From Alphaproteobacteria bacterium (GTDB lineage Bacteria > Pseudomonadota > Alphaproteobacteria > Micropepsales > Micropepsaceae): 64,000 nt of DNA. Under the pieces are notes generated by a model that had not been told where the DNA came from, did not search any database, and was given only the letters and a program-made list of their open reading frames with translations. Both the position numbers and the translations under genes were made by a program. Shown in pieces: positions 1 through 64,000 of the stretch. Positions within the stretch are counted from its first letter, which is position 1, and every line of letters begins with the position of its first letter. The stretch is from assembly GCA_025350465.1 (NCBI GenBank), contig JANXXU010000048.1, forward strand, positions 186,001-250,000, written 5' to 3'.

Positions 1-141
1 ATGGAACTGAACCATGGCGTGACGGGTCTCGTTGATGATTTTGACCTTCTTGTTTGCGTCGGCACCTGCCGTTGTTGCAAACGAAACCAAAAGTGCGCCG
101 GCTGCTAATGCTGCAAACGCTGGTCGGATTACTGAGCGCAT
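1..141 (-). CDS. Secreted protein of unknown function, N-terminal part only
   Basis: The first 47 codons of a minus-strand gene are present; the rest lies beyond the left edge. The protein starts MRSVIRPAFAALAAG and has a classical Sec signal peptide: a basic start, a hydrophobic Ala/Leu/Val core, and a likely cut after the GADA region near residue 29. The mature part begins with a Lys/Val/Ile-rich stretch ending in the cut. A purine-rich AAGGGGA lies about 5 bases before the ATG, which supports this start. The product is expected to be exported to the periplasm. No function can be assigned from this fragment. Confidence 0.7.
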   Translation of the reverse strand, partial: MRSVIRPAFAALAAGALLVSFATTAGADANKKVKIINETRHAMVQFH

Positions 142-366
142 AGCTTTCCCCTTGAGTAAGAGCCGCCCGGACCATAGGAGATTCGCGGCCCCAGGAAAAG
201 TTGACCGGCGCCACACCCCCAGCTGATTTCGGCGCCCGACGACGCTATCGCGTTGCGCTATGGCTGAAATGCGTTGAAAGCCGTCTGGCATGGGTCCGGG
301 TTTGGCAGTCTTTTTCGATTGCGCGATCACGATCCCTTTCTAACCCTTTCTAATCGCCCAGGTTCA

Positions 367-400
367 GCTTATCGACCTGTGCACGCATGGGTCGATAAGC
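367..400. promoter_or_regulatory. 11-bp perfect inverted repeat upstream of the left-edge gene
   Basis: Arms GCTTATCGACC (367-377) and GGTCGATAAGC (390-400) are perfectly complementary around a 12-base loop. No T tract follows on either strand, so it does not look like an intrinsic terminator. It lies between the terminator of the repeat protein and the start of the secreted protein at 141, both on the minus strand. A regulator site or leader hairpin for that gene is possible. The rest of the 142-477 gap holds only this hairpin and the terminator at 415-449. Confidence 0.45.
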
Positions 401-414
401 GACGACCTAGGTAC

Positions 415-449
415 AAAAAAACATGCGGCCCGCCGAAGCGGACCGCATG
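415..449 (-). terminator. Rho-independent terminator
   Basis: On the minus strand a 12-bp stem with one mismatch (bases 422-433 pairing with 438-449, tetraloop between) is followed directly by a run of seven T (415-421). This is a textbook intrinsic terminator. It lies 28 bases past the stop codon of the small Pro/Thr-repeat protein gene. Confidence 0.85.
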
Positions 450-477
450 CCCAATCCAAACTAGAACTAGGATTGTT

Positions 478-756
478 TTAGTGCGCCGGTGGCGTCGCCG
501 GCGGCGTCGTCGTGTCGGCCGGAGGCGCAGGCGGCGTCGTCGTGTCGGCCGGAGCCGCTGGCGGCGTCGTCGTGTCAGCCGGAGCTGCTGGCGGCGTCGT
601 GCTGTCGCCCGGAGCCGGTGGCGTCGTCGTGTCAGTGGCCGGAGCCATTGTATCTGTCCCGGCCTCAGGCGCCTTCATCTTCGTGGTGTAGTACCAGTAG
701 GCAGCGCCCGCCAGAATGACGACCGCGATAAAGAGAAACAAACCAGTTCTATTCAT
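478..756 (-). CDS. Small membrane-anchored protein with Pro/Thr decapeptide repeats
   Basis: The product is 92 residues. It begins MNRTGLFLFIAVVILAG, a single hydrophobic segment (about residues 5-24) acting as a membrane anchor or uncleaved signal. After a short linker the rest is a low-complexity tail of about four copies of a ten-residue unit, DTTTPPAAPA with small variations. Such tails usually span the periplasm or cell wall. The start at 756 is preferred over the in-frame ATG at 768 because GGAGAG sits six bases before it. The gene ends just before a strong terminator, so it is probably monocistronic. Function unknown. Confidence 0.65.
   Translation of the reverse strand: MNRTGLFLFIAVVILAGAAYWYYTTKMKAPEAGTDTMAPATDTTTPPAPGDSTTPPAAPADTTTPPAAPADTTTPPAPPADTTTPPATPPAH
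490..636. repeat. Tandem 30-bp minisatellite inside the small anchored protein
   Basis: About four to five imperfect copies of a 30-bp unit built around GGCGGCGTCGTCGTGTC(A/G)GCCGGAG lie in tandem. Each encodes ten residues of the DTTTPPAxPA type. Because the unit is a multiple of three, copy-number changes by slippage would keep the frame. Confidence 0.75.
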
Positions 757-1107
757 TCTTCTCTCCATTACATGGCCGTCTTGGTGGCCATCGATCCCCT
801 CGCCGCACGCATTTTCTCAACATGGGGGGCCCCTTTACTCGACAAACGGCCGCCGAGGCAGCCGTCCAAGCAAGAGTCGCCCGCCGCACGTCCTAGCGCG
901 ACTTGCCTTGGACATTAAAGAATTCCTTACCATCCAACAAGGCGCGGCCCCCCCTAATACGAGGAGGCGTTCTGCCGCAGGACGAGGCTATTGCCTTGCT
1001 CTGAATCGCGCGGAAAACGGGCATTCCGCAGTTGCTCAGCGGGAACTCGCGAGGCTATGCTGGGGATGAACTTGACGGGTGCGAGCTACCGTCGTTCAGA
1101 GGCTTCC
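757..1107. other. Divergent intergenic region, no gene seen
   Basis: This stretch separates the minus-strand repeat protein from the plus-strand glutamine-synthetase-like gene. It must hold both promoters, but no convincing -35/-10 pair, hairpin or operator stands out. An open frame enters the ligase gene from upstream, but its codons do not resemble the family N-terminus. Confidence 0.5.
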
Positions 1108-2505
1108 ATGAGCATATTGCGGCCGGCGAAAGCCGATGAGGCGTTGGGATTCGCCTCGGCGCAAGCCGAGCTCGAAGCGTTTCTCGCCAAGCATCCGCAA
1201 GTCCAATTCATTGATTGCGTGTTTATCGACCTCTGCGGCCGGGTTCGCGGCAAGCGCTATCCGCGCAGCGAAATCGACAAGGTCTTCAAGAGCGGATTGC
1301 AGATCCCTTATTCACTTTATTTGCTCGACGCGCGCGGCGAAATGGCAAATCCGCTTGGTCGCGGCTTTGGCGACGGCGATCCGGACGGCACGGCTTGGCC
1401 AGTACCGGGCACGCTTACCCCGGTCGGCTGGGCGCAGCGGCCGCATGCCCAAGTCTTGATGACGCTGGGCGACGAGAAGGGGCAGCCGTATCTGGGCGAG
1501 CCGCGTCACCTGCTCAAGCGGATCGCGGATCGATTCCGTGATTTGGATTTGACGCCTGTCGTTGCCGGCGAACTCGAGTTCTTCTTGGTCGACCGCGAGC
1601 GCACCACGGCCGGCGCCCCACAACCACCGTTGCTTGGCGATGCCGGTGTTCGCGACGATGCCGCTTCGACCTATGGCATCGAGGACTTGGAGAATTATCG
1701 CGAGTTTCTTACGGCGGTGGCCGAAGCAACAACGACCCAGCGCATCCCCGCCACCGTCGCCAGTGCCGAATGTGCCGTCGGTCAATTCGAAATCAATTTG
1801 CGCCACGAGGCCGATGCGGTGCGCGCCGCCGATCACACGGTGTTCTTGCGCCAGGTAGTCAAGAACGTGGCTCGTGCTCAGGACATGGATGCGACATTCA
1901 TGGCTAAGCCCTACCTCAATTCTCCCGGCAGCGGCCTGCATGTGCATGTGAGTTTGGCGCACAAATCCGGCCGCAACGTCTTCGACGATGCGAGCGTCAA
2001 GGGCGGCGAGATGCTGCGCAACGCCATCGCCGGTGTTCAGGCAGTGATGGCGGAAGGCATGGCATTGTTCGCGCCGAACCCGAATTCCTATCGCCGTTTC
2101 GTCGACAATTCCTTCGTCCCGCGCAACCGCCGATGGGGCTACAACAACCGCTCGACCAGTATTCGCGTCCCCGCCGGCGCCAATGAAGCGCGGCGCTTCG
2201 AGCATCGCGTCGCCGGCGCAGACGCCAATCCCTATTTGGTGATTGCCGCTGTTCTGGCCGGTGTTCACCATGGGATCGTCAACCGCCTTGACCCCGGTCC
2301 ACCGTTTGAGGGCAATGCCGCTGCGTTCGTCGACGAGACTTTGCCGCTCAATATCGACGCCGCTTTGCTCGCGCTAGAGAATTCGGCAATTCTGCGCGAG
2401 TATCTAGGCCGGGCCTATGTCGATCTCTACTGCGCGACCAAGCGCACGGAGTTACGCCGCTATCGCGAAGCCATAACGGCTCGCGAGTACCAGTGGTATC
2501 TCTAG
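1108..2505 (+). CDS. Glutamine synthetase family protein (gamma-glutamyl-amine ligase type)
   Basis: The product is 465 residues and covers the whole glutamine synthetase fold. An N-terminal beta-grasp domain (about 20-110) with FIDLCGRVRGKRYP is followed by the catalytic domain. It has GELEFFLVD (about 153-161) at the metal site, GSGLHVHVSL (about 274-283) at the ATP/metal site and NRRWGYNNRSTSIRVP (about 340-355) at the substrate site. Length and sequence style match the PuuA/GlnA3-like branch, which joins glutamate to amines such as putrescine, rather than the assimilatory GlnA with its adenylylation loop. It stands alone, without glnB or other puu genes, so the amine substrate is unknown. 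The ATG at 1108 is chosen for the AGAGG seven bases upstream and the family-like N-terminus. Confidence 0.85.
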   Translation: MSILRPAKADEALGFASAQAELEAFLAKHPQVQFIDCVFIDLCGRVRGKRYPRSEIDKVFKSGLQIPYSLYLLDARGEMANPLGRGFGDGDPDGTAWPVPGTLTPVGWAQRPHAQVLMTLGDEKGQPYLGEPRHLLKRIADRFRDLDLTPVVAGELEFFLVDRERTTAGAPQPPLLGDAGVRDDAASTYGIEDLENYREFLTAVAEATTTQRIPATVASAECAVGQFEINLRHEADAVRAADHTVFLRQVVKNVARAQDMDATFMAKPYLNSPGSGLHVHVSLAHKSGRNVFDDASVKGGEMLRNAIAGVQAVMAEGMALFAPNPNSYRRFVDNSFVPRNRRWGYNNRSTSIRVPAGANEARRFEHRVAGADANPYLVIAAVLAGVHHGIVNRLDPGPPFEGNAAAFVDETLPLNIDAALLALENSAILREYLGRAYVDLYCATKRTELRRYREAITAREYQWYL

Positions 2506-2518
2506 CGCCGTCCGAGCA

Positions 2519-2863
2519 TTAGGTGAGGCCGTAACGCGCGCGCAACTGAATCACGGTCATCTCGACCAAGGGCGCGAGAGCGGCCGCCAACTTCGACAGA
2601 TTGACGCGGTCGTCGCCGGAACACGCTTGCTCAAAATCTTGCGCGGCGACCCGGAGGTGGTTGAAGCAGAGCGATCCTGCGTGCGTCGCCAAATCGCGGG
2701 CGGTGCGGCGTGCTTCGCTTAGGGCATGGCGTGCAACCGCAGCATCGATCATAGCGAGTTGCGCCTTCGAAGCCTCGACAAAGGTTTTGGCCATGTCGGC
2801 GACGGCAGCGGCGCCCAACTGCGCCTCGCGTTCAGCAATAGCTACGACCCACGACTTCGGCAT
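2519..2863 (-). CDS. HPt-domain-like protein with the phospho-acceptor histidine replaced
   Basis: The product is 114 residues, all helix, with the layout of a histidine phosphotransfer domain. The usual helix motif AHxLxxxAGxLG reads ARDLATHAGSLCF, with Arg56 where the phosphorylated His should be. The following LRVAAQDFEQAC matches the family's next helix. The gene starts 9 bases after the stop of the sensor kinase gene on the same strand, so the two are surely one operon. With no acceptor His it cannot relay phosphate in the normal way. It may instead bind or inhibit the kinase, or use His61 five residues later; both are inference. An AAGGTG site overlaps the end of the kinase gene. Confidence 0.65.
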   Translation of the reverse strand: MPKSWVVAIAEREAQLGAAAVADMAKTFVEASKAQLAMIDAAVARHALSEARRTARDLATHAGSLCFNHLRVAAQDFEQACSGDDRVNLSKLAAALAPLVEMTVIQLRARYGLT

Positions 2864-2872
2864 TCGAAAATA

Positions 2873-5335
2873 TTACACCTTGGCAAGCGGCAGCGTAAAC
2901 GTGACGGTGGTGCCTGCGCCAAGTTCACTTTCAATCTTGAGGTGCCCGCCGTGCATGGTGACCAGCGCGCTCGAAACCGCGAGGCCGAGCCCGGTGCCGC
3001 CGCGCCGCTTGCCCGAAGTTGCGGGCTCTATCCGCTCGAACGGCTTGGTAATGCGCGGCAAATCCTGCTCTGCGATGCCGATACCGGTGTCGCGCACCGT
3101 GAAGCTAACCAGGTCGTTTTCGGTGCGCCCGGCAACTGTGATCTGACCGCCCGGTAGTGTGAATTTTATGCTGTTCGACAAAAGATTAAGTAGCACCTGC
3201 TTGATCGCCCGCTTATCCGCGTTGACCGGCGGCAGCGCCGGCATATCGATCCAAATCTTGAGGCCGGCCTCACGCGCACGGGACTCGATCGTTTTCACGA
3301 CGTCGGCGACGAGGGCGCTCGCTTCGATCGGAGTGCGGTCGAGTTCGAGTTTGCCCGCATCGATGCGCGCCATGTTGAGGATGTCGTTGATGAGGTCGAG
3401 GAGATGCTGACCGCTGCGATGGATGTCGACCGCATATTCGACGTAGCGCGGCGGCAGCTGGCCCAGCATCTCGTTGCGCATTACATCGGAAAAACCGATG
3501 ATCGCATTGAGCGGCGTGCGCAGCTCGTGACTCATGTTCGCCAGGAATTCGGATTTTGAGCGGTTAGCTTCCTCCGCGCGACCTTTTTCGGTTTCAAGTT
3601 TGCGCGCCAGTTCGCTTAGCTCGTGCGTCTGGCCGGAAAGCGCGTCTTCCTGCTGTTTGAGCGCCGTGATGTCGGTGGCGACCGCGATGCGCCCGCCGTC
3701 GGCGATGCGCCGTTCGCTGACGAGAAGCCAGCGCGCGCCGGCACGCTGAAGCTCCACCGTTCCCATGTCGTCGAGCTGCAGGGCGTCGAATGGTTGCGCC
3801 GCTTCGTCCGATCCGTGGCCCGGGGTGTGTGCACGCGCCATCAATTCGGTGCGCATTTCGCCGGGGCGCGCGGCGTCAAGGCCGTAAAAGTCGAGAAAGC
3901 GGCGGTTGCAGGTGACTAGCGCTCCGTCGCGGTCCCACAACGCAAAACCCTCAGCGGCGTTGTCGATGGCGGTGCGCAACACCGACTCGGCGACATCGAC
4001 GCGCTCGTCCGCCTGCTTCTGATCGCTAATGTCGAGCACAATGCCGACAAGGCGCCCGGCCTCGGCTCGGCTCGAGCGATAGGCTTGCCCTTTCGCCCGT
4101 ACCCACAGCCAATGTCCGTCGCTATGCTGCAGGCGAAACGGGACGTCGTAGCTAGTCTGGCCTTCGCGCACGGCTGCGGCGATATTTTGGAAGACGCCGC
4201 GGTCGTCGGGGTGGACGAGTTTCTCAGCGTCGTCTGCCGATATCGCCCGCGGTTGACGCCCGCGCCCGACAAGCGCGTTCATTGCGCCCGACCAGAACAG
4301 TCGGCCGGACGCGAGATCCCAATCCCAAATACCCGCATTGGCGCCGCTGATCGCCAGCTCGAAGCGTTCTTCGGCGCGACGCAGCTGGCCGTCGGCGCGC
4401 GACGCGCGCTCGAGTTGATTTAGGAATGCCCACGCCAGCGCCGCGCCGAGTAGGCTCGGCCCTATGATCATCAGCGTGAAGAGCGGTAGCGACTGATACC
4501 AAGACGACAGCGCATCGGCCGCGCGCATGATCGTGATGAAGCGTAGATCATAGCCCGGCAACAACCGCGTCATCGTTAGATAAGTGGCGCCCGAGGCGCC
4601 GGCGACGTAGCGGAGTGACGGGGTCGTACTGACCGTGGGGGGCAGCGCCGCGATTGCTTGATCGACGAGCGTTGAATCGGCTTGCGTGCCGGCGACAACG
4701 CCCGTTTGGGGATCGGCAAGGATGGCGCTCTGGCCCTCGGTCGCCGCTCGCGACAACAGCTTGGTCAAGTACGCGGGATCGATCAGCGCCACCAGGGCTT
4801 GGCCCGGATTCTCTTGAAGCTTGAAGGCGATCGCGAACGGCGTCCGTCCAAACACGGCGTCGGTGAAGCGTCCGGTGGCGAACGCTGCGGGTGTCGCCTT
4901 TAGAGCAGCGAGCAGTCCGACGTCGCCGAGGCGGCGCCCTTCGGGCGCAAGGCCGTTGCGATCCCAGATCACGTTGCCGTCGCCGTCGACCAACATCACG
5001 TTGCTGAGCGCGGGATCCGCCGCCGCCAATCCAGGCCCCTGCGAAGGCGAAGTCTTCAAACCGGCCGTGAGCGCTATGCGCGTGCGGTCGATCGAGGCTG
5101 CGATCAGGTTGCTGGCAACGATCGTAAACGTTGCCGCTTCGTGCTCGGCTTGCTGCAGCGCCAACTCGTGGTCTCGACGCAGCTGAACACCGGCTGCGGC
5201 GGCAACTGCCAGGATCGAGAGCAACGTGCCAAGGATTACCCAGCGCGACGTGCGCCGCTCGGCGGCCGGCCGCGCGCGCCGCTCGTGAGCGCGCTCGCTT
5301 GGTAAGGCCGATACTGTTCGTGTCGCCGCAGCCAT
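2873..5335 (-). CDS. Membrane sensor histidine kinase with two PAS domains (PdhS/PleC-like)
   Basis: The product is 820 residues. Transmembrane segments at about 32-52 and 283-305 enclose a 230-residue periplasmic sensor region. Two PAS domains (about 325-445 and 455-570) and a short coiled coil follow. The HisKA domain has phospho-acceptor His603 in SHELRTPLNAIIGFSDVM. The ATPase domain has an N box near 717, DTGIGI (749-754) and GGTGLGL (780-786). There is no receiver domain, so it is not a hybrid kinase. The HisKA sequence resembles the PdhS/PleC/DivJ group of cell-cycle kinases in alphaproteobacteria, though no DivK partner is nearby. The only partner gene is the degenerate HPt protein downstream. 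The signal sensed is unknown. Confidence 0.85.
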   Translation of the reverse strand: MAAATRTVSALPSERAHERRARPAAERRTSRWVILGTLLSILAVAAAAGVQLRRDHELALQQAEHEAATFTIVASNLIAASIDRTRIALTAGLKTSPSQGPGLAAADPALSNVMLVDGDGNVIWDRNGLAPEGRRLGDVGLLAALKATPAAFATGRFTDAVFGRTPFAIAFKLQENPGQALVALIDPAYLTKLLSRAATEGQSAILADPQTGVVAGTQADSTLVDQAIAALPPTVSTTPSLRYVAGASGATYLTMTRLLPGYDLRFITIMRAADALSSWYQSLPLFTLMIIGPSLLGAALAWAFLNQLERASRADGQLRRAEERFELAISGANAGIWDWDLASGRLFWSGAMNALVGRGRQPRAISADDAEKLVHPDDRGVFQNIAAAVREGQTSYDVPFRLQHSDGHWLWVRAKGQAYRSSRAEAGRLVGIVLDISDQKQADERVDVAESVLRTAIDNAAEGFALWDRDGALVTCNRRFLDFYGLDAARPGEMRTELMARAHTPGHGSDEAAQPFDALQLDDMGTVELQRAGARWLLVSERRIADGGRIAVATDITALKQQEDALSGQTHELSELARKLETEKGRAEEANRSKSEFLANMSHELRTPLNAIIGFSDVMRNEMLGQLPPRYVEYAVDIHRSGQHLLDLINDILNMARIDAGKLELDRTPIEASALVADVVKTIESRAREAGLKIWIDMPALPPVNADKRAIKQVLLNLLSNSIKFTLPGGQITVAGRTENDLVSFTVRDTGIGIAEQDLPRITKPFERIEPATSGKRRGGTGLGLAVSSALVTMHGGHLKIESELGAGTTVTFTLPLAKV

Positions 5336-5445
5336 GTCCGATTGACGCAGAATCGAATCAAGTCCCCACCAGGATTATGGCGAGGGCTAGGGCCTTGTCA
5401 CCCTAGCGGCCCTACATCCTGGGCCGACTGTGGCCGATCTTCGAA

Positions 5446-8082
5446 TCAACCGAGCGTCTTTTCGGCGATCTCAAAGAGATTTCGCGATAAGCCTTCCGTC
5501 GATTTGATGCGCGTCAACTCGGCGCGGATCAACGCTTGGCGCTTGTCGTCGAAGCGCCGCCAGGTTTCGAACGAGCCCGACAAACGTGCCGCGACTTGCG
5601 GGTTGATCCTGTCGAGCGCGAGCACAGTATCGGCCAGAAAGCGATAGCCTTCACCGCTCGCAGCATGGAAACGCAGCTGGTTGTTCATGACAAACTGGCC
5701 CACCAGCGAGCGCACGCGGTTGGGGTTTTCGATCGAGAAGGCCGGATGCTTCATCAGCGCCTTGACGTGCGCCAGCGTATCCGGCCGGCAGGACAGCGCC
5801 TGTACCCCCATCCATTTGTCGATGACGAGCGGGTTGGCCTTCCACTGTTCATAAAATTGACTCAGCGCCTCGTCGCGCTCCGCTCCGCTCATGTCGGCGA
5901 GCGGGCTCAAGCCGCCCATCTTATCCGTCATGTTGTCGGCGCTGCGATGGTGCTCGAAGGCGAGACTGCGGGTCTCCTTCGTGTCCTCGGCCGTCAGATA
6001 CCGTAGGCAGGTGTTGCGCAGGCTTCGTTTGCCCGACTGGCCGGCGTCCGGAGAATAGGGCTCATTGCTCTTCAGCGATTGATAGATGTCGCGCAGCGCT
6101 CCGCCATGTCTTCCGCTGATCGCGCGGCGCAACGTCTCGCGCGCCGTGTGGATGGCGTCGGGATCGGCGACAATCATCGCCTGCGCCAGCTCCGCCTCGC
6201 TCGGCAATTGTATCGCTAGCGCCGTGAATGCAGGATCCTTGCGGGCGTCACGCAGCAATTCGCCGAACGACTCCAGGAACAATTCGTCGGCCTTGGGCGC
6301 ACGCCCGTTCTTTGCATCGTCCGTCATGCGCAAGAGAACTTCGGTCGCGAGCTTTTGTCCCGACTCCCAGCGATTGAACGGGTCGGAGTCCTTTGCCATC
6401 AAGAAGGCGCGGTCTTCCGGCGTCAGCTCGGTCTCAAACTTGGCTGGTGCGGAGAAGCCGCGCCCGATCGACGGCACCGCCGCCTCGCTCACATTCTTGA
6501 AGCGGAAGGTCTGGCGTTTCTCGCGCAGATGCAGAACCTGCGTCGGCGCCGTCGGCGCGCCGTCGAGCGAAAGTGGCAAATCGCGCCCAGAAATGCGGCC
6601 GATCAATCCGACCGCGACCGGAATATGCATCGGCTTCTTGTCGGGCTGGCCTGGCGTGGGCGCCATGTGCTGTTCGAGCGTCAAGTCATAGGTTTTTGCC
6701 GCCGCGTCGTAGCGCCCTTCAGCTTTCACCTGCGGCGTGCCGGCTTGCGCGTACCAAAGCTTGAACTGCGTCAGGTCGACGTTGTTGGCGTCTTCCATCG
6801 CCTTGATGAAGTCGTCGCAGGTCGCGGCCGTGCCGTCGTGGCGCGCGAAATAGAGGTCCGAGCCTTTGCGAAAACCGTCCACGCCCAGCATGGTGCGAAC
6901 CATGCGGCAAAGCTCGGCGCCTTTTTCGTACACGGTCGCCGTATAGAAATTGTCGATCGTGACATAAGAGTCCGGTCGCACCGGATGGGCGAGGGGGCCG
7001 CCGTCTTCCTGAAACTGGCGGGCGCGCAACATGCGCACGTCGCCGATGCGCTCGACCGCGGCAGAGCGCATATCCGACGAGAACGACTGATCGCGGAAGA
7101 CGGTGAAGCCTTCCTTTAGCGACAGCTGAAACCAATCACGGCAAGTGACGCGGTTGCCCGACCAATTGTGGAAATATTCGTGGCCGACGACGGCCTCGAT
7201 CAGATCGAAATCGACGTCGGTCGCCGTGTCCGGCCGCGCCAGGATCAGCTTGTCGTTGAAGATGTTGAGACCCTTGTTTTCCATCGCGCCAAAATTGAAG
7301 GCGCTGACGGCGACGATGTTGAAGATGTCGAGGTCGTATTCGCGCCCATAGGCGTCCTCGTCCCATTTCATGCAGCGCTTCAATGCACCCATGGCATAGG
7401 AAACTTTGTCCTCGTTGCCGTGCGTCACGTAGATTCCAAGTTTCACGCGCCGTCCCGACATCGTGACGAAGTGGTCTTCGGCATGCGCCAGGTCGCCCGC
7501 GACAAGGGCAAAGAGATAGGACGGCTTGGGGAAGGGGTCGTCCCATTCCGCCATGTGGCGCCCGCCCGGGAGCTGCGCATAGCCCGACGCGTTGCCATTC
7601 GACAGCAGCACCGGAAAGCGCGCGCGGTCGGCAACTATGCGCGTACGGTAGGCCGACATGTTGTCCGGCCGGTCGAGCGAATAAGTGATGCGGCGGAAAC
7701 CTTCCGCCTCGCACTGCGTACAGAACATGCCGTCGGACATATAGAGGCCAGAGAGGGCGACATTGCCCTGCGGGTTGATCTCGACGGTGGTGTCCAGCCG
7801 GAAGCGCACCGGCGGCGGGTTCTTGATGGTCAGCGTTTCTTCGGTCAGTTCGTACGCGTCTTTCGCCAGCGGCCGCCCGTCGAGTTGGATGTCGAGGAGC
7901 CTCAAATGCTCGCCGTTCAGCACCACTGGCCATTGCCCCTCGGACTGGCGCTCGAAATGCAGGGCCGCATAAACGCGTGTGGCGGTCGGTTCGAGGTGGA
8001 ACTCAAGCTCCGTTTTCGTGACCCGATAAGGGACGGGCTTGTAGTCCTCGCGCTTGATGGCCACCGGCTGCTCGGTTTTCAT
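5446..8082 (-). CDS. pepN: Aminopeptidase N (M1 zinc metalloprotease)
   Basis: The product is 878 residues, the normal length for bacterial PepN. It shows the substrate-binding GAMEN motif (FNFGAMENKG, near residue 264). The zinc site HEYFHN is near residue 300, with the third ligand Glu 18 residues on in SLKEGFTV. It removes N-terminal residues from peptides in the cytoplasm. There is no signal peptide. The ATG at 8082 gives the family N-terminus (MKTEQPVAIKREDYKP). A 110-base gap with a small 7-bp hairpin (5386-5407) separates it from the downstream sensor kinase. Confidence 0.95.
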   Translation of the reverse strand: MKTEQPVAIKREDYKPVPYRVTKTELEFHLEPTATRVYAALHFERQSEGQWPVVLNGEHLRLLDIQLDGRPLAKDAYELTEETLTIKNPPPVRFRLDTTVEINPQGNVALSGLYMSDGMFCTQCEAEGFRRITYSLDRPDNMSAYRTRIVADRARFPVLLSNGNASGYAQLPGGRHMAEWDDPFPKPSYLFALVAGDLAHAEDHFVTMSGRRVKLGIYVTHGNEDKVSYAMGALKRCMKWDEDAYGREYDLDIFNIVAVSAFNFGAMENKGLNIFNDKLILARPDTATDVDFDLIEAVVGHEYFHNWSGNRVTCRDWFQLSLKEGFTVFRDQSFSSDMRSAAVERIGDVRMLRARQFQEDGGPLAHPVRPDSYVTIDNFYTATVYEKGAELCRMVRTMLGVDGFRKGSDLYFARHDGTAATCDDFIKAMEDANNVDLTQFKLWYAQAGTPQVKAEGRYDAAAKTYDLTLEQHMAPTPGQPDKKPMHIPVAVGLIGRISGRDLPLSLDGAPTAPTQVLHLREKRQTFRFKNVSEAAVPSIGRGFSAPAKFETELTPEDRAFLMAKDSDPFNRWESGQKLATEVLLRMTDDAKNGRAPKADELFLESFGELLRDARKDPAFTALAIQLPSEAELAQAMIVADPDAIHTARETLRRAISGRHGGALRDIYQSLKSNEPYSPDAGQSGKRSLRNTCLRYLTAEDTKETRSLAFEHHRSADNMTDKMGGLSPLADMSGAERDEALSQFYEQWKANPLVIDKWMGVQALSCRPDTLAHVKALMKHPAFSIENPNRVRSLVGQFVMNNQLRFHAASGEGYRFLADTVLALDRINPQVAARLSGSFETWRRFDDKRQALIRAELTRIKSTEGLSRNLFEIAEKTLG

Positions 8083-8228
8083 ATCTGGAACCTTTGGGCA
8101 AATACGCGGCCGGAGGGCCGTCTGATGGGCGCCGTTTTAGGCGATCCCGGGCTGCGAGGCGAGCGGCCGATTGTCGAAGTTTTGACACAACATTTGGGCA
8201 AGAGGGCTGGAAAGGGGAGAGTACCGTC

Positions 8229-8570
8229 ATGAACAAATGGCTTATCGCCGTCGCCGCCGTCCTCATCCTGCTGGCGGCAACGAACCCATCGCGCAGCGAT
8301 TTCAACGACTGGGCCGTGCGCTACACCGCGCACAAGATCGACGCCCAGGCGCAGAGGGAGGGGCGCGAAGCCTCATCGAGCGAGCGCGTGGTCGGCGGCG
8401 CCCTTGTCGGGCTGGTTGTCGCGAACCTGCCGGTCAAGCGGCAGAATTTTATTCTCTTCTCGATCTACCGCTTGGACAGCGACGTCATCCAACCCGGCAA
8501 CGACAGCGAAACTTTCCCCGGCTGCGCGGTTGGAATCGCGGGGCAATTCGTCGGATTTAAGAAGTGCTGA
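8229..8570 (+). CDS. Small exported protein, DUF4359-like
   Basis: The product is 113 residues. An N-terminal hydrophobic segment (MNKWLIAVAAVLILLAATNP, residues 1-20) acts as a signal or anchor. The NPSxxDFxxW element that follows resembles the DUF4359 family; this is from memory of the family pattern and is not tested. The rest holds a glycine/valine-rich hydrophobic patch and FILFSIYRLDSD. The ATG at 8229 is chosen over an upstream in-frame ATG because AAAGGGGAG lies just before it and a hydrophobic N-terminus results. It stands alone, divergent from pepN. Function unknown. Confidence 0.6.
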   Translation: MNKWLIAVAAVLILLAATNPSRSDFNDWAVRYTAHKIDAQAQREGREASSSERVVGGALVGLVVANLPVKRQNFILFSIYRLDSDVIQPGNDSETFPGCAVGIAGQFVGFKKC

Positions 8571-8602
8571 CGATTGGGTATCGCAACGGCGTCGACTCGC
8601 GG

Positions 8603-8627
8603 GCTTCTGTCGCGGTGCGACAGAAGC
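8603..8627. terminator. Perfect 11-bp hairpin between two small genes
   Basis: GCTTCTGTCGC (8603-8613) and GCGACAGAAGC (8617-8627) pair perfectly around a three-base loop, 33 bases past the upstream stop. A second small palindrome (GCGCAC, AAT, GTGCGC) overlaps its end. There is no U tract, so termination is only probable. It could also sit in the leader of the following 61-codon gene. Confidence 0.45.
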
Positions 8628-8739
8628 GCACAATGTGCGCTCGAACACTTGCGCGCGTTCCTTGCATGGATCATATGAATCGACAGGCGCACACGGTGCG
8701 TACTCGCGCGGGCGACGCTCCCGCTAACTGAGGGAAAGG

Positions 8740-8925
8740 ATGACCACCATGAACCAGGTCTCCGCTTTCGGGCGCAACGTTTTCGCAGCCGGTGCCGCTC
8801 AACCACGTTATGCCTTCCGCGTGATCTTCGGCGGGATGGTGCGTGTGACCACGGACCCGATCGAGGTCGCGCGTATTCGCCGGGCTTATCCGGCGGCGCG
8901 CGTCGAGGTCGTGCCGATCGGCTAG
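8740..8925 (+). CDS. Small protein of unknown function
   Basis: The gene encodes 61 residues, or 58 if the second ATG at 8749 is used. The upstream GAGGGAAAGG ends right at the first ATG and is 9 bases before the second, so 8749 is the better start. The protein is soluble and basic, with YAFRVIFGGMVRVTT and an Arg/Ala-rich helix IARIRRAYPAARVEV-like at the end. Good codon use, a strong ribosome site and a terminator-like hairpin right after it argue that it is a real monocistronic gene. No family recognised. Confidence 0.5.
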   Translation: MTTMNQVSAFGRNVFAAGAAQPRYAFRVIFGGMVRVTTDPIEVARIRRAYPAARVEVVPIG

Positions 8926-8947
8926 AGTCAATCATTCTTCGAATGCT

Positions 8948-8974
8948 GGGGCGAGGATCGACGATCCTCGCCCC
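8948..8974 (+). terminator. Terminator-like perfect hairpin
   Basis: GGGGCGAGGAT (8948-8958) pairs with ATCCTCGCCCC (8964-8974) around a five-base loop, 22 bases after the stop of the 61-codon gene. A weak T-rich stretch follows. It separates this gene from the convergent minus-strand gene ending at 9022. Confidence 0.6.
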
Positions 8975-9021
8975 ACACGTTTGCCGGTCACTTCTCCGGT
9001 AGCGATCACTGAATCGTGCGG

Positions 9022-9345
9022 CTAGCGGAGCGGACGTTCGACACGTGCCAAGAATTCGTCAGCCAAACGTCGTGCCGCTTTCGAGGCCAACCCGCTGCAA
9101 GAATAGTTGTGGTATCCGACCTGGATTTCGGAACCGCGGCTAAGGTGATTGGCAACGGAAATATCGACCTGACGCTTGAAGACGTCGAGCACGCTCTCGG
9201 CCGTCAGCCGGCCCGAGTGAAGCTGCAGGTTCAGCGCATCATACGCCGCCGCGATCTTTCGTTTGCCGTAGTCGGAGGTCAAGGCTGCCTGGATCAGCGC
9301 CTCTATGCGCGCCGCCGAGTCTCGCGGACCGTACCGGTCGATCAT
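9022..9345 (-). CDS. Conserved-looking small protein of unknown function
   Basis: The product is 107 residues, MIDRYGPRDSAARIEALIQ at the start, mostly helical and soluble, with YHNYSCSGLASKAARRLADE near the end. The ATG at 9345 is the first sensible start; a longer open frame in the same register runs through the neighbouring gene and is a shadow. It lies 92 bases after the next minus-strand gene and may be cotranscribed with it. No domain recognised. Confidence 0.5.
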   Translation of the reverse strand: MIDRYGPRDSAARIEALIQAALTSDYGKRKIAAAYDALNLQLHSGRLTAESVLDVFKRQVDISVANHLSRGSEIQVGYHNYSCSGLASKAARRLADEFLARVERPLR

Positions 9346-9437
9346 ATCTGAACTATAGCACGGCGCGCCTGCCGGTGCAGTCAAAACGGAGCGCCCGTGC
9401 GCAGGCTGCGAAGATGCAAAGCCAGGCGGATTCGGCC

Positions 9438-9974
9438 CTACTGCGGGACGTCCTGCTCGACGTAGCGGGCGATCGCTTTGGCTTCTTGCGCCAATGAGGC
9501 GATGTCGTCCGGCACGTTCTCGGGTTCCGATTTGGTTTGTTCGATCAACGCCTGCAGCACCGCCATCATCTTCGGCGCATAGGCGATCATCCGCGCTTGG
9601 CGCTCGATGCGCTCGGGATAGAGGTCGTATTCGGCGCCGGGTACCCGCCAGCCGCCCCAATCGGTTTCGCCCGTCACGATTTGCGGATGCGTGCCTGGAT
9701 ACGGGTGGTGGGCGCACTCTTCCGCGGGCTTCCATTTGTTCCGCGAGCGGACGAGACGCCATTGCTCGCTCGCGTCGCCGGCGGTGCCGATCTGAAGCGT
9801 TTCGGACTGCAATTCCTCGGCAGCGAAGTCGCGGCCCAAGCCAACGTCGTAAAAAATGCGCAGCGGCTCGTCGAGGCCCTTGGCCCAGTGCGGCATGACC
9901 TTTTCGATCAGCGCCCACGTGCCGACGGTCTTTACATAGACGCGCTGGTTCTTGTGGAATTGAGCCTTCGCCAT
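9438..9974 (-). CDS. Conserved hypothetical protein
   Basis: The product is 178 residues beginning MAKAQFHKNQRVYVKTVGTW, an N-terminus I recall from uncharacterised alphaproteobacterial proteins. The early part looks like a small beta-barrel. The second half is helical, with a conserved-looking YDLYPERIERQARMIAYAPKM segment. An ATG 14 codons upstream (10016) is possible, but GGTGGGGA sits 9 bases before 9974. No catalytic motif or membrane segment is visible. The function is unknown; it precedes the other unknown gene at 9022-9345 on the same strand. Confidence 0.6.
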   Translation of the reverse strand: MAKAQFHKNQRVYVKTVGTWALIEKVMPHWAKGLDEPLRIFYDVGLGRDFAAEELQSETLQIGTAGDASEQWRLVRSRNKWKPAEECAHHPYPGTHPQIVTGETDWGGWRVPGAEYDLYPERIERQARMIAYAPKMMAVLQALIEQTKSEPENVPDDIASLAQEAKAIARYVEQDVPQ

Positions 9975-10040
9975 GAACGATGTTCCCCACCCGAATTGCG
10001 CGGCATCGTCGGTCATGCACTTTAAAATGCCGTTAAACCT

Positions 10041-13000
10041 CTACTCCGCAGGTGCGCCGCCGGGCCGAATTCGCCCGCGAATCCAGGCGAAAAAGCGCCC
10101 GCGCCAAACATACAAATCCGCCATTAAGGTATACGCGACCGGCACGATGAGGAGCGTCAAGAAGGTTGACGACAGGATACCGCCGATAATGAGCACGCCC
10201 ATGGCGTTGCGAAACTCGGCGCCCTGGCTGGTCGAGATCGCGACCGGGATCATGCCAAAGACCGTCGCAAGCTGCGTCATCAGCACGGGGCGCATGCGGC
10301 GCGGGCCCGCTTCCTCGATCGCGGCGCGGGCGGCGAGCCCGCGGGTCTCGCGCGCGACGTTTGCGTAATCGACCAGCAAAATGCCGTTCTTCATGACGAG
10401 ACCCATCAGCGCGATGAGCCCGATCTGCACGAACATCGTGAGCGACAGGCCGGAGAAGTAAAGTGCCGCGAACGCGCCGAAGAACGAAAGCGGCGCGGTC
10501 AGCATGATGATGGCCGGCTGCGAGAATGAATTGAACTGGCTCGCCAAGATCATATAGAGCGCGACGATGGCGAGGATGAAGGCAAAGCCGATCGCCTGCG
10601 CCGATTCTTTCATGCGTTCCGCCTGGCCGATGAATTCGCCGCCGTAACCGGCCGGCAGGTCGACCGCCTTTAGAATCTGCGCCATGCGATCCGTCGCGGT
10701 GCCGAGCGCGACGCCCGGCGGCGTGTTGCCGAATATCGAGATCGTGCGGGCCCGATTGCGCCGGTCGATCTCCGACGGGCCTTCCTTCATGTTGAAGGCG
10801 GCGATGCTCGCAAGTTCGACGAGCTGCCCGCCTTGGCCGCGCACTTGGATCAGCGACAGCTTCGAGGGATCGTTGCGCTGTGTTTCTTCCAAGCGAACGC
10901 GGACGTCGTAACGATCGCCGAGTTCTTCGTAGGTCCCGGCGTTGACGCCGCCGACCAACGCCCTGACGGTCGTGGCGAGGGGACGCACCGCGACACCCTG
11001 ATCGGCCGCGCGCGTGCGATCGACATGGATTTGCACTTCGGGCTTGCCGGCCTCATACGAGGTTCGCGCATCGGCAAACGTCGCGGTGTCGGCGCGCATA
11101 CGGGCGACGATCTCGTCGGCCTTCTCGCGCAGCACGTCGATCGAGGGACCCTGCAACGAGTAACTGATCGCCGAATTGAAGCTTGAGTTGCCGCCGATCC
11201 ACGGCACGTCCTGCGCCTCGATCGTCGTCGCTTCAGGCACGGTTTTGGCGATGAGCGCGCGCACCGTCTGCATGATGTGGAATTGATCGATCCGGCGCGT
11301 GTTCTTCGGCGTCAGCCCGACATAGTAGTTGAGGCGGTTGATGCGGCCCTGGCTGCCCGAGCCGATGGTCATGAACGCGGTGCGCACGTTCTCGGTCGCG
11401 AGAAGGGCCTTCGTGATGCGCTCGCCAACGGTCTTGGTCTGCTCGATACCGGCGCCGAACGGCAAGTCGACCGTCATCAAGAACTCGGAGCGGTCGGCTT
11501 TGGCTTGGAAATCGAAGGGAATACGCGTGGCAAGGAAGTAACCCGCCACGATCGTCGCCAAACCGAACAGCAAGACGCCTACGCGATGATCGAGCGACCA
11601 ACGGAGGATACGACGGTAGAAATCCTCCAGTCCAACATGAAAGCCTTCGAAGCGCCGCGCGATGGGTCCCAGATGCTGCTTCGTCAGGAACTTGGCGCAG
11701 AGCGCCGGCGTCAGCGTCAGCGACACAAGGAGCGACACCAGCACCGAAAAGACGATTGCCAAGCCGTATTGGTAGAAGAAGCGCCCGACGATGCCGTCCA
11801 TGAAGGCGATCGGCACGAAGACCGCGACGACCGCCCAGGTTCCCGCCATCACCGCGACGGCGACTTGGCTTGTGCCTTGAGATGCGGCCTCCGCCGCCGG
11901 CAATCCCTCTTCGAGTTTGCGATGGATGCTTTCGAGCACAACGATTGCGTCGTCGACCAGCAATCCGACGGCGACCGAAAACGCCATCAACGTCAGCATG
12001 TTGAGCGTGAAGCCGGCCGTGTAGAACGCGAAGAAGGTCGCGATCAGCGAGGTGGGCATGGCAATGGCAACGATGATCGTCGCCCGGTAGTCGAGCAGGA
12101 ACGCGGACACGATCACGATCACCAGAAAGACGCCCAGCATGATATCGAAGGCGACGTCGTTCACCGATTCCGAAATGAAGAGCGAGATGTCCTTGGCCGT
12201 CACCAGCTTGACACCCGGGGGCAGGACGGGCCGCAAGCGTTCGATCTCGGCTTTCACTGCGTTTGCGACGGCTAGCGTGTTTTGTCCCGACTGGCGGCGG
12301 ATTTCTAGCGAGACGCCGGGCTTGCCGTTCAGCGTCGCATAGGTGCGTTCGTCTTCAACGCCATCCTCAACGCGAGCCACGTCACGCAGCCGCGTCGGCA
12401 AGCCGCCGGCGCGAAAGGCGATCGTGATGTCGTTGAAACCGGCGACGCTCGTCAGTTCGCCTTTGGTCTTGACGCCAAATTCCGCGAGCGAGCCCGGCGA
12501 CTGCATGCTGCCGCCGGGGATATCGGCATTTTCGCGCGTCAACGCGTTGACGACATCGTCGGCAGTGACGTTGTAGGCGCGCAATCGCTCGGCATCGAGC
12601 CATATGCGTACTTGGCGCTTGCGCCCGCCGAGGATCGTGACCTGCCCGACGCCCGAGATACGCTGCAGCCGCTCTTTCACGATCTTGTCCGCGATATGTG
12701 TCAAATCCTTGATCGGCAGATCGCCCGAAATCATCACAGACAGAATAGGTTCGGCGTCGGGATCGACCTTCAGAATGACGGGCTGCTCGGTGTCCTGCGG
12801 CAGATCGTGAACCGCCAGATTGACCTTGTCGCGCACGTCCTGCGCTTTCACGTCCGGGTTCTCATTGAGCCCGAACTCGATCATCACCTGGCTGTTGCCT
12901 TCGGACGACTGCGAGGAGAGCGACTTGATGCCCGAGATCGTGTTGACCTGGGATTCGATCGAGTCGGTGACCTCGGTTTCGATCGCCTCGGGACTGGCGC

Positions 13001-13157
13001 CTTCGAGCAGTGTGTTGACGACGACATAGGGAAATTCGACGCGCGGGAAAAGATCGACGCCGATGCGCATCAGCGAGATAAGACCGAGCGCCACAAGCGC
13101 GCCGATCACCATCACCGCCAGAACCGGCCGCCTGATCGAGAGGTCGGAGATCCACAT
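10041..13157 (-). CDS. RND-type efflux pump inner-membrane transporter (HAE1 family)
   Basis: The product is 1038 residues with the AcrB/MexB architecture. The first transmembrane helix begins at residue 11 after MWISDLSIRRP, followed by a large periplasmic porter domain, a cluster of helices near 335-560, a second porter domain and a final helix cluster. SVAVGLLVDDAIVVLE around residue 405 carries the paired Asp residues of the proton relay. It exports hydrophobic drugs or other small molecules by proton exchange. The start lies 6 bases past the stop of the membrane-fusion gene, so the two form one operon. No outer-membrane channel gene is present, so a TolC-type protein elsewhere is expected. 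Confidence 0.9.
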   Translation of the reverse strand: MWISDLSIRRPVLAVMVIGALVALGLISLMRIGVDLFPRVEFPYVVVNTLLEGASPEAIETEVTDSIESQVNTISGIKSLSSQSSEGNSQVMIEFGLNENPDVKAQDVRDKVNLAVHDLPQDTEQPVILKVDPDAEPILSVMISGDLPIKDLTHIADKIVKERLQRISGVGQVTILGGRKRQVRIWLDAERLRAYNVTADDVVNALTRENADIPGGSMQSPGSLAEFGVKTKGELTSVAGFNDITIAFRAGGLPTRLRDVARVEDGVEDERTYATLNGKPGVSLEIRRQSGQNTLAVANAVKAEIERLRPVLPPGVKLVTAKDISLFISESVNDVAFDIMLGVFLVIVIVSAFLLDYRATIIVAIAMPTSLIATFFAFYTAGFTLNMLTLMAFSVAVGLLVDDAIVVLESIHRKLEEGLPAAEAASQGTSQVAVAVMAGTWAVVAVFVPIAFMDGIVGRFFYQYGLAIVFSVLVSLLVSLTLTPALCAKFLTKQHLGPIARRFEGFHVGLEDFYRRILRWSLDHRVGVLLFGLATIVAGYFLATRIPFDFQAKADRSEFLMTVDLPFGAGIEQTKTVGERITKALLATENVRTAFMTIGSGSQGRINRLNYYVGLTPKNTRRIDQFHIMQTVRALIAKTVPEATTIEAQDVPWIGGNSSFNSAISYSLQGPSIDVLREKADEIVARMRADTATFADARTSYEAGKPEVQIHVDRTRAADQGVAVRPLATTVRALVGGVNAGTYEELGDRYDVRVRLEETQRNDPSKLSLIQVRGQGGQLVELASIAAFNMKEGPSEIDRRNRARTISIFGNTPPGVALGTATDRMAQILKAVDLPAGYGGEFIGQAERMKESAQAIGFAFILAIVALYMILASQFNSFSQPAIIMLTAPLSFFGAFAALYFSGLSLTMFVQIGLIALMGLVMKNGILLVDYANVARETRGLAARAAIEEAGPRRMRPVLMTQLATVFGMIPVAISTSQGAEFRNAMGVLIIGGILSSTFLTLLIVPVAYTLMADLYVWRGRFFAWIRGRIRPGGAPAE

Positions 13158-13163
13158 TGCGCG

Positions 13164-14291
13164 CTAGTTGCTCGCCGCCGTGCGGGCAGGGGCGACCGGC
13201 GTTTCAACCTTGACCGCGATCCCTTCGCTCAGCCGTGCCAGATTGGGTCCGCCCAAGAATTCAGTGCCCTCCGGCACGTTGCTCAAAATCTCGACGCGCT
13301 CGCTATCGAGATCGCGTGTCGATAACGAGACCTTCTTCGCGCGTCCGTTCTCGGCGATGAATGCATAGTGCGCGCCGTCGCCGCCCAGAACCGCCTTGCG
13401 TTCGGCGGCCAAGACACTGCGCGGCGCCGGCATCAGATCGACGGTGCAGAAAAGGCCGGGCAGGATCTTGTGATCCTTGTTTTCGATCGAGATACGCACT
13501 TCGACGCTTCGTGTCTGGTTGTCAACGCGGTGATTGATCACCGCGACCTTTGCCTCGAACGGTTTGTCGAAACCGTCGACATGTACGCGCGCCGGCATGT
13601 CGAGCTTGATTTGCGAGACATAAACCTCCGGCACGTTGACGATGGCCGCCACCGTGTTGATGTCCATAATTTGCACGACGCCCGTGCCGCTGCCGAAGCG
13701 CGTCGCCATGAAGCGCCCTTCAAAGACGTCCTTGCGCGTGATCACGCCGTCGTACGGCGCGCGCACGATAGTGTCGGTAAGGTTTTGGCGCGCTTGCGCG
13801 AGCCGCGCCTCCCAGACACCGGCCTGTGCCGAAGTGACTTCGGCGTTGGTGCGCATTGCGTCCATGCGCGATTGACTGACCCAGCCGCCCGCCTTGAGCG
13901 CGTCTTGACGCCTTAGGTCGGCCTGCGCATTCGCATTTTGCGCGCGCGCCAACGCAACTTGGCGATCCATCTCCTGGACCTGGAGCCGGATGTCGACGTC
14001 GCGCGTGTGAAATAGAGGCTGACCCTTCTTGACCGTGTCGCCGACCTTGACCATTACCTCTTCAATGATGCCGTCGACCGACGGACCGATGTCGGTCTGC
14101 CGCAAAGGGGTGATGTTGCCGGACCCGGTGATTGGGGTGGCGACGCTTGCGCGCTCCACTTTGGACGTCGTTACACTTAGCGCTTCGTCGGCTTGTTTGG
14201 TCTCGGCCGGTTTCGGCGGCGACTGACCGCACGCACCCAAGGCCAGCAAAAGCGCTAGCACAGCACTCATCGGAACGAGGCGGCGCGGCAT
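13164..14291 (-). CDS. RND efflux periplasmic adaptor (membrane fusion) lipoprotein
   Basis: The product is about 375 residues, starting MPRRLVPMSAVLALLLALGAC. The lipobox LGAC puts a lipidated Cys at residue 21, followed by a Pro-rich linker. The HlyD/AcrA core has a lipoyl half-motif, a helical hairpin (QEMDRQVALARAQNANAQADLRRQ), the second lipoyl half around PYDGVITRKDVFEGRF, then beta-barrel and membrane-proximal domains. It bridges the inner-membrane pump encoded next to it and an outer-membrane channel. The ATG at 14291 has GGGGA shortly upstream; an ATG at 14306 is also in frame. A MarR-type gene is divergent to it, suggesting control of the pump. Confidence 0.88.
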   Translation of the reverse strand: MPRRLVPMSAVLALLLALGACGQSPPKPAETKQADEALSVTTSKVERASVATPITGSGNITPLRQTDIGPSVDGIIEEVMVKVGDTVKKGQPLFHTRDVDIRLQVQEMDRQVALARAQNANAQADLRRQDALKAGGWVSQSRMDAMRTNAEVTSAQAGVWEARLAQARQNLTDTIVRAPYDGVITRKDVFEGRFMATRFGSGTGVVQIMDINTVAAIVNVPEVYVSQIKLDMPARVHVDGFDKPFEAKVAVINHRVDNQTRSVEVRISIENKDHKILPGLFCTVDLMPAPRSVLAAERKAVLGGDGAHYAFIAENGRAKKVSLSTRDLDSERVEILSNVPEGTEFLGGPNLARLSEGIAVKVETPVAPARTAASN

Positions 14292-14313
14292 TGAGTCCCC
14301 AGGCATGGCAGGC

Positions 14314-14325
14314 GATTTGCAAATC
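14314..14325. promoter_or_regulatory. Perfect 12-bp palindrome between efflux operon and MarR gene
   Basis: GATTTGCAAATC reads the same on both strands. It lies 22 bases upstream of the adaptor start and 82 bases before the MarR-type gene, in the shared divergent region. MarR proteins bind such short palindromes, often with TTGCAA cores, so it is a candidate operator controlling both directions. This is inference from position and symmetry. Confidence 0.4.
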
Positions 14326-14407
14326 CGGCGAACTAGTATACCTGATTACCATCCTCGTCCATAAGAGGAACCAGGGGAATAGAGACGCGGTGAAGAGAGT
14401 GGACGCC

Positions 14408-14917
14408 ATGTCACAGACGGCGCGCAAGCGGCCGGCTAAGGCGAATAGCGCGAGCCATCGTCTTTACGAGCAGTTGCGCGCCCAGTTCGACGTCGAGCAC
14501 ACGCTAGGGTGGCTATTTCACGACATCCACCGTCTTTTGAACAAGGCATTCGAGGGCCGCATCGTCGGAATGGGGCTGACCCGGCCGCAATGGCGCGTCT
14601 TGATCACGCTGCGGCGTGACGATGGGCGAACCCAAACCGAACTTGCCGACCTCGTCGAAATGGAAAAGGCCCCGCTTGGAAAAATTCTCGACAAGCTGGA
14701 GAAGGGCGGCTGGATTACGCGGCGCGGCGATCCGGATGACCGGCGCGCCCGCCGGGTCTATTGTACGGCTAAGATCGAACGTCACCTGACCGGCATCGCC
14801 GAAGCCGCGCGCGGCACATTTGCGCAAGCGCTGGCCGGTATGCGAGAGGGTGAAGTGAAAAAGCTGATCGACCGGCTTCAGCGCCTGAAACGCAATCTCG
14901 GCGGCGAGGAGAGTTGA
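14408..14917 (+). CDS. MarR family transcriptional regulator
   Basis: The product is 169 residues with the winged-helix layout of MarR. A dimerisation helix is followed by LTRPQWRVLITLRRDDGRTQ, the recognition region EMEKAPLGKILDKLEKGGW, and the wing RRGDPDDRRARRVY, which carries the family's Asp-x-Arg signature. It binds DNA as a dimer and probably senses a small ligand. It is divergent from the efflux operon and 43 bases upstream of the acyl-CoA dehydrogenase pair, so it may regulate either or both. The ATG at 14408 is the start giving the usual family N-terminus. Confidence 0.85.
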   Translation: MSQTARKRPAKANSASHRLYEQLRAQFDVEHTLGWLFHDIHRLLNKAFEGRIVGMGLTRPQWRVLITLRRDDGRTQTELADLVEMEKAPLGKILDKLEKGGWITRRGDPDDRRARRVYCTAKIERHLTGIAEAARGTFAQALAGMREGEVKKLIDRLQRLKRNLGGEES

Positions 14918-14960
14918 TCTCGCAGTCGCCGCAACGAAAAATCAAGCACGAGGAAAGTCC

Positions 14961-16088
14961 ATGAATTTTGATTTCTCCGACGACCAGAAAATGTTGCGCG
15001 ACCAGGCGCGTAAATTCCTGACCGAGAAGTGCCCGCCGAAAACCGTGCGCAAGGTTCTCGAAAGCGACGGCCAATACGACAAGGCCTTATGGAAGCAGAT
15101 TGCCGAGATGGGCTGGCTCGGCACGGCGATCCCCGAACAATATGAAGGACTTGGCCTCGGCCACCTCGAGCTTTGCGTGATAGCCGAAGAAATGGGCCGT
15201 GTGCTCGCGCCGGTGCCGTTTGCCTCATCCGTCTACCTCGCGACCGAGGCGATCATCCTGGCGGGCAGCGAAGATCAAAAGAAGAAATACCTGCCGAAGC
15301 TCGCGGTGGGTGAGATCATCGGCACCTTCGCGATTGCCGAGGGCCCGCAGCCGCCGAGCCCAAAATCGATCAAAGCGACCTTTCGCGGCGGTAAGCTCGA
15401 CGGGGTGAAGACACCGATCGCCGACGGCGAGGTTGCGGATTTCGCAGTCGTGCTCGCGCGGTCATCCGATACCGGCGGCGAGCGCTCGCTATCCCTGGCA
15501 ATCGTCGATTTGAAGGCCGCGGGCGTTTCCCGCCGCACGGTGAAGACGATCGATCCCTCACGCGGGCATGCCGAGATCACCTTCAAGGGCGCATCGGCCG
15601 AGGCGCTCGGTCCCGCCGGCGACGGTTGGGATCTGGCGCGCCGCGTGCTCGATCGCGCCGCCGTGCTGATGTCGTTCGAACAAGTCGGCGGCGCCGACGC
15701 CTGCCTGGCGATGGCAAAAGATTACGCGCTCAACCGCTACGCGTTCGGCCGTCAGATCGGCTCGTTTCAGGCGATCAAGCACAAGCTCGCCGAGATGTAT
15801 GTGTGGAACGAGCTTGCGCGCTCGAACGCTTTCTTCGGCGCCTGGGCGCTGTCGACGAACGCGCCGGAGTTGCCGGAGGCCGCCGCCGGCGCGCGCATCA
15901 GTGCAACCGACGCCTTTCACTTCGCGTCGAAGGAAAACATCCAGACGCACGGCGGCATGGGCTTCACTTGGGAGCTCGACTGCCACCTCTATTATCGCCG
16001 CGCCAAGCAGCTTGGCCTGACGTTGGGCAGTTCGCGTGTGTGGAAAGACCGCTTGGTCAATCACCTCGAGAAGAAGAACGTCGCCTAA
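14961..16088 (+). CDS. Acyl-CoA dehydrogenase family subunit, probably non-catalytic
   Basis: The product is 375 residues with the full acyl-CoA dehydrogenase fold: N-terminal helical domain, beta domain, and C-terminal helices with NRYAFGRQIGSFQAIKHKLAEM. At the usual catalytic Glu position near the C-terminus the sequence reads LGLTLGSSRVW, with Leu instead of Glu. At the alternative isovaleryl-type position it has LDRAAVL, again without Glu. This fits the non-catalytic half of the alpha2beta2 dehydrogenases known from steroid side-chain degradation. It is followed 40 bases later by a second dehydrogenase gene. The substrate is unknown. A GAGGAAAG site precedes the ATG. Confidence 0.85.
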   Translation: MNFDFSDDQKMLRDQARKFLTEKCPPKTVRKVLESDGQYDKALWKQIAEMGWLGTAIPEQYEGLGLGHLELCVIAEEMGRVLAPVPFASSVYLATEAIILAGSEDQKKKYLPKLAVGEIIGTFAIAEGPQPPSPKSIKATFRGGKLDGVKTPIADGEVADFAVVLARSSDTGGERSLSLAIVDLKAAGVSRRTVKTIDPSRGHAEITFKGASAEALGPAGDGWDLARRVLDRAAVLMSFEQVGGADACLAMAKDYALNRYAFGRQIGSFQAIKHKLAEMYVWNELARSNAFFGAWALSTNAPELPEAAAGARISATDAFHFASKENIQTHGGMGFTWELDCHLYYRRAKQLGLTLGSSRVWKDRLVNHLEKKNVA

Positions 16089-16128
16089 GGCCCGCACGCG
16101 AAACCATTCGAAAATCTGGAGCAAACCC

Positions 16129-17373
16129 ATGGACTTCAACGACACACCCGACGAAGCCAAGTTCCGTCACGAAGTGCGCAGCTGGCTCGAAGCGAACGCC
16201 AAACCGAAAAGCGCGGCGGGATTCGCTGCTGAGAACCCTCGCTACCAGCGCAACGAGACCGAGGCGCTGAAGATCGCCAAGGCTTGGCAGGCGAAGAAGG
16301 CGGCAAAAGGTTTTGCCCGCATAACCTGGCCGAAAGAGATCGGCGGCCTTGGCGGCACGCCGATGCAGAGCGTCGTCTATAGCCAGGAAGAATCGAAGTT
16401 CGACGTGCCGTCGGGCTTTTTTGAAATCGGCCTCGGTATGTGCATTCCGACCGTTACGCATTATGCGTCGAAAGAAGTGGCGGCGAAATTCGTGAAGCCC
16501 GCGCTCTACGGCGAAGAAATATGGTGCCAGCTGTTCTCCGAACCTTCGGCGGGCTCCGACGTTGCCGGTCTGCGCATGAAGGCCGAGCGCGACGGCGACG
16601 ATTGGATCGTCAACGGCCAGAAGATCTGGACCTCGGGCGCGCACTATTCCGACTGGGGCATTGTGCTGACCCGCACCGATCCGAATGTTCCAAAGCACGC
16701 CGGGCTGACGATGTTCTACGTCTCGATGAAAGCGCCGGGCGTCGAAGCGCGCCCGATCAAACAGATGTCGGGCGGTGCGAATTTCAACGAAGTGTTCTTC
16801 ACCAACGTCCGCATTCCGGATTCACAACGCCTGGGAAATGTCGGCGAAGGTTGGAAGGTTGCATTGACGACGTTGATGCACGAGCGCCTCGCCGTCGGCG
16901 GCGGGCAGGGCGGTTCAGGCGCGGATGTGAAGGAATTGTTGGCGCTCGCGCGCGAGACCGAGCTCGAGGACGGCCCGGCGATCCGCAACGCCTCGGTGCG
17001 CGAACGCATCGCCGAATGGTATGTGCGCGGCCAGGGCCTGAAGTACACTACCTATCGCACTTTGACTGCGCTATCGAAGGGGCAAGTGCCGGGCCCCGAA
17101 GCGTCGATCGCCAAAGTCGTAGTCGCGCCGCGCATGCAAGACCTCGCTTCGTTCGCCATGGATCTCGAAGACATGGGCGGCGTGGCGACGGGCGAGGAGG
17201 CGCCGCTCGGGGCCGCGTTCCAACAGACTTACATGTGGGCGCCGGGCTTGCGCATCGCCGGCGGCACGGACGAAATCCTGAAGAACATCATCGCCGAGCG
17301 CGTGCTTGGTCTGCCCGGCGACATGCGTGTCGACAAAGATGTCCCCTACAACAAACTTCCGACGGGACGCTGA
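16129..17373 (+). CDS. Acyl-CoA dehydrogenase family subunit, probable catalytic partner
   Basis: The product is 414 residues with the FAD-binding and acyl-CoA fold (QLFSEPSAGSDVAGLRMKAERDG at the flavin site). The common C-terminal Glu is replaced by Gly (RIAGGTDEI), but Glu252 in TLMHERLAVGGG sits at the alternative base position used by isovaleryl- and long-chain enzymes. Together with the upstream subunit lacking both, this suggests a heterotetramer with one active site type. The pair lies directly behind a MarR regulator. Residues and gene order are seen; the heteromer is inferred. The gene ends 24 bases before a convergent gene. Confidence 0.88.
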   Translation: MDFNDTPDEAKFRHEVRSWLEANAKPKSAAGFAAENPRYQRNETEALKIAKAWQAKKAAKGFARITWPKEIGGLGGTPMQSVVYSQEESKFDVPSGFFEIGLGMCIPTVTHYASKEVAAKFVKPALYGEEIWCQLFSEPSAGSDVAGLRMKAERDGDDWIVNGQKIWTSGAHYSDWGIVLTRTDPNVPKHAGLTMFYVSMKAPGVEARPIKQMSGGANFNEVFFTNVRIPDSQRLGNVGEGWKVALTTLMHERLAVGGGQGGSGADVKELLALARETELEDGPAIRNASVRERIAEWYVRGQGLKYTTYRTLTALSKGQVPGPEASIAKVVVAPRMQDLASFAMDLEDMGGVATGEEAPLGAAFQQTYMWAPGLRIAGGTDEILKNIIAERVLGLPGDMRVDKDVPYNKLPTGR

Positions 17374-17384
17374 ACCCGAAGAAC

Positions 17385-17413
17385 CGGCGCTTGCGTGTTA
17401 TTCGCAAGCGCCG
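17385..17413. terminator. Hairpin between convergent genes
   Basis: CGGCGCTTGCG (17385-17395) and CGCAAGCGCCG (17403-17413) form a perfect 11-bp stem with a seven-base loop. It spans the stop codon of the minus-strand membrane protein and follows the plus-strand dehydrogenase gene by 11 bases. No T tract is present, so it is probably a bidirectional but weak terminator. Confidence 0.5.
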
Positions 17414-18582
17414 ACGGTGTACCAGCTCCAGCCGAAGAGCCCGCCCTTGAGATAGACGCAGATGCGCTCGCCGGCTTGCGCGTGCTCGTAGAGATCGTCC
17501 CACACCTGAACGTCGTTGTCGGCGGTGTTAGGTCCCCAAGACCCGACCGTCAGTTTGTACGTCGTGACCTTGCCGTGCTCGGTGTGCTTGTCGCGAACCG
17601 TTGTCTCGAAACGCTGGGCGGCGGACGGGTCGAACTGCACATCGGCTTCGACGATCGCTCCGAAGAGATAGGATGCGCTCACGACTCCTGCCGCGAAGAG
17701 GCTCCAGCCGCGCGCCTTGAGCGTTGCATCGATCAGCGTGAGGGCGAACATCGCAAGCGCGCCGCCACCGAGCGCGATCGCGATCGGCCAAGTCCAATCC
17801 AGCAGTGCGATGTCGAGCAGCGCCCTGAGCAACAGGATGATACCTGGAAGGAAGAACAAGCCGTCGAGCGTCAGCCTTGCATCGTGAGCGCGCCCGTCGA
17901 TGCGGATGAGCGGTCGCGCCCAGACCATGACCGCGACCCCGATGATCGGCAAAAGCGCGAGCGCCGCAATCACCGATCCATATGGTCGTGGATAGACGAG
18001 CCCCCACACGCCGGCGGCCACACCGACACCGTTGAGCCAGGGCACGACGATCCGCATACGGCGGACAAAGGCGTCGCGCTCGACCTGCGTCGTGCCAAGA
18101 CGCACATCTTCCATCAGTGCGGCGCGCTCCACCTTTCGCTCACCCAGCGAAATGTTCTTCAACCCGTGCAGCCAGCTCAAGGCCGCGCCGTCGTTCAGTA
18201 GCGAGCGCGGCACATAAAGCGGCTTGGCGGCGAGGTCTCGTCCGATCAACGCGACTTCTTCAGGGGCGCGGCCGTCGCGATAGGCGCTGATGTCGTCGGC
18301 CATCACAAGCCGCCGCGCGAACGCGGTGACGACCTCGATGCGATCGTCGTAGAGCACGGTCTTGGCTTTCGCCACGATCCACGCCGAGGCGAATCCCAGC
18401 AGCGATAGGAAGAGAAAAAAGATCGTTGCGAAATCCGCCGCCACGCCGCCGTTGTCCCAGCTATACCAAGCGACGAGCGCGGGCATGCCGACGCCGAGAA
18501 CGAGTCCACAGCCGATGGTGTAGGCGCGCTTCCAACGATCGAGACGATAGATCTTCGGCAGGGTGATGGCTTCGCTGACCAT
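17398..18582 (-). CDS. Multi-pass membrane protein of unknown function
   Basis: The product is 394 residues, starting MVSEAITLPKIYRLDRW. Two transmembrane helices come first (about residues 22-75). A soluble 90-residue segment follows, including VLYDDRIEVVTAFARRLVMADDISAYRDG, which looks like a pleckstrin-like fold seen in bacterial membrane proteins. Four or more helices come next (about 190-310), then a C-terminal soluble domain with two Cys. GGGAG nine bases before 18582 supports this start over an upstream ATG. It is last in an operon behind the pyroglutamyl peptidase and methyltransferase genes. Function unknown. Confidence 0.6.
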   Translation of the reverse strand: MVSEAITLPKIYRLDRWKRAYTIGCGLVLGVGMPALVAWYSWDNGGVAADFATIFFLFLSLLGFASAWIVAKAKTVLYDDRIEVVTAFARRLVMADDISAYRDGRAPEEVALIGRDLAAKPLYVPRSLLNDGAALSWLHGLKNISLGERKVERAALMEDVRLGTTQVERDAFVRRMRIVVPWLNGVGVAAGVWGLVYPRPYGSVIAALALLPIIGVAVMVWARPLIRIDGRAHDARLTLDGLFFLPGIILLLRALLDIALLDWTWPIAIALGGGALAMFALTLIDATLKARGWSLFAAGVVSASYLFGAIVEADVQFDPSAAQRFETTVRDKHTEHGKVTTYKLTVGSWGPNTADNDVQVWDDLYEHAQAGERICVYLKGGLFGWSWYTVGACE

Positions 18583-18631
18583 AAATCGGCGCTCCCGGCG
18601 AATCATTGGCGCCAAGAGTAACCGAGTCGCG

Positions 18632-19501
18632 CTAGTCGTATGCTAGGCACCACCCCGGCGCCTTGAGCCAGCAGCGGTCAACCGCAATGTCGTCCGTGCG
18701 GTAGAGGCGGGTCACGCGCCGCACATCGTCATTCTTGAAGGCGGCCGCGAGTGCGCGCTCCGAGGCCTCATCACGCATGCCGGCGCAAGGGTAGATCGCG
18801 ACGGGCGATATCCACCGGGCGAGAAACCCTTCGCTAGCGCGCGTGATCAAGAACACGGCGCCCTGCCGCATGTCGGCGTCCGTGCCGAACCCTTTGTCCG
18901 TGGTCAACGGAAGGACGAGACGTCCGCGGTCCTTGAGGCGGTCGAGCCACGCATCGGCGGGCCGGGTCGCTCCGGCGTTGACGTAGACGACATCCGCGGA
19001 GTCGAACGGCGCGATCGTTCCATCGCCTGCAATGACCGCGACATTGACATAGGCTGCAAGATTCGACCGCGCGCGAGCTGCGAGATCGCTTTCGTATTCG
19101 ATCGCCGTTACCCGCCCGGCCCGTCCGACGAGATGCGCCATGATTGCAGAATAATATCCGGTGCCAGCGCCGACGTGCACGGCATGCTCGCCATCTCGCA
19201 GATTCGCGCAGCCGAGCAGATACGCGTGATAACTCGGCTGGCCGTTGTTGATTTCACGCTCCGGCGCGATGCCGATGAGATCGTCTGTGTAGAGATGAAT
19301 AGGATCGGCATCCGGCGTGGGTGCGTAGTCGCGCGTCGAGAGCCGAAGGACCGGCCATGGTCCGGGCCCAAGGAAATCTTCCCGGTGCACTTCGGCGAAC
19401 GCACGCTCGACCCGCTTACCGGTCCCAGCGGCGGCGGCGGCGGCGGCGGCGCGTTTGGCGTAATCGCGGCGAACAACCTTGAGATCCGCTTCGCTTGTCA
19501 T
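18632..19501 (-). CDS. Protein-L-isoaspartate methyltransferase-like SAM enzyme
   Basis: The product is 289 residues. The N-terminal half has the PCMT pattern: VERAFAEVHREDFLGP, a DDLIGIAPEREINNGQPSYHAYLL segment, then the SAM loop VHVGAGTGYYSAIMAHLVG and acidic EYE at the next strand. It probably repairs or modifies isoaspartyl residues or is a related methyltransferase. The C-terminal region departs from standard Pcm, so the substrate is uncertain. Its ATG overlaps the stop of the upstream pyroglutamyl-peptidase gene by four bases, implying translational coupling. Confidence 0.75.
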   Translation of the reverse strand: MTSEADLKVVRRDYAKRAAAAAAAAGTGKRVERAFAEVHREDFLGPGPWPVLRLSTRDYAPTPDADPIHLYTDDLIGIAPEREINNGQPSYHAYLLGCANLRDGEHAVHVGAGTGYYSAIMAHLVGRAGRVTAIEYESDLAARARSNLAAYVNVAVIAGDGTIAPFDSADVVYVNAGATRPADAWLDRLKDRGRLVLPLTTDKGFGTDADMRQGAVFLITRASEGFLARWISPVAIYPCAGMRDEASERALAAAFKNDDVRRVTRLYRTDDIAVDRCWLKAPGWCLAYD

Positions 19502-20190
19502 GTCATTTGCTCCGACGCTGCGTTGCGTTCCAGCAAGCTACCCGCGACGGCATTCAATATCGCGTGCGTGCCTTGCATCAATTGGCGCTGGCTCATCGTT
19601 TGCAAGTGGCTCGTCGCCAGGCCGGCGCGTGCGAGGTGCGCGAGTTGCACGTCCAAGTACGGGACATGGATGAAGCCGGCGACCGCCGGAACGCCTGCCG
19701 CTTTCAGATGCGCCATCAAGCGGTAGAAAAGCAGATTGCAAACATAGTCGCCGGCGTCGTCGGACGGTGCGAACGGCAAATCATGGTGCGTCAGGGCGGC
19801 GGCGATTTTAGCTAAGGGCAGGGCCGAGGCATAGGTGGCCGGTCCATCGTCGCAAAGCCGGGCGCTTGGGGCGGGTGTGCCTTCGCTGTCCGGACGGCCG
19901 AGGCCCAATTGATTGCGCGCCGTCGATTCGAGCGTGAAACCGTTTGCCTTGGCGCTCAATCCGAAGGCGACGACGGCGTGGGGCCGCTGTTCGGCGAGGA
20001 GCGGCAAGAATTCGCGGTCCCACACGTCGTAGCGCACCGGAAGGATGCGCGTTGCGAGGCGAGCGCCGTGCGGCTGCCATCCGTCGCGCTCGAGTTCGCC
20101 GATTGCCCAGGCAGTCGGATTTTCCGGCGCGCCCGGAAACACGGAAAAGCCGGTCGTCAGGATCAACGGTCCGTCGGTTGGCGCGCTCAT
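19498..20190 (-). CDS. pcp: Pyroglutamyl-peptidase I (pyrrolidone carboxyl peptidase)
   Basis: The product is 230 residues. It removes N-terminal pyroglutamate from peptides in the cytoplasm. The family's three active-site regions are visible: Glu in FTLESTARNQ, Cys in DAGDYVCNLLFYRLM, and His in AGFIHVPYL. The N-terminus ILTTGFSVFPGAPENPT also matches the family. It is slightly longer than the usual 215 residues. Its stop overlaps the start of the PCMT-like gene; both peptide-directed activities could serve turnover of damaged proteins, which is inference. Confidence 0.88.
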   Translation of the reverse strand: MSAPTDGPLILTTGFSVFPGAPENPTAWAIGELERDGWQPHGARLATRILPVRYDVWDREFLPLLAEQRPHAVVAFGLSAKANGFTLESTARNQLGLGRPDSEGTPAPSARLCDDGPATYASALPLAKIAAALTHHDLPFAPSDDAGDYVCNLLFYRLMAHLKAAGVPAVAGFIHVPYLDVQLAHLARAGLATSHLQTMSQRQLMQGTHAILNAVAGSLLERNAASEQMT

Positions 20191-20275
20191 GGGACTGAAG
20201 CTTAGAGCGCCCTGCCGGCGAACAAAAGGATCGGGCGGGGATGCAATTGGATGCCTGCGACGCTAATCTCGCACC

Positions 20276-20794
20276 ATGAAACGAACGTCGGCCATCATCG
20301 GCTCGATAGCGTTCTTCGTCGTCGCGCCCGTTACCGTCGCGGGCCTGGTGCCGTGGTGTATCACGCGCTGGCAGGTTACGCCGCCGGTCGGCGACATGTG
20401 GCCGGTTCAGTTTGCCGGCGCAGTCCTTAGTCTGGCGGGCTTTGTGTTCCTGGTGGATTGTTTTGCCCGCTTCGCGCGGGACGGTCTTGGGACGCCGGCG
20501 CCGATCTTGCCGACGGAACATCTCGTGGTCGGCGGTCTCTACCGCTATGTGCGCAATCCGATGTATGTCGGCGTGGCCGCGGCAATTTTGGGTCAGGCGG
20601 TGTTTTTCGGCGACACGCGACTTCTCATCTATGGCGCGGTCGTTTGGCTGGCGTTCCACCTCTTCGTCTTGCTGTACGAAGAGCCGACGCTCAAACGAGC
20701 GTTTGGCGACGAATACGAAGTCTTTCGCAAGAATGTACCGCGCTGGATACCGCGCATGACCCCGTGGTCGGGCACCGCCGCAACCGCGCACTAA
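20276..20794 (+). CDS. Isoprenylcysteine carboxyl methyltransferase-like membrane enzyme
   Basis: The product is 172 residues with four to five hydrophobic helices. The C-terminal half carries the ICMT/PEMT signature: HLVVGGLYRYVRNPMYVGV, then a helix pair and YEEPTLKRAFGDEYEVFRKNVPRWIPR, which bind SAM. Bacterial members methylate lipids or small thiols; the substrate here is unknown. It sits at the inner membrane. The 3' end overlaps the convergent YjbR-family gene by four bases. Confidence 0.82.
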   Translation: MKRTSAIIGSIAFFVVAPVTVAGLVPWCITRWQVTPPVGDMWPVQFAGAVLSLAGFVFLVDCFARFARDGLGTPAPILPTEHLVVGGLYRYVRNPMYVGVAAAILGQAVFFGDTRLLIYGAVVWLAFHLFVLLYEEPTLKRAFGDEYEVFRKNVPRWIPRMTPWSGTAATAH

Positions 20795-21159
20795 GGTTTC
20801 GCGGCAGTCTCAATCAGCTTCCTCGGCGCGACGTTGCGCCATGAGGTCGTGAGCGCGCTACGCACCGTGTCGGCATCGGCGAACTGCAGATGAACATAGG
20901 TCCAGCCGTGCTTGCCCCACGACGGCACGGGCCCGAAGATCTTCGGCTCGGCCGCGGACATCAGCTCTTGTTGCTCACGCGTGAGTTTGACGACGCCGCG
21001 GCGGTCTTCCGGCGACAGCGTCGCAAATATTTTTCCACGCACGCGAAACGACGGCCGGTCGAAATGAGGCACTTCCAGCGCCTCCGGCAGCTCCAACGCC
21101 AGGCGACGAAATTCATCCGCCGCAACACCGCGCCGGTTCGTTGTCTTATTCTGTCTCAA
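20791..21159 (-). CDS. MmcQ/YjbR family protein
   Basis: The product is about 122 residues from a TTG at 21159. It matches the YjbR fold (a CyaY-like alpha/beta domain): FRRLALELPEALEVPHFDRPSFRV, then KIFATL and KHGWTYVHLQFADADTV. These proteins are small, cytoplasmic and functionally poorly defined. No in-frame ATG fits. The first ATG (21237) would overlap the VOC gene by 92 bases and add an unlikely basic tail, whereas the TTG overlaps it by only 14 bases. It probably follows the VOC gene in one transcript. Confidence 0.7.
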   Translation of the reverse strand: MRQNKTTNRRGVAADEFRRLALELPEALEVPHFDRPSFRVRGKIFATLSPEDRRGVVKLTREQQELMSAAEPKIFGPVPSWGKHGWTYVHLQFADADTVRSALTTSWRNVAPRKLIETAAKP

Positions 21160-21619
21160 AGGCCTGGGCCCAGCGTTGTTGCATCTCCGCCGGGGAAACG
21201 TCTTCGATCTGCGTCGTGACGAACCAGCTGTGTCCAAAGGGGTCGGCGATCATCGCGTTGCGCTCACCGAGGAATTGGTCTTTGGCTGGGCGTACCAGCA
21301 CGGCACCGCATTCGACCGCGCGCTCGACGAAGGCGTCGACGTTATCGACTCGTAAGTGCAATTTGACGGGTGAGCCGCCGATGCTTGGCGGGCTCAACGC
21401 ACCGAAATCGGGATATTCGTCCGAAATCATCAACCGCGAATTGCCGATCTCGAACTCCGCATGACCGATTTTGCCGTTGCTGCCGGGCTCGCTGAGCCGA
21501 TAGACCTCTCTCGCGCCAAAAGCGCGCGTGTAGAAATCGAGCGCTTTGCCCGCGCCCTTCACACAAAGATAGGCGGTCGCGGTTTGATTGAGTGCCTCTT
21601 TGGTCTTCGTCGCAAGCAT
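21146..21619 (-). CDS. VOC (glyoxalase/PhnB-like) family protein
   Basis: The product is 157 residues with two beta-alpha-beta-beta-beta units of the vicinal oxygen chelate fold: TAYLCVKGAGKALDFYTRAFGA, then VKLHLRVDNVDAFVERAVECGA and MIADPFGHSWFV. PhnB-type members often bind small ligands or confer resistance, but no reaction can be assigned. It is divergent from a TetR gene across a 53-base region with a clear palindrome, so that regulator very likely controls it. Confidence 0.82.
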   Translation of the reverse strand: MLATKTKEALNQTATAYLCVKGAGKALDFYTRAFGAREVYRLSEPGSNGKIGHAEFEIGNSRLMISDEYPDFGALSPPSIGGSPVKLHLRVDNVDAFVERAVECGAVLVRPAKDQFLGERNAMIADPFGHSWFVTTQIEDVSPAEMQQRWAQAFETE

Positions 21620-21653
21620 CGAAAAATTCCTTGCTTTACCGTCGTCTATTTAT

Positions 21654-21668
21654 GTTACGATGTGTAAC
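21654..21668. promoter_or_regulatory. Probable TetR operator
   Basis: The inverted repeat GTTAC-gatgt-GTAAC lies 4 bases before the TetR ATG and 34 bases before the divergent VOC start. Its position in a 53-base divergent gap, overlapping the TetR leader, fits an operator for autorepression and for control of the VOC/YjbR transcript. Flanking bases extend the symmetry only weakly. Confidence 0.55.
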
Positions 21669-21672
21669 GAAA

Positions 21673-22302
21673 ATGAGTGAAACGGTCAAGAACAATTCGA
21701 CTGCGCCGCTAAAACGCCGTCCTCGCGGACGTCCGCGCAGCACGGCGGCGCGCGTTGCGATCCTGCGCGCGACAGCGGAAATTCTCGAGGAAGGCGGCGT
21801 CACGGCCGTCACGATGGAGGGCGTCGCGCAGCGTGCCGGCGTCGGCAAGCCAACGCTTTATCGCTCATGGCGCAACGCCCACGAACTCACCATGGCTGCA
21901 TTGATCGAAACACAAAAGGCCCCGCCGGCGGTTCGCGCGACCGCCTCTGCGCTGGACGATCTTCGCCAGCAACTGCGCAAGGTTGCGGCCGTCTTCGCCT
22001 CGCGCATTGGACGAAGCGTCGCCATGATGGTTGCCGCCGCCGATGACGGGACGGAACTCTCGAAAGTGTTCCGCACGCATTTCATCCTCGCCCGGCGCGA
22101 AGAGGGCCGCGTGCTGCTTGCGGAGGCGGTCAGTCAACACGCAATCCGGCGCGATATCGATTTCGAGATCGCGCTCGATATGATTTACGGGCCGCTATTC
22201 TATCGCTTGCTCGTCGGCCACAAGCCGTTGACCGCGGAGTTCACCGACGGACTTTTGGCGCATGCGATCGCAGGACTGACAAATCGAAAGGCCAGGCGCT
22301 GA
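21673..22302 (+). CDS. TetR family transcriptional regulator
   Basis: The product is 209 residues. A basic N-terminal tail (KRRPRGRPRS) precedes the TetR helix-turn-helix, VTMEGVAQRAGVGKPTLYRSWRN (about residues 45-67), and a helical ligand-binding domain. RGRP just before the domain resembles an AT-hook. It probably represses the divergent VOC gene and itself through the palindrome upstream. The ATG at 21673 gives the usual length; the ligand is unknown. Confidence 0.88.
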   Translation: MSETVKNNSTAPLKRRPRGRPRSTAARVAILRATAEILEEGGVTAVTMEGVAQRAGVGKPTLYRSWRNAHELTMAALIETQKAPPAVRATASALDDLRQQLRKVAAVFASRIGRSVAMMVAAADDGTELSKVFRTHFILARREEGRVLLAEAVSQHAIRRDIDFEIALDMIYGPLFYRLLVGHKPLTAEFTDGLLAHAIAGLTNRKARR

Positions 22303-22329
22303 AGGACTTCGCGGCGGCAGCGTGGAACT

Positions 22330-22815
22330 TTACGGCGTCTTATCGCGCTTGAGCCAATAGATCATGTTGTTGAGCGCGAAGGCGGCATGATCGGTGTCGC
22401 TCATGTGAAAATCGATCGCACCCTCGCATCCGGTCTCTAATGTGGGGATGGGTCGTGTTTTGAAGCCGAGCGCCGTCGCACTGTCTTCAGCTTTCTTGCC
22501 GCCGCGTTGCTCGAATTCACCGAGCTGGCCCTGAAACAGCATGTCGGTGGTGTAGCCCTTCATTTCGTAGTTTGGCCCGGCGCATGCGAGCAAATTCGGG
22601 CCCTTGATTTGTTTGGCCTCGAAAGTCACGTGCTTTCCTACAAAGGTCGGGGCCTCCTTCCGGTTGGGCGGGTAGTTGGCGTTGTCGCTCCACGGCGCCG
22701 GATCGGCCCTTTCGATCGTCCACTTCCCCAAGAGCGCGTTGGCCGCGCGCACGGGCGCCGCAGCGAAATGCAATAGCGCAACCACCGCGAACGCGGCTGC
22801 CATCGTCTTCATCAT
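22330..22815 (-). CDS. Secreted protein of unknown function
   Basis: The product is about 161 residues with a Sec signal peptide (MKTMAAAFAVVALLHFAAAPVRA, likely cut after ARA near residue 24). The mature part starts NALLGKWTIERADPAPW, reminiscent of small periplasmic lipocalin-like proteins, and contains two Cys that could form a disulfide. The two adjacent ATG codons make the exact start uncertain; the second has better AGGA spacing. It stands alone, convergent with the TetR gene. No family recognised. Confidence 0.6.
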   Translation of the reverse strand: MMKTMAAAFAVVALLHFAAAPVRAANALLGKWTIERADPAPWSDNANYPPNRKEAPTFVGKHVTFEAKQIKGPNLLACAGPNYEMKGYTTDMLFQGQLGEFEQRGGKKAEDSATALGFKTRPIPTLETGCEGAIDFHMSDTDHAAFALNNMIYWLKRDKTP

Positions 22816-23002
22816 TTCCTAAGTCCTTTTCTTCGATCCCACGGAAACAATCTCTCATTTCCCGGCAGGCAACAAGGAATGAACGATCTGTTGCAGCCTG
22901 GGAGGAGCGCTTGCCAAGAACGCGAACACTTCAACGAACCTTAACCCCGATCAGTCAAGAATGCGGTTAAAGGTTTATCACGAGTGCCGCGAGGGTTGTC
23001 GG

Positions 23003-24940
23003 ATGGTTTTCTTTAGACATATTCGCATCTCGACAAAGATCTTGCTTGCTCTGAGCTTGTTCGCCGTGTTGTGCGCCGGCCTTGTCGTGTTCGCCGCCGT
23101 TTGCATCACGGACCTTGCCGCTGGAACGCAACGCATTGTGAGCCATGAGGCCGAAGCATTGCGCCTCGCTTCGTCGGCTCAAGAACGCCTGACGCGAATG
23201 CATCAACTTGCATTCCAAATCAACGACTCTGTGTCGAACGATTGGGGCGAACTACAGGGGTCGTTCGACGAAGAGACCAAGGCTGCGAGAGCGGAACTAA
23301 AGACGCTGCAAACGGTGGTAACGGCACGCGAAACCAGTGCCGTCGCCGACGCAAGCCACGCCATCGACCAATATATCGCAGTGGCGGCCCAGATCGAGTC
23401 TCTGCTGCAGTCTACCCGCCATGACGATGCGCAGAATCTTCTGAAGACAACCGGCAGCGCCATTTTCGATAAGGCCGATACGACCTTCGACCAATTGGTG
23501 GCACAGCAAAAGAAGAGCCTTCAAGTGGCCGCCGAAGACGCAAAGCAAGAATCGAAGACCGCGCTTTGGGCGATGGTGGCAATCTCGCTGCTCGGTTTGC
23601 TGGGCGTCGGGGCGGTGGCGCTTGTTATGGTCCGCCGCGAGATAACCGCACCCCTCGCCGCCGCGACGGGCGCGATGAACAGGCTCGCCGAGGGTGACAT
23701 GACGGCGACTGTCGCCGGCGACGACCGTCGCGACGAAATTGGAGGGCTAGCCAGGGCCTTCACCGCTTTTCGCCAAGCGGCAATCGACAAAGCGGCCGCG
23801 GAGAGCGAAGCTGCAAAACAACGCCATTTGGTCGAAGAAGAGCGCAGCAAGGCGCTGCACGCTCAAACAGTGGCGGCGAAGGAGCAAAGTACGGCCGTCG
23901 AAGCCGTGGCTGCCGGTCTCGCGCAGCTCGCGTCCGGCGACTTGCTGTTTCGTCTCTCTCAATCATTTCCCGCGGGCTACCAAAAACTGCGCGACGATTT
24001 TAACGCCGCCATGGACAAACTTCAGGAAGTGATGAAGTCGCTGAAGTCGAGTGCGCTCGAAATTCGCGCCGGCACCGCGGAAATCTCGCAGTCCGCCGAA
24101 GAGCTGTCACGCCGCACCGAACAACAGGCGGCAAGCCTGGAAGAGACCGCCGCCGCGTTGGCTGAAATTACCTCAACGGTTCGCCGAACTGCCGAAGGTG
24201 CGTCAGCAGCCAACAATGTCGTTGTCGCCGCCAAGTCCGACGCCGAGCGCAGCGGGCGCGTCGTGCGCGACGCGGTCAGCGCCATGAGTGAGATCGAATC
24301 GTCGGCACGTCAAATATCGCAAATCATCGGTGTGATCGACGAAATCGCTTTTCAGACTAATCTGCTTGCACTCAATGCCGGTGTCGAAGCCGCGCGCGCC
24401 GGCGATGCCGGCAGAGGCTTTGCGGTCGTCGCCAGCGAAGTGCGCGCCTTGGCGCAACGTTCCGCATCCGCCGCCAAAGAGATCAAGGCGTTGATTTCGA
24501 CATCCAGCAATCAGGTCACCGCCGGCGTGCAGTTGGTCGGCCAGACCGGACAGGCGCTGGAACGCATTCTGGCAAGCATTGCCGACATCAACAAGCTGGT
24601 CGCTGAAATTGCCGAGTCGGCGAAAGAGCAATCATCCGGCTTGCACGAGATCAACGCGGCCATCGACCAAATGGATCACGTGACGCAGCAAAACGCCTCT
24701 ATGGTCGAAGAAAGCACCGCCGCCAGTTTCGTTCTTGCCTCCGAGACCCAACAACTCACCGACTTGATCGATCGTTTCAAGATCGACGATGGCGAACCGG
24801 TAGCGCCAAAGGCCGCCCGTCCGACGAGCGTTCCTCCGCCAGTCGAGCGCAAGGCGCGCGCAGTTCGGAGCGCCGTCGGCGGCGCGGCCACGGCGCGCAA
24901 GATCGAACCTGCACTTTCGAAGGACTGGGAAGAGTTTTGA
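23003..24940 (+). CDS. Methyl-accepting chemotaxis protein
   Basis: The product is 645 residues. A transmembrane helix at about 13-34 is followed by a helical periplasmic sensor domain, a second helix at about 187-208 and a HAMP domain (about 210-262). The signalling domain has its tip at [22 protein letters not shown] (around residue 446). The last five residues are DWEEF, matching the WxxF-type C-terminal tether that recruits CheR and CheB. It opens the chemotaxis operon, 3 bases ahead of the STAS gene. GAGGG seven bases before 23003 favours this start over the ATG at 22961. The ligand is unknown. Confidence 0.92.
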
Positions 24941-24943
24941 CGC

Positions 24944-25231
24944 ATGACCGGCGCCGCAAAATCGAACGTGCTGGTGCTGCCCGAGGTTATGGACCTCAGG
25001 GCGGCCGGGCAGTTGACGCAACGGATCTTGGGCTTCCAGGGGCGCGCGCTAACTCTCGACGCGTCGGCTGTGGAGCGCATCGGCGGCCTCTGCCTGCAAG
25101 TTCTCTTGTCGGCGCGGCTGTCGTGGGCGGTCGACAGGTTGCCGCTTACCGTCATGAACCCATCGCAAGCCTTTGTTGACGGCCTTGAATTGTTTGGCGC
25201 GCCGCGCTTTGCCATCTCCAAAACGAGTTGA
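24944..25231 (+). CDS. STAS-domain protein of the chemotaxis operon
   Basis: The product is 95 residues forming one STAS domain: VLVLPEVMDLRAAGQLTQRIL, then LTLDASAVERIGGLCLQVLLSA, with the family's conserved region after the strand. In STAS phospho-switch proteins a Ser follows the DAS element; here the candidates are Ser in LDASAVE and no clear Ser at the later site. It occupies the position of the small gene after mcpA in Caulobacter. The gene lies between the receptor (3 bases) and cheY (4 bases). Its role is unclear; similar small STAS genes are common in alphaproteobacterial che operons. Confidence 0.75.
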   Translation: MTGAAKSNVLVLPEVMDLRAAGQLTQRILGFQGRALTLDASAVERIGGLCLQVLLSARLSWAVDRLPLTVMNPSQAFVDGLELFGAPRFAISKTS

Positions 25232-25235
25232 AACG

Positions 25236-25607
25236 ATGTCCGAACCAAAAACGATTTTGACGGTTGACGATTCTCCGACGATGCGTGAATTGCTCCTGGC
25301 CGCTCTCTCCGAAATGGGCTTTCGCGTGGTGCAGGCGGTCGACGGCGCGGCGGCGCTCGAAACGTTGAAGGTGGAGAAGGCCGATATCATTATCACCGAC
25401 GTGAATATGCCGCGTCTCGATGGGCTCGCGTTTATCGAGGAGCTGCGCAAGGACAAAGGCAACCGGGCGACACCCGTATTGGTCCTGACGACGGAGACGG
25501 ACCAGAGCCTCAAGGATCGCGCGCGCAAGGCGGGTGCGACGGGCTGGATAGTCAAGCCTTTCGATCCAGCAAAATTGGCGGATGCGATCCGCCGGGTGAC
25601 GGCGTGA
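25236..25607 (+). CDS. cheY: Chemotaxis response regulator CheY (first copy)
   Basis: The product is 123 residues, a single receiver domain. The acidic pocket is TVDDSPTMR near the N-terminus. The phospho-acceptor Asp is in IIITDVNMPRLDGL (about residue 53), the Thr in LVLTTE and the Lys in IVKPFDP. It would carry phosphate from CheA to the flagellar switch or act as a phosphate sink beside the second CheY. It starts 4 bases after the STAS gene and ends one base before the cheA start. Confidence 0.9.
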   Translation: MSEPKTILTVDDSPTMRELLLAALSEMGFRVVQAVDGAAALETLKVEKADIIITDVNMPRLDGLAFIEELRKDKGNRATPVLVLTTETDQSLKDRARKAGATGWIVKPFDPAKLADAIRRVTA

Positions 25608-25608
25608 C

Positions 25609-27696
25609 GTGAGCACTCCCGAATCCTTGCCGCCCGACGTTATGGAGCGGATCAAGGGTGTGTTCTTTCAAGATTGCGATGATTTGCTTGTGGAGCTCGA
25701 GACCGGGCTCCTCGCGCTTCAGCGCGGAGAGCGCGACCCTGAGATCGTGAACACCGTTTTCCGGGCGGTGCATTCGGTCAAAGGCGGCGCGGGCAGTTTC
25801 GGGTTGGACCCATTGGTCGCTTTTTCTCACTTATTTGAGTCGGTCATGGCCGATGCGAGAGCCTCGCGTTTGGCGCTCGATGCCGAGGTTGTGGCTACAT
25901 TGTTGCGTGCAGCCGACGTGCTCGCGGATCACGTGAAAGTCGCGCGAGAGGGTGGCGAGGTGGATGCGGCGCGCGCCGCCGCCATCGGCAAAGCACTGGT
26001 CGAACTCACAAGCGCGCTGCCCTACGGCGGAGCGGAATCCGAGCCGCAAGAAGATGCCTTGCTTTCGATTCAGAGCGCGCCGGCGCAAGCGACACGTTGC
26101 TGGGCGATGCGTATCCGACCGCATCGCGAACTCTACGCCAAAGCGAACGAACCCCTTGCGCTGCTTCGCGAGTTGAGGCGTCTCGGTGAGATGACCGTCG
26201 AGCTGAACGACGACGATATACCGCTGCTTGATGATCTCGATCCCGAGCAGGCATATCTCAGTTGGACCGTTTTGCTTCATACGGCGCAGAATGAATCAGC
26301 GATCCGGGACGTTTTCGAATTTGTGGAAAACGATTGCGACATCGAAGTAAAGGGTGAATCGGTCAACATTGAGCCCGCGCCGCAGACCGTCGCGCTCGCT
26401 CCGGTCGGCGACACCAGCCGCGAGGCACCGGCGGTGCGCCAGACGGTCGTCGGGGCGGCGACCGAAACTGCGATCGAGCCGTCTGTGAAAGCAGGCGAGA
26501 CAATCCGCGTCGACGTCGAGCGAGTCGACCGCTTGGTCAATCTGGTCGGAGAGCTTGTGATCAACCAAGCGATGCTTGCCCAGCATATGCTGGCAAGCGG
26601 TGTCGCTATGAACCAGATCGACATGGCGCTCGAAGACCTCGATCACCTCACGCGCGATATCCAAGACAGCGTCATGGCGATGCGGGCGCAGCCCGTCAAG
26701 TCGATGTTTCAACGCATGTCGCGCCTTGTTCGCGAAGTGGAACTTGCGACGGGCAAGCAAGTGAATCTCATCGTCGCGGGTAGTTCGACCGAGGTAGATC
26801 GCACCGTAATCGAGCGGTTGACCGACCCGCTGACGCACATCGTACGAAACGCAATCGACCATGGCATAGAGCAGCCGCCCGAGCGGCTCGCCAACAACAA
26901 GCCCGCGCAAGGTACGCTCCGCCTCTCCGCCGCCCATCGCTCCGGCCGGGTCGTGATCGAGATTGCCGACGACGGGCAGGGCATCGATCGCGAGCGCGTG
27001 AGAAAGATCGCAATCGAGCGCAACCTCGTATCGGCGGACGCGACTCTGTCTGAATCGGAAGTGGACAATCTGATCTTTCTTCCGGGCTTTTCGACGGCGT
27101 CGCAGATATCCGCACTTTCAGGCCGTGGCGTCGGAATGGACGTTGTCAAGCGCGGCGTACAGGCGCTCGGCGGGCGCATTTCGCTCACATCGAAGAAGGG
27201 CGAAGGCTCAACTTTCACCTTGAGCCTGCCTCTGACGCTCGCTGTACTTGACGGCATGACCGTATCGGTCGGCGGACAGAGCTTGATCGCCCCGCTGACG
27301 ACCCTGCTCGAGACCGTGCAGCCCAAAGCGGTTGACGTGCATCCGCTCGGCGCAAACGCGACGCTGATGAAATTTCGCGGCGAGTTCGTACCCTTGATCG
27401 ATCTGGGCATGTTGTTCGGCTATCGGACAGAACCCTTGCAGCCGACGAAGGGCGTCGCTCTCATCGTGGAAGACGATGTGGGCGGCCGTGCAGGACTCCT
27501 CGTCGAAGAAATCCTCGGTCAGCGTCAAGTCGTCATAAAGAGCGTCCAGGCCAACTATCGCGCCGTCGACGGTATCGCGGCGGCGACCATTCTCGGCGAC
27601 GGTCGCGTCGCACTCATCCTTGACGTCAACGCGATCATCGCCTCGCAACGTCAGGGCGCGCCGCTCGCGGATCAGCGTCGCGCCGCAACAGGGTAA
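25609..27696 (+). CDS. cheA: Chemotaxis histidine kinase CheA
   Basis: The product is 695 residues from a GTG start. The N-terminal HPt domain has phospho-acceptor His55 in FRAVHSVKGGAGSFG. A second domain and linker follow. The dimerisation domain (DVERVDRLVNLVGELVIN), the ATPase domain (HIVRNAIDHGIE; GRGVGMDVVKRGV) and a C-terminal CheW-like domain that docks to receptors come next. It autophosphorylates in response to receptors and feeds CheY and, where present, CheB. The GTG lies one base after the cheY stop, so the genes are tightly coupled. Confidence 0.95.
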   Translation: MSTPESLPPDVMERIKGVFFQDCDDLLVELETGLLALQRGERDPEIVNTVFRAVHSVKGGAGSFGLDPLVAFSHLFESVMADARASRLALDAEVVATLLRAADVLADHVKVAREGGEVDAARAAAIGKALVELTSALPYGGAESEPQEDALLSIQSAPAQATRCWAMRIRPHRELYAKANEPLALLRELRRLGEMTVELNDDDIPLLDDLDPEQAYLSWTVLLHTAQNESAIRDVFEFVENDCDIEVKGESVNIEPAPQTVALAPVGDTSREAPAVRQTVVGAATETAIEPSVKAGETIRVDVERVDRLVNLVGELVINQAMLAQHMLASGVAMNQIDMALEDLDHLTRDIQDSVMAMRAQPVKSMFQRMSRLVREVELATGKQVNLIVAGSSTEVDRTVIERLTDPLTHIVRNAIDHGIEQPPERLANNKPAQGTLRLSAAHRSGRVVIEIADDGQGIDRERVRKIAIERNLVSADATLSESEVDNLIFLPGFSTASQISALSGRGVGMDVVKRGVQALGGRISLTSKKGEGSTFTLSLPLTLAVLDGMTVSVGGQSLIAPLTTLLETVQPKAVDVHPLGANATLMKFRGEFVPLIDLGMLFGYRTEPLQPTKGVALIVEDDVGGRAGLLVEEILGQRQVVIKSVQANYRAVDGIAAATILGDGRVALILDVNAIIASQRQGAPLADQRRAATG

Positions 27697-27700
27697 AGCC

Positions 27701-28168
27701 ATGATCAACGTCCAAAGCAAACCCCAGACGAAGCCCCGTGAGCTCATCTCCTTTCTGATCGGCGGACAGCAATTTTGCGTCGATATCATGGCCGTTCGCG
27801 AGATCCGCGGCTGGTCGCAAGCGACACCGCTGCCGCATGCGCCGGCCTACGTGCAAGGCATGATCAATCTTCGCGGCACGGTTCTGCCGATCATCGACAT
27901 GAGCGCACGCCTGGGCATCGCGCCGGCCGATGTAGCAGGCAGGAGAGTAACTATTGTCGTTTGGATCGGTACGCGCCTTGTCGGGCTCCTGGTAGACGGC
28001 GTTTGCGACATCCTGACGGTGACCGAAGATATGTTGCAAGCCACTCCCGAAGTTGCCTCCGATACGCTGCGTGTCTTTGTGAATGCCGTGCTGACGATCG
28101 AGGATCGCATGGTGTGTCTGATAGCGCTGGAGCATTTGCTGCCGGAGCTGGATGTGGCAGCCGCATGA
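27701..28168 (+). CDS. cheW: Chemotaxis coupling protein CheW
   Basis: The product is 155 residues, one CheW domain: FLIGGQQFCVDIMAVREIRGW, then PHAPAYVQGMINLRGTVLPIIDM, a pattern that binds receptors and CheA. It links the receptor array to the kinase. It starts 4 bases after cheA and its stop overlaps the cheR start (ATGA). Confidence 0.95.
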   Translation: MINVQSKPQTKPRELISFLIGGQQFCVDIMAVREIRGWSQATPLPHAPAYVQGMINLRGTVLPIIDMSARLGIAPADVAGRRVTIVVWIGTRLVGLLVDGVCDILTVTEDMLQATPEVASDTLRVFVNAVLTIEDRMVCLIALEHLLPELDVAAA

Positions 28169-29064
28169 TCGAAAAAGGCCAGCTTCCGGCATTGCGCGCG
28201 CACGGCGCCGTATTCGAAGGCCGCGAGTTCGCCTTTACGAATCGCGACTTCCGGCGCATCGCTGAAATTTTTCGCGAGGACGCGGGGATCGCCTTGCCGG
28301 AGATCAAGGCGCCGCTGGTCTACTCACGCCTCGTCAAACGTTTGCGAACGCTCGGCCTGGAAACGTTCAAGCGATACTGCGCCTTCGTCGAGTCGGAGGA
28401 GGGCGCCGCCGAACGCGAGCACATGATCGCCGCGTTGACCACCAACATCACGCGCTTCTTTCGAGAGCCGCATCATTTCGAGCACCTTAAGTACAAGGTG
28501 TTGCCCAGCCTGGTTGAAGGCGTTCGTCGCGGTAACCCATTGCGCATCTGGTCGGCCGGGTGCTCAAGCGGCGAGGAGCCATATTCGATCGCTCTGACCG
28601 TGTTGTCCGCGATACCGGACGCCGAACGGCTCGACGTCAAAATCTTGGCGACCGACATCAACAAGGATGTTCTCACCGCCGGTCATCAGGGTGTTTATCC
28701 GGAATCGGCTATCGCTCAGCTCTCGCGTCAACAGCGCGCCGATTGGTTCACGCCGTCGCGGGACGCCGGTCGCGAGAAGGTTTGGCGTGCGGGCGAGGCG
28801 CTTCGCGCATTGGTTTCGTTTCGGGAGCTCAATCTCATGGGCGAATGGCCCATGAAGCAGAGCTATCAGGCAATTTTTTGCCGCAATGTCGCGATCTATT
28901 TCGAGGACAAAGCGCAAACGCTGATCTGGCACCGCTTGGCGGGACTGTTGACCCCTGGCGGGTGTCTCTATGTCGGCCATTCCGAACGGGTGAACGGTGC
29001 GACGGAAAAATTCCGCTTGGACGGGTGCACGACTTATCGCCTTGCTGAGGGAACGTCAGGTTGA
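28165..29064 (+). CDS. cheR: Chemotaxis protein methyltransferase CheR
   Basis: The product is 299 residues. An N-terminal helical domain binds the receptor (FAFTNRDFRRIAEIFREDAGI). The SAM-dependent domain has NITRFFREPHHFE, SAGCSSGEEPYSIAL (SAM loop) and FCRNVAIYF. It methylates glutamates on chemoreceptors during adaptation. It could be tethered by the DWEEF tail of the operon's own receptor. Translationally coupled to cheW by a four-base overlap; 42 bases separate it from the second cheY, where Caulobacter has cheB. Confidence 0.94.
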   Translation: MIEKGQLPALRAHGAVFEGREFAFTNRDFRRIAEIFREDAGIALPEIKAPLVYSRLVKRLRTLGLETFKRYCAFVESEEGAAEREHMIAALTTNITRFFREPHHFEHLKYKVLPSLVEGVRRGNPLRIWSAGCSSGEEPYSIALTVLSAIPDAERLDVKILATDINKDVLTAGHQGVYPESAIAQLSRQQRADWFTPSRDAGREKVWRAGEALRALVSFRELNLMGEWPMKQSYQAIFCRNVAIYFEDKAQTLIWHRLAGLLTPGGCLYVGHSERVNGATEKFRLDGCTTYRLAEGTSG

Positions 29065-29106
29065 GACCGATTCTGCCGGACAAGAAATTCGTGTGGAGAA
29101 GCGAAA

Positions 29107-29496
29107 ATGATTGATCCTTCAGCTCTCAAGATCATGATCGTGGACGATCAGCGCACCACTCGCATGCTCGTTCGCACAAGCCTGCGAGAACTCGGTTACC
29201 GCAACGTCGTGGAGTGTTCCGACGGCGAGGAAGCGTTGAAAGCGCTCGAACAATATCCCGCACAATTGGTCATATCGGACGTCAACATGCCGAAGCTCGA
29301 CGGTTTGGGGCTGCTCCGCGCAATGCGAGGTAAGCCCGAGATGAAAGGGATCCCCTTTATCATGTTGACGGGGCGTGGCGACGTCGCGGTGGTCAAGCAG
29401 GCCATCGATATCGGCGTTAACGGTTACCTCGTCAAACCGTTCGCGCTGGGGCAGCTGAAACAAAAGGTCGAGGCCGCCGTTCCCACGGCGCGTTAG
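29107..29496 (+). CDS. cheY: Chemotaxis response regulator CheY (second copy)
   Basis: The product is 129 residues, a lone receiver domain. It has MIVDDQRTTRML (acidic pocket), Asp in LVISDVNMPKLDGLGLL (about residue 58), Thr in FIMLTGRGD and Lys in YLVKPF. It matches the position of CheYII in the Caulobacter operon, between the methylation genes and cheD. The two CheY copies clearly differ in sequence, so they may have separate roles such as motor binding and phosphate drain; this is inference. Confidence 0.92.
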   Translation: MIDPSALKIMIVDDQRTTRMLVRTSLRELGYRNVVECSDGEEALKALEQYPAQLVISDVNMPKLDGLGLLRAMRGKPEMKGIPFIMLTGRGDVAVVKQAIDIGVNGYLVKPFALGQLKQKVEAAVPTAR

Positions 29497-29516
29497 CGAG
29501 ACTCGGATCCAAAACA

Positions 29517-30059
29517 GTGGTCGACCAGCTCATACACGTTATTCAGGGGGAGTGCCGCACGAGTGCGGACCCTGACGTCGTGTTGACGACGACCTTGGGC
29601 TCGTGCATCGCCGCGTGCATGCATGATCCTGTCGCCCGTCTGGGTGGCATGAACCACTTCCTATTGCCCGAGGAAGAAGGTGCCGAGCAGTCCGTTTCCA
29701 TGCGCTACGGCGCCTATGCGATGGAGCTTTTGGTCAACGGCCTTATGCGAGCGGGTGCGCGTCGCGATCGTTTGGAAACGAAACTGTTCGGCGGTGGGCA
29801 CTTGTCCAATAGCTTGACGGACATCGGGGAGAAAAATGCAGCTTTTGCCGAACAATTTCTAGCTCGCGAAGGTTTGCGGCTTGTCGGGGGCAGTCTGCGC
29901 GGTCGCCAGGCGCGTCGGATCCAATTTTGGCCGGTGTCAGGGAGAGCCCGCCAATTGGCCTTGCCCATCGGGCTGGAGGCGGCGCTTCACCTCCAAGAGC
30001 GCCGACCGGCGCGCGTGCACGGTTCTGTCGAACTATTTGCGCAATCGAAATCTTCTTAG
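29517..30059 (+). CDS. cheD: Chemoreceptor glutamine deamidase CheD
   Basis: The product is 180 residues from a GTG start. The active-site Cys is in TTTLGSCIAACMHD and the His in GGMNHFLLPEE; KLFGGGHLSN is also characteristic. CheD converts specific receptor glutamines to glutamates and can tune CheA activity. It is the last gene of the operon. In the absence of a local cheB it would be the operon's only deamidase. Confidence 0.9.
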   Translation: MVDQLIHVIQGECRTSADPDVVLTTTLGSCIAACMHDPVARLGGMNHFLLPEEEGAEQSVSMRYGAYAMELLVNGLMRAGARRDRLETKLFGGGHLSNSLTDIGEKNAAFAEQFLAREGLRLVGGSLRGRQARRIQFWPVSGRARQLALPIGLEAALHLQERRPARVHGSVELFAQSKSS

Positions 30060-30064
30060 CAGCG

Positions 30065-30982
30065 TTAAGGCCGCTCGGCCCGAAAAGTCTTGGCGGTCGC
30101 TCTGGCAAGATCGACAAACCGGCGCACCGAAGCTGAAGGTTCGCTCCATCGCACTGCGAGTGATAACGGCGCAACGAACTTCCTATCGGACTTGAGACGG
30201 CGATACACGACGCCATCCATTTGCATGCGCGTCAGAGACGCCGGCACGATCGAGATGCCAAGGCCTGCCGCGACCAAATTGAGCGTCGAGAGAATGCGCG
30301 GCGCCTCCTGTCCGACGATCGGGCTAAATCCTGCCTCGCGACAGGCGGAGATAATTGCGTCGTAAAGGCCAGGCCCAACCGGCCTCCTATAGAGAATGAA
30401 AGCCTCATCGCTGAGTGCGGCGAGCGTCAACGGCTTGGAAGCAGATCTAGCGAGGGGGTGAGCCGCGGGCAAAGCGGCAAGCATCTCCTCGTCAAGCAGA
30501 TGATGAACCGCAAGCCCTGACGATTGCGGCGCACCTGAACGAATGAACGCGGCGTCGAGTTTTTCGTTGCGCAGTGCGTCGACGAGTTCGGTCGTCCCGC
30601 TTTCCTCGAATGCCATCGAGACGAGCGGAAAGCCGTCACGGAAAAGGCGGATCACGCGCGGCACGAACGGATGAAATGGCGCTGAGCTGGTGAAGCCGAC
30701 GGCAATTCGCCCCTGCTCGCCGCGGGCGGTTCGCCGTGTCGCCGCGAAGGCGTGATCGACATGCGTCAGGATTGCCCGCGCATCTTCGAGAAAGGCGCGC
30801 CCCGCCGCCGTCATCTCCATTCCGCGGGGCTTTCGGCGAAAGAGTTGCACACCAACCTCGCGCTCTAGCGCGCGAATCTGCTGGCTCAGCGGCGGTTGCT
30901 GCATGCCGAGGCGCTCGGCGGCGCGCGTGACGTGGCCCTCCTCGGCGACGGCGACGAAATAGCGAAGGTGGCGGAGTTCCAT
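30065..30982 (-). CDS. LysR family transcriptional regulator
   Basis: The product is 305 residues. The N-terminal winged helix (MELRHLRYFVAVAEEGHVTRAAERLG, then QPPLSQQIRALEREVGVQLF) is followed by a linker helix and the periplasmic-binding-like effector domain (about 90-300). It resembles the BenM/CatM-type group. It is divergent from an aconitase gene across 96 bases with a perfect inverted repeat, so it probably controls that gene and itself. The effector is unknown; citrate or a related acid would be a natural guess from context. The gene ends 5 bases from cheD, convergent to it. Confidence 0.9.
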   Translation of the reverse strand: MELRHLRYFVAVAEEGHVTRAAERLGMQQPPLSQQIRALEREVGVQLFRRKPRGMEMTAAGRAFLEDARAILTHVDHAFAATRRTARGEQGRIAVGFTSSAPFHPFVPRVIRLFRDGFPLVSMAFEESGTTELVDALRNEKLDAAFIRSGAPQSSGLAVHHLLDEEMLAALPAAHPLARSASKPLTLAALSDEAFILYRRPVGPGLYDAIISACREAGFSPIVGQEAPRILSTLNLVAAGLGISIVPASLTRMQMDGVVYRRLKSDRKFVAPLSLAVRWSEPSASVRRFVDLARATAKTFRAERP

Positions 30983-30985
30983 CTG

Positions 30986-31004
30986 CCATATCTAGCAGAT
31001 ATGG
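30986..31004. promoter_or_regulatory. Probable LysR-type operator
   Basis: CCATATCT (30986-30993) and AGATATGG (30997-31004) are perfect inverted arms around AGC. The central 15 bases fit the LysR T-N11-A rule. The site starts 3 bases upstream of the LysR ATG and lies 75 bases before the aconitase start. A TATTAT hexamer (31020-31025) 15 bases further on could be the aconitase -10, placing the site across its -35 region, as in activated promoters. Confidence 0.6.
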
Positions 31005-31078
31005 ATTTAACGGTTTGCATATTATGGATCAATGTCTCGCGTTGTCCTATCCCATGCCCTCGGAGAGAGGGAAGTGAG

Positions 31079-33364
31079 ATGGTTACAATCGAATCAACAC
31101 CTGAATTGGCGGCTGGGATATATGCGAAGGCCGAGCGCGCTCTCGCCGTCGTTCGGCAACGTCTGGGGCGTCCGCTGACGCTTTCCGAGAAGATCTTGCT
31201 TGGTCATCTCGACGATGCCGCGGCCCAAGATCTTGAGCCAGGCAAGAGTTACCTGTCCCTTCGGCCCGACCGCGTGGTCTTCCAGGATGCGTTGGCGCAA
31301 AGCGCGCTGCTGCAATTCGTGCAGACGCGCCGTCGGCGGGTTGCCCTGCCCACGACGATACACTGCGATCACCTCATCCAGGCAAGACACGACGGCGCGC
31401 GAGACTTGCACGACGCGCTCATAGAGAATCGAGAGGTCTACGATTTCCTCCGCTCGGCCGCGGCAAAATTCGGCATCGGCTTTTGGGGGCCGGGCTCGGG
31501 CATCATTCATCAGGTGGTGCTGGAGAATTACGCCTTTCCCGGCGAACTCATCATCGGCACGGACTCGCACACGCCCAATGCGGGCGGTCTCGGCAGCTGC
31601 GCGGTCGGTGTGGGCGGCGCGGACGCCGTCGAAGTCATCGCCGGCATGCCGTGGGAGCTGCTCTACCCCAAACGCATCGCCGTTTATCTGACGGGTGCCC
31701 TGAACGGTTGGGCGGCGCCCAAGGATGTCATCCTCTATGTCGCCGGCAAGCTCTCGGTATCCGGCGGCACCAACGCCATCATCGAATACATCGGGCCTGG
31801 CGCGCGAACAATCAGCGCGACGGGCAAAGCGACCATTACCAACATGGGCGCCGAAGTGGGTGCCACGACCTCTATGTTCCCAGCCGATCCGCGTATGGCG
31901 CGTTATCTTGAAGCCACGGGGCGAGGCGATTTGGTCCCGCTGATGCAGCGCTATCAGCATCTCCTGGAGCCGGATGCGGAAGCCGAAGCGATGCCTGAGA
32001 AATATTATGATCGTGTCGTCGAACTCGATCTCTCGACACTTGAACCGCACATCGTCGGACCGCATACGCCCGATCGCGCGCGACCGATTTCGCAACTGGC
32101 GGCCGAGATCGCAGACGCGCGTAACGGCTTCGTCGATGAAATCTCGACCGCTCTGATCGGCAGCTGCACCAATTCATCTTACGAGGACATGACGCGCGCC
32201 GCCGACGTCGCGGCGCAAGCGCACGCGCACGGCTTCAAGGCGCCAAGACCGTTCTACGTGACGCCGGGCTCCGAGCAGATCCGCGCAACGCTCGAACGGG
32301 ATGGGCAGGCGAACGCTCTCGCGACCGCCAATGCGACCGTGCTGGCCAATGCCTGCGGTCCCTGCATCGGCCAATGGCGGCGTGAGGGCGGCGAAAAGCC
32401 GAACACCATCGTCACCTCCTATAATCGCAACTTTCCCCGCCGCAACGACGGCCGCGCAGCGACGATGAACTTTATCGCCAGTCCGGAGATCGTTACCGCG
32501 CTCGCGATCGCAGGACGGCTGTCGTTCAACCCTCTTACCGACGAGCTCGAAGGGGCAGACGGCAAATCGTTTCGGTTCCAAGCGCCGAAGCCCGCAGCCG
32601 ATGTGCCGGCGCGCGGCTTTGCCGAGACCGCCGAACTGTACGTGTCGCCGCCCGAAGACGGCAGCGCCATCGCGCTGCAGATCGATCCGGCAAGCGAGCG
32701 TTTGCATTTGCTCGCGCCTTGGCCGGCCTGGGACGGCCAGGACCTCTTGCACATGCCGATGCTGATCAAGACCAAGGGCAAGACCACAACCGATCACATT
32801 TCGCCGGCCGGCGTGTGGCTGCGCTACCGCGGTCATTTGGACAAGTTCAGCGACAACATGTTCATGGGTGCAACAAACGCCTTCGGCGGCGAGACCGGGC
32901 AAACGCGCAATATCCTGACCGGCAAACGCGATCCGGTTGCCCGCGTCGCGCGCGCCTATCGCGCCAACGGACTCAAGTGGGTGGTCGTCGGCGACTGGAA
33001 CTACGGCGAAGGCAGCAGCCGCGAGCACGCCGCGTTGTCGCCGCGCCTCTTGGGTGGCGCCGCAATCATCGCGCGCAGCTTTGCCCGCATCCACGAATCC
33101 AACTTGAAGAAGCAGGGCATCCTGCCGCTGACGTTCGTGGATGCGGCGAACTATGAGTGCGTTCGCGAGGACGACCGCGTGAGTTTGGTCGGCCTGCGTT
33201 ATCTTGCGCCAGGCAAGCCGGTGGAATGTCTTCTGGAGCACTCTGACGGATCGTGCGAAACGCTCTGCCTGAGGCACACCTACAGCAAACAGCAACTCGA
33301 CTGGTTTCGGGCCGGCTCCGCCCTTAACGCCATGGGGTCGCAATATTCAGCGTCTCCGGCCTAA
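31079..33364 (+). CDS. Aconitate hydratase, mitochondrial-type
   Basis: The product is 761 residues, the length of the mitochondrial-type aconitase rather than the 890-residue IRP-like AcnA. It interconverts citrate and isocitrate in the TCA cycle. The three cluster ligands are visible: Cys in LIGSCTNSSYEDM (about residue 362) and the pair in ANACGPCIGQW (about 424 and 427). IIGTDSHTPNAGGLG and NYGEGSSREHAAL in the C-terminal swivel domain are also typical. GAGAGAGGGA lies before the ATG. A divergent LysR gene suggests ligand-responsive control. Whether it is the cell's main aconitase or an accessory one cannot be told here. Confidence 0.92.
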   Translation: MVTIESTPELAAGIYAKAERALAVVRQRLGRPLTLSEKILLGHLDDAAAQDLEPGKSYLSLRPDRVVFQDALAQSALLQFVQTRRRRVALPTTIHCDHLIQARHDGARDLHDALIENREVYDFLRSAAAKFGIGFWGPGSGIIHQVVLENYAFPGELIIGTDSHTPNAGGLGSCAVGVGGADAVEVIAGMPWELLYPKRIAVYLTGALNGWAAPKDVILYVAGKLSVSGGTNAIIEYIGPGARTISATGKATITNMGAEVGATTSMFPADPRMARYLEATGRGDLVPLMQRYQHLLEPDAEAEAMPEKYYDRVVELDLSTLEPHIVGPHTPDRARPISQLAAEIADARNGFVDEISTALIGSCTNSSYEDMTRAADVAAQAHAHGFKAPRPFYVTPGSEQIRATLERDGQANALATANATVLANACGPCIGQWRREGGEKPNTIVTSYNRNFPRRNDGRAATMNFIASPEIVTALAIAGRLSFNPLTDELEGADGKSFRFQAPKPAADVPARGFAETAELYVSPPEDGSAIALQIDPASERLHLLAPWPAWDGQDLLHMPMLIKTKGKTTTDHISPAGVWLRYRGHLDKFSDNMFMGATNAFGGETGQTRNILTGKRDPVARVARAYRANGLKWVVVGDWNYGEGSSREHAALSPRLLGGAAIIARSFARIHESNLKKQGILPLTFVDAANYECVREDDRVSLVGLRYLAPGKPVECLLEHSDGSCETLCLRHTYSKQQLDWFRAGSALNAMGSQYSASPA

Positions 33365-33431
33365 CGATGAGGTCCGAATTCCGCCGGTGTGAGTGTCGAC
33401 TTGCGCGTTCGTTCGCGCGAATATCGACATC

Positions 33432-34955
33432 ATGGATCTTGAAGACGACGCCTGTTACCGCGCGATCCTGACCCGCGACGCACGGTTCGACGGGCGTTTG
33501 TTCGTCGGCGTCAAGACGACGGGCATCTACTGCCGGCCGGTTTGCCCGGCGCGCTCGCCGCGGCGCGAGAACGTGACGTTCTTCCCGTCCGCGGCAGCTG
33601 CGCAGGAGGCTGGCTTTCGGCCCTGCCTGCGCTGCCGCCCGGAGACGGCGCCGAACTTGGGCGTCTGGCGCGGCACATCGAATACCGTATCGCGAGCCTT
33701 GGCGATGATCGAAGTGGGCGCGCTCGACACGGGCGACGTCGAGGCGTTGGGCGAACGCCTGGGCGTTGGCGAACGCCAGCTGCGCCGCTTGTTTAGACGG
33801 CATATCGGCGCATCGCCGGTCTCGGTCGCGCAGACGCATCGCATTCTGCTCGCCAAACAACTGATCCACGAGACCAGGCTGCCCATGACCGAGATCGCCC
33901 TCGCGGCCGGTTTCGGCAGCGTGCGGCGTTTCAATGAGACGTTCCGCGATCTGTACGGAAGGCCGCCCTCGAAACTACGTGGTAGCCGGACCGAACCGAT
34001 TGCGCCGACCGCGAAGGACCGAGTGACAATACTCCTTCGTTACCGGCCGCCTTACGATTGGCCGGCCATGTTGGCGTTTCTCCGCGATCGCGCGATTGCC
34101 GGCATGGAAACCGTCTCCGGAGACACATATTCGCGAACCATCGACATCGCCGGTGCGCACGGCATCGTGTCTGTCCGCCCAGGCAAGGCCAACGCGCTCG
34201 AAGCGACCATCCGGTTTCCAACACTCTCGGCGCTTCCCACGATCATCGCGCGGCTGCGGCGCGTCTTTGACCTGGCGGCGGATCCCCTCACGATAGGTGC
34301 GCATCTCGCGTCCGATCCCGCGCTCGCGCCCTTGGTGGCGACGCGGCCTGGGTTGCGCGTGCCCGGCGCTTGGGACGGCTTCGAGCTTGCGGTGCGCGCC
34401 GTGCTCGGTCAGCAGATTACGGTGTCGGCGGCGATCGGTCTTGCCGGAAGGCTTGTCGCGGCGCACGGCGAACGCCTTGTGGGAGACGATAGGCTGGGCT
34501 TGACGCATTTGTTTCCCAGACCTGAGCGGATAGCCTCGATCGACGTCGAAACGCTTCCCATGCCGCGCGCTCGCGGTCGTGCGCTCGCCGCTCTGGCGGC
34601 CAGCGTCGCCGCCGATCCGCAGATATTTGGCGCGCGCCAGAGTCTAGAGGACGCGATCGAGCGCCTTTGTGCGCTCCCTGGTATCGGCGAGTGGACGGCG
34701 CAATACATCGCCATGCGCGAGATGCGCGAGCCCGATGCCTTTCCGGCCTCTGACATTGGCTTGATGCGCGCCTTAGCCGATGCGAGTGGACGCCGCCCGA
34801 GCCCACGCGAGTTGCTCGCCCGCGCCGAGCGGTGGCGGCCGTGGCGTGCTTACGCAGCGCAGCATCTATGGGCGTCCTACATTGCGCCCGCCGCCAAGCC
34901 GAAGCGGATGCAAAGAAGCATCGACACGCCGCAAGCGAACATTGATTTGAGTTAA
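33432..34955 (+). CDS. Ada-AlkA fusion: DNA-3-methyladenine glycosylase II with regulatory N-terminus
   Basis: The product is 507 residues. The Ada-type zinc domain carries four Cys (34, 38, 65, 68; GIYCRPVCPARS and PCLRCRPE) and would accept methyl groups from DNA phosphotriesters. An AraC helix-turn-helix pair follows (about 85-185). An AlkA N-domain and the HhH-GPD glycosylase come last, with LPGIGEWTAQYIAMRE and catalytic Asp in FPASDIGLM. The O6-methylguanine methyltransferase part of Ada is absent. It should both sense alkylation and excise alkylated bases. The ATG at 33432 is chosen because it gives the Ada-like N-terminus. Confidence 0.92.
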   Translation: MDLEDDACYRAILTRDARFDGRLFVGVKTTGIYCRPVCPARSPRRENVTFFPSAAAAQEAGFRPCLRCRPETAPNLGVWRGTSNTVSRALAMIEVGALDTGDVEALGERLGVGERQLRRLFRRHIGASPVSVAQTHRILLAKQLIHETRLPMTEIALAAGFGSVRRFNETFRDLYGRPPSKLRGSRTEPIAPTAKDRVTILLRYRPPYDWPAMLAFLRDRAIAGMETVSGDTYSRTIDIAGAHGIVSVRPGKANALEATIRFPTLSALPTIIARLRRVFDLAADPLTIGAHLASDPALAPLVATRPGLRVPGAWDGFELAVRAVLGQQITVSAAIGLAGRLVAAHGERLVGDDRLGLTHLFPRPERIASIDVETLPMPRARGRALAALAASVAADPQIFGARQSLEDAIERLCALPGIGEWTAQYIAMREMREPDAFPASDIGLMRALADASGRRPSPRELLARAERWRPWRAYAAQHLWASYIAPAAKPKRMQRSIDTPQANIDLS

Positions 34956-35097
34956 CCGCGCGTCGCCGTTCGTGACGGCGCGCACATGAGTCAAATATCC
35001 TTCTAACCAAGGCGAAATCGCCACAATTGTAGCGCCTTCGAAGCATCTTTTGACGCCTGCACGCGACGCAGGACCATGTCGCTGCTGGGAGTTTCCA

Positions 35098-37341
35098 ATG
35101 ACCTCGAATTTGCTTGTCCGCGGACACCCGCTCGGGTGGTCGCGCGTTTTGCTGCGCCGTGCCGGCATGGCCGGCGCGGCACTGTTGACCGCCTTCCTCG
35201 GCTCTTCCGCACTCAGGGCCGACACTACACCTACGCAGCAGCCGGCCGGCTATGTCGAGCCTTCTGAAATGGGCACCGGCTCGTTGCTTCTGAAAACCGT
35301 TGAGCCTGGCCACTATCTCGAAGCGCCGCGCTTGAAGACCGACGTCTCGATCACCGTGACCGGGCCGATCGCGCGCGCCCGGATCACGCAGCGTTTCGAA
35401 AACCCTTCCGACAAATGGGTCGAAGGCGTCTACGTCTTCCCGCTGCCGCCGAATTCCGGCGTCGACACCTTGCGCATGCAAATCGGCGACCGCTTTCTCG
35501 AAGGCGACGTGAAAGAACGCGAACAGGCGCGCCAAATCTACGAGCACGCCGCTGCGCAAGGCATCAAAGCGACGCTGATTGAACAGCAGCGGCCGAACAT
35601 GTTCACGAACTCGGTCGCCAATATCGGCCCGCACGAAACGGTGGTCGTGCAGATCGAGTATCAGGAAGCCGTCAAATTGGACGGCGACAAATTTTCGCTG
35701 CGCGTGCCGCTCGTCGTCGGTCCGCGTTACACGCCGCCCGCTACAGTTGCGGTAGCCGACGTCTCGACGTCGGGCGCGCGCGTCGTGGCGGTCAGCGATC
35801 CGGTGCCGGATCGAGATTCTGTGACACCTCCCGTGCTCAACCCGATCTTCGGCAAAATCAATCCCGTCTCGCTCAGCATCACACTGAAGTCCGGCGTGTC
35901 GTTGGCCACGATCGAAAGCCCATATCATCCGGTTGACGTCGCCCGTACCGACGATAAAACCGCGACGGTCACGCTCAAGGGCCCGGTGCCGGCTGATCGT
36001 GACTTCGTCTTAAACTGGAAGCTCGCGGCGAACGCCGTACCGCAAGCGACGCTCTTCCGCGAGACGATCGCCGGTCAGAACTACTATCTGGCGATGGTCG
36101 TGCCGCGGGTCGGCACCACGGCGCCGCGCCGTCAAGCGCGCGAGGCGATCTTCGTCATCGACAACTCGGGTTCGATGGCCGGTGAGTCGATCAAACAGGC
36201 GAAGAAGGCGCTGAGCCTTGCCTTGCAAGACCTCAAGGCGGGCGATCGCTTCAACGTGGTGCGCTTCGACGACACGCTGACGGTGCTCTTCAACGACGCG
36301 GTGCCGGCGGACGCCGAACACATGGCGGTCGCGCAGCGTTTCGTTTCTTCGCTCGAAGCGGCCGGCGGCACCGAAATCTACCCGGCACTGAAGGCGGCGC
36401 TGAAAGATACGACGCCGAAGGACGAGACGCGGTTGCGCCAGGTGATCTTCCTGACCGACGGCGATGTGAGCAATGAGGACCAGGTGCTGGCGGAGATCGG
36501 CACGTCGCTTGGCCGCTCGCGCCTGTTCACGGTCGGCATCGGATCGGCGCCTAACACGTTCTTGATGGAGCACATCGCGACGCTCGGCCGCGGTACCTTC
36601 ACGCATATCGGAACGGTCGAGGAAGTCGACGCGCGCATGGCCGAGCTCTTCAACAAGCTCGAACGCCCGGTCATGACCGATCTGCATGTCACGACAAACG
36701 ACGCGAAACTCGAGACGTGGCCCAATCCGATCCCCGACCTCTATGCCGGCGAACCAGTCGTGTTGACCGGAGCGACGAGTGAGCGGGCAGGGACGCTTCG
36801 CCTCGAGGGTCGCATGGGCGGCAAGCCGTGGTCGGCGACACTCGATCTGTCGACGGCCGTCGACGGCAATGGCGTGGCGAAGCTGTGGGCGCGTTCCAAG
36901 ATCTCCGCGATCGAAGACACGCGCTATCACGGCACCAACCAAGGCGATGTCGACGCGGCGGTTCTCAAAGTCGCGCTCGCGCATCATCTCGTGTCGCGCC
37001 TGAGCAGTCTGGTTGCGGTCGATGTGACGCCGAGCCGTCCGGCCGGCGAAAATATGTCGAGCGAAGCTATGCCGACCAATCTTCCGGCCGGCTGGGACTT
37101 TGCCAAAGTCTTCGGCGAAGACCCGTCGAACCCAATGATCAAGGCGTCGCTCGACCAAAAGCTGATGGACAAGCTTGCGTCGAGCGAGAAGTCGGCGGCC
37201 TCAAAGCCGAATGGCGGCGTGGGCGTCGAGTTGCCGCAAACCGATGCGGGAACCAATTTGCAAATCCTGCTCGGGCTTTTGCTGACGTTGTCGGGCACGG
37301 CGATGTTGCTGATGCTCCGTAAGCGGACGGTTCGGTCATGA
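35098..37341 (+). CDS. Sortase substrate with VIT and vWA domains (marine proteobacterial type)
   Basis: The product is 747 residues. A signal peptide (about 1-41, hydrophobic AGMAGAALLTAFLGSSALRA) is followed by a VIT domain (about 60-190). A von Willebrand A domain begins near 351 with a complete metal site DNSGS. The C-terminus is a sorting signal: LPQTDAG (codons at 37231-37251), a 20-residue hydrophobic helix, then RKRTVRS. This arrangement is the partner of class GN sortases in Gram-negative bacteria. Its stop overlaps the sortase start by four bases. The role is unknown; vWA domains often bind proteins through metal. GGGAG six bases upstream supports the ATG. Confidence 0.9.
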   Translation: MTSNLLVRGHPLGWSRVLLRRAGMAGAALLTAFLGSSALRADTTPTQQPAGYVEPSEMGTGSLLLKTVEPGHYLEAPRLKTDVSITVTGPIARARITQRFENPSDKWVEGVYVFPLPPNSGVDTLRMQIGDRFLEGDVKEREQARQIYEHAAAQGIKATLIEQQRPNMFTNSVANIGPHETVVVQIEYQEAVKLDGDKFSLRVPLVVGPRYTPPATVAVADVSTSGARVVAVSDPVPDRDSVTPPVLNPIFGKINPVSLSITLKSGVSLATIESPYHPVDVARTDDKTATVTLKGPVPADRDFVLNWKLAANAVPQATLFRETIAGQNYYLAMVVPRVGTTAPRRQAREAIFVIDNSGSMAGESIKQAKKALSLALQDLKAGDRFNVVRFDDTLTVLFNDAVPADAEHMAVAQRFVSSLEAAGGTEIYPALKAALKDTTPKDETRLRQVIFLTDGDVSNEDQVLAEIGTSLGRSRLFTVGIGSAPNTFLMEHIATLGRGTFTHIGTVEEVDARMAELFNKLERPVMTDLHVTTNDAKLETWPNPIPDLYAGEPVVLTGATSERAGTLRLEGRMGGKPWSATLDLSTAVDGNGVAKLWARSKISAIEDTRYHGTNQGDVDAAVLKVALAHHLVSRLSSLVAVDVTPSRPAGENMSSEAMPTNLPAGWDFAKVFGEDPSNPMIKASLDQKLMDKLASSEKSAASKPNGGVGVELPQTDAGTNLQILLGLLLTLSGTAMLLMLRKRTVRS

Positions 37342-37937
37342 TCACGAAACGCAGGATGGCGGCGCTCGCCGCCATCCTGGTTCTGATGAGCGGGGTCGTG
37401 CTCGGCGGGCACGGCCTCTTCATTCGCGCCAAAGCAGCGGTCGCTCAGGTTTTGCTTGAGCGCGCCTGGGCGCAGACGGTTGAGACACGCCGCCCGGTGA
37501 AGGCTTGGGCGTGGGCCGACACATGGCCCGTCGCACGGATCAGCTTCCCGCGCCTGGACCGCTCGGCGGTCGTGCTCGAGGAAGCCGGCGGCGAAGCTTT
37601 GGCATTTGGCCCTGCGCACGTCGCGGCCTCGCCGTTGCCAGGCGAGAACGGCACCAGCGTCATCGCCGGGCACCGCGACACGCATTTCGATTTCATCAAA
37701 GATCTAAAACCTGGCGACGAGATCGACGTTACGACGCGCGCCGGCAAGACGATTGCCTTCCGCATGACCGGCTCGGCAATCGTCCACGCGCAAGCCTCCG
37801 GCATCGACGCATCGGGCGCAAGTCCACGGCTGGCGCTCGTCACCTGCTATCCGTTCGACGCCTTGGGCCGCGCACCGTTGAGGTACGTCGTGTTCGCGGA
37901 ACCAATCGGAGACCGCTCGCTTGTGTCGAGCAGATAA
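37338..37937 (+). CDS. Class GN (Gram-negative) sortase
   Basis: The product is 199 residues. An N-terminal membrane helix (about 7-26) leaves the catalytic domain in the periplasm. The sortase triad is clear: His112 in AGHRDTHFDF, Cys170 in LALVTCYPFD and Arg182 in APLRYVVF. It should cut the LPQTDAG signal of the protein encoded just upstream and join it to an unknown acceptor. The two genes overlap by four bases and no other sortase gene is in view. The pairing is known from family surveys of proteobacteria; what the substrate is attached to in a Gram-negative envelope is not established to my knowledge. Confidence 0.92.
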   Translation: MITKRRMAALAAILVLMSGVVLGGHGLFIRAKAAVAQVLLERAWAQTVETRRPVKAWAWADTWPVARISFPRLDRSAVVLEEAGGEALAFGPAHVAASPLPGENGTSVIAGHRDTHFDFIKDLKPGDEIDVTTRAGKTIAFRMTGSAIVHAQASGIDASGASPRLALVTCYPFDALGRAPLRYVVFAEPIGDRSLVSSR

Positions 37938-37978
37938 GTCATTTCGCTCCGCTTGAACGCCGCGACGAAGCCGTCAGT

Positions 37979-38154
37979 CTTTCCTCCCTCGCGCGTTCGC
38001 GGGGGAGGTGTCGAGCCGGCTGTGCGACCGGGGGGATCGAAAGCGTTAGCGGCGAGACGGAGGGGGCGGCCGACACGATTCCGCGCTCTCCACTTCCCCC
38101 CTCCGCCCTCGGCTTCGCCTCGTGCACCTCCCCCGTAAGGACAAGGGAGGAAAG
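37979..38154. repeat. Long imperfect inverted repeat, intergenic repeat element
   Basis: Outer arms CTTTCCTCCCT (37979-37989) and AGGGAGGAAAG (38144-38154) and inner arms GGGGGAGGTG (38001-38010) and CACCTCCCCC (38125-38134) are exact complements within a 176-base element. Such GGGGGAGGTG/CACCTCCCCC elements recur between genes in many alphaproteobacteria. It fills the space between the sortase gene and the convergent UPF0178 gene, ending one base before the latter's stop. No coding sequence is evident in it. Confidence 0.7.
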
Positions 38155-38637
38155 TCATGCTCCGCGTTGGCGTTTGGACCGATTGATCGCCTGATCGAGT
38201 GCCGACAGAAAGCGCGAGCGGTCGGCGGGAGCGAATGGTTTCGGGCCGCCGGTGATTTCGCCGGTCGACCGCAAATGCTCCATGATCCCGCGTTGCGCGA
38301 GCGCCGCACCGATCGAGCTTGTGGTGAACGGGCGTCCTGTTGGTCCGAGAACTTCCGCTCCGGCTTGCAAGCAACGATGCGCCAGCGGGATGTCGGCGGT
38401 GATCACGATGTCGCCGCGCTGTGCGCGCTCGGCGATCCAGTCGTCCGCGACATCGGGGCCTTGGTCGACGATAACCAACTCAATCGTCGGATCGGGCGGT
38501 ACGCGGATGCTGCCGTTTGCAATCACGTAAACCTTGAGGCCATAGCGTCGCGCGACGCGATAAACCTCGTCCTTCACCGGACAAGCATCGGCGTCGACAA
38601 AGATTTCGATGGGCTTTTCTGGCAGTGGTGTGTTCAT
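38155..38637 (-). CDS. UPF0178 (YaiI/YqxD) family protein
   Basis: The product is 160 residues. The N-terminus [20 protein letters not shown] is the family signature, with PIN/NYN-like acidic residues in VDADACP and [27 protein letters not shown] is also typical. These proteins are thought to be nuclease-fold proteins but lack a confirmed activity. The ATG at 38637 is chosen; an in-frame GTG lies three codons upstream. Its 5' end abuts or overlaps the divergent flavoprotein gene. Confidence 0.88.
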
Positions 38638-39901
38638 TGCCCGCACATTAGACGAGATTGGAAGTGCTATCAGCGATCAAGAACAACATGGGCCCGCGAC
38701 GGTTGCAGTAATCGGCGGCGGACCCGCCGGCTTGATGGCGGCCGAAGTGCTGAGCGCGGCCGGTGTTGGAGTGACGATTTACGACCGCATGCCGTCCGTC
38801 GGCCGCAAGCTTCTCATGGCCGGGCGCGGCGGTCTCAACCTCACGCATTCCGAGCCCCTCGCGCAATTCTGTAAGCGCTATGGCGGCGCGTCGGAAAGAC
38901 TCGCGCCGGTGTTGGAGGCGTTTCCGCCCAAGGCGCTGATCGCATGGGCCGAAGGTCTCGGCCAACCGACATTCGTCGGCACGAGCGGGCGCGTGTTTCC
39001 CAGGGCGATGAAAGCCTCGCCGCTGTTGCGCGCGTGGCTGAAACGGCTTGGGAGCAAAGGCGTGGCGATCCGCGCGCGTCACGATTGGCGCGGCTGGGAC
39101 GAAAGCGGCGACCTGATCTTCGCGCGCGACACCGGCGAGATTGTGCGCGCCAGACCGAGCGCGACCGTCCTCGCGCTGGGCGGCGCAAGCTGGCCCAAGC
39201 TTGGCTCGACCGGCGCGTGGTCGAAAATATTGAGCGCGCGCGGCGTCGATGTCAGGGCGTTCCGTCCGTCGAACTGCGGCTTCAAGGTCGCGTGGAGTGA
39301 GACTTTTCGCACGCGTTTCGAAGGCGCGCCGCTGAAAAGTATCGCGGTTTCTTTTGGCGGACGAACCGTGCGCGGCGAGGCTTTGATTACGCGTCAAGGA
39401 ATAGAAGGCGGGGCGATCTACGCGCTCTCAGCCGATTTGCGCGACGCAATTGCGGCGCAGGGAACCGCAACCGTCGAAATAGATTTGCGACCCGAATTCA
39501 CCGAAGCGCAGATCGCCGCGAAACTGGAGCGGCAGCGTTCCGATCAATCGCTGTCAAATCTCCTGCGCAAGGCGATCAACTTGCCGCCCGTCGCGATCAA
39601 CCTGCTGCGCGAGGCGCACGGCGCATCGCTCGCGGCCGACGCGCCGGAGCTGGCGCGGCAAGTCAAATCGGCCGGCGTCATCCTAACCGGCACGCAGCCG
39701 ATGGAGCGCGCCATCTCGACCGCCGGCGGCATCGCCCTTGATGCACTCGACGAAGGCCTGATGCTCCGCGCGCTGCCCGGTGTCTATGCGACCGGCGAAA
39801 TGCTCGATTGGGAAGCGCCAACCGGCGGCTATCTCCTGCAGGCGACGTTTGCCACCGCCGTCGTTGCCGCGCGCGCGTTGTTGCAACGCTTGGAGGGATA
39901 G
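38609..39901 (+). CDS. HI0933/BaiN-like FAD-binding flavoprotein
   Basis: The product is at most 430 residues. An FAD dinucleotide-binding loop, [21 protein letters not shown], is followed by the family's [18 protein letters not shown]. The C-terminus has [13 protein letters not shown] and the FAD-binding [19 protein letters not shown]. It is an oxidoreductase of unknown substrate. The start is unresolved: the ATG at 38609 and a GTG at 38630 both overlap the start of the divergent UPF0178 gene, and the real domain begins near 38690, so a rare start codon is possible. It ends just ahead of two hairpins. Confidence 0.82.
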
Positions 39902-39925
39902 GAACGCCATCGCCGGCGCAGTTCT

Positions 39926-39949
39926 GGGTCCGAGTTTCGACTCTGACCC
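39926..39949. repeat. TTCG-loop hairpin, copy 1
   Basis: GGGTCCGAGT and ACTCTGACCC form a 10-bp stem with one mismatch, closed by the tetraloop TTCG. It lies 25 bases after the flavoprotein stop. A second copy lies 20 bases on, and a third at 42217-42236. It could also act as a weak terminator for the convergent genes. Confidence 0.65.
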
Positions 39950-39968
39950 CAAACCCTCCGCGCGTTTC

Positions 39969-39993
39969 GGGTCCCGAGTTTCGACTCTGACCC
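39969..39993. repeat. TTCG-loop hairpin, copy 2
   Basis: This nearly repeats copy 1: the 21-base core from the GAGT arm through the CCCC after the right arm is identical, with one extra C in the left arm. It ends seven bases before the stop of the Sel1-repeat gene (minus strand). Confidence 0.65.
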
Positions 39994-39999
39994 CAAATC

Positions 40000-41466
40000 T
40001 CACAACTGTTGGGCTCGTTGGGTCAGGCCCGAGATGCAGGTGTGCTTGTTCCGAGCCAATTCCCGTTTAGTCATTTCTTTCGCCTGCGCAATCTGGGAAG
40101 GGGTCATTTCGCGAACAACCAGATTCCGACCGTTCATCGCATCGGTATTTCCTTTTGCCGACGCAAGATTGAACCACATGTGCGCATGCACATAGTCCTT
40201 TGTGACGCCTCGCCCGTTCGCGTACATGACTCCTAGATTGAACTGACCCAGTGCATCGCCTTGCTCCGCCGCGAGTCGATACCACCTTACAGCTTCCTCT
40301 TCGTTCTTACTGACGCCGCGCCCACTGCCAACCATTTCACCAAGCGCAACCTGTGCCATCGGAGAGCCTTGATCCGCAGCCAACCGGTACAATTTGACCG
40401 CTTTCTTATCGTCGTGTGCAACACCCAGCCCATGGGCATACAATTCGCCCAGCATTTCCTGTGCGTCCGCAGAGCCCTGTTGCGATGCGAGCTGGAACCA
40501 TTTGACCGCTTCCTTCTCGTTCTTTGGTACGCCCAATCCGCCCACAAGCATTAGTCCCAGTTTTGTTTGCGCATCCGAATCACCGCTCTCTGCGAGAGAA
40601 CGAAATATCTTGAGTGCCGATGCATAGTCGCCCCGATCGAGCGCAGTAATGCCATCTTCAATGAAACCGACAGCCGTCAACCCGTTGTCGCAGTCATGCT
40701 GCCTCGCAATTTCCTGCGCTTGCTCAATCTGTGCGGATGTCATTCGTGATGAAATGGCTGAGCGTTGTCGTTTCGCGTCAGCATCACCTTTCGCAGCCGC
40801 AAGGTTGAACCAGAAGTATGCCCTCGCATTGTCTTGCTCGACAGCGTCAAATCCGCTCGCGTACATCGACCCGAGAATTCCCTGTGCCTCTACATAGCCA
40901 TTTTCAGCAGCGAGATGCCACCACTTCACGGCTTCCTGTTTGTCCAAGCGAACGCCGCTCCCGTTCATGTGCTTGTCACCGAGAATGTATTGCGCTCGTG
41001 CGCATCGTTGTTCCGCCGCGAGCCGATACCACTTGACTGCATCGTTCTCGCTTTTCTGGATACCTTGTCCCTTCTCGAACATAATACCAAGATTGCACTG
41101 CGCCTCCGCAAAACCTTGTTCCGCAGACCGCCGATACCACTTGACCGCTTCTTGTTGGTTCTTCGCCACGCCTTGCCCGTTCGCATACATGAAGCCGAGA
41201 TGGTTCCCCGCGTCCGCATTGCCCTGTTCCGCTGCTCGCTTAAGCCATTTTGCCGTCTCCCTCAGGTTCTGCGCAACACCTTGTCCTCGCGCGTACATCA
41301 ACCCGAGATTCGTCTGAGCGTTTGCGTTGCCGCTTTCCGCCTCTTCGTGAAATACTCTCAGTAAAATTGAAGAACCCTGATCCGATGAAGTAGTATGGCA
41401 ATTCTTTGTATCGAAGCCGAACACGCGAATGCCAGCATTCAATGCACCACGGATGAGGTTGACCAT
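40000..41466 (-). CDS. Sel1-like repeat protein with internal duplication
   Basis: The product is 488 residues made of about ten Sel1-type helical repeats of 36 residues, consensus AQxxLGxMYxxGxGVxKNxxEAVKWYRLAAEQG. It falls into two blocks. Each block ends with the same cap (FWFNLAAAKGDADAK...MTSAQIEQAQEIAR and MWFNLASAKGNTDAM...MTPSQIAQAKEMTK), so two ancestral proteins appear fused head to tail. No signal peptide is seen, so a cytoplasmic scaffold is likely. The gene is visibly richer in A and T than its neighbours and lies in a patch with other mobile or decayed genes, suggesting acquisition. The first ATG gives an odd N-terminus that may be truncated. Confidence 0.75.
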   Translation of the reverse strand: MVNLIRGALNAGIRVFGFDTKNCHTTSSDQGSSILLRVFHEEAESGNANAQTNLGLMYARGQGVAQNLRETAKWLKRAAEQGNADAGNHLGFMYANGQGVAKNQQEAVKWYRRSAEQGFAEAQCNLGIMFEKGQGIQKSENDAVKWYRLAAEQRCARAQYILGDKHMNGSGVRLDKQEAVKWWHLAAENGYVEAQGILGSMYASGFDAVEQDNARAYFWFNLAAAKGDADAKRQRSAISSRMTSAQIEQAQEIARQHDCDNGLTAVGFIEDGITALDRGDYASALKIFRSLAESGDSDAQTKLGLMLVGGLGVPKNEKEAVKWFQLASQQGSADAQEMLGELYAHGLGVAHDDKKAVKLYRLAADQGSPMAQVALGEMVGSGRGVSKNEEEAVRWYRLAAEQGDALGQFNLGVMYANGRGVTKDYVHAHMWFNLASAKGNTDAMNGRNLVVREMTPSQIAQAKEMTKRELARNKHTCISGLTQRAQQL

Positions 41467-41596
41467 TTTGCCCTCGTCACAGTCGATTAACCGCCCCCAC
41501 AGCGGAAATGAATCTTACTTGAGTCGTCGTCGCCTAGCCCTGTGGATTTTCTTCAGTTCGAAATTTCGACCAAGTACAACCGCAGTTGTTGATGTG

Positions 41597-41725
41597 CTAT
41601 TTCCTAGTTAGTTCGCCTCGATAGCCCTCAATGCCATCGGGCTCGTAGAGACGCTCGATCATGCGTTCCGATGTGCCCATTTGCTTCGACAACGCTCGCA
41701 CCGATGCCCTTTCGTTGTGGCAATT
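41597..41725 (-). pseudogene. Possible remnant of a tyrosine recombinase (integrase) C-terminus
   Basis: The last 40 or so codons of a minus-strand frame read SVRALSKQMGTSERMIERLYEP. This resembles the end of phage-type integrases (LAxQMGTSxxMIExHYxHL), including the Tyr that attacks DNA. No Arg-box or catalytic His region is found upstream in any frame; that stretch is a glutathione transferase relic on the other strand. It is therefore at most a fragment. The match is short and made by eye. Confidence 0.4.
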
Positions 41726-41732
41726 TATATGC

Positions 41733-42086
41733 TGTCCCCGAATTCTTACGTCCAGCCGACCATCGCGTTGTTGCGATTCTGGACGTTGACCGGGAAATTG
41801 CCACAGCGCCACGAGGCTCTGGTATCGACGATGCGCCGCCAAGCGGAGCGCGTTCTGGGTATCCTCGATCGAGAGCTCTCCCGGCACCCGTTCATCGCCG
41901 GCGACACCTACTCCATCGCCGATATTTCGGTGTTTGCCTACACGAACCTCGCACGTGAGGCCGGCATCGCGACCGAGCACCTTGCGGGGTTCCAATCTTG
42001 GCTCGCGAGTGCGCAACCAGCCCGGCTTTCTCAACGTCACCTACCCCTACACCATCGATCCGCATTCGAACGCAGAGCTGCCGTGA
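41733..42086 (+). pseudogene. Glutathione S-transferase remnant, truncated and frameshifted
   Basis: The frame encodes the C-terminal helical domain of a GST: SYVQPTIALLRFWTLTG, ERVLGILDRELSRHPFIAGD, then TYSIADISVFAYTNLAREAG. The thioredoxin-like N-terminal domain with the glutathione site is missing. Near 42005 the frame breaks. One extra base separates FQSWL from the expected continuation RVRNQPGFLNVTYPY, which is found in the next frame and ends at a TGA at 42084-42086. Truncation plus frameshift mark it as a pseudogene. Confidence 0.65.
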
Positions 42087-42216
42087 ATGCGATCTCTGCC
42101 CGGAGTTTGATCTCTCGCGCGATAAAAAAAGCGCGCGCGCCTCAGGCGCCGACTGGATGCTCGCGGCGCTTTATGTCCTGGGAGCTTGAGTTGCGAGGTA
42201 TCCGGCGCATTTCCGT

Positions 42217-42236
42217 GTCAGAGTTTCGACACTGAC
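42217..42236. repeat. TTCG-loop hairpin, copy 3 (diverged)
   Basis: GTCAGAGT and ACACTGAC form an 8-bp stem with one mismatch around TTCG. The core GAGTTTCGAC is shared with copies 1 and 2. It lies at the far edge of the Sel1/GST/integrase patch. Confidence 0.55.
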
Positions 42237-42289
42237 TCAGCGCATAAGCACTTGCGCTGCTCCTCCCGACGCCGATGCCCTGATTCCGC

Positions 42290-42318
42290 TTGCGATTTTG
42301 GGATGTTTGTTCTATCTT
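42290..42318 (+). promoter_or_regulatory. Candidate sigma-70 promoter upstream of recQ
   Basis: TTGCGA (42290-42295), a 17-base spacer and TATCTT (42313-42318) form a plausible promoter in a locally A+T-rich stretch. It would give a leader of nearly 380 bases before the recQ ATG. The rest of the 42087-42704 gap holds the third TTCG hairpin and no convincing gene, although a frame entering recQ stays open from 42411. Confidence 0.35.
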
Positions 42319-42704
42319 TGTTCTTGTATTGTTGGGACGAATTTCCGAGCGTGATCGCTCCATGAAATTGTACCGAGGGCCGAGGATTTTCCTGGCCGAA
42401 AGGATGGTGTGTGCCCCAAATTGTCTGCGAGCGTAGAGGCTCGTGTCCATCAAGGGCGGCGGTCCGCGCCGCTGTTAATTTCGGTTATTTACAGCGAACA
42501 ACAGCGAGACTGTCGGGTTCGCGCCTCCGCATGGGCGGCCGTACGCAGCTCATGTCGTCCTTAGAACGCGACACCCTTCCGATGGCGCGGCCGGCGGAGG
42601 TGCGGCGGAAGATCGGGAAAAGGCGCGAAAGGCGCACGCCCGTCCAGCCCGGGTGGGCTATACGCGAGGCGGTACACCCCACACCAGGGCCGGAACGCAC
42701 CCTC

Positions 42705-44534
42705 ATGAGTGTTGCCGAAGCGTTGCGCGATCCGAAATACCAGGTCCTCAAAGACGTCTTCGGCTTCGACGATTTTCGCCCCGGTCAGGAGCGTGTTGTC
42801 GATGCGCTGCTCAAGGGTCGCAATGTCCTCGCCGTGATGCCGACGGGCTCCGGCAAATCGCTCTGTTTCCAAGTGCCGGCCCTCGTGCTGGGCGGTCTCA
42901 CGATCGTGGTCTCGCCGCTCTTGGCGCTGATGCAGGATCAGGTTCAGGCCTTGCGCCTCGCCGGCGTCGCGGCGGATGCGATCAATTCGTCGCAAGATCG
43001 CGATGACAACGTCGCTATCTGGCGGCGTGCATCTTCGGGGCAAACGCGGCTGCTCTATCTGACGCCGGAGCGGTTGATGACGGAGCGCATGCTTGCGGCT
43101 CTCACCAAGCTCGACGTGCGGCTGATCGCGATCGACGAGGCGCATTGCGTCTCGCAATGGGGCCCGGCATTCCGGCCCGAGTATCAGGCGCTCTCGCGTC
43201 TCGACGCGCTCTTCCCCGATGTGCCCATTGTTGCGCTGACGGCGACGGCGGATGAGGTCACGCGCGCCGACATTGCGGGGCAGCTCTTCGGCGACCGTGT
43301 CGAGACCTTCGTGCTCGGATTCGACCGGCCGAACATCAAACTGACGGTCGAGCCCAAGCGCGACTGGAAACGCCAGATGCTCGATTTTGTCAAAGCGCAC
43401 CCGGGCGACAGCGGCATCGTCTATTGCCTGTCGCGCAAGCGCACGGAAGAAGCCGCGGCGCTTCTTGTCGAAAACGGTGTCAAAGCGCGCGCCTATCACG
43501 CCGGCATGTCGAAGGACGAACGCGAGACGAACCAGAATATTTTCATGACCGAACCCGCGATGGTGATGGCGGCGACCATCGCCTTCGGCATGGGTATCGA
43601 CAAATCGGACGTGCGCTTCGTCTTTCACGCCGATCTGCCGGGAAGCCTGGAGGCCTATTATCAGGAGTTCGGCCGCGCCGGGCGCGACGGCGCACCCGCC
43701 GAGGCGCACATGCTCTTCGGCCTTGGCGACATCCGCATGCGGCGCATGTTCATCGATCAAGAAGATGCCGGCGAAGACCGCAAGCGGCGCGAACACCAAC
43801 GCCTCGGCGCGTTGCTCAGCTTTTGCGAAGCTCCGAGTTGCCGTCGCCAGGTCTTGCTGTCGTATTTCGGCGAACGCAGCCCGCCTTGCGGCAATTGCGA
43901 CACTTGCCTCGATCCGGCCAAACTCGCGGACGGAACGGACGACGCGAAGAAAATCATGGCGGCGATCCGCTTGACCGGCGCACGTTTCGGTGCGGGCCAC
44001 ATCGTCGATGTGTTGCTCGGCGCGCAAAACGAAAAGGTGCTGAAGTTCGGCCACGACGGGATCGCGGCCTACGGCACGGGCAAGGATCGCAAGCGCGAAG
44101 AATGGCAATCCCTGATCCGCCAGCTGGTTGCGGGCGGCTTTCTGTCGGTCGATATTTCCGGCTACGGCGGCCTCACGATCGCGGACAAAGGCCGTGCGCT
44201 ACTCAGTGAGGGGACGGCCTTCCACTACCGCCCAGCAACGTTGCAACGCAAGGCTGAGAAGAAAATCCGCATGCCTGCCGGCGCGCCAACGCTTTCCGGC
44301 GAGGATGAATCTTTGCTGGTGGCGCTCAAGCAACTTCGCCTGCGCCTGGCCAAGGAGCGCCAAGTGCCCGCGTACTTGGTATTCTCCGACCGCACGCTCG
44401 TCGACATGGCGGAGCGCAAACCCCGCAATCGCCAAGAATTTGCCGACGTCAACGGTGTGGGCGCAGCAAAGCTCAAGGATTTTGCCGAAGCCTTTCTGAA
44501 TGTCATTCGCAGGCATAAAGAGGCAGCTTCATGA
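42705..44534 (+). CDS. recQ: ATP-dependent DNA helicase RecQ
   Basis: The product is 609 residues, the usual RecQ length. FDDFRPGQERVV marks the Q-type N-terminus. Walker A is MPTGSGKS (about 45-52), the DEAH box is AIDEAHCVSQWG (near 145), and the zinc-binding domain has four Cys (near 375-402; CEAPSC and CGNCDTC). A winged helix and a C-terminal HRDC domain (about 535-605) follow. It unwinds DNA in recombination and fork repair. The ATG at 42705 is chosen since residues encoded upstream are basic and not family-like. Confidence 0.93.
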   Translation: MSVAEALRDPKYQVLKDVFGFDDFRPGQERVVDALLKGRNVLAVMPTGSGKSLCFQVPALVLGGLTIVVSPLLALMQDQVQALRLAGVAADAINSSQDRDDNVAIWRRASSGQTRLLYLTPERLMTERMLAALTKLDVRLIAIDEAHCVSQWGPAFRPEYQALSRLDALFPDVPIVALTATADEVTRADIAGQLFGDRVETFVLGFDRPNIKLTVEPKRDWKRQMLDFVKAHPGDSGIVYCLSRKRTEEAAALLVENGVKARAYHAGMSKDERETNQNIFMTEPAMVMAATIAFGMGIDKSDVRFVFHADLPGSLEAYYQEFGRAGRDGAPAEAHMLFGLGDIRMRRMFIDQEDAGEDRKRREHQRLGALLSFCEAPSCRRQVLLSYFGERSPPCGNCDTCLDPAKLADGTDDAKKIMAAIRLTGARFGAGHIVDVLLGAQNEKVLKFGHDGIAAYGTGKDRKREEWQSLIRQLVAGGFLSVDISGYGGLTIADKGRALLSEGTAFHYRPATLQRKAEKKIRMPAGAPTLSGEDESLLVALKQLRLRLAKERQVPAYLVFSDRTLVDMAERKPRNRQEFADVNGVGAAKLKDFAEAFLNVIRRHKEAAS

Positions 44535-44628
44535 CCTCGCGTCCGGCCACGAATCGACGCGGTGCGCTTGAAGGTGATGACCCGGTGGAGATATTGATAG
44601 CCGCCGCTCAAGCTCAGCAGATCGCCCA

Positions 44629-44871
44629 ATGACCGACACGCCGCCCGACCGCCTCGCTTCGCAACCATCGAGCCCGTACTACGATGCCGCCATCCTGGAG
44701 CGCGGCGTGGGCATCCGTTTCAACGGCGTCGAGAAAACCAACGTCGACGAGTATTGCGTGAGCGAGGGTTGGGTCCGTCTCGCGGCCGGCGCCTCGCGGG
44801 ATCGCAAGGGCAATCCCATGACGATAAAGCTCAAAGGCGTCGTCGAGCCGTATTTCAAGAACGAGACGTGA
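44629..44871 (+). CDS. DUF3297 family small protein
   Basis: The product is 80 residues. The sequence MTDTPPDRLASQPSSPYYD at the start and GVGIRFNGVEKTNVDEYC in the middle match the DUF3297 family of small cytoplasmic proteins as I remember it. Function is unknown. It is 94 bases after recQ and 76 bases before dusA, on the same strand. Confidence 0.75.
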   Translation: MTDTPPDRLASQPSSPYYDAAILERGVGIRFNGVEKTNVDEYCVSEGWVRLAAGASRDRKGNPMTIKLKGVVEPYFKNET

Positions 44872-44947
44872 GCGCGCGGATATGGTGGTCGCGGTTAACT
44901 TCGGCGGCGCTTGCCTTCGGGCGAGGCGTTGCCTATGACGCGCTGAA

Positions 44948-45937
44948 ATGAACGCGCACCGATTTTGCATCGCCCCGATGATGGAGTGGACGGACCGGCA
45001 TTGCCGGTACTTCCACCGCCTGCTGACGCGCCGCGCGCGGCTCTATACCGAGATGGTCACGACTGGTGCCTTGATTCACGGGCCCCGCGTGCGGCTGCTT
45101 GCGTTCGATCAGACCGAACATCCCGTGGCGCTGCAACTCGGCGGCAGCGAACCGCAAGATCTCGCCCAATGCGCGCGTATGGGCGAAGAAGCGGGCTATG
45201 ACGAGATCAATCTCAACATCGGTTGCCCGTCGACGCGCGTGCAAAAGGGCGCGTTCGGTGCCTGCTTGATGCGCGAGCCCGAATTGGTCGGCGACTGCGT
45301 CGCGGCGATGCGGGCCGCGGTGCGCATTCCCGTGACGGTCAAGTGCCGCATCGGAGTCGACGATCAGGAGCCCGAGCAATCGCTATTCGGATTTGTCGAT
45401 GCCGTCGCGCGCGCCGGCTGCGACACGTTCATCGTTCACGCCCGCAAGGCGCTGCTCAAAGGTTTATCGCCGAAGGACAATCGCGACGTGCCGCCGCTCA
45501 ACTACGACCTTGTTTATCGGCTGAAGCGCGAGCGGCCTCACTTGACGATCGTCATCAATGGCGGCGTCACCGATTTGGTCGAAGCGCGGCAACACATCGT
45601 CCATGTCGACGGTGCGATGATGGGCCGCGCGGCGTATCAATCGCCATGGCTGTTGGCCGACACCGATCGTCAGCTGTTCGGCGAGATGTCGGCGGTGCGT
45701 TCGCGCCACGATGCGATACAAACGTACATGCCGTATGTCGCCCGCGAGTTGGCCAAAGGTGCGCCGCTCAACGCGATGACGAAGCATCTGCTCGGCCTGT
45801 TCAATGGCTTACCGGGGGCACGCGCTTTTCGCCGTCATCTCAGCGAGAACGCGACGAAACCCGGCGCGGGCCTGGATGTAGTGAGGTCGGCCCTCGCCTT
45901 TGTCGTCGAAGACAATGCGGAGCGCGCCGCCGCGTGA
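44948..45937 (+). CDS. dusA: tRNA-dihydrouridine(20/20a) synthase DusA
   Basis: The product is 329 residues. It reduces uridine in the tRNA D-loop with FMN and NADPH. The N-terminus FCIAPMMEWTDRHCRYFHRLL and INLNIGCPSTRVQKGAFGACLM with the catalytic Cys mark DusA. IVHARKALLKGLSPKDNR is also specific to this subgroup. The stop overlaps the GTG start of the following permease gene, so the two are coupled. Confidence 0.93.
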   Translation: MNAHRFCIAPMMEWTDRHCRYFHRLLTRRARLYTEMVTTGALIHGPRVRLLAFDQTEHPVALQLGGSEPQDLAQCARMGEEAGYDEINLNIGCPSTRVQKGAFGACLMREPELVGDCVAAMRAAVRIPVTVKCRIGVDDQEPEQSLFGFVDAVARAGCDTFIVHARKALLKGLSPKDNRDVPPLNYDLVYRLKRERPHLTIVINGGVTDLVEARQHIVHVDGAMMGRAAYQSPWLLADTDRQLFGEMSAVRSRHDAIQTYMPYVARELAKGAPLNAMTKHLLGLFNGLPGARAFRRHLSENATKPGAGLDVVRSALAFVVEDNAERAAA

Positions 45938-46776
45938 GTATCGCCGCCTTCGCCGACGTTCCGGTGGGCGAACTTGTCGCCCTCGCTGTCGGCCTCGGCA
46001 TCTCGGGCTTGATTGCCGGGACCGTCGCAGGTCTCTTGGGCGTCGGCGGCGGCATCGTCTTGGTGCCGGTGCTTTTCCAGACGCTCGCTCTGCTGGGCGT
46101 CGACGAAAGCGTTCGCATGCCGATCGCGGTCGGCACCTCGCTCGCGACGATCATACCGACATCGATCCGATCCACGCTCAGCCACAATGCCAAAGGTGCG
46201 GTCGATTGGCCGCTGCTGAGAGCCTGGGCCATTCCCACGGTCGTCGGCGTCGTCTTAGGCACTTGGCTCGCTGCGATCATTGGCGGCAAGGGGCTGACGG
46301 CCGTGTTCGCCATCGGCGCGATGACCCTCGGCCTGTATATGGCGCTCGGGCGCGAGGAGTGGCGACTAGGCGAAGGCGTCCCGCGCGGCGCCGGCAGTTG
46401 GCTACTCGGCTTCGGTAACGGCTGTCTGTCGGTCCTCATGGGTATCGGCGGCGGCACCTTCGGCGTGACCGTGATGACGCTCTACGGCGTTCCCATTCAC
46501 CGCGCCGTTGCGACGGCGGCGGGTTTCGGACTCATCATCGGATTGCCCGGCGCAATCGGCATGATGTTCAACGGCTGGCATGCGCCCGGCTTGCCGCCGC
46601 TCTCGCTCGGCTACGTCAATCTCGTCGGCTTGGCGTTGATCGTGCCGGCGACGATCGTTGCCGCACCTTGGGGCGTGGCGATCGCCCACAGCATGTCGCA
46701 CAGGACGCTGCGCCTGTCGTTTGGCCTCTTCCTCTGCCTGACGGCGTTGCGTATGGGATGGGCCTGGATTGGGTAA
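45934..46776 (+). CDS. TauE/SafE family membrane permease
   Basis: The product is 280 residues with about eight transmembrane helices in two homologous halves. Each half has the family's Gly-rich motif (GTVAGLLGVGGGIVLVPVL near residue 30 and GNGCLSVLMGIGGGTFGV near the middle). Such proteins are putative exporters of sulfite, sulfonates or other organic anions. The GTG start overlaps the dusA stop (GTGA), and no ATG nearby fits. The substrate is unknown. Confidence 0.85.
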   Translation: MSIAAFADVPVGELVALAVGLGISGLIAGTVAGLLGVGGGIVLVPVLFQTLALLGVDESVRMPIAVGTSLATIIPTSIRSTLSHNAKGAVDWPLLRAWAIPTVVGVVLGTWLAAIIGGKGLTAVFAIGAMTLGLYMALGREEWRLGEGVPRGAGSWLLGFGNGCLSVLMGIGGGTFGVTVMTLYGVPIHRAVATAAGFGLIIGLPGAIGMMFNGWHAPGLPPLSLGYVNLVGLALIVPATIVAAPWGVAIAHSMSHRTLRLSFGLFLCLTALRMGWAWIG

Positions 46777-46799
46777 CGGCAAGCGCCAAGTCGCAACGC

Positions 46800-47261
46800 C
46801 TACGACGCAATTTTTGCCGCAAAATGAACGGCGACGAAACCGGCCGCGATAGCGAGGCAGAGCGGCGAGTAATACAAGAGATTGAGTTGCACGAACGGCG
46901 TTCCTTCCGCATAGCGAAAAGCGGCAGGGACGAAGCCCGCAATGCCGCGCCCCGCGAAGACCGCGAATGCCGTCCAAAACCCGACTCGCACGATCACCCG
47001 CGCCCAGTCCGGCAACGGCAGTTCGACCGCGCCGCCATGCACGGCGACTAGAAACGCCGCCATAAGGAGTGCACCGGTCACAAACAGGCATGCCCAGAAA
47101 TTCGGCGCCTTCATGTCGCGCGTTCGACCGACTACCATTTCGACCAAGCTGCGATCGTCATGGCCGGGCCAACGCCCGCCTAAGCCCCAGTAGAAATGCA
47201 GCGCCGCGAGGAGGGCGAGAACAATCATCAGCAGAGCGGCGGCGATGTTCACCTGGCTCAT
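46800..47261 (-). CDS. DUF3995 family membrane protein
   Basis: The product is 153 residues with four predicted helices: residues about 4-24, 55-75, 85-105 and 128-148. The segment LHFYWGLGGRWPG after the first helix is typical of DUF3995. The ATG overlaps the stop of the phosphomannomutase gene by four bases, so they are one operon. Function unknown. Confidence 0.75.
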   Translation of the reverse strand: MSQVNIAAALLMIVLALLAALHFYWGLGGRWPGHDDRSLVEMVVGRTRDMKAPNFWACLFVTGALLMAAFLVAVHGGAVELPLPDWARVIVRVGFWTAFAVFAGRGIAGFVPAAFRYAEGTPFVQLNLLYYSPLCLAIAAGFVAVHFAAKIAS

Positions 47262-48757
47262 AGTTTCTGGTCGTATTCGCCGACGTATTTGTTTTTCGAC
47301 AACCGCCCATCGATGTCGGCGAACATCCCGCGCATGCGCTCTTCCGACACCGGGCTCTCCACGACGACGACGAGGCTGGGCTTGTTCGACGAAGCGCGCA
47401 CGAGGCCCCACGTGCCGTCTTCCAGCGTTACCCGCACACCGTTGACGGTCACCAGGTCGCGGATCGCAAGGCCCATGATCTTTTCTCCGCGCTCTCGCGC
47501 CGCCCGATAGATCCCCGTTACTTCCGCGACGACGTCATACTTTTTGTCGTCGGGGCATTTCGGCGCCATCGTCGGCGAGCCGTATGTCTTCGGCAGCCCG
47601 TCATGGAGAGCCGACATCTTCTTCCCGCCGGCACGGTCGAGCATTTGCAGCACCGCGATGCCGGCGATGATGCCGTCGTCATAACCGCGCCCGATGGGTG
47701 GGTTGAAGAAATAGTGCCCGCTCTTCTCGAAACCGGCGACAGCCTTGAGTTCATGCGCGCGCCGCTTGATGTAAGAATGCCCGGTTTTCCAATATTCGGT
47801 CTTTGCGCCTTGGCGTTGTAGAACGGGGTCGGTGAGGAAAAGTCCTGTCGATTTGACATCGACCACGAACTGCGCGTTGGCGATGCGTGACGACAAATCG
47901 CGCGCGACCAGCACGCCGACTTTGTCTGCAAAAATCTCCCGGCCGAGGTCATCGACGACGCCGCAGCGATCGCCGTCGCCGTCAAAGGCGAGACCGATGT
48001 CGGCCTTGCTCGTCTTCACCGCATCCGCGAGCGCGTGCAGCATCTTCAGGTCTTCCGGATTGGGATTGTAGCGCGGAAAGGTAAAATCGAGATCGGTGTC
48101 AAGCGGCACGACCTCGGCACCGATGCGCTTCAACGCCTCCGGCGCAAAGAGTCCCGCCGTCCCATTTCCGCAAGCGGCGACGACCTTGATCTGCCGCGAC
48201 AGTTTTTTGGTCGCAGTTACGTCATCCAAATAGCGTGCGCGAATGTTGTCGATCGACTGATAGCTCCCGCCGGGGCGCGTGCGGCTGCGCCCTTCAAGCG
48301 CGATTTTCTTCAAGGCATCCATTTCGTCGGGACCGAATGTCAGCGGCCGCGCCGCGCCCATTTTCACGCCCGTCCAACCGTTTTCGTTGTGGCTCGCCGT
48401 CACCATCGCAACGCACGGCGCGTCAAGTGCGAATTGTGCGAAGTAGGCGACCGGCGACAGCGAGAGCCCGATGTCGAGGACCTCGGCGCCGCCGCTGACC
48501 AAGCCCAGGCTCAACGCTTGCTTCACGCTCAGGGAGTAGGAGCGATAGTCGTGCCCGACGACGATGCGCGGCCGCACGTTCATCTCGTGGATCAGCGTCG
48601 CAAGCGCCAAGCCGAGAGCCTGAATGCCCAAAAGGCTGATGTCTTGGGGGAACAACCAGCGGGCGTCGTATTCGCGAAACCCGTTGGGTTTGATCAACGG
48701 TATCGTTTCGAATTCGGCCGTATTCGGCTTAAGATCGGCGCGCGGGGTAGGGGACAT
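47258..48757 (-). CDS. Phosphomannomutase/phosphoglucomutase
   Basis: The product is 499 residues with the four-domain alpha-D-phosphohexomutase fold. The phosphoserine loop is VTASHNENGWTGVK (the common TASHNP has Glu for Pro here). The metal loop is LAFDGDGDRCGVVDD and the sugar loop and C-terminal phosphate-binding region follow. It interconverts hexose 1- and 6-phosphates for nucleotide-sugar and envelope polysaccharide synthesis. It may act on mannose, glucose or both, like AlgC. It leads a two-gene operon with the DUF3995 gene. Confidence 0.9.
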   Translation of the reverse strand: MSPTPRADLKPNTAEFETIPLIKPNGFREYDARWLFPQDISLLGIQALGLALATLIHEMNVRPRIVVGHDYRSYSLSVKQALSLGLVSGGAEVLDIGLSLSPVAYFAQFALDAPCVAMVTASHNENGWTGVKMGAARPLTFGPDEMDALKKIALEGRSRTRPGGSYQSIDNIRARYLDDVTATKKLSRQIKVVAACGNGTAGLFAPEALKRIGAEVVPLDTDLDFTFPRYNPNPEDLKMLHALADAVKTSKADIGLAFDGDGDRCGVVDDLGREIFADKVGVLVARDLSSRIANAQFVVDVKSTGLFLTDPVLQRQGAKTEYWKTGHSYIKRRAHELKAVAGFEKSGHYFFNPPIGRGYDDGIIAGIAVLQMLDRAGGKKMSALHDGLPKTYGSPTMAPKCPDDKKYDVVAEVTGIYRAARERGEKIMGLAIRDLVTVNGVRVTLEDGTWGLVRASSNKPSLVVVVESPVSEERMRGMFADIDGRLSKNKYVGEYDQKL

Positions 48758-48808
48758 CGAACTCTCCGGTGCTCTAACGCGCGAACAGGCGCAATCGGGG
48801 CTCGCAAG

Positions 48809-49495
48809 TCAATCCGCGAGCATGAGTTCGTCGCGGCTCATTTCGAATCGCGACAATGTCGAGAAGAAACTCATGCCCAGAAGCGAGCCCGAAAGGCCTC
48901 GCGACACGGCCGCTGTCACATTGCGCCGCACGATCGAGCCGATGCGAAGCTCGTCGAGCTTGATGCGCGCCGCGCTTGCCTCGCCATTGGCCGTGGAGAC
49001 TGTAAGGTCGAACGCCAAACCGTTGGTGTCGATGCCGGCGGCCTGCGCGTCCGCTTCGCTGAGCACGACCGTGCTCGCGCCCGTGTCGGCGAGCATGCGA
49101 ATTTCCTTACCGTTGACCTCAACGTCGGCGTAAAAATGGCCGTCGCTCGCCTTGCGCAGCACAAGCTCAGTGGGCGAGCGTTGTTCGGCCATTGCGGGAT
49201 TGATTTCGCCGGTGACGCGCGACCAGACGCCAGCGAAGTCCTGACGGTAGGAATATCCCAGCACCAGGGCAAAGAAGATCGCGATCCAGATTGCGCCGTA
49301 GGTGGCTGCGGAACTCAGGCTGCCACGCCAGCGCAGGATGACGGACGACATCACCGCGACGAGCAGGACGATCGAATAAATAAGCGATGCATGGTTTTGA
49401 GACGACCCGAAAACCTGGTTGTTGCCGCTCAACAGCCAGACAACGAGGACGGTCACGCCGAGCAGCGCGGCGACAAGGACGAGAACGCGAGTCAT
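48809..49495 (-). CDS. Membrane-anchored retropepsin-like aspartic protease
   Basis: The product is 228 residues. Three membrane helices (about 3-22, 38-56, 64-82) precede a single retropepsin domain of the TIGR02281 type. The catalytic motif is LADTGASTVVLSE with Asp137; LLGMSFFSTLSRFEM is the C-terminal family motif. A single domain must dimerise to be active. It faces the periplasm if the topology is N-in. The substrate is unknown. It is divergent from cobA across 123 bases. Confidence 0.85.
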   Translation of the reverse strand: MTRVLVLVAALLGVTVLVVWLLSGNNQVFGSSQNHASLIYSIVLLVAVMSSVILRWRGSLSSAATYGAIWIAIFFALVLGYSYRQDFAGVWSRVTGEINPAMAEQRSPTELVLRKASDGHFYADVEVNGKEIRMLADTGASTVVLSEADAQAAGIDTNGLAFDLTVSTANGEASAARIKLDELRIGSIVRRNVTAAVSRGLSGSLLGMSFFSTLSRFEMSRDELMLAD

Positions 49496-49562
49496 GTTCC
49501 GACCCTAACCCATCTTGTTTCGGCGGCTACGCGGTCATATTTACAGTCTGAGGTAGATAAAA

Positions 49563-49591
49563 TTGACATCATACGGTCAACAACGGAAAAT
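49563..49591 (+). promoter_or_regulatory. Candidate sigma-70 promoter of cobA
   Basis: A perfect TTGACA (49563-49568), 17 bases, then GAAAAT (49586-49591) lie 27 bases before the GTG start. The -10 is a four-of-six match. The position fits a short leader. Confidence 0.45.
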
Positions 49592-49618
49592 AGATTCGTC
49601 AGACCAAGCGAGAGTAAC

Positions 49619-50515
49619 GTGAACCGAAGCAGTGCTGCACAAGTCGAATGGGCTGGCGTCAAACACGCCGCCGGGTTGCCTGCCTTTGAACGGGGCTGGG
49701 TGTGGTTGGTTGGGGCAGGCCCTGGCGACCCCGGCCTGCTCACGCTTCATGCGTTCAATGCCCTCAATCAAGCCGACGTCGTGCTCTACGATGCGCTTGT
49801 CGATGAATCGATCTTGGGACTTGCGGGCCCGCAAGCGTCGTACGTCTACGGCGGCAAGCGCAGCGGCGACGGCGCGACACAGCAAGAGATCACAGATCAA
49901 ATGATTGCGCTCGCGCGCGCTGGCAAGCGCGTGCTGCGGCTCAAGGGCGGCGACCCGTTCGTGTTCGGCCGCGGCGGCGAAGAGGCGCTGGCGCTCGTCG
50001 CCGCGCATATTCCGTTTCGCATCGTGCCGGGCGTGACGTCCGGAATCGGTGGCCTTGCCTATGCCGGCATTCCAGCGACCCATCGCGACATCAATCACGT
50101 CGTGAGCTTCGTGACCGGTCACATGGCCGGAGGCGATGTGCCGGACACGGTGAATTGGCGCGCGCTCGGCGAAGCCTCGCCGGTCATCGTGATCTACATG
50201 GGTTTGAAGCATATCGGTCGCATTGCGGTCGAGATCATCGCCGCCGGGCGCTCACCCGACGAGCCGGTGGCGATCATCAGCAACGCGACGACCGCGAAGC
50301 AGCTGGTGATCGAGACGACGCTCGCGCGAGCGGAAAGCGACGCTTCGGCGAGCGGCATACCCGGCCCCGCCTTGATAGTCGTGGGTGAGGCCGTCCGGCT
50401 GCGCCCGGGGCTCGATTGGTTGTCTGCAGCCCTTCACGGCCGAAAACTCGAGGCCGACCCGCTCCGCAAATCGCGGCCGAGAAAAAAGCCCGCCCGCACC
50501 CTCTCGGTTTCGTAG
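49619..50515 (+). CDS. cobA: Uroporphyrinogen-III C-methyltransferase (SUMT)
   Basis: The product is 298 residues. It methylates uroporphyrinogen III twice with SAM to give precorrin-2, the branch to siroheme and cobalamin. The family motifs are GWVWLVGAGPGDPGLLTL, VVLYDALV, RVLRLKGGDPFVFGRGGEEA and VTSGIGGLAYAGIPATHR. It lacks the CysG oxidase/chelatase domain. A C-terminal basic tail (KSRPRKKPAR) is unusual. The GTG at 49619 follows GAGAG; the frame is open far upstream but those codons shadow the minus-strand genes. Confidence 0.9.
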   Translation: MNRSSAAQVEWAGVKHAAGLPAFERGWVWLVGAGPGDPGLLTLHAFNALNQADVVLYDALVDESILGLAGPQASYVYGGKRSGDGATQQEITDQMIALARAGKRVLRLKGGDPFVFGRGGEEALALVAAHIPFRIVPGVTSGIGGLAYAGIPATHRDINHVVSFVTGHMAGGDVPDTVNWRALGEASPVIVIYMGLKHIGRIAVEIIAAGRSPDEPVAIISNATTAKQLVIETTLARAESDASASGIPGPALIVVGEAVRLRPGLDWLSAALHGRKLEADPLRKSRPRKKPARTLSVS

Positions 50516-50519
50516 GGAC

Positions 50520-51029
50520 CTAGGGCTTCTTCAGTTTCACCGAAAAATCGACCTGCGCTTTGTAGCTCCAGTACTTCACGTGCGCTTCATATTGGCCGGC
50601 GGTCTCGAAGCGCTCCGGACCGAGGATCAGCGCATAGAATTCTTCGAGTTCTTTGCCGGGCTCGAGCGTCTGGTGAATAATCCGATCTGGGCACTCGGCT
50701 TCCTTACCGCTTCGCGCTTGTACGAACTCATGTGCGCTCGACAGAACGACCCATTCGAGAACCTTACAAGGACTCGCTGATTCCAGCGTGACACTTTCGT
50801 TCGTGTTGTTCTTGAGCTTGACGTGAAGCTGAATGACCGGCGGCTCGCTCGATCCGAAGTCTACGATTGTCCGGTTGGGTTCGACCGTGAGTGTCATCTC
50901 GTTCGACATGTAGTCGAAGCTGCCCTTGGATACCGCATAACCAAGCGCTGCGATGAAGCCGACGAAGACGATCACCTGCAAAACTTGGCGGCGCCAATCG
51001 AACAGAGAAGGTGTCGGCGGATTGGGCAC
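50520..51029 (-). CDS. Membrane-anchored protein with an Ig-like domain, function unknown
   Basis: The product is 169 residues. One transmembrane helix (about 16-35) follows a short cytoplasmic N-terminus, leaving a periplasmic beta-rich domain. VKLKNNTNESVTLESASPC resembles sugar-binding or BsuPI-like Ig folds, but this is only a resemblance. Two Cys (in SASPCKV and KEAECPD) may form a disulfide. It starts 5 bases past the stop of the MFS transporter gene, so they form an operon. It is convergent with cobA. Confidence 0.6.
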   Translation of the reverse strand: MPNPPTPSLFDWRRQVLQVIVFVGFIAALGYAVSKGSFDYMSNEMTLTVEPNRTIVDFGSSEPPVIQLHVKLKNNTNESVTLESASPCKVLEWVVLSSAHEFVQARSGKEAECPDRIIHQTLEPGKELEEFYALILGPERFETAGQYEAHVKYWSYKAQVDFSVKLKKP

Positions 51030-51034
51030 GTGCG

Positions 51035-52303
51035 TCAGGCCTTTTGCTTGACGGCTTGGGCTTCGCCCTCGACATAGTCGAGATCGATGCCGAACGTTTC
51101 CCGCAGCATGCCGAGCGCGAAGAGCGCCAGGGCCGCAGCGATAAGGCCGACGATTTCAGCAGAATTGATGATGCCTTGGGTTGGCTTGAGGAACGCGAAC
51201 AGCATGGTCATCGGCACCGTGGCGCCGCGCACGAAGTTCGGCACTGAAGTTGCGACCGTCGCGCGCAAATTTGTGCCGAATTGTTCGGCCGCGAGCGTGA
51301 CCAGCATGGCCCAGTAAGCCGTCGTGAAACCAAGCCCGAATACCAGGGAATAGAAGTTGGCTGCGCTATTGATGCCGCTATGGAAGATCAGGCCTTGCAT
51401 TGCGACGGTCCCGACCAAGAACAAACCAACGGCGAGCTTCCGGCTTCTCAACAGCTGGCTGACAAGCCCATTGGCCACGCTGCCGGCCGTGATGCCGCAA
51501 TAGAACCAGAACACGGAATTGCCGCTGACAACGGGATCGACGATGCCGAGGGCCTTCGCGATCTCCGGCGAAAACGTAACGAGGATGCCGAGCGAATACC
51601 AAATCGGCAGACCGATCAGAATGCTGTTGATATATCGAGTGAAGCGATCGCGGCTCGTGAACAACATGAGGAAATTGCCGCGCGAAATATGATGCCTTTC
51701 GGCCAGGGCCTTGAACACGCCCGACTCCGCGACCGACATGCGCAACGCCAGCAAACACAATCCTAAGAGGCCGCCCGCGACATACGCGCCGCGCCATGAG
51801 AAATATTTGTAGACCATCGCCGCGACGACCGCGCCGGCAACGCCGGTCGCGACGACAATGGTCGTGCCATAGCCGCGTGCCTCTTTCGGCAAGAGTTCGG
51901 AAACCAAAGTGATGCCGCCGCCGATCTCGCCGGCAAGACCGAAGCCGGTAATCAAGCGCAACAACGCGTATTGGCTGACAGGGCTCATCACAGCGTTCGC
52001 TGCATCGAATTGGCCGACAAAGCCGTTCAGGATATTGCCGATCGAATAGAGCAGGATCGAACCAAACAACAATTCGATGCGGCCGATCTTATCGCCGACG
52101 ATGCCCCAAACGACGCCGCCGACCAGGAAGCCACCCATCTGCATATTGAGGAGGTAGGAGCCCTGCGACACCAGTTGGTCGCCGGAGAATCCGAGATCGG
52201 TCAGGCTGGGCACGCGCAGTATTGTGAACAGGATCAAATCATACACGTCGACGAAATAGCCGAGAGCGGCCACCAAAATGGCCAAGCGAATGTTATTCGA
52301 CAT
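51035..52303 (-). CDS. Major facilitator superfamily transporter
   Basis: The product is 422 residues with 12 predicted helices. The loop between helices 2 and 3 reads GVVWGIVGDKIGRIELLFGS, the MFS signature GxxxDxxGR. The N-terminus (ALGYFVDVYDLILFTIL) and GFGLAGEIGGGITLVSELLPKEARG point to the metabolite:H+ symporter or sugar-porter-like group. The substrate is unknown; the small Ig-like membrane protein gene follows it in the same operon. Confidence 0.85.
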   Translation of the reverse strand: MSNNIRLAILVAALGYFVDVYDLILFTILRVPSLTDLGFSGDQLVSQGSYLLNMQMGGFLVGGVVWGIVGDKIGRIELLFGSILLYSIGNILNGFVGQFDAANAVMSPVSQYALLRLITGFGLAGEIGGGITLVSELLPKEARGYGTTIVVATGVAGAVVAAMVYKYFSWRGAYVAGGLLGLCLLALRMSVAESGVFKALAERHHISRGNFLMLFTSRDRFTRYINSILIGLPIWYSLGILVTFSPEIAKALGIVDPVVSGNSVFWFYCGITAGSVANGLVSQLLRSRKLAVGLFLVGTVAMQGLIFHSGINSAANFYSLVFGLGFTTAYWAMLVTLAAEQFGTNLRATVATSVPNFVRGATVPMTMLFAFLKPTQGIINSAEIVGLIAAALALFALGMLRETFGIDLDYVEGEAQAVKQKA

Positions 52304-52404
52304 CGTGCGGACGCGTCCTCGAACCGATAAATCTTATTGTAAGGCGGCCGCCTGCGGTGCCCTCGGCCGAAGCGGTAGAACAAGCGACACAGATTGCGTT
52401 GGCT

Positions 52405-53142
52405 TCAGGGCCGCTTCAAGGGGGCCCAACCCGCGCCGACACGCGCTTCGAGCGGCGCAAAACGGGCCTTGTAGCTCATCTTCTGACAGCCATCGATCCA
52501 ATAGCCAAGATAGACGTACGGCATGCCGCGGCCGCGCGCTTGCTCGATATGGTCGAGGACCATGTAAGTGCCGAGGCTGCGGCTCGACTCGGGGGGGTCG
52601 AAGAAGCTGTAGACCATCGACACGCCGTCGGACAAAACGTCGGTCAGCGCGACCGCGATGAGTTCGCCAGCCGCGTCGCCGCCTTGGCGCCGGTATTCGA
52701 CGATGTGCGTCTCGACCGCCGAATCCTCGACCATCGCAACATAGTCGAACATCGACATTTCCGACATGCCGCCGCCTTGGTGGCGTGCGTCGAGATAGCG
52801 ACGAAGGAGCGCGAACTGTTCTTCGGTCGCCCAAGGGTCGACGACTTCGGCGGTGAGGTCTCGATTGCGCTCGGCGACACGCGTCAATGAGCGGCTGACC
52901 TCGAATGCATCGACGACGATGCGCACCGAGATGCAGGCTTGGCAGGATTCGCAGGAGGGCTTGTAGGCGATGTTCTGGCTGCGGCGGAAGCCTGCATGAG
53001 TCAGTGCGTCGTTCAGTGTGCGCGCGACCTCGCCCGAAAGGCGGGTGAACACCTTGCGTTCCATCCGGCCCGGCAAATACGGGCAGGGGGCCGGCGAGGT
53101 CAGGTAGAATTGCGGGAACCTGGTCCCCAATTGCTCGGTCAA
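52405..53142 (-). CDS. bpt: Aspartate/glutamate leucyltransferase (N-end rule)
   Basis: The product is 245 residues. It moves leucine from Leu-tRNA to proteins with N-terminal Asp or Glu, marking them for ClpS/Clp[19 protein letters not shown] at the N-terminus, the Cys cluster [15 protein letters not shown] and the C-terminal [24 protein letters not shown] are diagnostic. The TTG at 53142 is chosen: GGAGG lies eight bases upstream and the N-terminus then matches the family ([14 protein letters not shown]). Longer in-frame starts exist up to 53289 but give an unrelated extension. Confidence 0.9.
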
Positions 53143-53449
53143 CGCGAGCGCCTCCGTTTGGCTCAACCGAATCTGGCAAGGTCGGTAGCCGCGCATCAAA
53201 CTCTCACACAGAGTTTTGGAGAGCGCTAGCGGTTGGGGCGTCAGAATAAATTTGTTGACGACGAGTGCGCGCAACTGCAAATGCGCCAATGCCGCAGATT
53301 GCGGCGGATTGCGGAAATAGGGGCGGGTGCAGCGTCTTCATTCGGGACACAATTTGGCGTTGTGCCCAAGCCGATGCAGGAATCAGTCCAACCGCAATGC
53401 GCGGCAATCCAAGGGCTCAGAAGAGTTTGCAAACCGAACGCGGCGTTGG
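53143..53449. other. Intergenic region upstream of bpt
   Basis: The 307 bases between bpt and motB (both minus strand) hold an in-frame N-terminal extension of bpt that looks non-coding. There is no strong hairpin, promoter or operator. The short direct repeat GCGGATTGCGG/GCAGATTGCGG near 53300 is the only structure seen. Confidence 0.4.
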
Positions 53450-54346
53450 TTAGCGGTCGAAGCTGGGTGGCAGAACCGGCGCCTCGCGCAGCAAAACGAT
53501 GCTGATGCGCCGGTTGGCGGAGGCGACCGGATTGTCGGGGTACAGCGGTTCCGATCCGGCTTTGCCGACGACCTGGGCGATGCGTCCTTCGGCGACGCCG
53601 GCTTCTTCCAGAATTCGCCGGCTTGCGTTGGCGCGCGCTGCGGACAATTCCCAATTCGAGTAACCGGCCGGCCCCGAGAACGCCGCCCCATCTGTGTGAC
53701 CGGAAATCGAGATTCGATTCGGCAACGTGTTGATGATCTTGGCAACCTGCTCAAGCAACGTCTTCACCCGGTCGCTCGGCTCACTCCCACCGGCAGGAAA
53801 CATCGAGCGTCCATCCTGATCGACGAGTTGGATGCGCATGCCCTCCGGCGTCTGATCGACAAGAACATGCTTTGAGAGCTCAGTGAGATCGGGCATGTCT
53901 TGCAGCGCCTGGCGCAAGCGTGCCGCGGCTTGTTCGAAGGTTTGGCTCTCGCGATCCTGCTCGGCTTTGCCGGAGGCGTTGGTTTGAGCGCTAGCCGAGG
54001 CGTCGGCGTGACTCTGGCGCTGCGAGGATTGTTCGGGCGCCGGCGGCTTGAGCTGCATGGTGACGGCGAGCTGGCCGGCGCCCTTTTGTCCCTGCGTCGC
54101 AGCGACGGTGCCGCCGAAGATCGAGCCCGTTCCCGACTCCGAACGGCTGACCGATTCCGGCGCGAAATAGTCGGCGATGCCGCGCTTCTGCTCGGGCGTC
54201 GTCGTATTGATGAGCCACATCAACAGGAAGAAGGCCATCATCGCCGTCACGAAGTCGGCATAGGCGACCTTCCACGCGCCGCCATGATGGGCGTCGTGGC
54301 CACCCTTTTTGATCTTCTTGATGACGATCGTGCCTTCGCCCGCCAT
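53450..54346 (-). CDS. motB: Flagellar motor stator protein MotB
   Basis: The product is 298 residues. A cytoplasmic basic start (MAGEGTIVIKKIKKGG) leads into one transmembrane helix, WKVAYADFVTAMMAFFLLMWL, with Asp31 as the proton-binding residue. A Ser/Gln/Ala-rich linker and a C-terminal OmpA-like peptidoglycan-binding domain (ISISGHTDGAAF ... SNWELSAARANASRRIL) follow. It anchors the stator to the cell wall. motA is not adjacent; it must be elsewhere. GAGAG just before the ATG at 54346 supports the start, though the frame is open well upstream. Confidence 0.92.
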   Translation of the reverse strand: MAGEGTIVIKKIKKGGHDAHHGGAWKVAYADFVTAMMAFFLLMWLINTTTPEQKRGIADYFAPESVSRSESGTGSIFGGTVAATQGQKGAGQLAVTMQLKPPAPEQSSQRQSHADASASAQTNASGKAEQDRESQTFEQAAARLRQALQDMPDLTELSKHVLVDQTPEGMRIQLVDQDGRSMFPAGGSEPSDRVKTLLEQVAKIINTLPNRISISGHTDGAAFSGPAGYSNWELSAARANASRRILEEAGVAEGRIAQVVGKAGSEPLYPDNPVASANRRISIVLLREAPVLPPSFDR

Positions 54347-54460
54347 GACGTCTCTCACACCCCAGAGTCCGCGGGCCGCTTGCCTTTGACTGGCGCTGCC
54401 GTTACGTCGGTTCGGCCCATATTGGCGGTAAGCCGTTAACGTGGCCTTGAGACCCCTTGG

Positions 54461-54943
54461 ATGCCCCACGATTCTCGTGCTTTTCGCAACGCTTTGGGCC
54501 ATTTCGCGACGGGCGTATGCGTCGTTACGACCCGTGGCCCCGACGGCGCAGCGGTAGGCCTGACCATTAATTCCTTCGCCTCTGTGTCGCTCGACCCGCC
54601 GTTGGTGCTCTGGAGCCTTGATCGTGCGTCCGATCGTTTTCCCCTGTTCATGGCCGCGGAGCGCTTCTGCGTGAATGTTTTGGACGGCGCGGCACAACCT
54701 CTTTCGCATCGCCTGTCGCGCAAGGGCGAGCGCGACCTCCTCGACGAGCCATATGCCGAAGACGCGCCGTTGCCGATCCTCAAGAAAGCGCTCGCCTACT
54801 TCGAATGCCAGGTCGAAGCACGTCACGACGGAGGCGACCACGTAATCTTCGTCGGCGGCGTCTTGTCGTTTGGTCATACCGATGACGGGGACCCATTGCT
54901 TTTCTATCGCGGCCGGTATCGTGCGCTCACCGGCGAAGGTTGA
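54461..54943 (+). CDS. Flavin reductase family protein
   Basis: The product is 160 residues with the FMN-binding split-barrel fold: FRNALGHFATGVCVVTTRG, GLTINSFASVSLDPPLVLWSL and FCVNVLDGAAQ. HpaC-type members reduce FMN or FAD with NADH for a partner monooxygenase. No monooxygenase is adjacent, so the partner is unknown. It is divergent from motB and 12 bases upstream of the hydroxyacid dehydrogenase gene, probably one operon. Confidence 0.88.
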   Translation: MPHDSRAFRNALGHFATGVCVVTTRGPDGAAVGLTINSFASVSLDPPLVLWSLDRASDRFPLFMAAERFCVNVLDGAAQPLSHRLSRKGERDLLDEPYAEDAPLPILKKALAYFECQVEARHDGGDHVIFVGGVLSFGHTDDGDPLLFYRGRYRALTGEG

Positions 54944-54955
54944 AGCGACGGACCG

Positions 54956-56853
<1,898 letters not shown>

Positions 56854-56879
56854 CGCGCGGGCTCTGAGGGAACGCCGCC

Positions 56880-58019
56880 ATGGCCTTCACGCTTACCGAA
56901 GAACAACGTCTCGTGCAAAAGACGGCGCGCGACTTTTCCGTCAACCACTTGGCTCCCTTCGCGGCGAAGTGGGACGCGGAGGAGATATTTCCCGTTCCGA
57001 CCATGCGTCAAGCGGCGGAATTGGGCTTTGCCGGTATCTACGTCAAGGACGATGTCGGCGGTTCACACATGACGCGCCTCGACGCAGCGCTGATCTTCGA
57101 AGAGCTATCCGCCGGATGCACCTCGACGGCCGCCTATATTTCGATCCACAACATGGCCTCGTGGATGATCGACCGATTTGGCAATGATCAGCAGCGGCGC
57201 GATTGGCTACCGAAGCTGACGCGGATGGAATTGATCGCGAGCTATTGCCTGACCGAGCCGGGCTCGGGCTCTGACGCGGCTGCGTTGCGCACGAAGGCCG
57301 CACGTGACGGCAACGATTATGTGCTCAACGGCGCGAAAGCATTCATCTCCGGCGCAGGTGTCTCCGACGTCTATGTCTGCATGGTGCGCACCGGCGGCGA
57401 GGGCCCGAGCGGTATTTCCTGCCTTGTCGTCGATAAAGGCACCAAGGGCCTTTCGTTCGGCAAGAATGAAAAGAAGATGGGCTGGAAGAGCCAGCCGACG
57501 GCGCAGGTCATTTTCGAAGACTGCCGCGTTCCCGTCGCCAACCGCATCGGCGCCGAAGGGGAAGGTTTCCGGATTGCGATGATGGGTCTCGACGGCGGGC
57601 GCATCAATATCGGCGCGTGCTCGCTCGGCACCGCACGCGCGGCGCTCGATCAGGCGCTGCGCTATGCGAACGAGCGCAAGCAATTCGGCAAGCCGCTATA
57701 CGATTTCCAAGCGACGCAGTTCAAACTCGCCGACATGGCGACTGAGCTCGAGGCTTCACGCCTTATGATCTGGTACGCCGCAAGCGCGCTCGACGAACGC
57801 GAGCCGCGCGCCACGATGCTTTGCGCCATGGCCAAGCGTTATGCCAGCGACGCGGCCTTCAAAATAGCCAACGACGCGCTCCAAATTCATGGCGGGTACG
57901 GCTACCTGCAAGATTTTCCCTTGGAGCGTCACGTCCGCGACCTTCGCGTCCATCAGATATTGGAAGGCACCAACGAAATCATGCGCGTGATCATCGCGCG
58001 TGAAATGTCGCGGCAGTAG
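56880..58019 (+). CDS. Isobutyryl-CoA dehydrogenase-like acyl-CoA dehydrogenase
   Basis: The product is 379 residues. It has [19 protein letters not shown] at the flavin site, [21 protein letters not shown] and the standard catalytic Glu in [14 protein letters not shown]. Sequence style ([28 protein letters not shown]) matches the ACAD8 branch that oxidises isobutyryl-CoA to methacrylyl-CoA in valine breakdown. Context agrees: the next enzymes of the pathway are encoded at 58439 and 59513. An enoyl-CoA hydratase for the intervening step is not in the cluster. Confidence 0.88.
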
Positions 58020-58023
58020 CGCC

Positions 58024-58428
58024 ATGCTCTCCACGCGCTTGACACTCTGGGCCTTTGCGTATGGCTTGCTCATCTGGTTTGAGGCAGCGCTTACAATCCG
58101 CTTTCTCGGCGACTTCATCTTCCGTCCCGCCGACTTGCCTTGGATGGCCGGAATATTCGGCGGGACGGCGCTCCTCGCGTTCGCTATCGGTTATTTCTTT
58201 TTCCAATGGTTTCAAACCAGGCCGCCCCAGCGGGCGGCGTCGGCCCTCGTGATCTGTGCCGTCGGCTTGCTCGGCAACACGATCGTGTTGATGCAACCCG
58301 CGTTCTTCTTTCCTGGCATGACGCAAGAGCAACTCGCGTGGTTCGCCGCGTGGTTCGCGTGGGGCTATGGGCTCGGTCTTCTAAGCGGGATCCTGCCGGT
58401 TCGCCTACCAGGCGTTCCCGCCAATTGA
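58024..58428 (+). CDS. Small membrane protein, DUF5367-like
   Basis: The product is 134 residues with four hydrophobic helices (about 5-25, 38-60, 72-92, 105-127). The frame lies between the valine enzymes, 4 bases after the dehydrogenase and 10 bases before the hydrolase gene, so it is cotranscribed with them. The DUF5367 assignment is a recollection of the family pattern and is untested. Function unknown. Confidence 0.6.
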   Translation: MLSTRLTLWAFAYGLLIWFEAALTIRFLGDFIFRPADLPWMAGIFGGTALLAFAIGYFFFQWFQTRPPQRAASALVICAVGLLGNTIVLMQPAFFFPGMTQEQLAWFAAWFAWGYGLGLLSGILPVRLPGVPAN

Positions 58429-58438
58429 GGAGCCGATG

Positions 58439-59479
58439 ATGGAAGACGTCCTGTTCGAGCGGCGCGGGCGCGGCGGCATCATCACATTAAACCGGCCGAA
58501 GGCGTTGAATGCGCTGACGCTCGATATGGTCCGCGCGATCCACCTTCAACTTGATGCCTGGCGGGACGATCGCGCCGTCGAACTCGTGATCATTCGCGGC
58601 GCGGGCGAGCGCGCATTCTGCGCGGGCGGCGACATTCGTGCGCTCTACGAGTCGGGCAAGAGCGGCAACCCCTATGCGATCGACTTCTACGCACACGAGT
58701 ACAAGCTGAACGCACTCATCAAGCGCTATCCAAAGCCCTATATCGCCCTGATCAATGGCATCGCGATGGGCGGCGGAGTTGGCGTGTCGGTGCACGGCAG
58801 CTATCGCGTCGCCGGCGAGGGTTGTGTCTTTGCAATGCCCGAGACCGGCATCGGCCTCTTTCCGGACGTCGGCGGCACCTATTTCTTGCCCCGCATGCCT
58901 GGTGAGACCGGCATGTACATCGCGCTGACAGGCGCGCGTCTTAATGTCGTTGATTGTTTCGCGACGGGTATTGCGACGCACATGATCCCGGCGCCGCAAC
59001 ACGAGACACTGACGCAGTCTTTGTGCGAAGATGATGGCCCGCTGGAGCAGGTCCTCTCGCACGCCGCGGTCCGGCCGGACGAGCAGTCGAGAGTTCTTGG
59101 GCTAAGGCCGTCGATCGATCGGCACTTTGCCGCTGCGTCAGTCGAGGAGATTTTCAGTTCCCTTGCGCTCGACAAATCGTTGTTTGCCAGCGAGACCCTG
59201 AAAACGCTCCAGACCAAGTCGCCGACGAGCTTGAAGGTCGCCTATCGGCAAATACGAGAAGGTGCGAAGCTTAGCTTCGAAGACTGCATGCGGCTCGAGT
59301 TTCGTCTGACGAACCGCTTCATGGCCGGGCGAGATTTCTATGAGGGCGTTCGTGCCTTGATCATCGATAAGGATCAGGTACCGGAATGGAACCCGTCACG
59401 GCTTGAGGGTGTGAGCGGCGCCGCGATCGACGCTTATTTTGCGCCTTTGCCTGACGGCGATTTGGAGTTGGGGGCGTAA
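58439..59479 (+). CDS. 3-hydroxyisobutyryl-CoA hydrolase (enoyl-CoA hydratase/isomerase family)
   Basis: The product is 346 residues with the crotonase fold. GIITLNRPKALNALTLDMV, the oxyanion loop GERAFCAGGDIRALYESG and MPETGIGLFPDVGGTYFLPRM with the catalytic Glu/Asp match the HIBCH branch. The extra 90 C-terminal residues (EDCMRLEFRLTNRFMAGRDFYEGVRALIIDKD) are typical of it too. It releases free 3-hydroxyisobutyrate for MmsB encoded next. Two ATG codons are adjacent; the second is preferred because GAGGAG is six rather than three bases away. Confidence 0.88.
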   Translation: MEDVLFERRGRGGIITLNRPKALNALTLDMVRAIHLQLDAWRDDRAVELVIIRGAGERAFCAGGDIRALYESGKSGNPYAIDFYAHEYKLNALIKRYPKPYIALINGIAMGGGVGVSVHGSYRVAGEGCVFAMPETGIGLFPDVGGTYFLPRMPGETGMYIALTGARLNVVDCFATGIATHMIPAPQHETLTQSLCEDDGPLEQVLSHAAVRPDEQSRVLGLRPSIDRHFAAASVEEIFSSLALDKSLFASETLKTLQTKSPTSLKVAYRQIREGAKLSFEDCMRLEFRLTNRFMAGRDFYEGVRALIIDKDQVPEWNPSRLEGVSGAAIDAYFAPLPDGDLELGA

Positions 59480-59512
59480 CCGGCGCCGCGATAGGGATGG
59501 AGGAGACACTTG

Positions 59513-60406
59513 ATGCGCATCGGCTTTATCGGATTGGGTAACATGGGTGGACCGATGGCGGCGAATCTCGTCAAGGCCGGACATCACATCACCGCCTTCG
59601 ACATGATGAAAGGCGCAATTGAAAAGGCGGCCGCGCAGGGTGCGCATGCGGCCGCCACTGCGACGGATGCCGCCCGCGACGCCGAGGTCGTCATAACGAT
59701 GCTTCCAGCGGGCGTGCATGTGCGACAAGTCTACTTAGGCGACGGTGGCCTTCTCAGAGCAGCCAAGCCTGGCACGCTCCTCATCGACTCCTCGACGATC
59801 GATGTCGCGACTGCACGCGATGTTCAGACCGCGGCAAAATCGGCTCACTTGGACTTTCTTGACGCGCCGGTATCGGGCGGTGTCGGCGGCGCGTCCGCAG
59901 GCACGCTGACCTTCATGGTGGGCGGAGAAGATGCCGCATTCGCGCGTGCAAAACCGATTTTGGAGAAAATGGGCAAGAATATTTTTCATGCGGGCGGCGC
60001 TGGAAACGGGCAAGCGGCAAAGATCTGCAACAACATGCTGCTCGCGATTTCGATGATCGGCACCTGCGAAGCGTTTGTGCTGGCCGAAAAACTTGGGCTC
60101 GATCATCAAACTCTGTTCAACATTTCTTCGACCGCATCGGGTCAGTGCTGGTCGTTGACGACCTATTGTCCGGTGCCTGGGCCGGTGCCCGCGTCGCCGG
60201 CAAATCGAAACTACCAAGCGGGCTTTACGGCATCGATGATGCTGAAGGATCTGAAACTGGCACAAGGCGCGGCGCACGCGGTCGGCGCGGCGACACCCTT
60301 GGGTGCCGAGGCAGCGGCACTCTATAGTCTGCTTGAATCCTCGGGCGCGGGCGGTCGCGATTTCTCCGCCATCATTCAAATGCTCCGCGGAAAGCTCGGC
60401 GATTAA
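59513..60406 (+). CDS. mmsB: 3-hydroxyisobutyrate dehydrogenase
   Basis: The product is 297 residues. RIGFIGLGNMGGPMAANLVKAGH binds NAD, DAPVSGGVGGASAGTLTFMVGG contacts substrate and Lys in GNGQAAKICNNM is catalytic. It oxidises 3-hydroxyisobutyrate to methylmalonate semialdehyde. The C-terminal third (CPVPGPVPASPANRNYQAGF) is specific to true MmsB. It completes the distal valine cluster after the hydrolase gene (33-base gap). GGAGGA lies eight bases before the ATG. mmsA is not in the window. Confidence 0.92.
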   Translation: MRIGFIGLGNMGGPMAANLVKAGHHITAFDMMKGAIEKAAAQGAHAAATATDAARDAEVVITMLPAGVHVRQVYLGDGGLLRAAKPGTLLIDSSTIDVATARDVQTAAKSAHLDFLDAPVSGGVGGASAGTLTFMVGGEDAAFARAKPILEKMGKNIFHAGGAGNGQAAKICNNMLLAISMIGTCEAFVLAEKLGLDHQTLFNISSTASGQCWSLTTYCPVPGPVPASPANRNYQAGFTASMMLKDLKLAQGAAHAVGAATPLGAEAAALYSLLESSGAGGRDFSAIIQMLRGKLGD

Positions 60407-60448
60407 CCGGAAACTCACCACGAGCGTGCTTCGCCCTTTAAGCGATTC

Positions 60449-60466
60449 TTAGGTCGGCCGGCCTAA
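60449..60466. promoter_or_regulatory. Near-perfect 18-bp palindrome upstream of the LdtR-like gene
   Basis: TTAGGTCGGCCGGCCTAA is self-complementary except for one base pair. It lies 46 bases before the chosen start of the MarR/LdtR-type gene. A MarR dimer would fit such a site, suggesting autoregulation. Confidence 0.5.
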
Positions 60467-60512
60467 GTTCACGCTTGGGTAGATGGGCAAAGTCCCAAAC
60501 GATGGTGGGTTT

Positions 60513-61022
60513 ATGAGTGTTTCGGCAGCAGCGCGCGCGTCTGCGGAAGTGCAGACTCCAGACAGCGTCAAAGGACGTTATTTGGAATGCCTGAATTTGG
60601 TTGAGCGCCTGCATCGTCAGCTGCTCGACGTGATCAAGGACGAGCTTGAACGCGTCGGCCAGCCCGATGTGAACAGCGTCCAGGCGTTGCTGCTCTTCAA
60701 TATCGGCGAGCAAGAATTGACGGCGGGCGAGTTGCGCACGCGCGGCCACTACCTCGGCTCGAACGTCTCATACAATCTGAAGAAGCTTGTTGAGGGCGGT
60801 TACATCAATCACATTCGTTCAGAGAGCGATCGCCGCTCCGTGCGCGTGAGCTTGACCGAGAAGGGTCGTCAGATTTCGAAGATCGTGGCGGGCTTGTTTG
60901 ATCGTCACGTTCACCTTGTCGAACCGGCAGGCGGACTTGAGCTTTCCGAATTCGCCAATTTGAACAAATCGCTGCAGCGTCTTGAGCGATTCTGGACCGA
61001 CCAAATTCGCTATCGTCTCTGA
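60513..61022 (+). CDS. LdtR-like MarR-family winged-helix regulator
   Basis: The product is 169 residues. GRYLECLNLVERLHRQLLDVIKDELER, NSVQALLLFNIGEQELTAGELRTRGHYLGSNVSYNLKKL and the wing SESDRRSVRVSL match the LdtR group conserved in alphaproteobacteria (described in Liberibacter and rhizobia, where it affects cell-wall transpeptidase genes and stress). The ATG at 60513 fits the family N-terminus; an ATG at 60483 is also in frame. It precedes hemA by 148 bases. A palindrome upstream may be its own operator. Confidence 0.8.
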   Translation: MSVSAAARASAEVQTPDSVKGRYLECLNLVERLHRQLLDVIKDELERVGQPDVNSVQALLLFNIGEQELTAGELRTRGHYLGSNVSYNLKKLVEGGYINHIRSESDRRSVRVSLTEKGRQISKIVAGLFDRHVHLVEPAGGLELSEFANLNKSLQRLERFWTDQIRYRL

Positions 61023-61049
61023 ACAGTTGCGACTCGTTCTCAGCGCGTA

Positions 61050-61090
61050 TTGATGTCGATCAAAACTGCGACAAATCGCACTGGTATCTT
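61050..61090 (+). promoter_or_regulatory. FNR-type box and -10 element of hemA
   Basis: TTGATGTCGATCAA (61050-61063) is a perfect FNR/FnrL half-site pair, TTGAT-N4-ATCAA. TATCTT at 61085-61090 lies where the -10 of a class II FNR-activated promoter should be: the predicted position from a box centred at -41.5 is 61086-61091. The hemA ATG is at 61171. This suggests oxygen-responsive activation of haem synthesis. Confidence 0.7.
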
Positions 61091-61170
61091 GTTGGTGCGA
61101 ACGCTTTACTACGCCTCGGACCGACCCGGCGCGGGGCGTTGATTTATCCGCGCATGCCAGGGACTGTGGA

Positions 61171-62382
61171 ATGGATTTCGAAGCCAAATTTGCGAGCGCA
61201 ATCGGGCAGTTGAAGCGCGAGGGACGCTACCGGGTCTTCGCCGACATCGTGCGCCACCAGGGCTCGTTTCCTGAAGCGACATGGCATGCGCGCGAGGGTA
61301 AGCGGCCGATCACGGTTTGGTGCAGCAACGACTATCTCGGTATGGGCCAACACCCCAAAGTGCTCGCCGCCATGCACCAGGCGATCGACCACGCCGGCGC
61401 GGGTTCGGGCGGGACCCGCAACATCTCCGGCACGACGCATTATCATGTGGAACTTGAGCACGAACTCGCCGACCTGCACCGCAAAGAAGCGTCGTTGCTC
61501 TTCACATCCGGCTACATCTCGAACGATGCGACGTTGGCGACCTTAGGATCGGTGCTGCCGGGTTGCATCGTCTTTTCCGACGAACTCAATCACGCCTCAA
61601 TGATCGAAGGTATTCGACGCGGCAAGGCGCAAAAGCAGATTTGGCGCCATAACGACGTTCGTCACCTAGAAGAGTTGCTGCAGGCCGCCGACCCGGCCGC
61701 ACCGAAGATCATCGCTTTTGAGTCGGTCTATTCGATGGACGGCGATATCGCGCCGATCGCCGCGATCTGCGATCTTGCCAAGAAGTACAGCGCGCTGACC
61801 TATCTCGACGAAGTGCATGCGGTCGGCCTTTATGGACCGCGCGGAGCCGGCGTCGCCGAGCGCGAAGGCGTCATGCATCGCGTCGACGTAATTGAGGGCA
61901 CGCTTGCCAAAGCCTTTGGTGTCATGGGTGGCTACGTCGCAGGCTCGGCGAAGTTCGTCGACGTCGTGCGTTCATACGCCCCGGGTTTCATTTTTACGAC
62001 TTCGCTGCCTCCGGTCCTTGCGGCGGGCGCGCTCGCCAGCGTTCGTCACCTGAAGGCCAGTCAGGTGGAACGTCAGTGCCACCAAGAGCGCGCTGAAAAA
62101 TTGAAGCGACTGCTGCGAGAGGCGGGCCTGCCGGTGATGCCGTCCGAGAGCCACATCGTTCCCGTCCTCGTCGGTGACCCCGCCAGTTGCAAACAAGTCT
62201 CCGACATTCTGCTTCAAGAGCACGCGATCTACGCGCAGCCGATCAACTACCCGACGGTGCCCCGCGGGACCGAGCGCTTGCGCTTCACGCCGTCACCGCT
62301 TCACGATGACGACAAGATGCATTCCTTGGTCAAGGCGCTTGACGATGCGTGGTCGCGGCTCAACATCCGGCGTGCCGCCTGA
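61171..62382 (+). CDS. hemA: 5-aminolevulinate synthase
   Basis: The product is 403 residues. It condenses glycine and succinyl-CoA to 5-aminolevulinate, the first step of haem synthesis in alphaproteobacteria. Typical parts are [28 protein letters not shown], the PLP-binding Asp in [12 protein letters not shown] and the catalytic Lys in [13 protein letters not shown]. It lacks the haem-regulatory CP motif at the N-terminus. An FNR box lies upstream. The last codons overlap a small GTG-started gene. Confidence 0.95.
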
Positions 62383-62572
62383 GGCAAATCAGGCCGGCAT
62401 TCTCATTGAAATTGCGAGCTTTGGTTCGTCGCTGAAAGTGACGGCCGTCGATGAAGCAAGCGGCGTTGAAATCTCGTTTATCGCGCCGGCCAAGACTTCG
62501 CGGGCGGACATCCGTCAATTGGCGAAGGCAAAGCTTCGCTACGTTCTCGCCAAGAAAAGCGGCGGACAATAG
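62372..62572 (+). CDS. Small protein downstream of hemA, DUF6898-like
   Basis: The product is 66 residues from a GTG that overlaps the last 11 bases of hemA. It reads [35 protein letters not shown] in two parts separated by a turn, a small beta-rich domain. Its position after hemA and length match small alphaproteobacterial proteins I recall as DUF6898; not tested. No SD site is obvious, so coupling to hemA translation is likely. Function unknown. Confidence 0.6.
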
Positions 62573-62603
62573 GCCCGCCGGCGTCAATCGCGGTCTTGGA
62601 ACC

Positions 62604-63059
62604 TTACGCCGATTTGCGCTTGCGACCCCGTCCGCTGCTCGAGGGCACGCGACCGAGCCCGATTTTCTTCGCAAATTCAGAACGCTGGCGTGCGTATGCT
62701 GGTGCGACCATCGGATAATCTGCCGGCAATCCCCACTTCGCGCGGTACTCTTCCGGCGACAAATTGTAGTTTGAACGCAGATAGCGCTTCAGCATTTTCA
62801 ACTTCTTGCCGTCTTCGAGGCAGATGATGAAATCGTCACCGATCGACTTCTTGATCGGCACGGCCGGCTTCGCCGAGGTCGCCGCGTCACCGCTCGCGCC
62901 GCCAAGCAGACCGGCAAGTGTCGTGTGGATGTTCTTCAGAATCGACGGTACCTCCGTCAGCGGCACCTGATTATGACTCACATAAGCGGATACGATCCCC
63001 GTTGCGAGCTGCAGAAGATGATCCGTCGACTTGCCGTTATCTTGCTTCGAGTCAGACAT
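62604..63059 (-). CDS. mucR: Ros/MucR family transcriptional regulator
   Basis: The product is 151 residues. The DNA-binding core IICLEDGKKLKMLKRYLRS and SPEEYRAKWGLPADYPMVAP is typical of MucR, with SxxAKKIGLG and a basic tail after it. Of the zinc ligands in classical members, Cys80 is kept, but the two His positions are Tyr93 and Asn97. The N-terminal helix (LLQLATGIVSAYVSHNQVPL) drives higher-order oligomers. MucR proteins silence A+T-rich promoters for envelope and symbiosis or virulence genes. GGGAG seven bases before the ATG at 63059 supports the start. The upstream region is A+T-rich. Confidence 0.88.
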   Translation of the reverse strand: MSDSKQDNGKSTDHLLQLATGIVSAYVSHNQVPLTEVPSILKNIHTTLAGLLGGASGDAATSAKPAVPIKKSIGDDFIICLEDGKKLKMLKRYLRSNYNLSPEEYRAKWGLPADYPMVAPAYARQRSEFAKKIGLGRVPSSSGRGRKRKSA

Positions 63060-63128
63060 GCGCGAACTCCCGTGTGTTCTTGTCATTACGATGTTGTTTG
63101 TTGTTGCAAATGAAAATTCTGACCAATT

Positions 63129-63158
63129 CTTATAAGGCTTTTCGCTTAGACTACTCAA
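63129..63158 (-). promoter_or_regulatory. Candidate promoter of the mucR gene
   Basis: On the minus strand TTGAGT (63158-63153), an 18-base spacer and TATAAG (63134-63129) lie 69 bases before the mucR ATG. The surrounding DNA is A+T-rich, as expected for an autoregulated MucR site. Confidence 0.45.
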
Positions 63159-63551
63159 TCGCGAACGGGTCGACCCCAAAGTTATTTCTTCGTTAGGTTA
63201 AGTCGCATCAGTCTTCTTTGGGGATAATTATTCTGCTGCCGCAACAGTCAGAATTTCCGGGGCGATTGGTCGAGTTCCAAGGGCAGGACTGCGACGTCGC
63301 TCTTGGAGAGAGAATTGGGCGAACTCGCGCATTCCGGGTAACCGGCGATGTGTCAAGCCTCTCTTACGGCGTCTTCGAGCCGATTGTGTACGTCGAAACA
63401 CTTGTCCTGGCGCCTAATGGAGCGCCCATAGAATTAGCGAAGCATCTTCGCAAATGCTCAAGCCCTTGTGGAAATCACTAAATTTTGCCACCTATAGTAG
63501 GTTGGGGATGGCCCAAGAATACCGGTTGGGCTGATAAGAGCTTTAAAATCA
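63159..63551. other. Intergenic region between mucR and nrdR
   Basis: The region is less G+C-rich than the neighbouring genes. A plus-strand frame of 87 codons (63218-63481) begins with TTG without a good ribosome site and shows no family resemblance. I treat it as doubtful. No hairpin terminator or RNA gene was recognised. Confidence 0.35.
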
Positions 63552-64000
63552 ATGCGTTGCCCATTTTGCCAACATGATGACACGCAGGTCAAAGACAGTC
63601 GGCCTACTGAAGACAACGCTGCGATTAGGCGACGTCGCGTGTGCCCTGCCTGTGGCGCGCGTTTTACGACGTTTGAGCGCGTTCAGTTGCGCGATCTGAT
63701 CGTCATAAAGAAGAGCGGGCGCCGGGTTCCGTTCGACCGTGACAAACTGATGCGCTCAATTCAGCACGCAATTCGCAAACGTCCAGTGGAACCGGAGCGC
63801 GTCGAGCGAATGGTCAACGGCATAGTGCGCCGGCTCGAGAGTTCCGGCGAAACGGAAATTCAATCGACTGCGATCGGCGAGTTGGTCATGCAAGGGCTAG
63901 GGAACCTCGATACCGTCGCGTACGTGCGCTTTGCGTCTGTTTATAAGAATTTCCGAGAAGCCAAAGACTTTGAAAATATTATCGGTCAACTAAACGAGCC
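63552..64000 (+). CDS. nrdR: Transcriptional repressor NrdR, truncated by the right edge
   Basis: At least 149 codons are present and the gene runs off the window, probably by only a few residues. The zinc ribbon has Cys pairs in [13 protein letters not shown] and [13 protein letters not shown]. The ATP-cone follows with [24 protein letters not shown] and [14 protein letters not shown]. It represses ribonucleotide reductase genes when bound to nucleotides. Its own promoter is not obvious in the 490 bases upstream. Confidence 0.94.

What the first reader, a model, noticed from the sequence alone, without database searches (positions are those of the whole stretch)
35098..37937. Two-gene Gram-negative sortase system with one dedicated vWA substrate
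Seen: a secreted VIT-vWA protein ends LPQTDAG, a hydrophobic helix and RKRTVRS. The next gene, overlapping by four bases, encodes a sortase with His112, Cys170 and Arg182 in place. Known: class GN sortases and their single vWA partner are recognised families in proteobacteria, but the anchoring target and purpose are not established as far as I know. Inference: the vWA protein is cut and joined to an envelope acceptor, and the intact metal site suggests it binds another protein outside the inner membrane.
Basis: partly seen in the sequence, partly recalled or inferred. Interest (0 to 1): 0.6.

Follow-up and report, generated by a model that had tools for sequence, protein, structure and literature searches.

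The report
Known Gram-negative sortase and its substrate
Two overlapping genes encode an already catalogued Gram-negative enzyme (class GN sortase) and the single exported protein it very probably trims at the tail; the pair is ordinary for its family, but related genomes show the same protein paired with two unrelated trimming enzymes instead, which suggests that removing its membrane tail is what matters.

Summary
Window 35098-37341 encodes a 747-aa VIT-vWA protein ending LPQTDAG, a hydrophobic helix and RKRTVRS. It overlaps by four bases (ATGA) a 199-aa sortase with His112, Cys170 and Arg182. Both genes pass the curated cut-offs of existing NCBIfam equivalogs, TIGR03788 and TIGR03784, and the pairing was described in print in 2011 (PMC3237569). 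It is a new member of a known dedicated system.

Tests here add four points. (1) In 289 alphaproteobacterial genomes the pair is adjacent in 27 of 28 sortase carriers. (2) Three of the four genomes with the vWA protein but no sortase have PEP-CTERM-type tails beside an exosortase T; the fourth is cut off at a contig end. One extra paralogue has a GlyGly-like tail beside a rhombosortase. (3) The window's genus uses LPQ[T/G]DAGT where most relatives use Px[T/G]AT, so a mature C-terminal Thr is not a fixed expectation. (4) A conserved neighbour exists only elsewhere: a divergent regulator and kinase (PdsR/PdsS) in about 20 loci, OmpA-like proteins in some.

Most likely the vWA protein is cut and moved to an amine acceptor in the periplasm. 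Acceptor and purpose remain unknown.

The parts
35098..37341 (+). VIT-vWA exported protein, 747 aa, TIGR03788 sortase target
   Evidence: 770.5 bits vs curated cut-off 551.65; VIT and vWA domains
35098..35220 (+). probable signal peptide of the target (MTSNLLVRGHPLGWSRVLLRRAGMAGAALLTAFLGSSALRA)
   Evidence: read from the sequence; no signal-peptide predictor available, inference
35335..35661 (+). VIT domain
   Evidence: PF08487 116.5 bits
36148..36597 (+). vWA domain; MIDAS D355-x-S357-x-S359, T425, D454
   Evidence: PF13768 70.8 bits; MIDAS residues in 77 of 79 aligned relatives
37231..37251 (+). sorting motif LPQTDAG (residues 712-718)
   Evidence: TIGR01167 24.4 bits, only match over cut-off in the genome
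37258..37338 (+). C-terminal hydrophobic helix and basic tail (RKRTVRS)
   Evidence: Kyte-Doolittle peak 1.99 at residues 721-739
37338..37937 (+). class GN sortase, 199 aa, one N-terminal helix (hydrophobic peak at residues 11-29)
   Evidence: TIGR03784 208.2 bits vs 158.25; PF04203; sortase fold in AF2 model, pLDDT 90
37671..37673 (+). catalytic His112 codon
   Evidence: invariant in 81 of 81
37845..37847 (+). catalytic Cys170 codon
   Evidence: invariant in 80 of 80
37881..37883 (+). catalytic Arg182 codon
   Evidence: invariant in 80 of 80

Best explanation
A dedicated class GN sortase system with one substrate. The VIT-vWA protein is exported and held in the inner membrane by its C-terminal helix and basic tail. 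The neighbouring membrane-anchored sortase cuts within LPQTDAG, most likely after Thr715, forms a thioester through Cys170, and passes the protein to an amine-bearing acceptor in the periplasm. The acceptor is most plausibly a peptidoglycan stem-peptide amine or an aminated lipid headgroup. This frees the metal-binding vWA head from the inner membrane, so that it can act as a binding platform elsewhere in the envelope. Shown: gene pair, domains, catalytic residues, predicted fold, co-occurrence and tail architecture. Inferred: cleavage site, transpeptidation, acceptor, final location and ligand.
For: Both proteins exceed curated equivalog cut-offs. The triad is invariant in all relatives that reach those columns. 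The AF2 model has pLDDT 90 and matches solved sortases of classes A, C, D and E, top E-value 4.8e-12. The sortase is the only PF04203 match in the genome; the target is the only TIGR03788 match over cut-off and the only LPXTG-type tail over cut-off (the tail model also rings over cut-off in 9 of 14 control genomes, so it is a weak test). In 289 alphaproteobacterial genomes, 27 of 28 sortase carriers have the target adjacent on the same strand, with profile matches 36-171 bases apart; the exception lies near a contig end. Three targets without a sortase carry a PEP-CTERM-type tail and an exosortase T neighbour instead, so tail type and enzyme switch together. The pairing is described in PMC3237569.
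Against: No processing, acceptor or location was measured, here or in any paper found in the held library. PMC10581121 states that the role in Gram-negatives is unknown. The motif is not LPXTG: Asp follows Thr, and family members vary even at the residue before the presumed cut. The correlation of sortase and target divergence (r = 0.69) is expected of any linked pair.
Confidence: 0.72

Rival explanations
1. The sortase acts mainly as a site-specific protease: it cuts off the membrane tail and water takes the place of an amine, so the vWA protein is released as a soluble periplasmic or secreted protein and is not anchored.
For: The same protein family is served by three unrelated enzymes in related genomes: sortase, exosortase T and rhombosortase (also reported in PMC3237569). 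What they plainly share is loss of the C-terminal helix. No acceptor gene is conserved beside the pair in this lineage.
Against: Sortases characterised in Gram-positives are transpeptidases (established knowledge). [quoted passage not shown]
Confidence: 0.18
2. A sub-case of the best explanation: the acceptor is a lipid or other small amine, not peptidoglycan, so that the protein stays membrane- or surface-associated, as with rhombosortase products.
For: Homologous vWA proteins in other genomes use tails whose processing enzyme does this in one studied case.
Against: No direct evidence; the studied case is an unrelated enzyme and an unrelated protease substrate.
Confidence: 0.25
3. The pair is a decaying remnant with no current function in this genome.
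For: Patchy distribution: 28 of 289 genomes in the class, and only 11 of 60 in the family.
Against: Both frames are intact with all catalytic and MIDAS residues. In the genus 9 of 11 genomes have the sortase, and the two lacking it are 82-86% complete. The motif is nearly invariant in the genus.
Confidence: 0.03

Closest known systems
Class GN sortase / marine proteobacterial sortase target (NCBIfam TIGR03784 / TIGR03788)
   Same: Both proteins above curated cut-offs; adjacent order target-sortase; single substrate; tripartite tail; complete catalytic triad.
   Different: The sorting core is LPQ[T/G]DAGT in this genus and not the common Px[T/G]AT.
Proteobacterial dedicated sortase (Pds) locus with PdsR, PdsS and PdsO (TIGR03787, TIGR03785, TIGR03789)
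   Same: Shares the sortase and target genes.
   Different: No PdsS or PdsO over cut-off in this genome and none beside the pair; the flanking genes are an Ada/AlkA-type protein, a DUF188 protein and a HI0933-like flavoprotein.
Exosortase T / PEP-CTERM and rhombosortase / GlyGly-CTERM dedicated pairs
   Same: The same VIT-vWA protein family is the substrate-like partner.
   Different: Unrelated enzymes and different tail motifs; the rhombosortase and general exosortase (TIGR02602) models do not pass cut-off in this genome.
Class D sortases of Gram-positives (for example B. anthracis SrtD, 2ln7)
   Same: Nearest solved relative by sequence (1.5e-12); same fold.
   Different: Below the class D cut-off (88.7 of 165 bits); single dedicated substrate; Gram-negative envelope.

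Membership tests
Class GN sortase (TIGR03784) | Score over curated equivalog cut-off | tested here: met
   208.2 bits vs 158.25
Class GN sortase (TIGR03784) | Catalytic His, Cys, Arg | tested here: met
   H112, C170, R182, invariant across relatives
Class GN sortase (TIGR03784) | Encoded next to its single vWA target | tested here: met
   Four-base overlap; one sortase and one target over cut-off in the genome
Class GN sortase (TIGR03784) | Cleaves and transfers the target | not testable with these tools
   Needs biochemistry
Marine sortase target (TIGR03788) | Score over curated equivalog cut-off over full length | tested here: met
   770.5 bits vs 551.65, profile 1-627 of 629
Marine sortase target (TIGR03788) | C-terminal motif, hydrophobic helix, basic tail | tested here: met
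   LPQTDAG, helix 721-739, RKRTVRS; TIGR01167 24.4 vs 15.9 bits
Full Pds locus | PdsO (OmpA-like) present | tested here: not met
   Best 70.1 bits vs cut-off 152.2, OmpA part only, on another contig
Full Pds locus | PdsS histidine kinase present | tested here: not met
   Best 172.4 bits vs cut-off 612.2, on another contig
Full Pds locus | PdsR response regulator present | not tested
   No genome-wide search for TIGR03787; none beside the pair among the neighbouring frames
Class D sortase | Score over NF033746 cut-off | tested here: not met
   88.7 bits vs 165

The most novel reading that the evidence does not exclude
In this genus the sortase has shifted specificity to an LPQ[T/G]DAGT signal with Asp after the cut, and the vWA protein only needs release from the inner membrane, so that three unrelated enzyme families are interchangeable on one substrate family.
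Probability: 0.25. Interest if true: 0.5.

Novelty: new member of a known kind. Interest (0 to 1): 0.25.

Why it matters
The system itself is catalogued, but its acceptor and purpose appear to be unmeasured. The swap of sortase, exosortase and rhombosortase on one protein family gives a clean comparison: whatever the three mature proteins have in common would say what the processing is for. The variable residue before the cut also corrects the mass-spectrometry expectation.

Tried and rejected
A conserved third gene beside the pair in this lineage: none; the flanks in the nearest relatives are DUF188 and HI0933-like genes. A frequent downstream neighbour in other alphaproteobacteria reads as UvrB from its sequence and was set aside. 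Full Pds locus: not met for PdsO and PdsS. PdsO in 50 genomes that carry the sortase: none over cut-off, although three matches of 137-146 bits cover most of the profile. A DNA pattern for LPxT motifs in the genome was uninformative: 127 hits against 146 for the reversed control. Covariation of sortase and target distances (r = 0.69) is not specific evidence. A search for acceptor chemistry in the literature gave nothing relevant. The second AF2 job was not used: the VIT-vWA similarity of the target to PARP4 and ITIH chains was already clear by sequence.

Full report
WHAT IS THERE. The window encodes a 747-aa VIT-vWA protein (35098-37341) and, overlapping it by four bases, a 199-aa sortase (37338-37937), both on the + strand. 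The vWA protein has a signal-peptide-like start, a VIT domain, a vWA domain with a complete MIDAS, and a tail of LPQTDAG, hydrophobic helix and RKRTVRS. The sortase has an N-terminal hydrophobic helix and the triad His112, Cys170, Arg182. The observation as written is correct.

WHAT FAMILY. NCBIfam names both: TIGR03788 (770.5 bits, cut-off 551.65) and TIGR03784 class GN sortase (208.2 bits, cut-off 158.25). PMC3237569 (2011) already describes vault-type vWA proteins whose LPXTG tail is the only one in the genome and whose dedicated Gram-negative sortase (TIGR03784) is encoded next door. PMC10581121 (2023) calls the class GN sortases poorly described, with an unknown role. The sortase model (pLDDT 90.1) matches solved sortases of several classes; by sequence the nearest solved one is an LPXTG-site transpeptidase, 2ln7, titled B. 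anthracis SrtD.

HOW TIGHT IS THE PAIRING. Of 289 alphaproteobacterial genomes sampled, 28 have the sortase and 27 of these have the target adjacent on the same strand; the remaining one (G071) lies within 566 bases of a contig start. Of the four genomes with a target and no sortase, one (G007) is cut off at a contig end. The other three (G112, G237, G091) match the target profile only to position 594-595 of 629. Reading their C-termini shows APEPESWAALLL..., SVPEPGTLGGMA... and SAPEPSFWVMMI..., PEP-CTERM-type tails. Two pass the TIGR02595 cut-off and the third is just under it, 15.3 against 16. All three have an exosortase T beside them, 261.6, 339.6 and 385.4 bits against a cut-off of 250. 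G211 has the sortase pair and also a second, distant vWA paralogue ending GGGTSGGGSSALGPFW..., beside a rhombosortase, 113.4 bits against 84. No GlyGly-CTERM model matched that tail, so the label rests on reading it and on the neighbour. This repeats, in genomes examined here, the tail swap that PMC3237569 reported.

THE MOTIF. Across the aligned relatives the core after the Pro is mostly x-[T/G]-A-T. In the window's genus it is Q-[T/G]-D-A-G-T in every member read (window, L002-L007 and L106, L107); two relatives of the same taxonomic family outside the genus have LAAGGTS and LPQGATD (L110, L111). The residue before the presumed cut is Thr or Gly. Whether the sortase's specificity has shifted with the motif was not tested.

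NEIGHBOURS. In about 20 relatives, mostly gamma- and deltaproteobacteria, a response regulator and a histidine kinase lie upstream on the opposite strand. Sampled examples are TIGR03787 over cut-off (three of three) and TIGR03785 (one of three over cut-off, two somewhat under). An OmpA-like protein lies beside the target in one sampled gammaproteobacterium (PdsO 146.6 bits, cut-off 152.2), and a Pal/OmpA-like protein lies upstream in Nitrospirota-type loci (one sampled, L066; six in a neighbouring-gene cluster of which L044 and L072 are members). In the window's genome PdsO and PdsS do not reach cut-off, and the genes next to the pair are Ada/AlkA-type, DUF188 and HI0933-like, so here the system is a two-gene one.

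MECHANISM. The best reading is export, retention by the C-terminal helix, cutting by the sortase, and transfer to a periplasmic amine. Everything after the gene anatomy is inference. The interchange of three unrelated enzymes argues that removing the membrane anchor is the common requirement. It does not identify the acceptor, and plain release is a live rival. In V. [quoted passage not shown]

VERDICT. A real, intact and well-defined member of a known system, with a modest genus-level variation in the sorting signal. Interest is low to moderate; what would raise it is a measured acceptor.

LIMITS. Genomes other than the named loci are unnamed. Motif statements rest on a MAFFT alignment read by eye. 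PdsR was not searched genome-wide. The single-substrate claim rests on a short, weak tail model and on the literature description. The paper library lacks most subscription journals, so 'no experimental study found' means only in that library.

Noticed in passing
L112, L113, L114 (G112, G237, G091): The VIT-vWA protein carries a PEP-CTERM-type tail and sits beside an exosortase T where the sortase is absent.
   Followed up: partly
L115 459-1313 and the adjacent vWA gene (G211): A genome with the sortase pair also has a second vWA paralogue with a GlyGly-like tail beside a rhombosortase.
   Followed up: partly
L066 5867-6664; cluster of L028, L032, L044, L049, L066, L072: A Pal/OmpA-like protein lies directly upstream of the sortase target in Nitrospirota-type loci, resembling in position the PdsO gene of a gammaproteobacterial locus.
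   Followed up: partly
L110: A relative in the same taxonomic family ends its target LVLAAGGTS, with no recognisable LPxT, although the sortase is present.
   Followed up: no
window 40000-41466: A 488-aa protein on the - strand with nine Sel1 repeats.
   Followed up: no
window 29517-30059: A frame that reads like a CheD-type chemoreceptor deamidase; named by eye, not searched.
   Followed up: no
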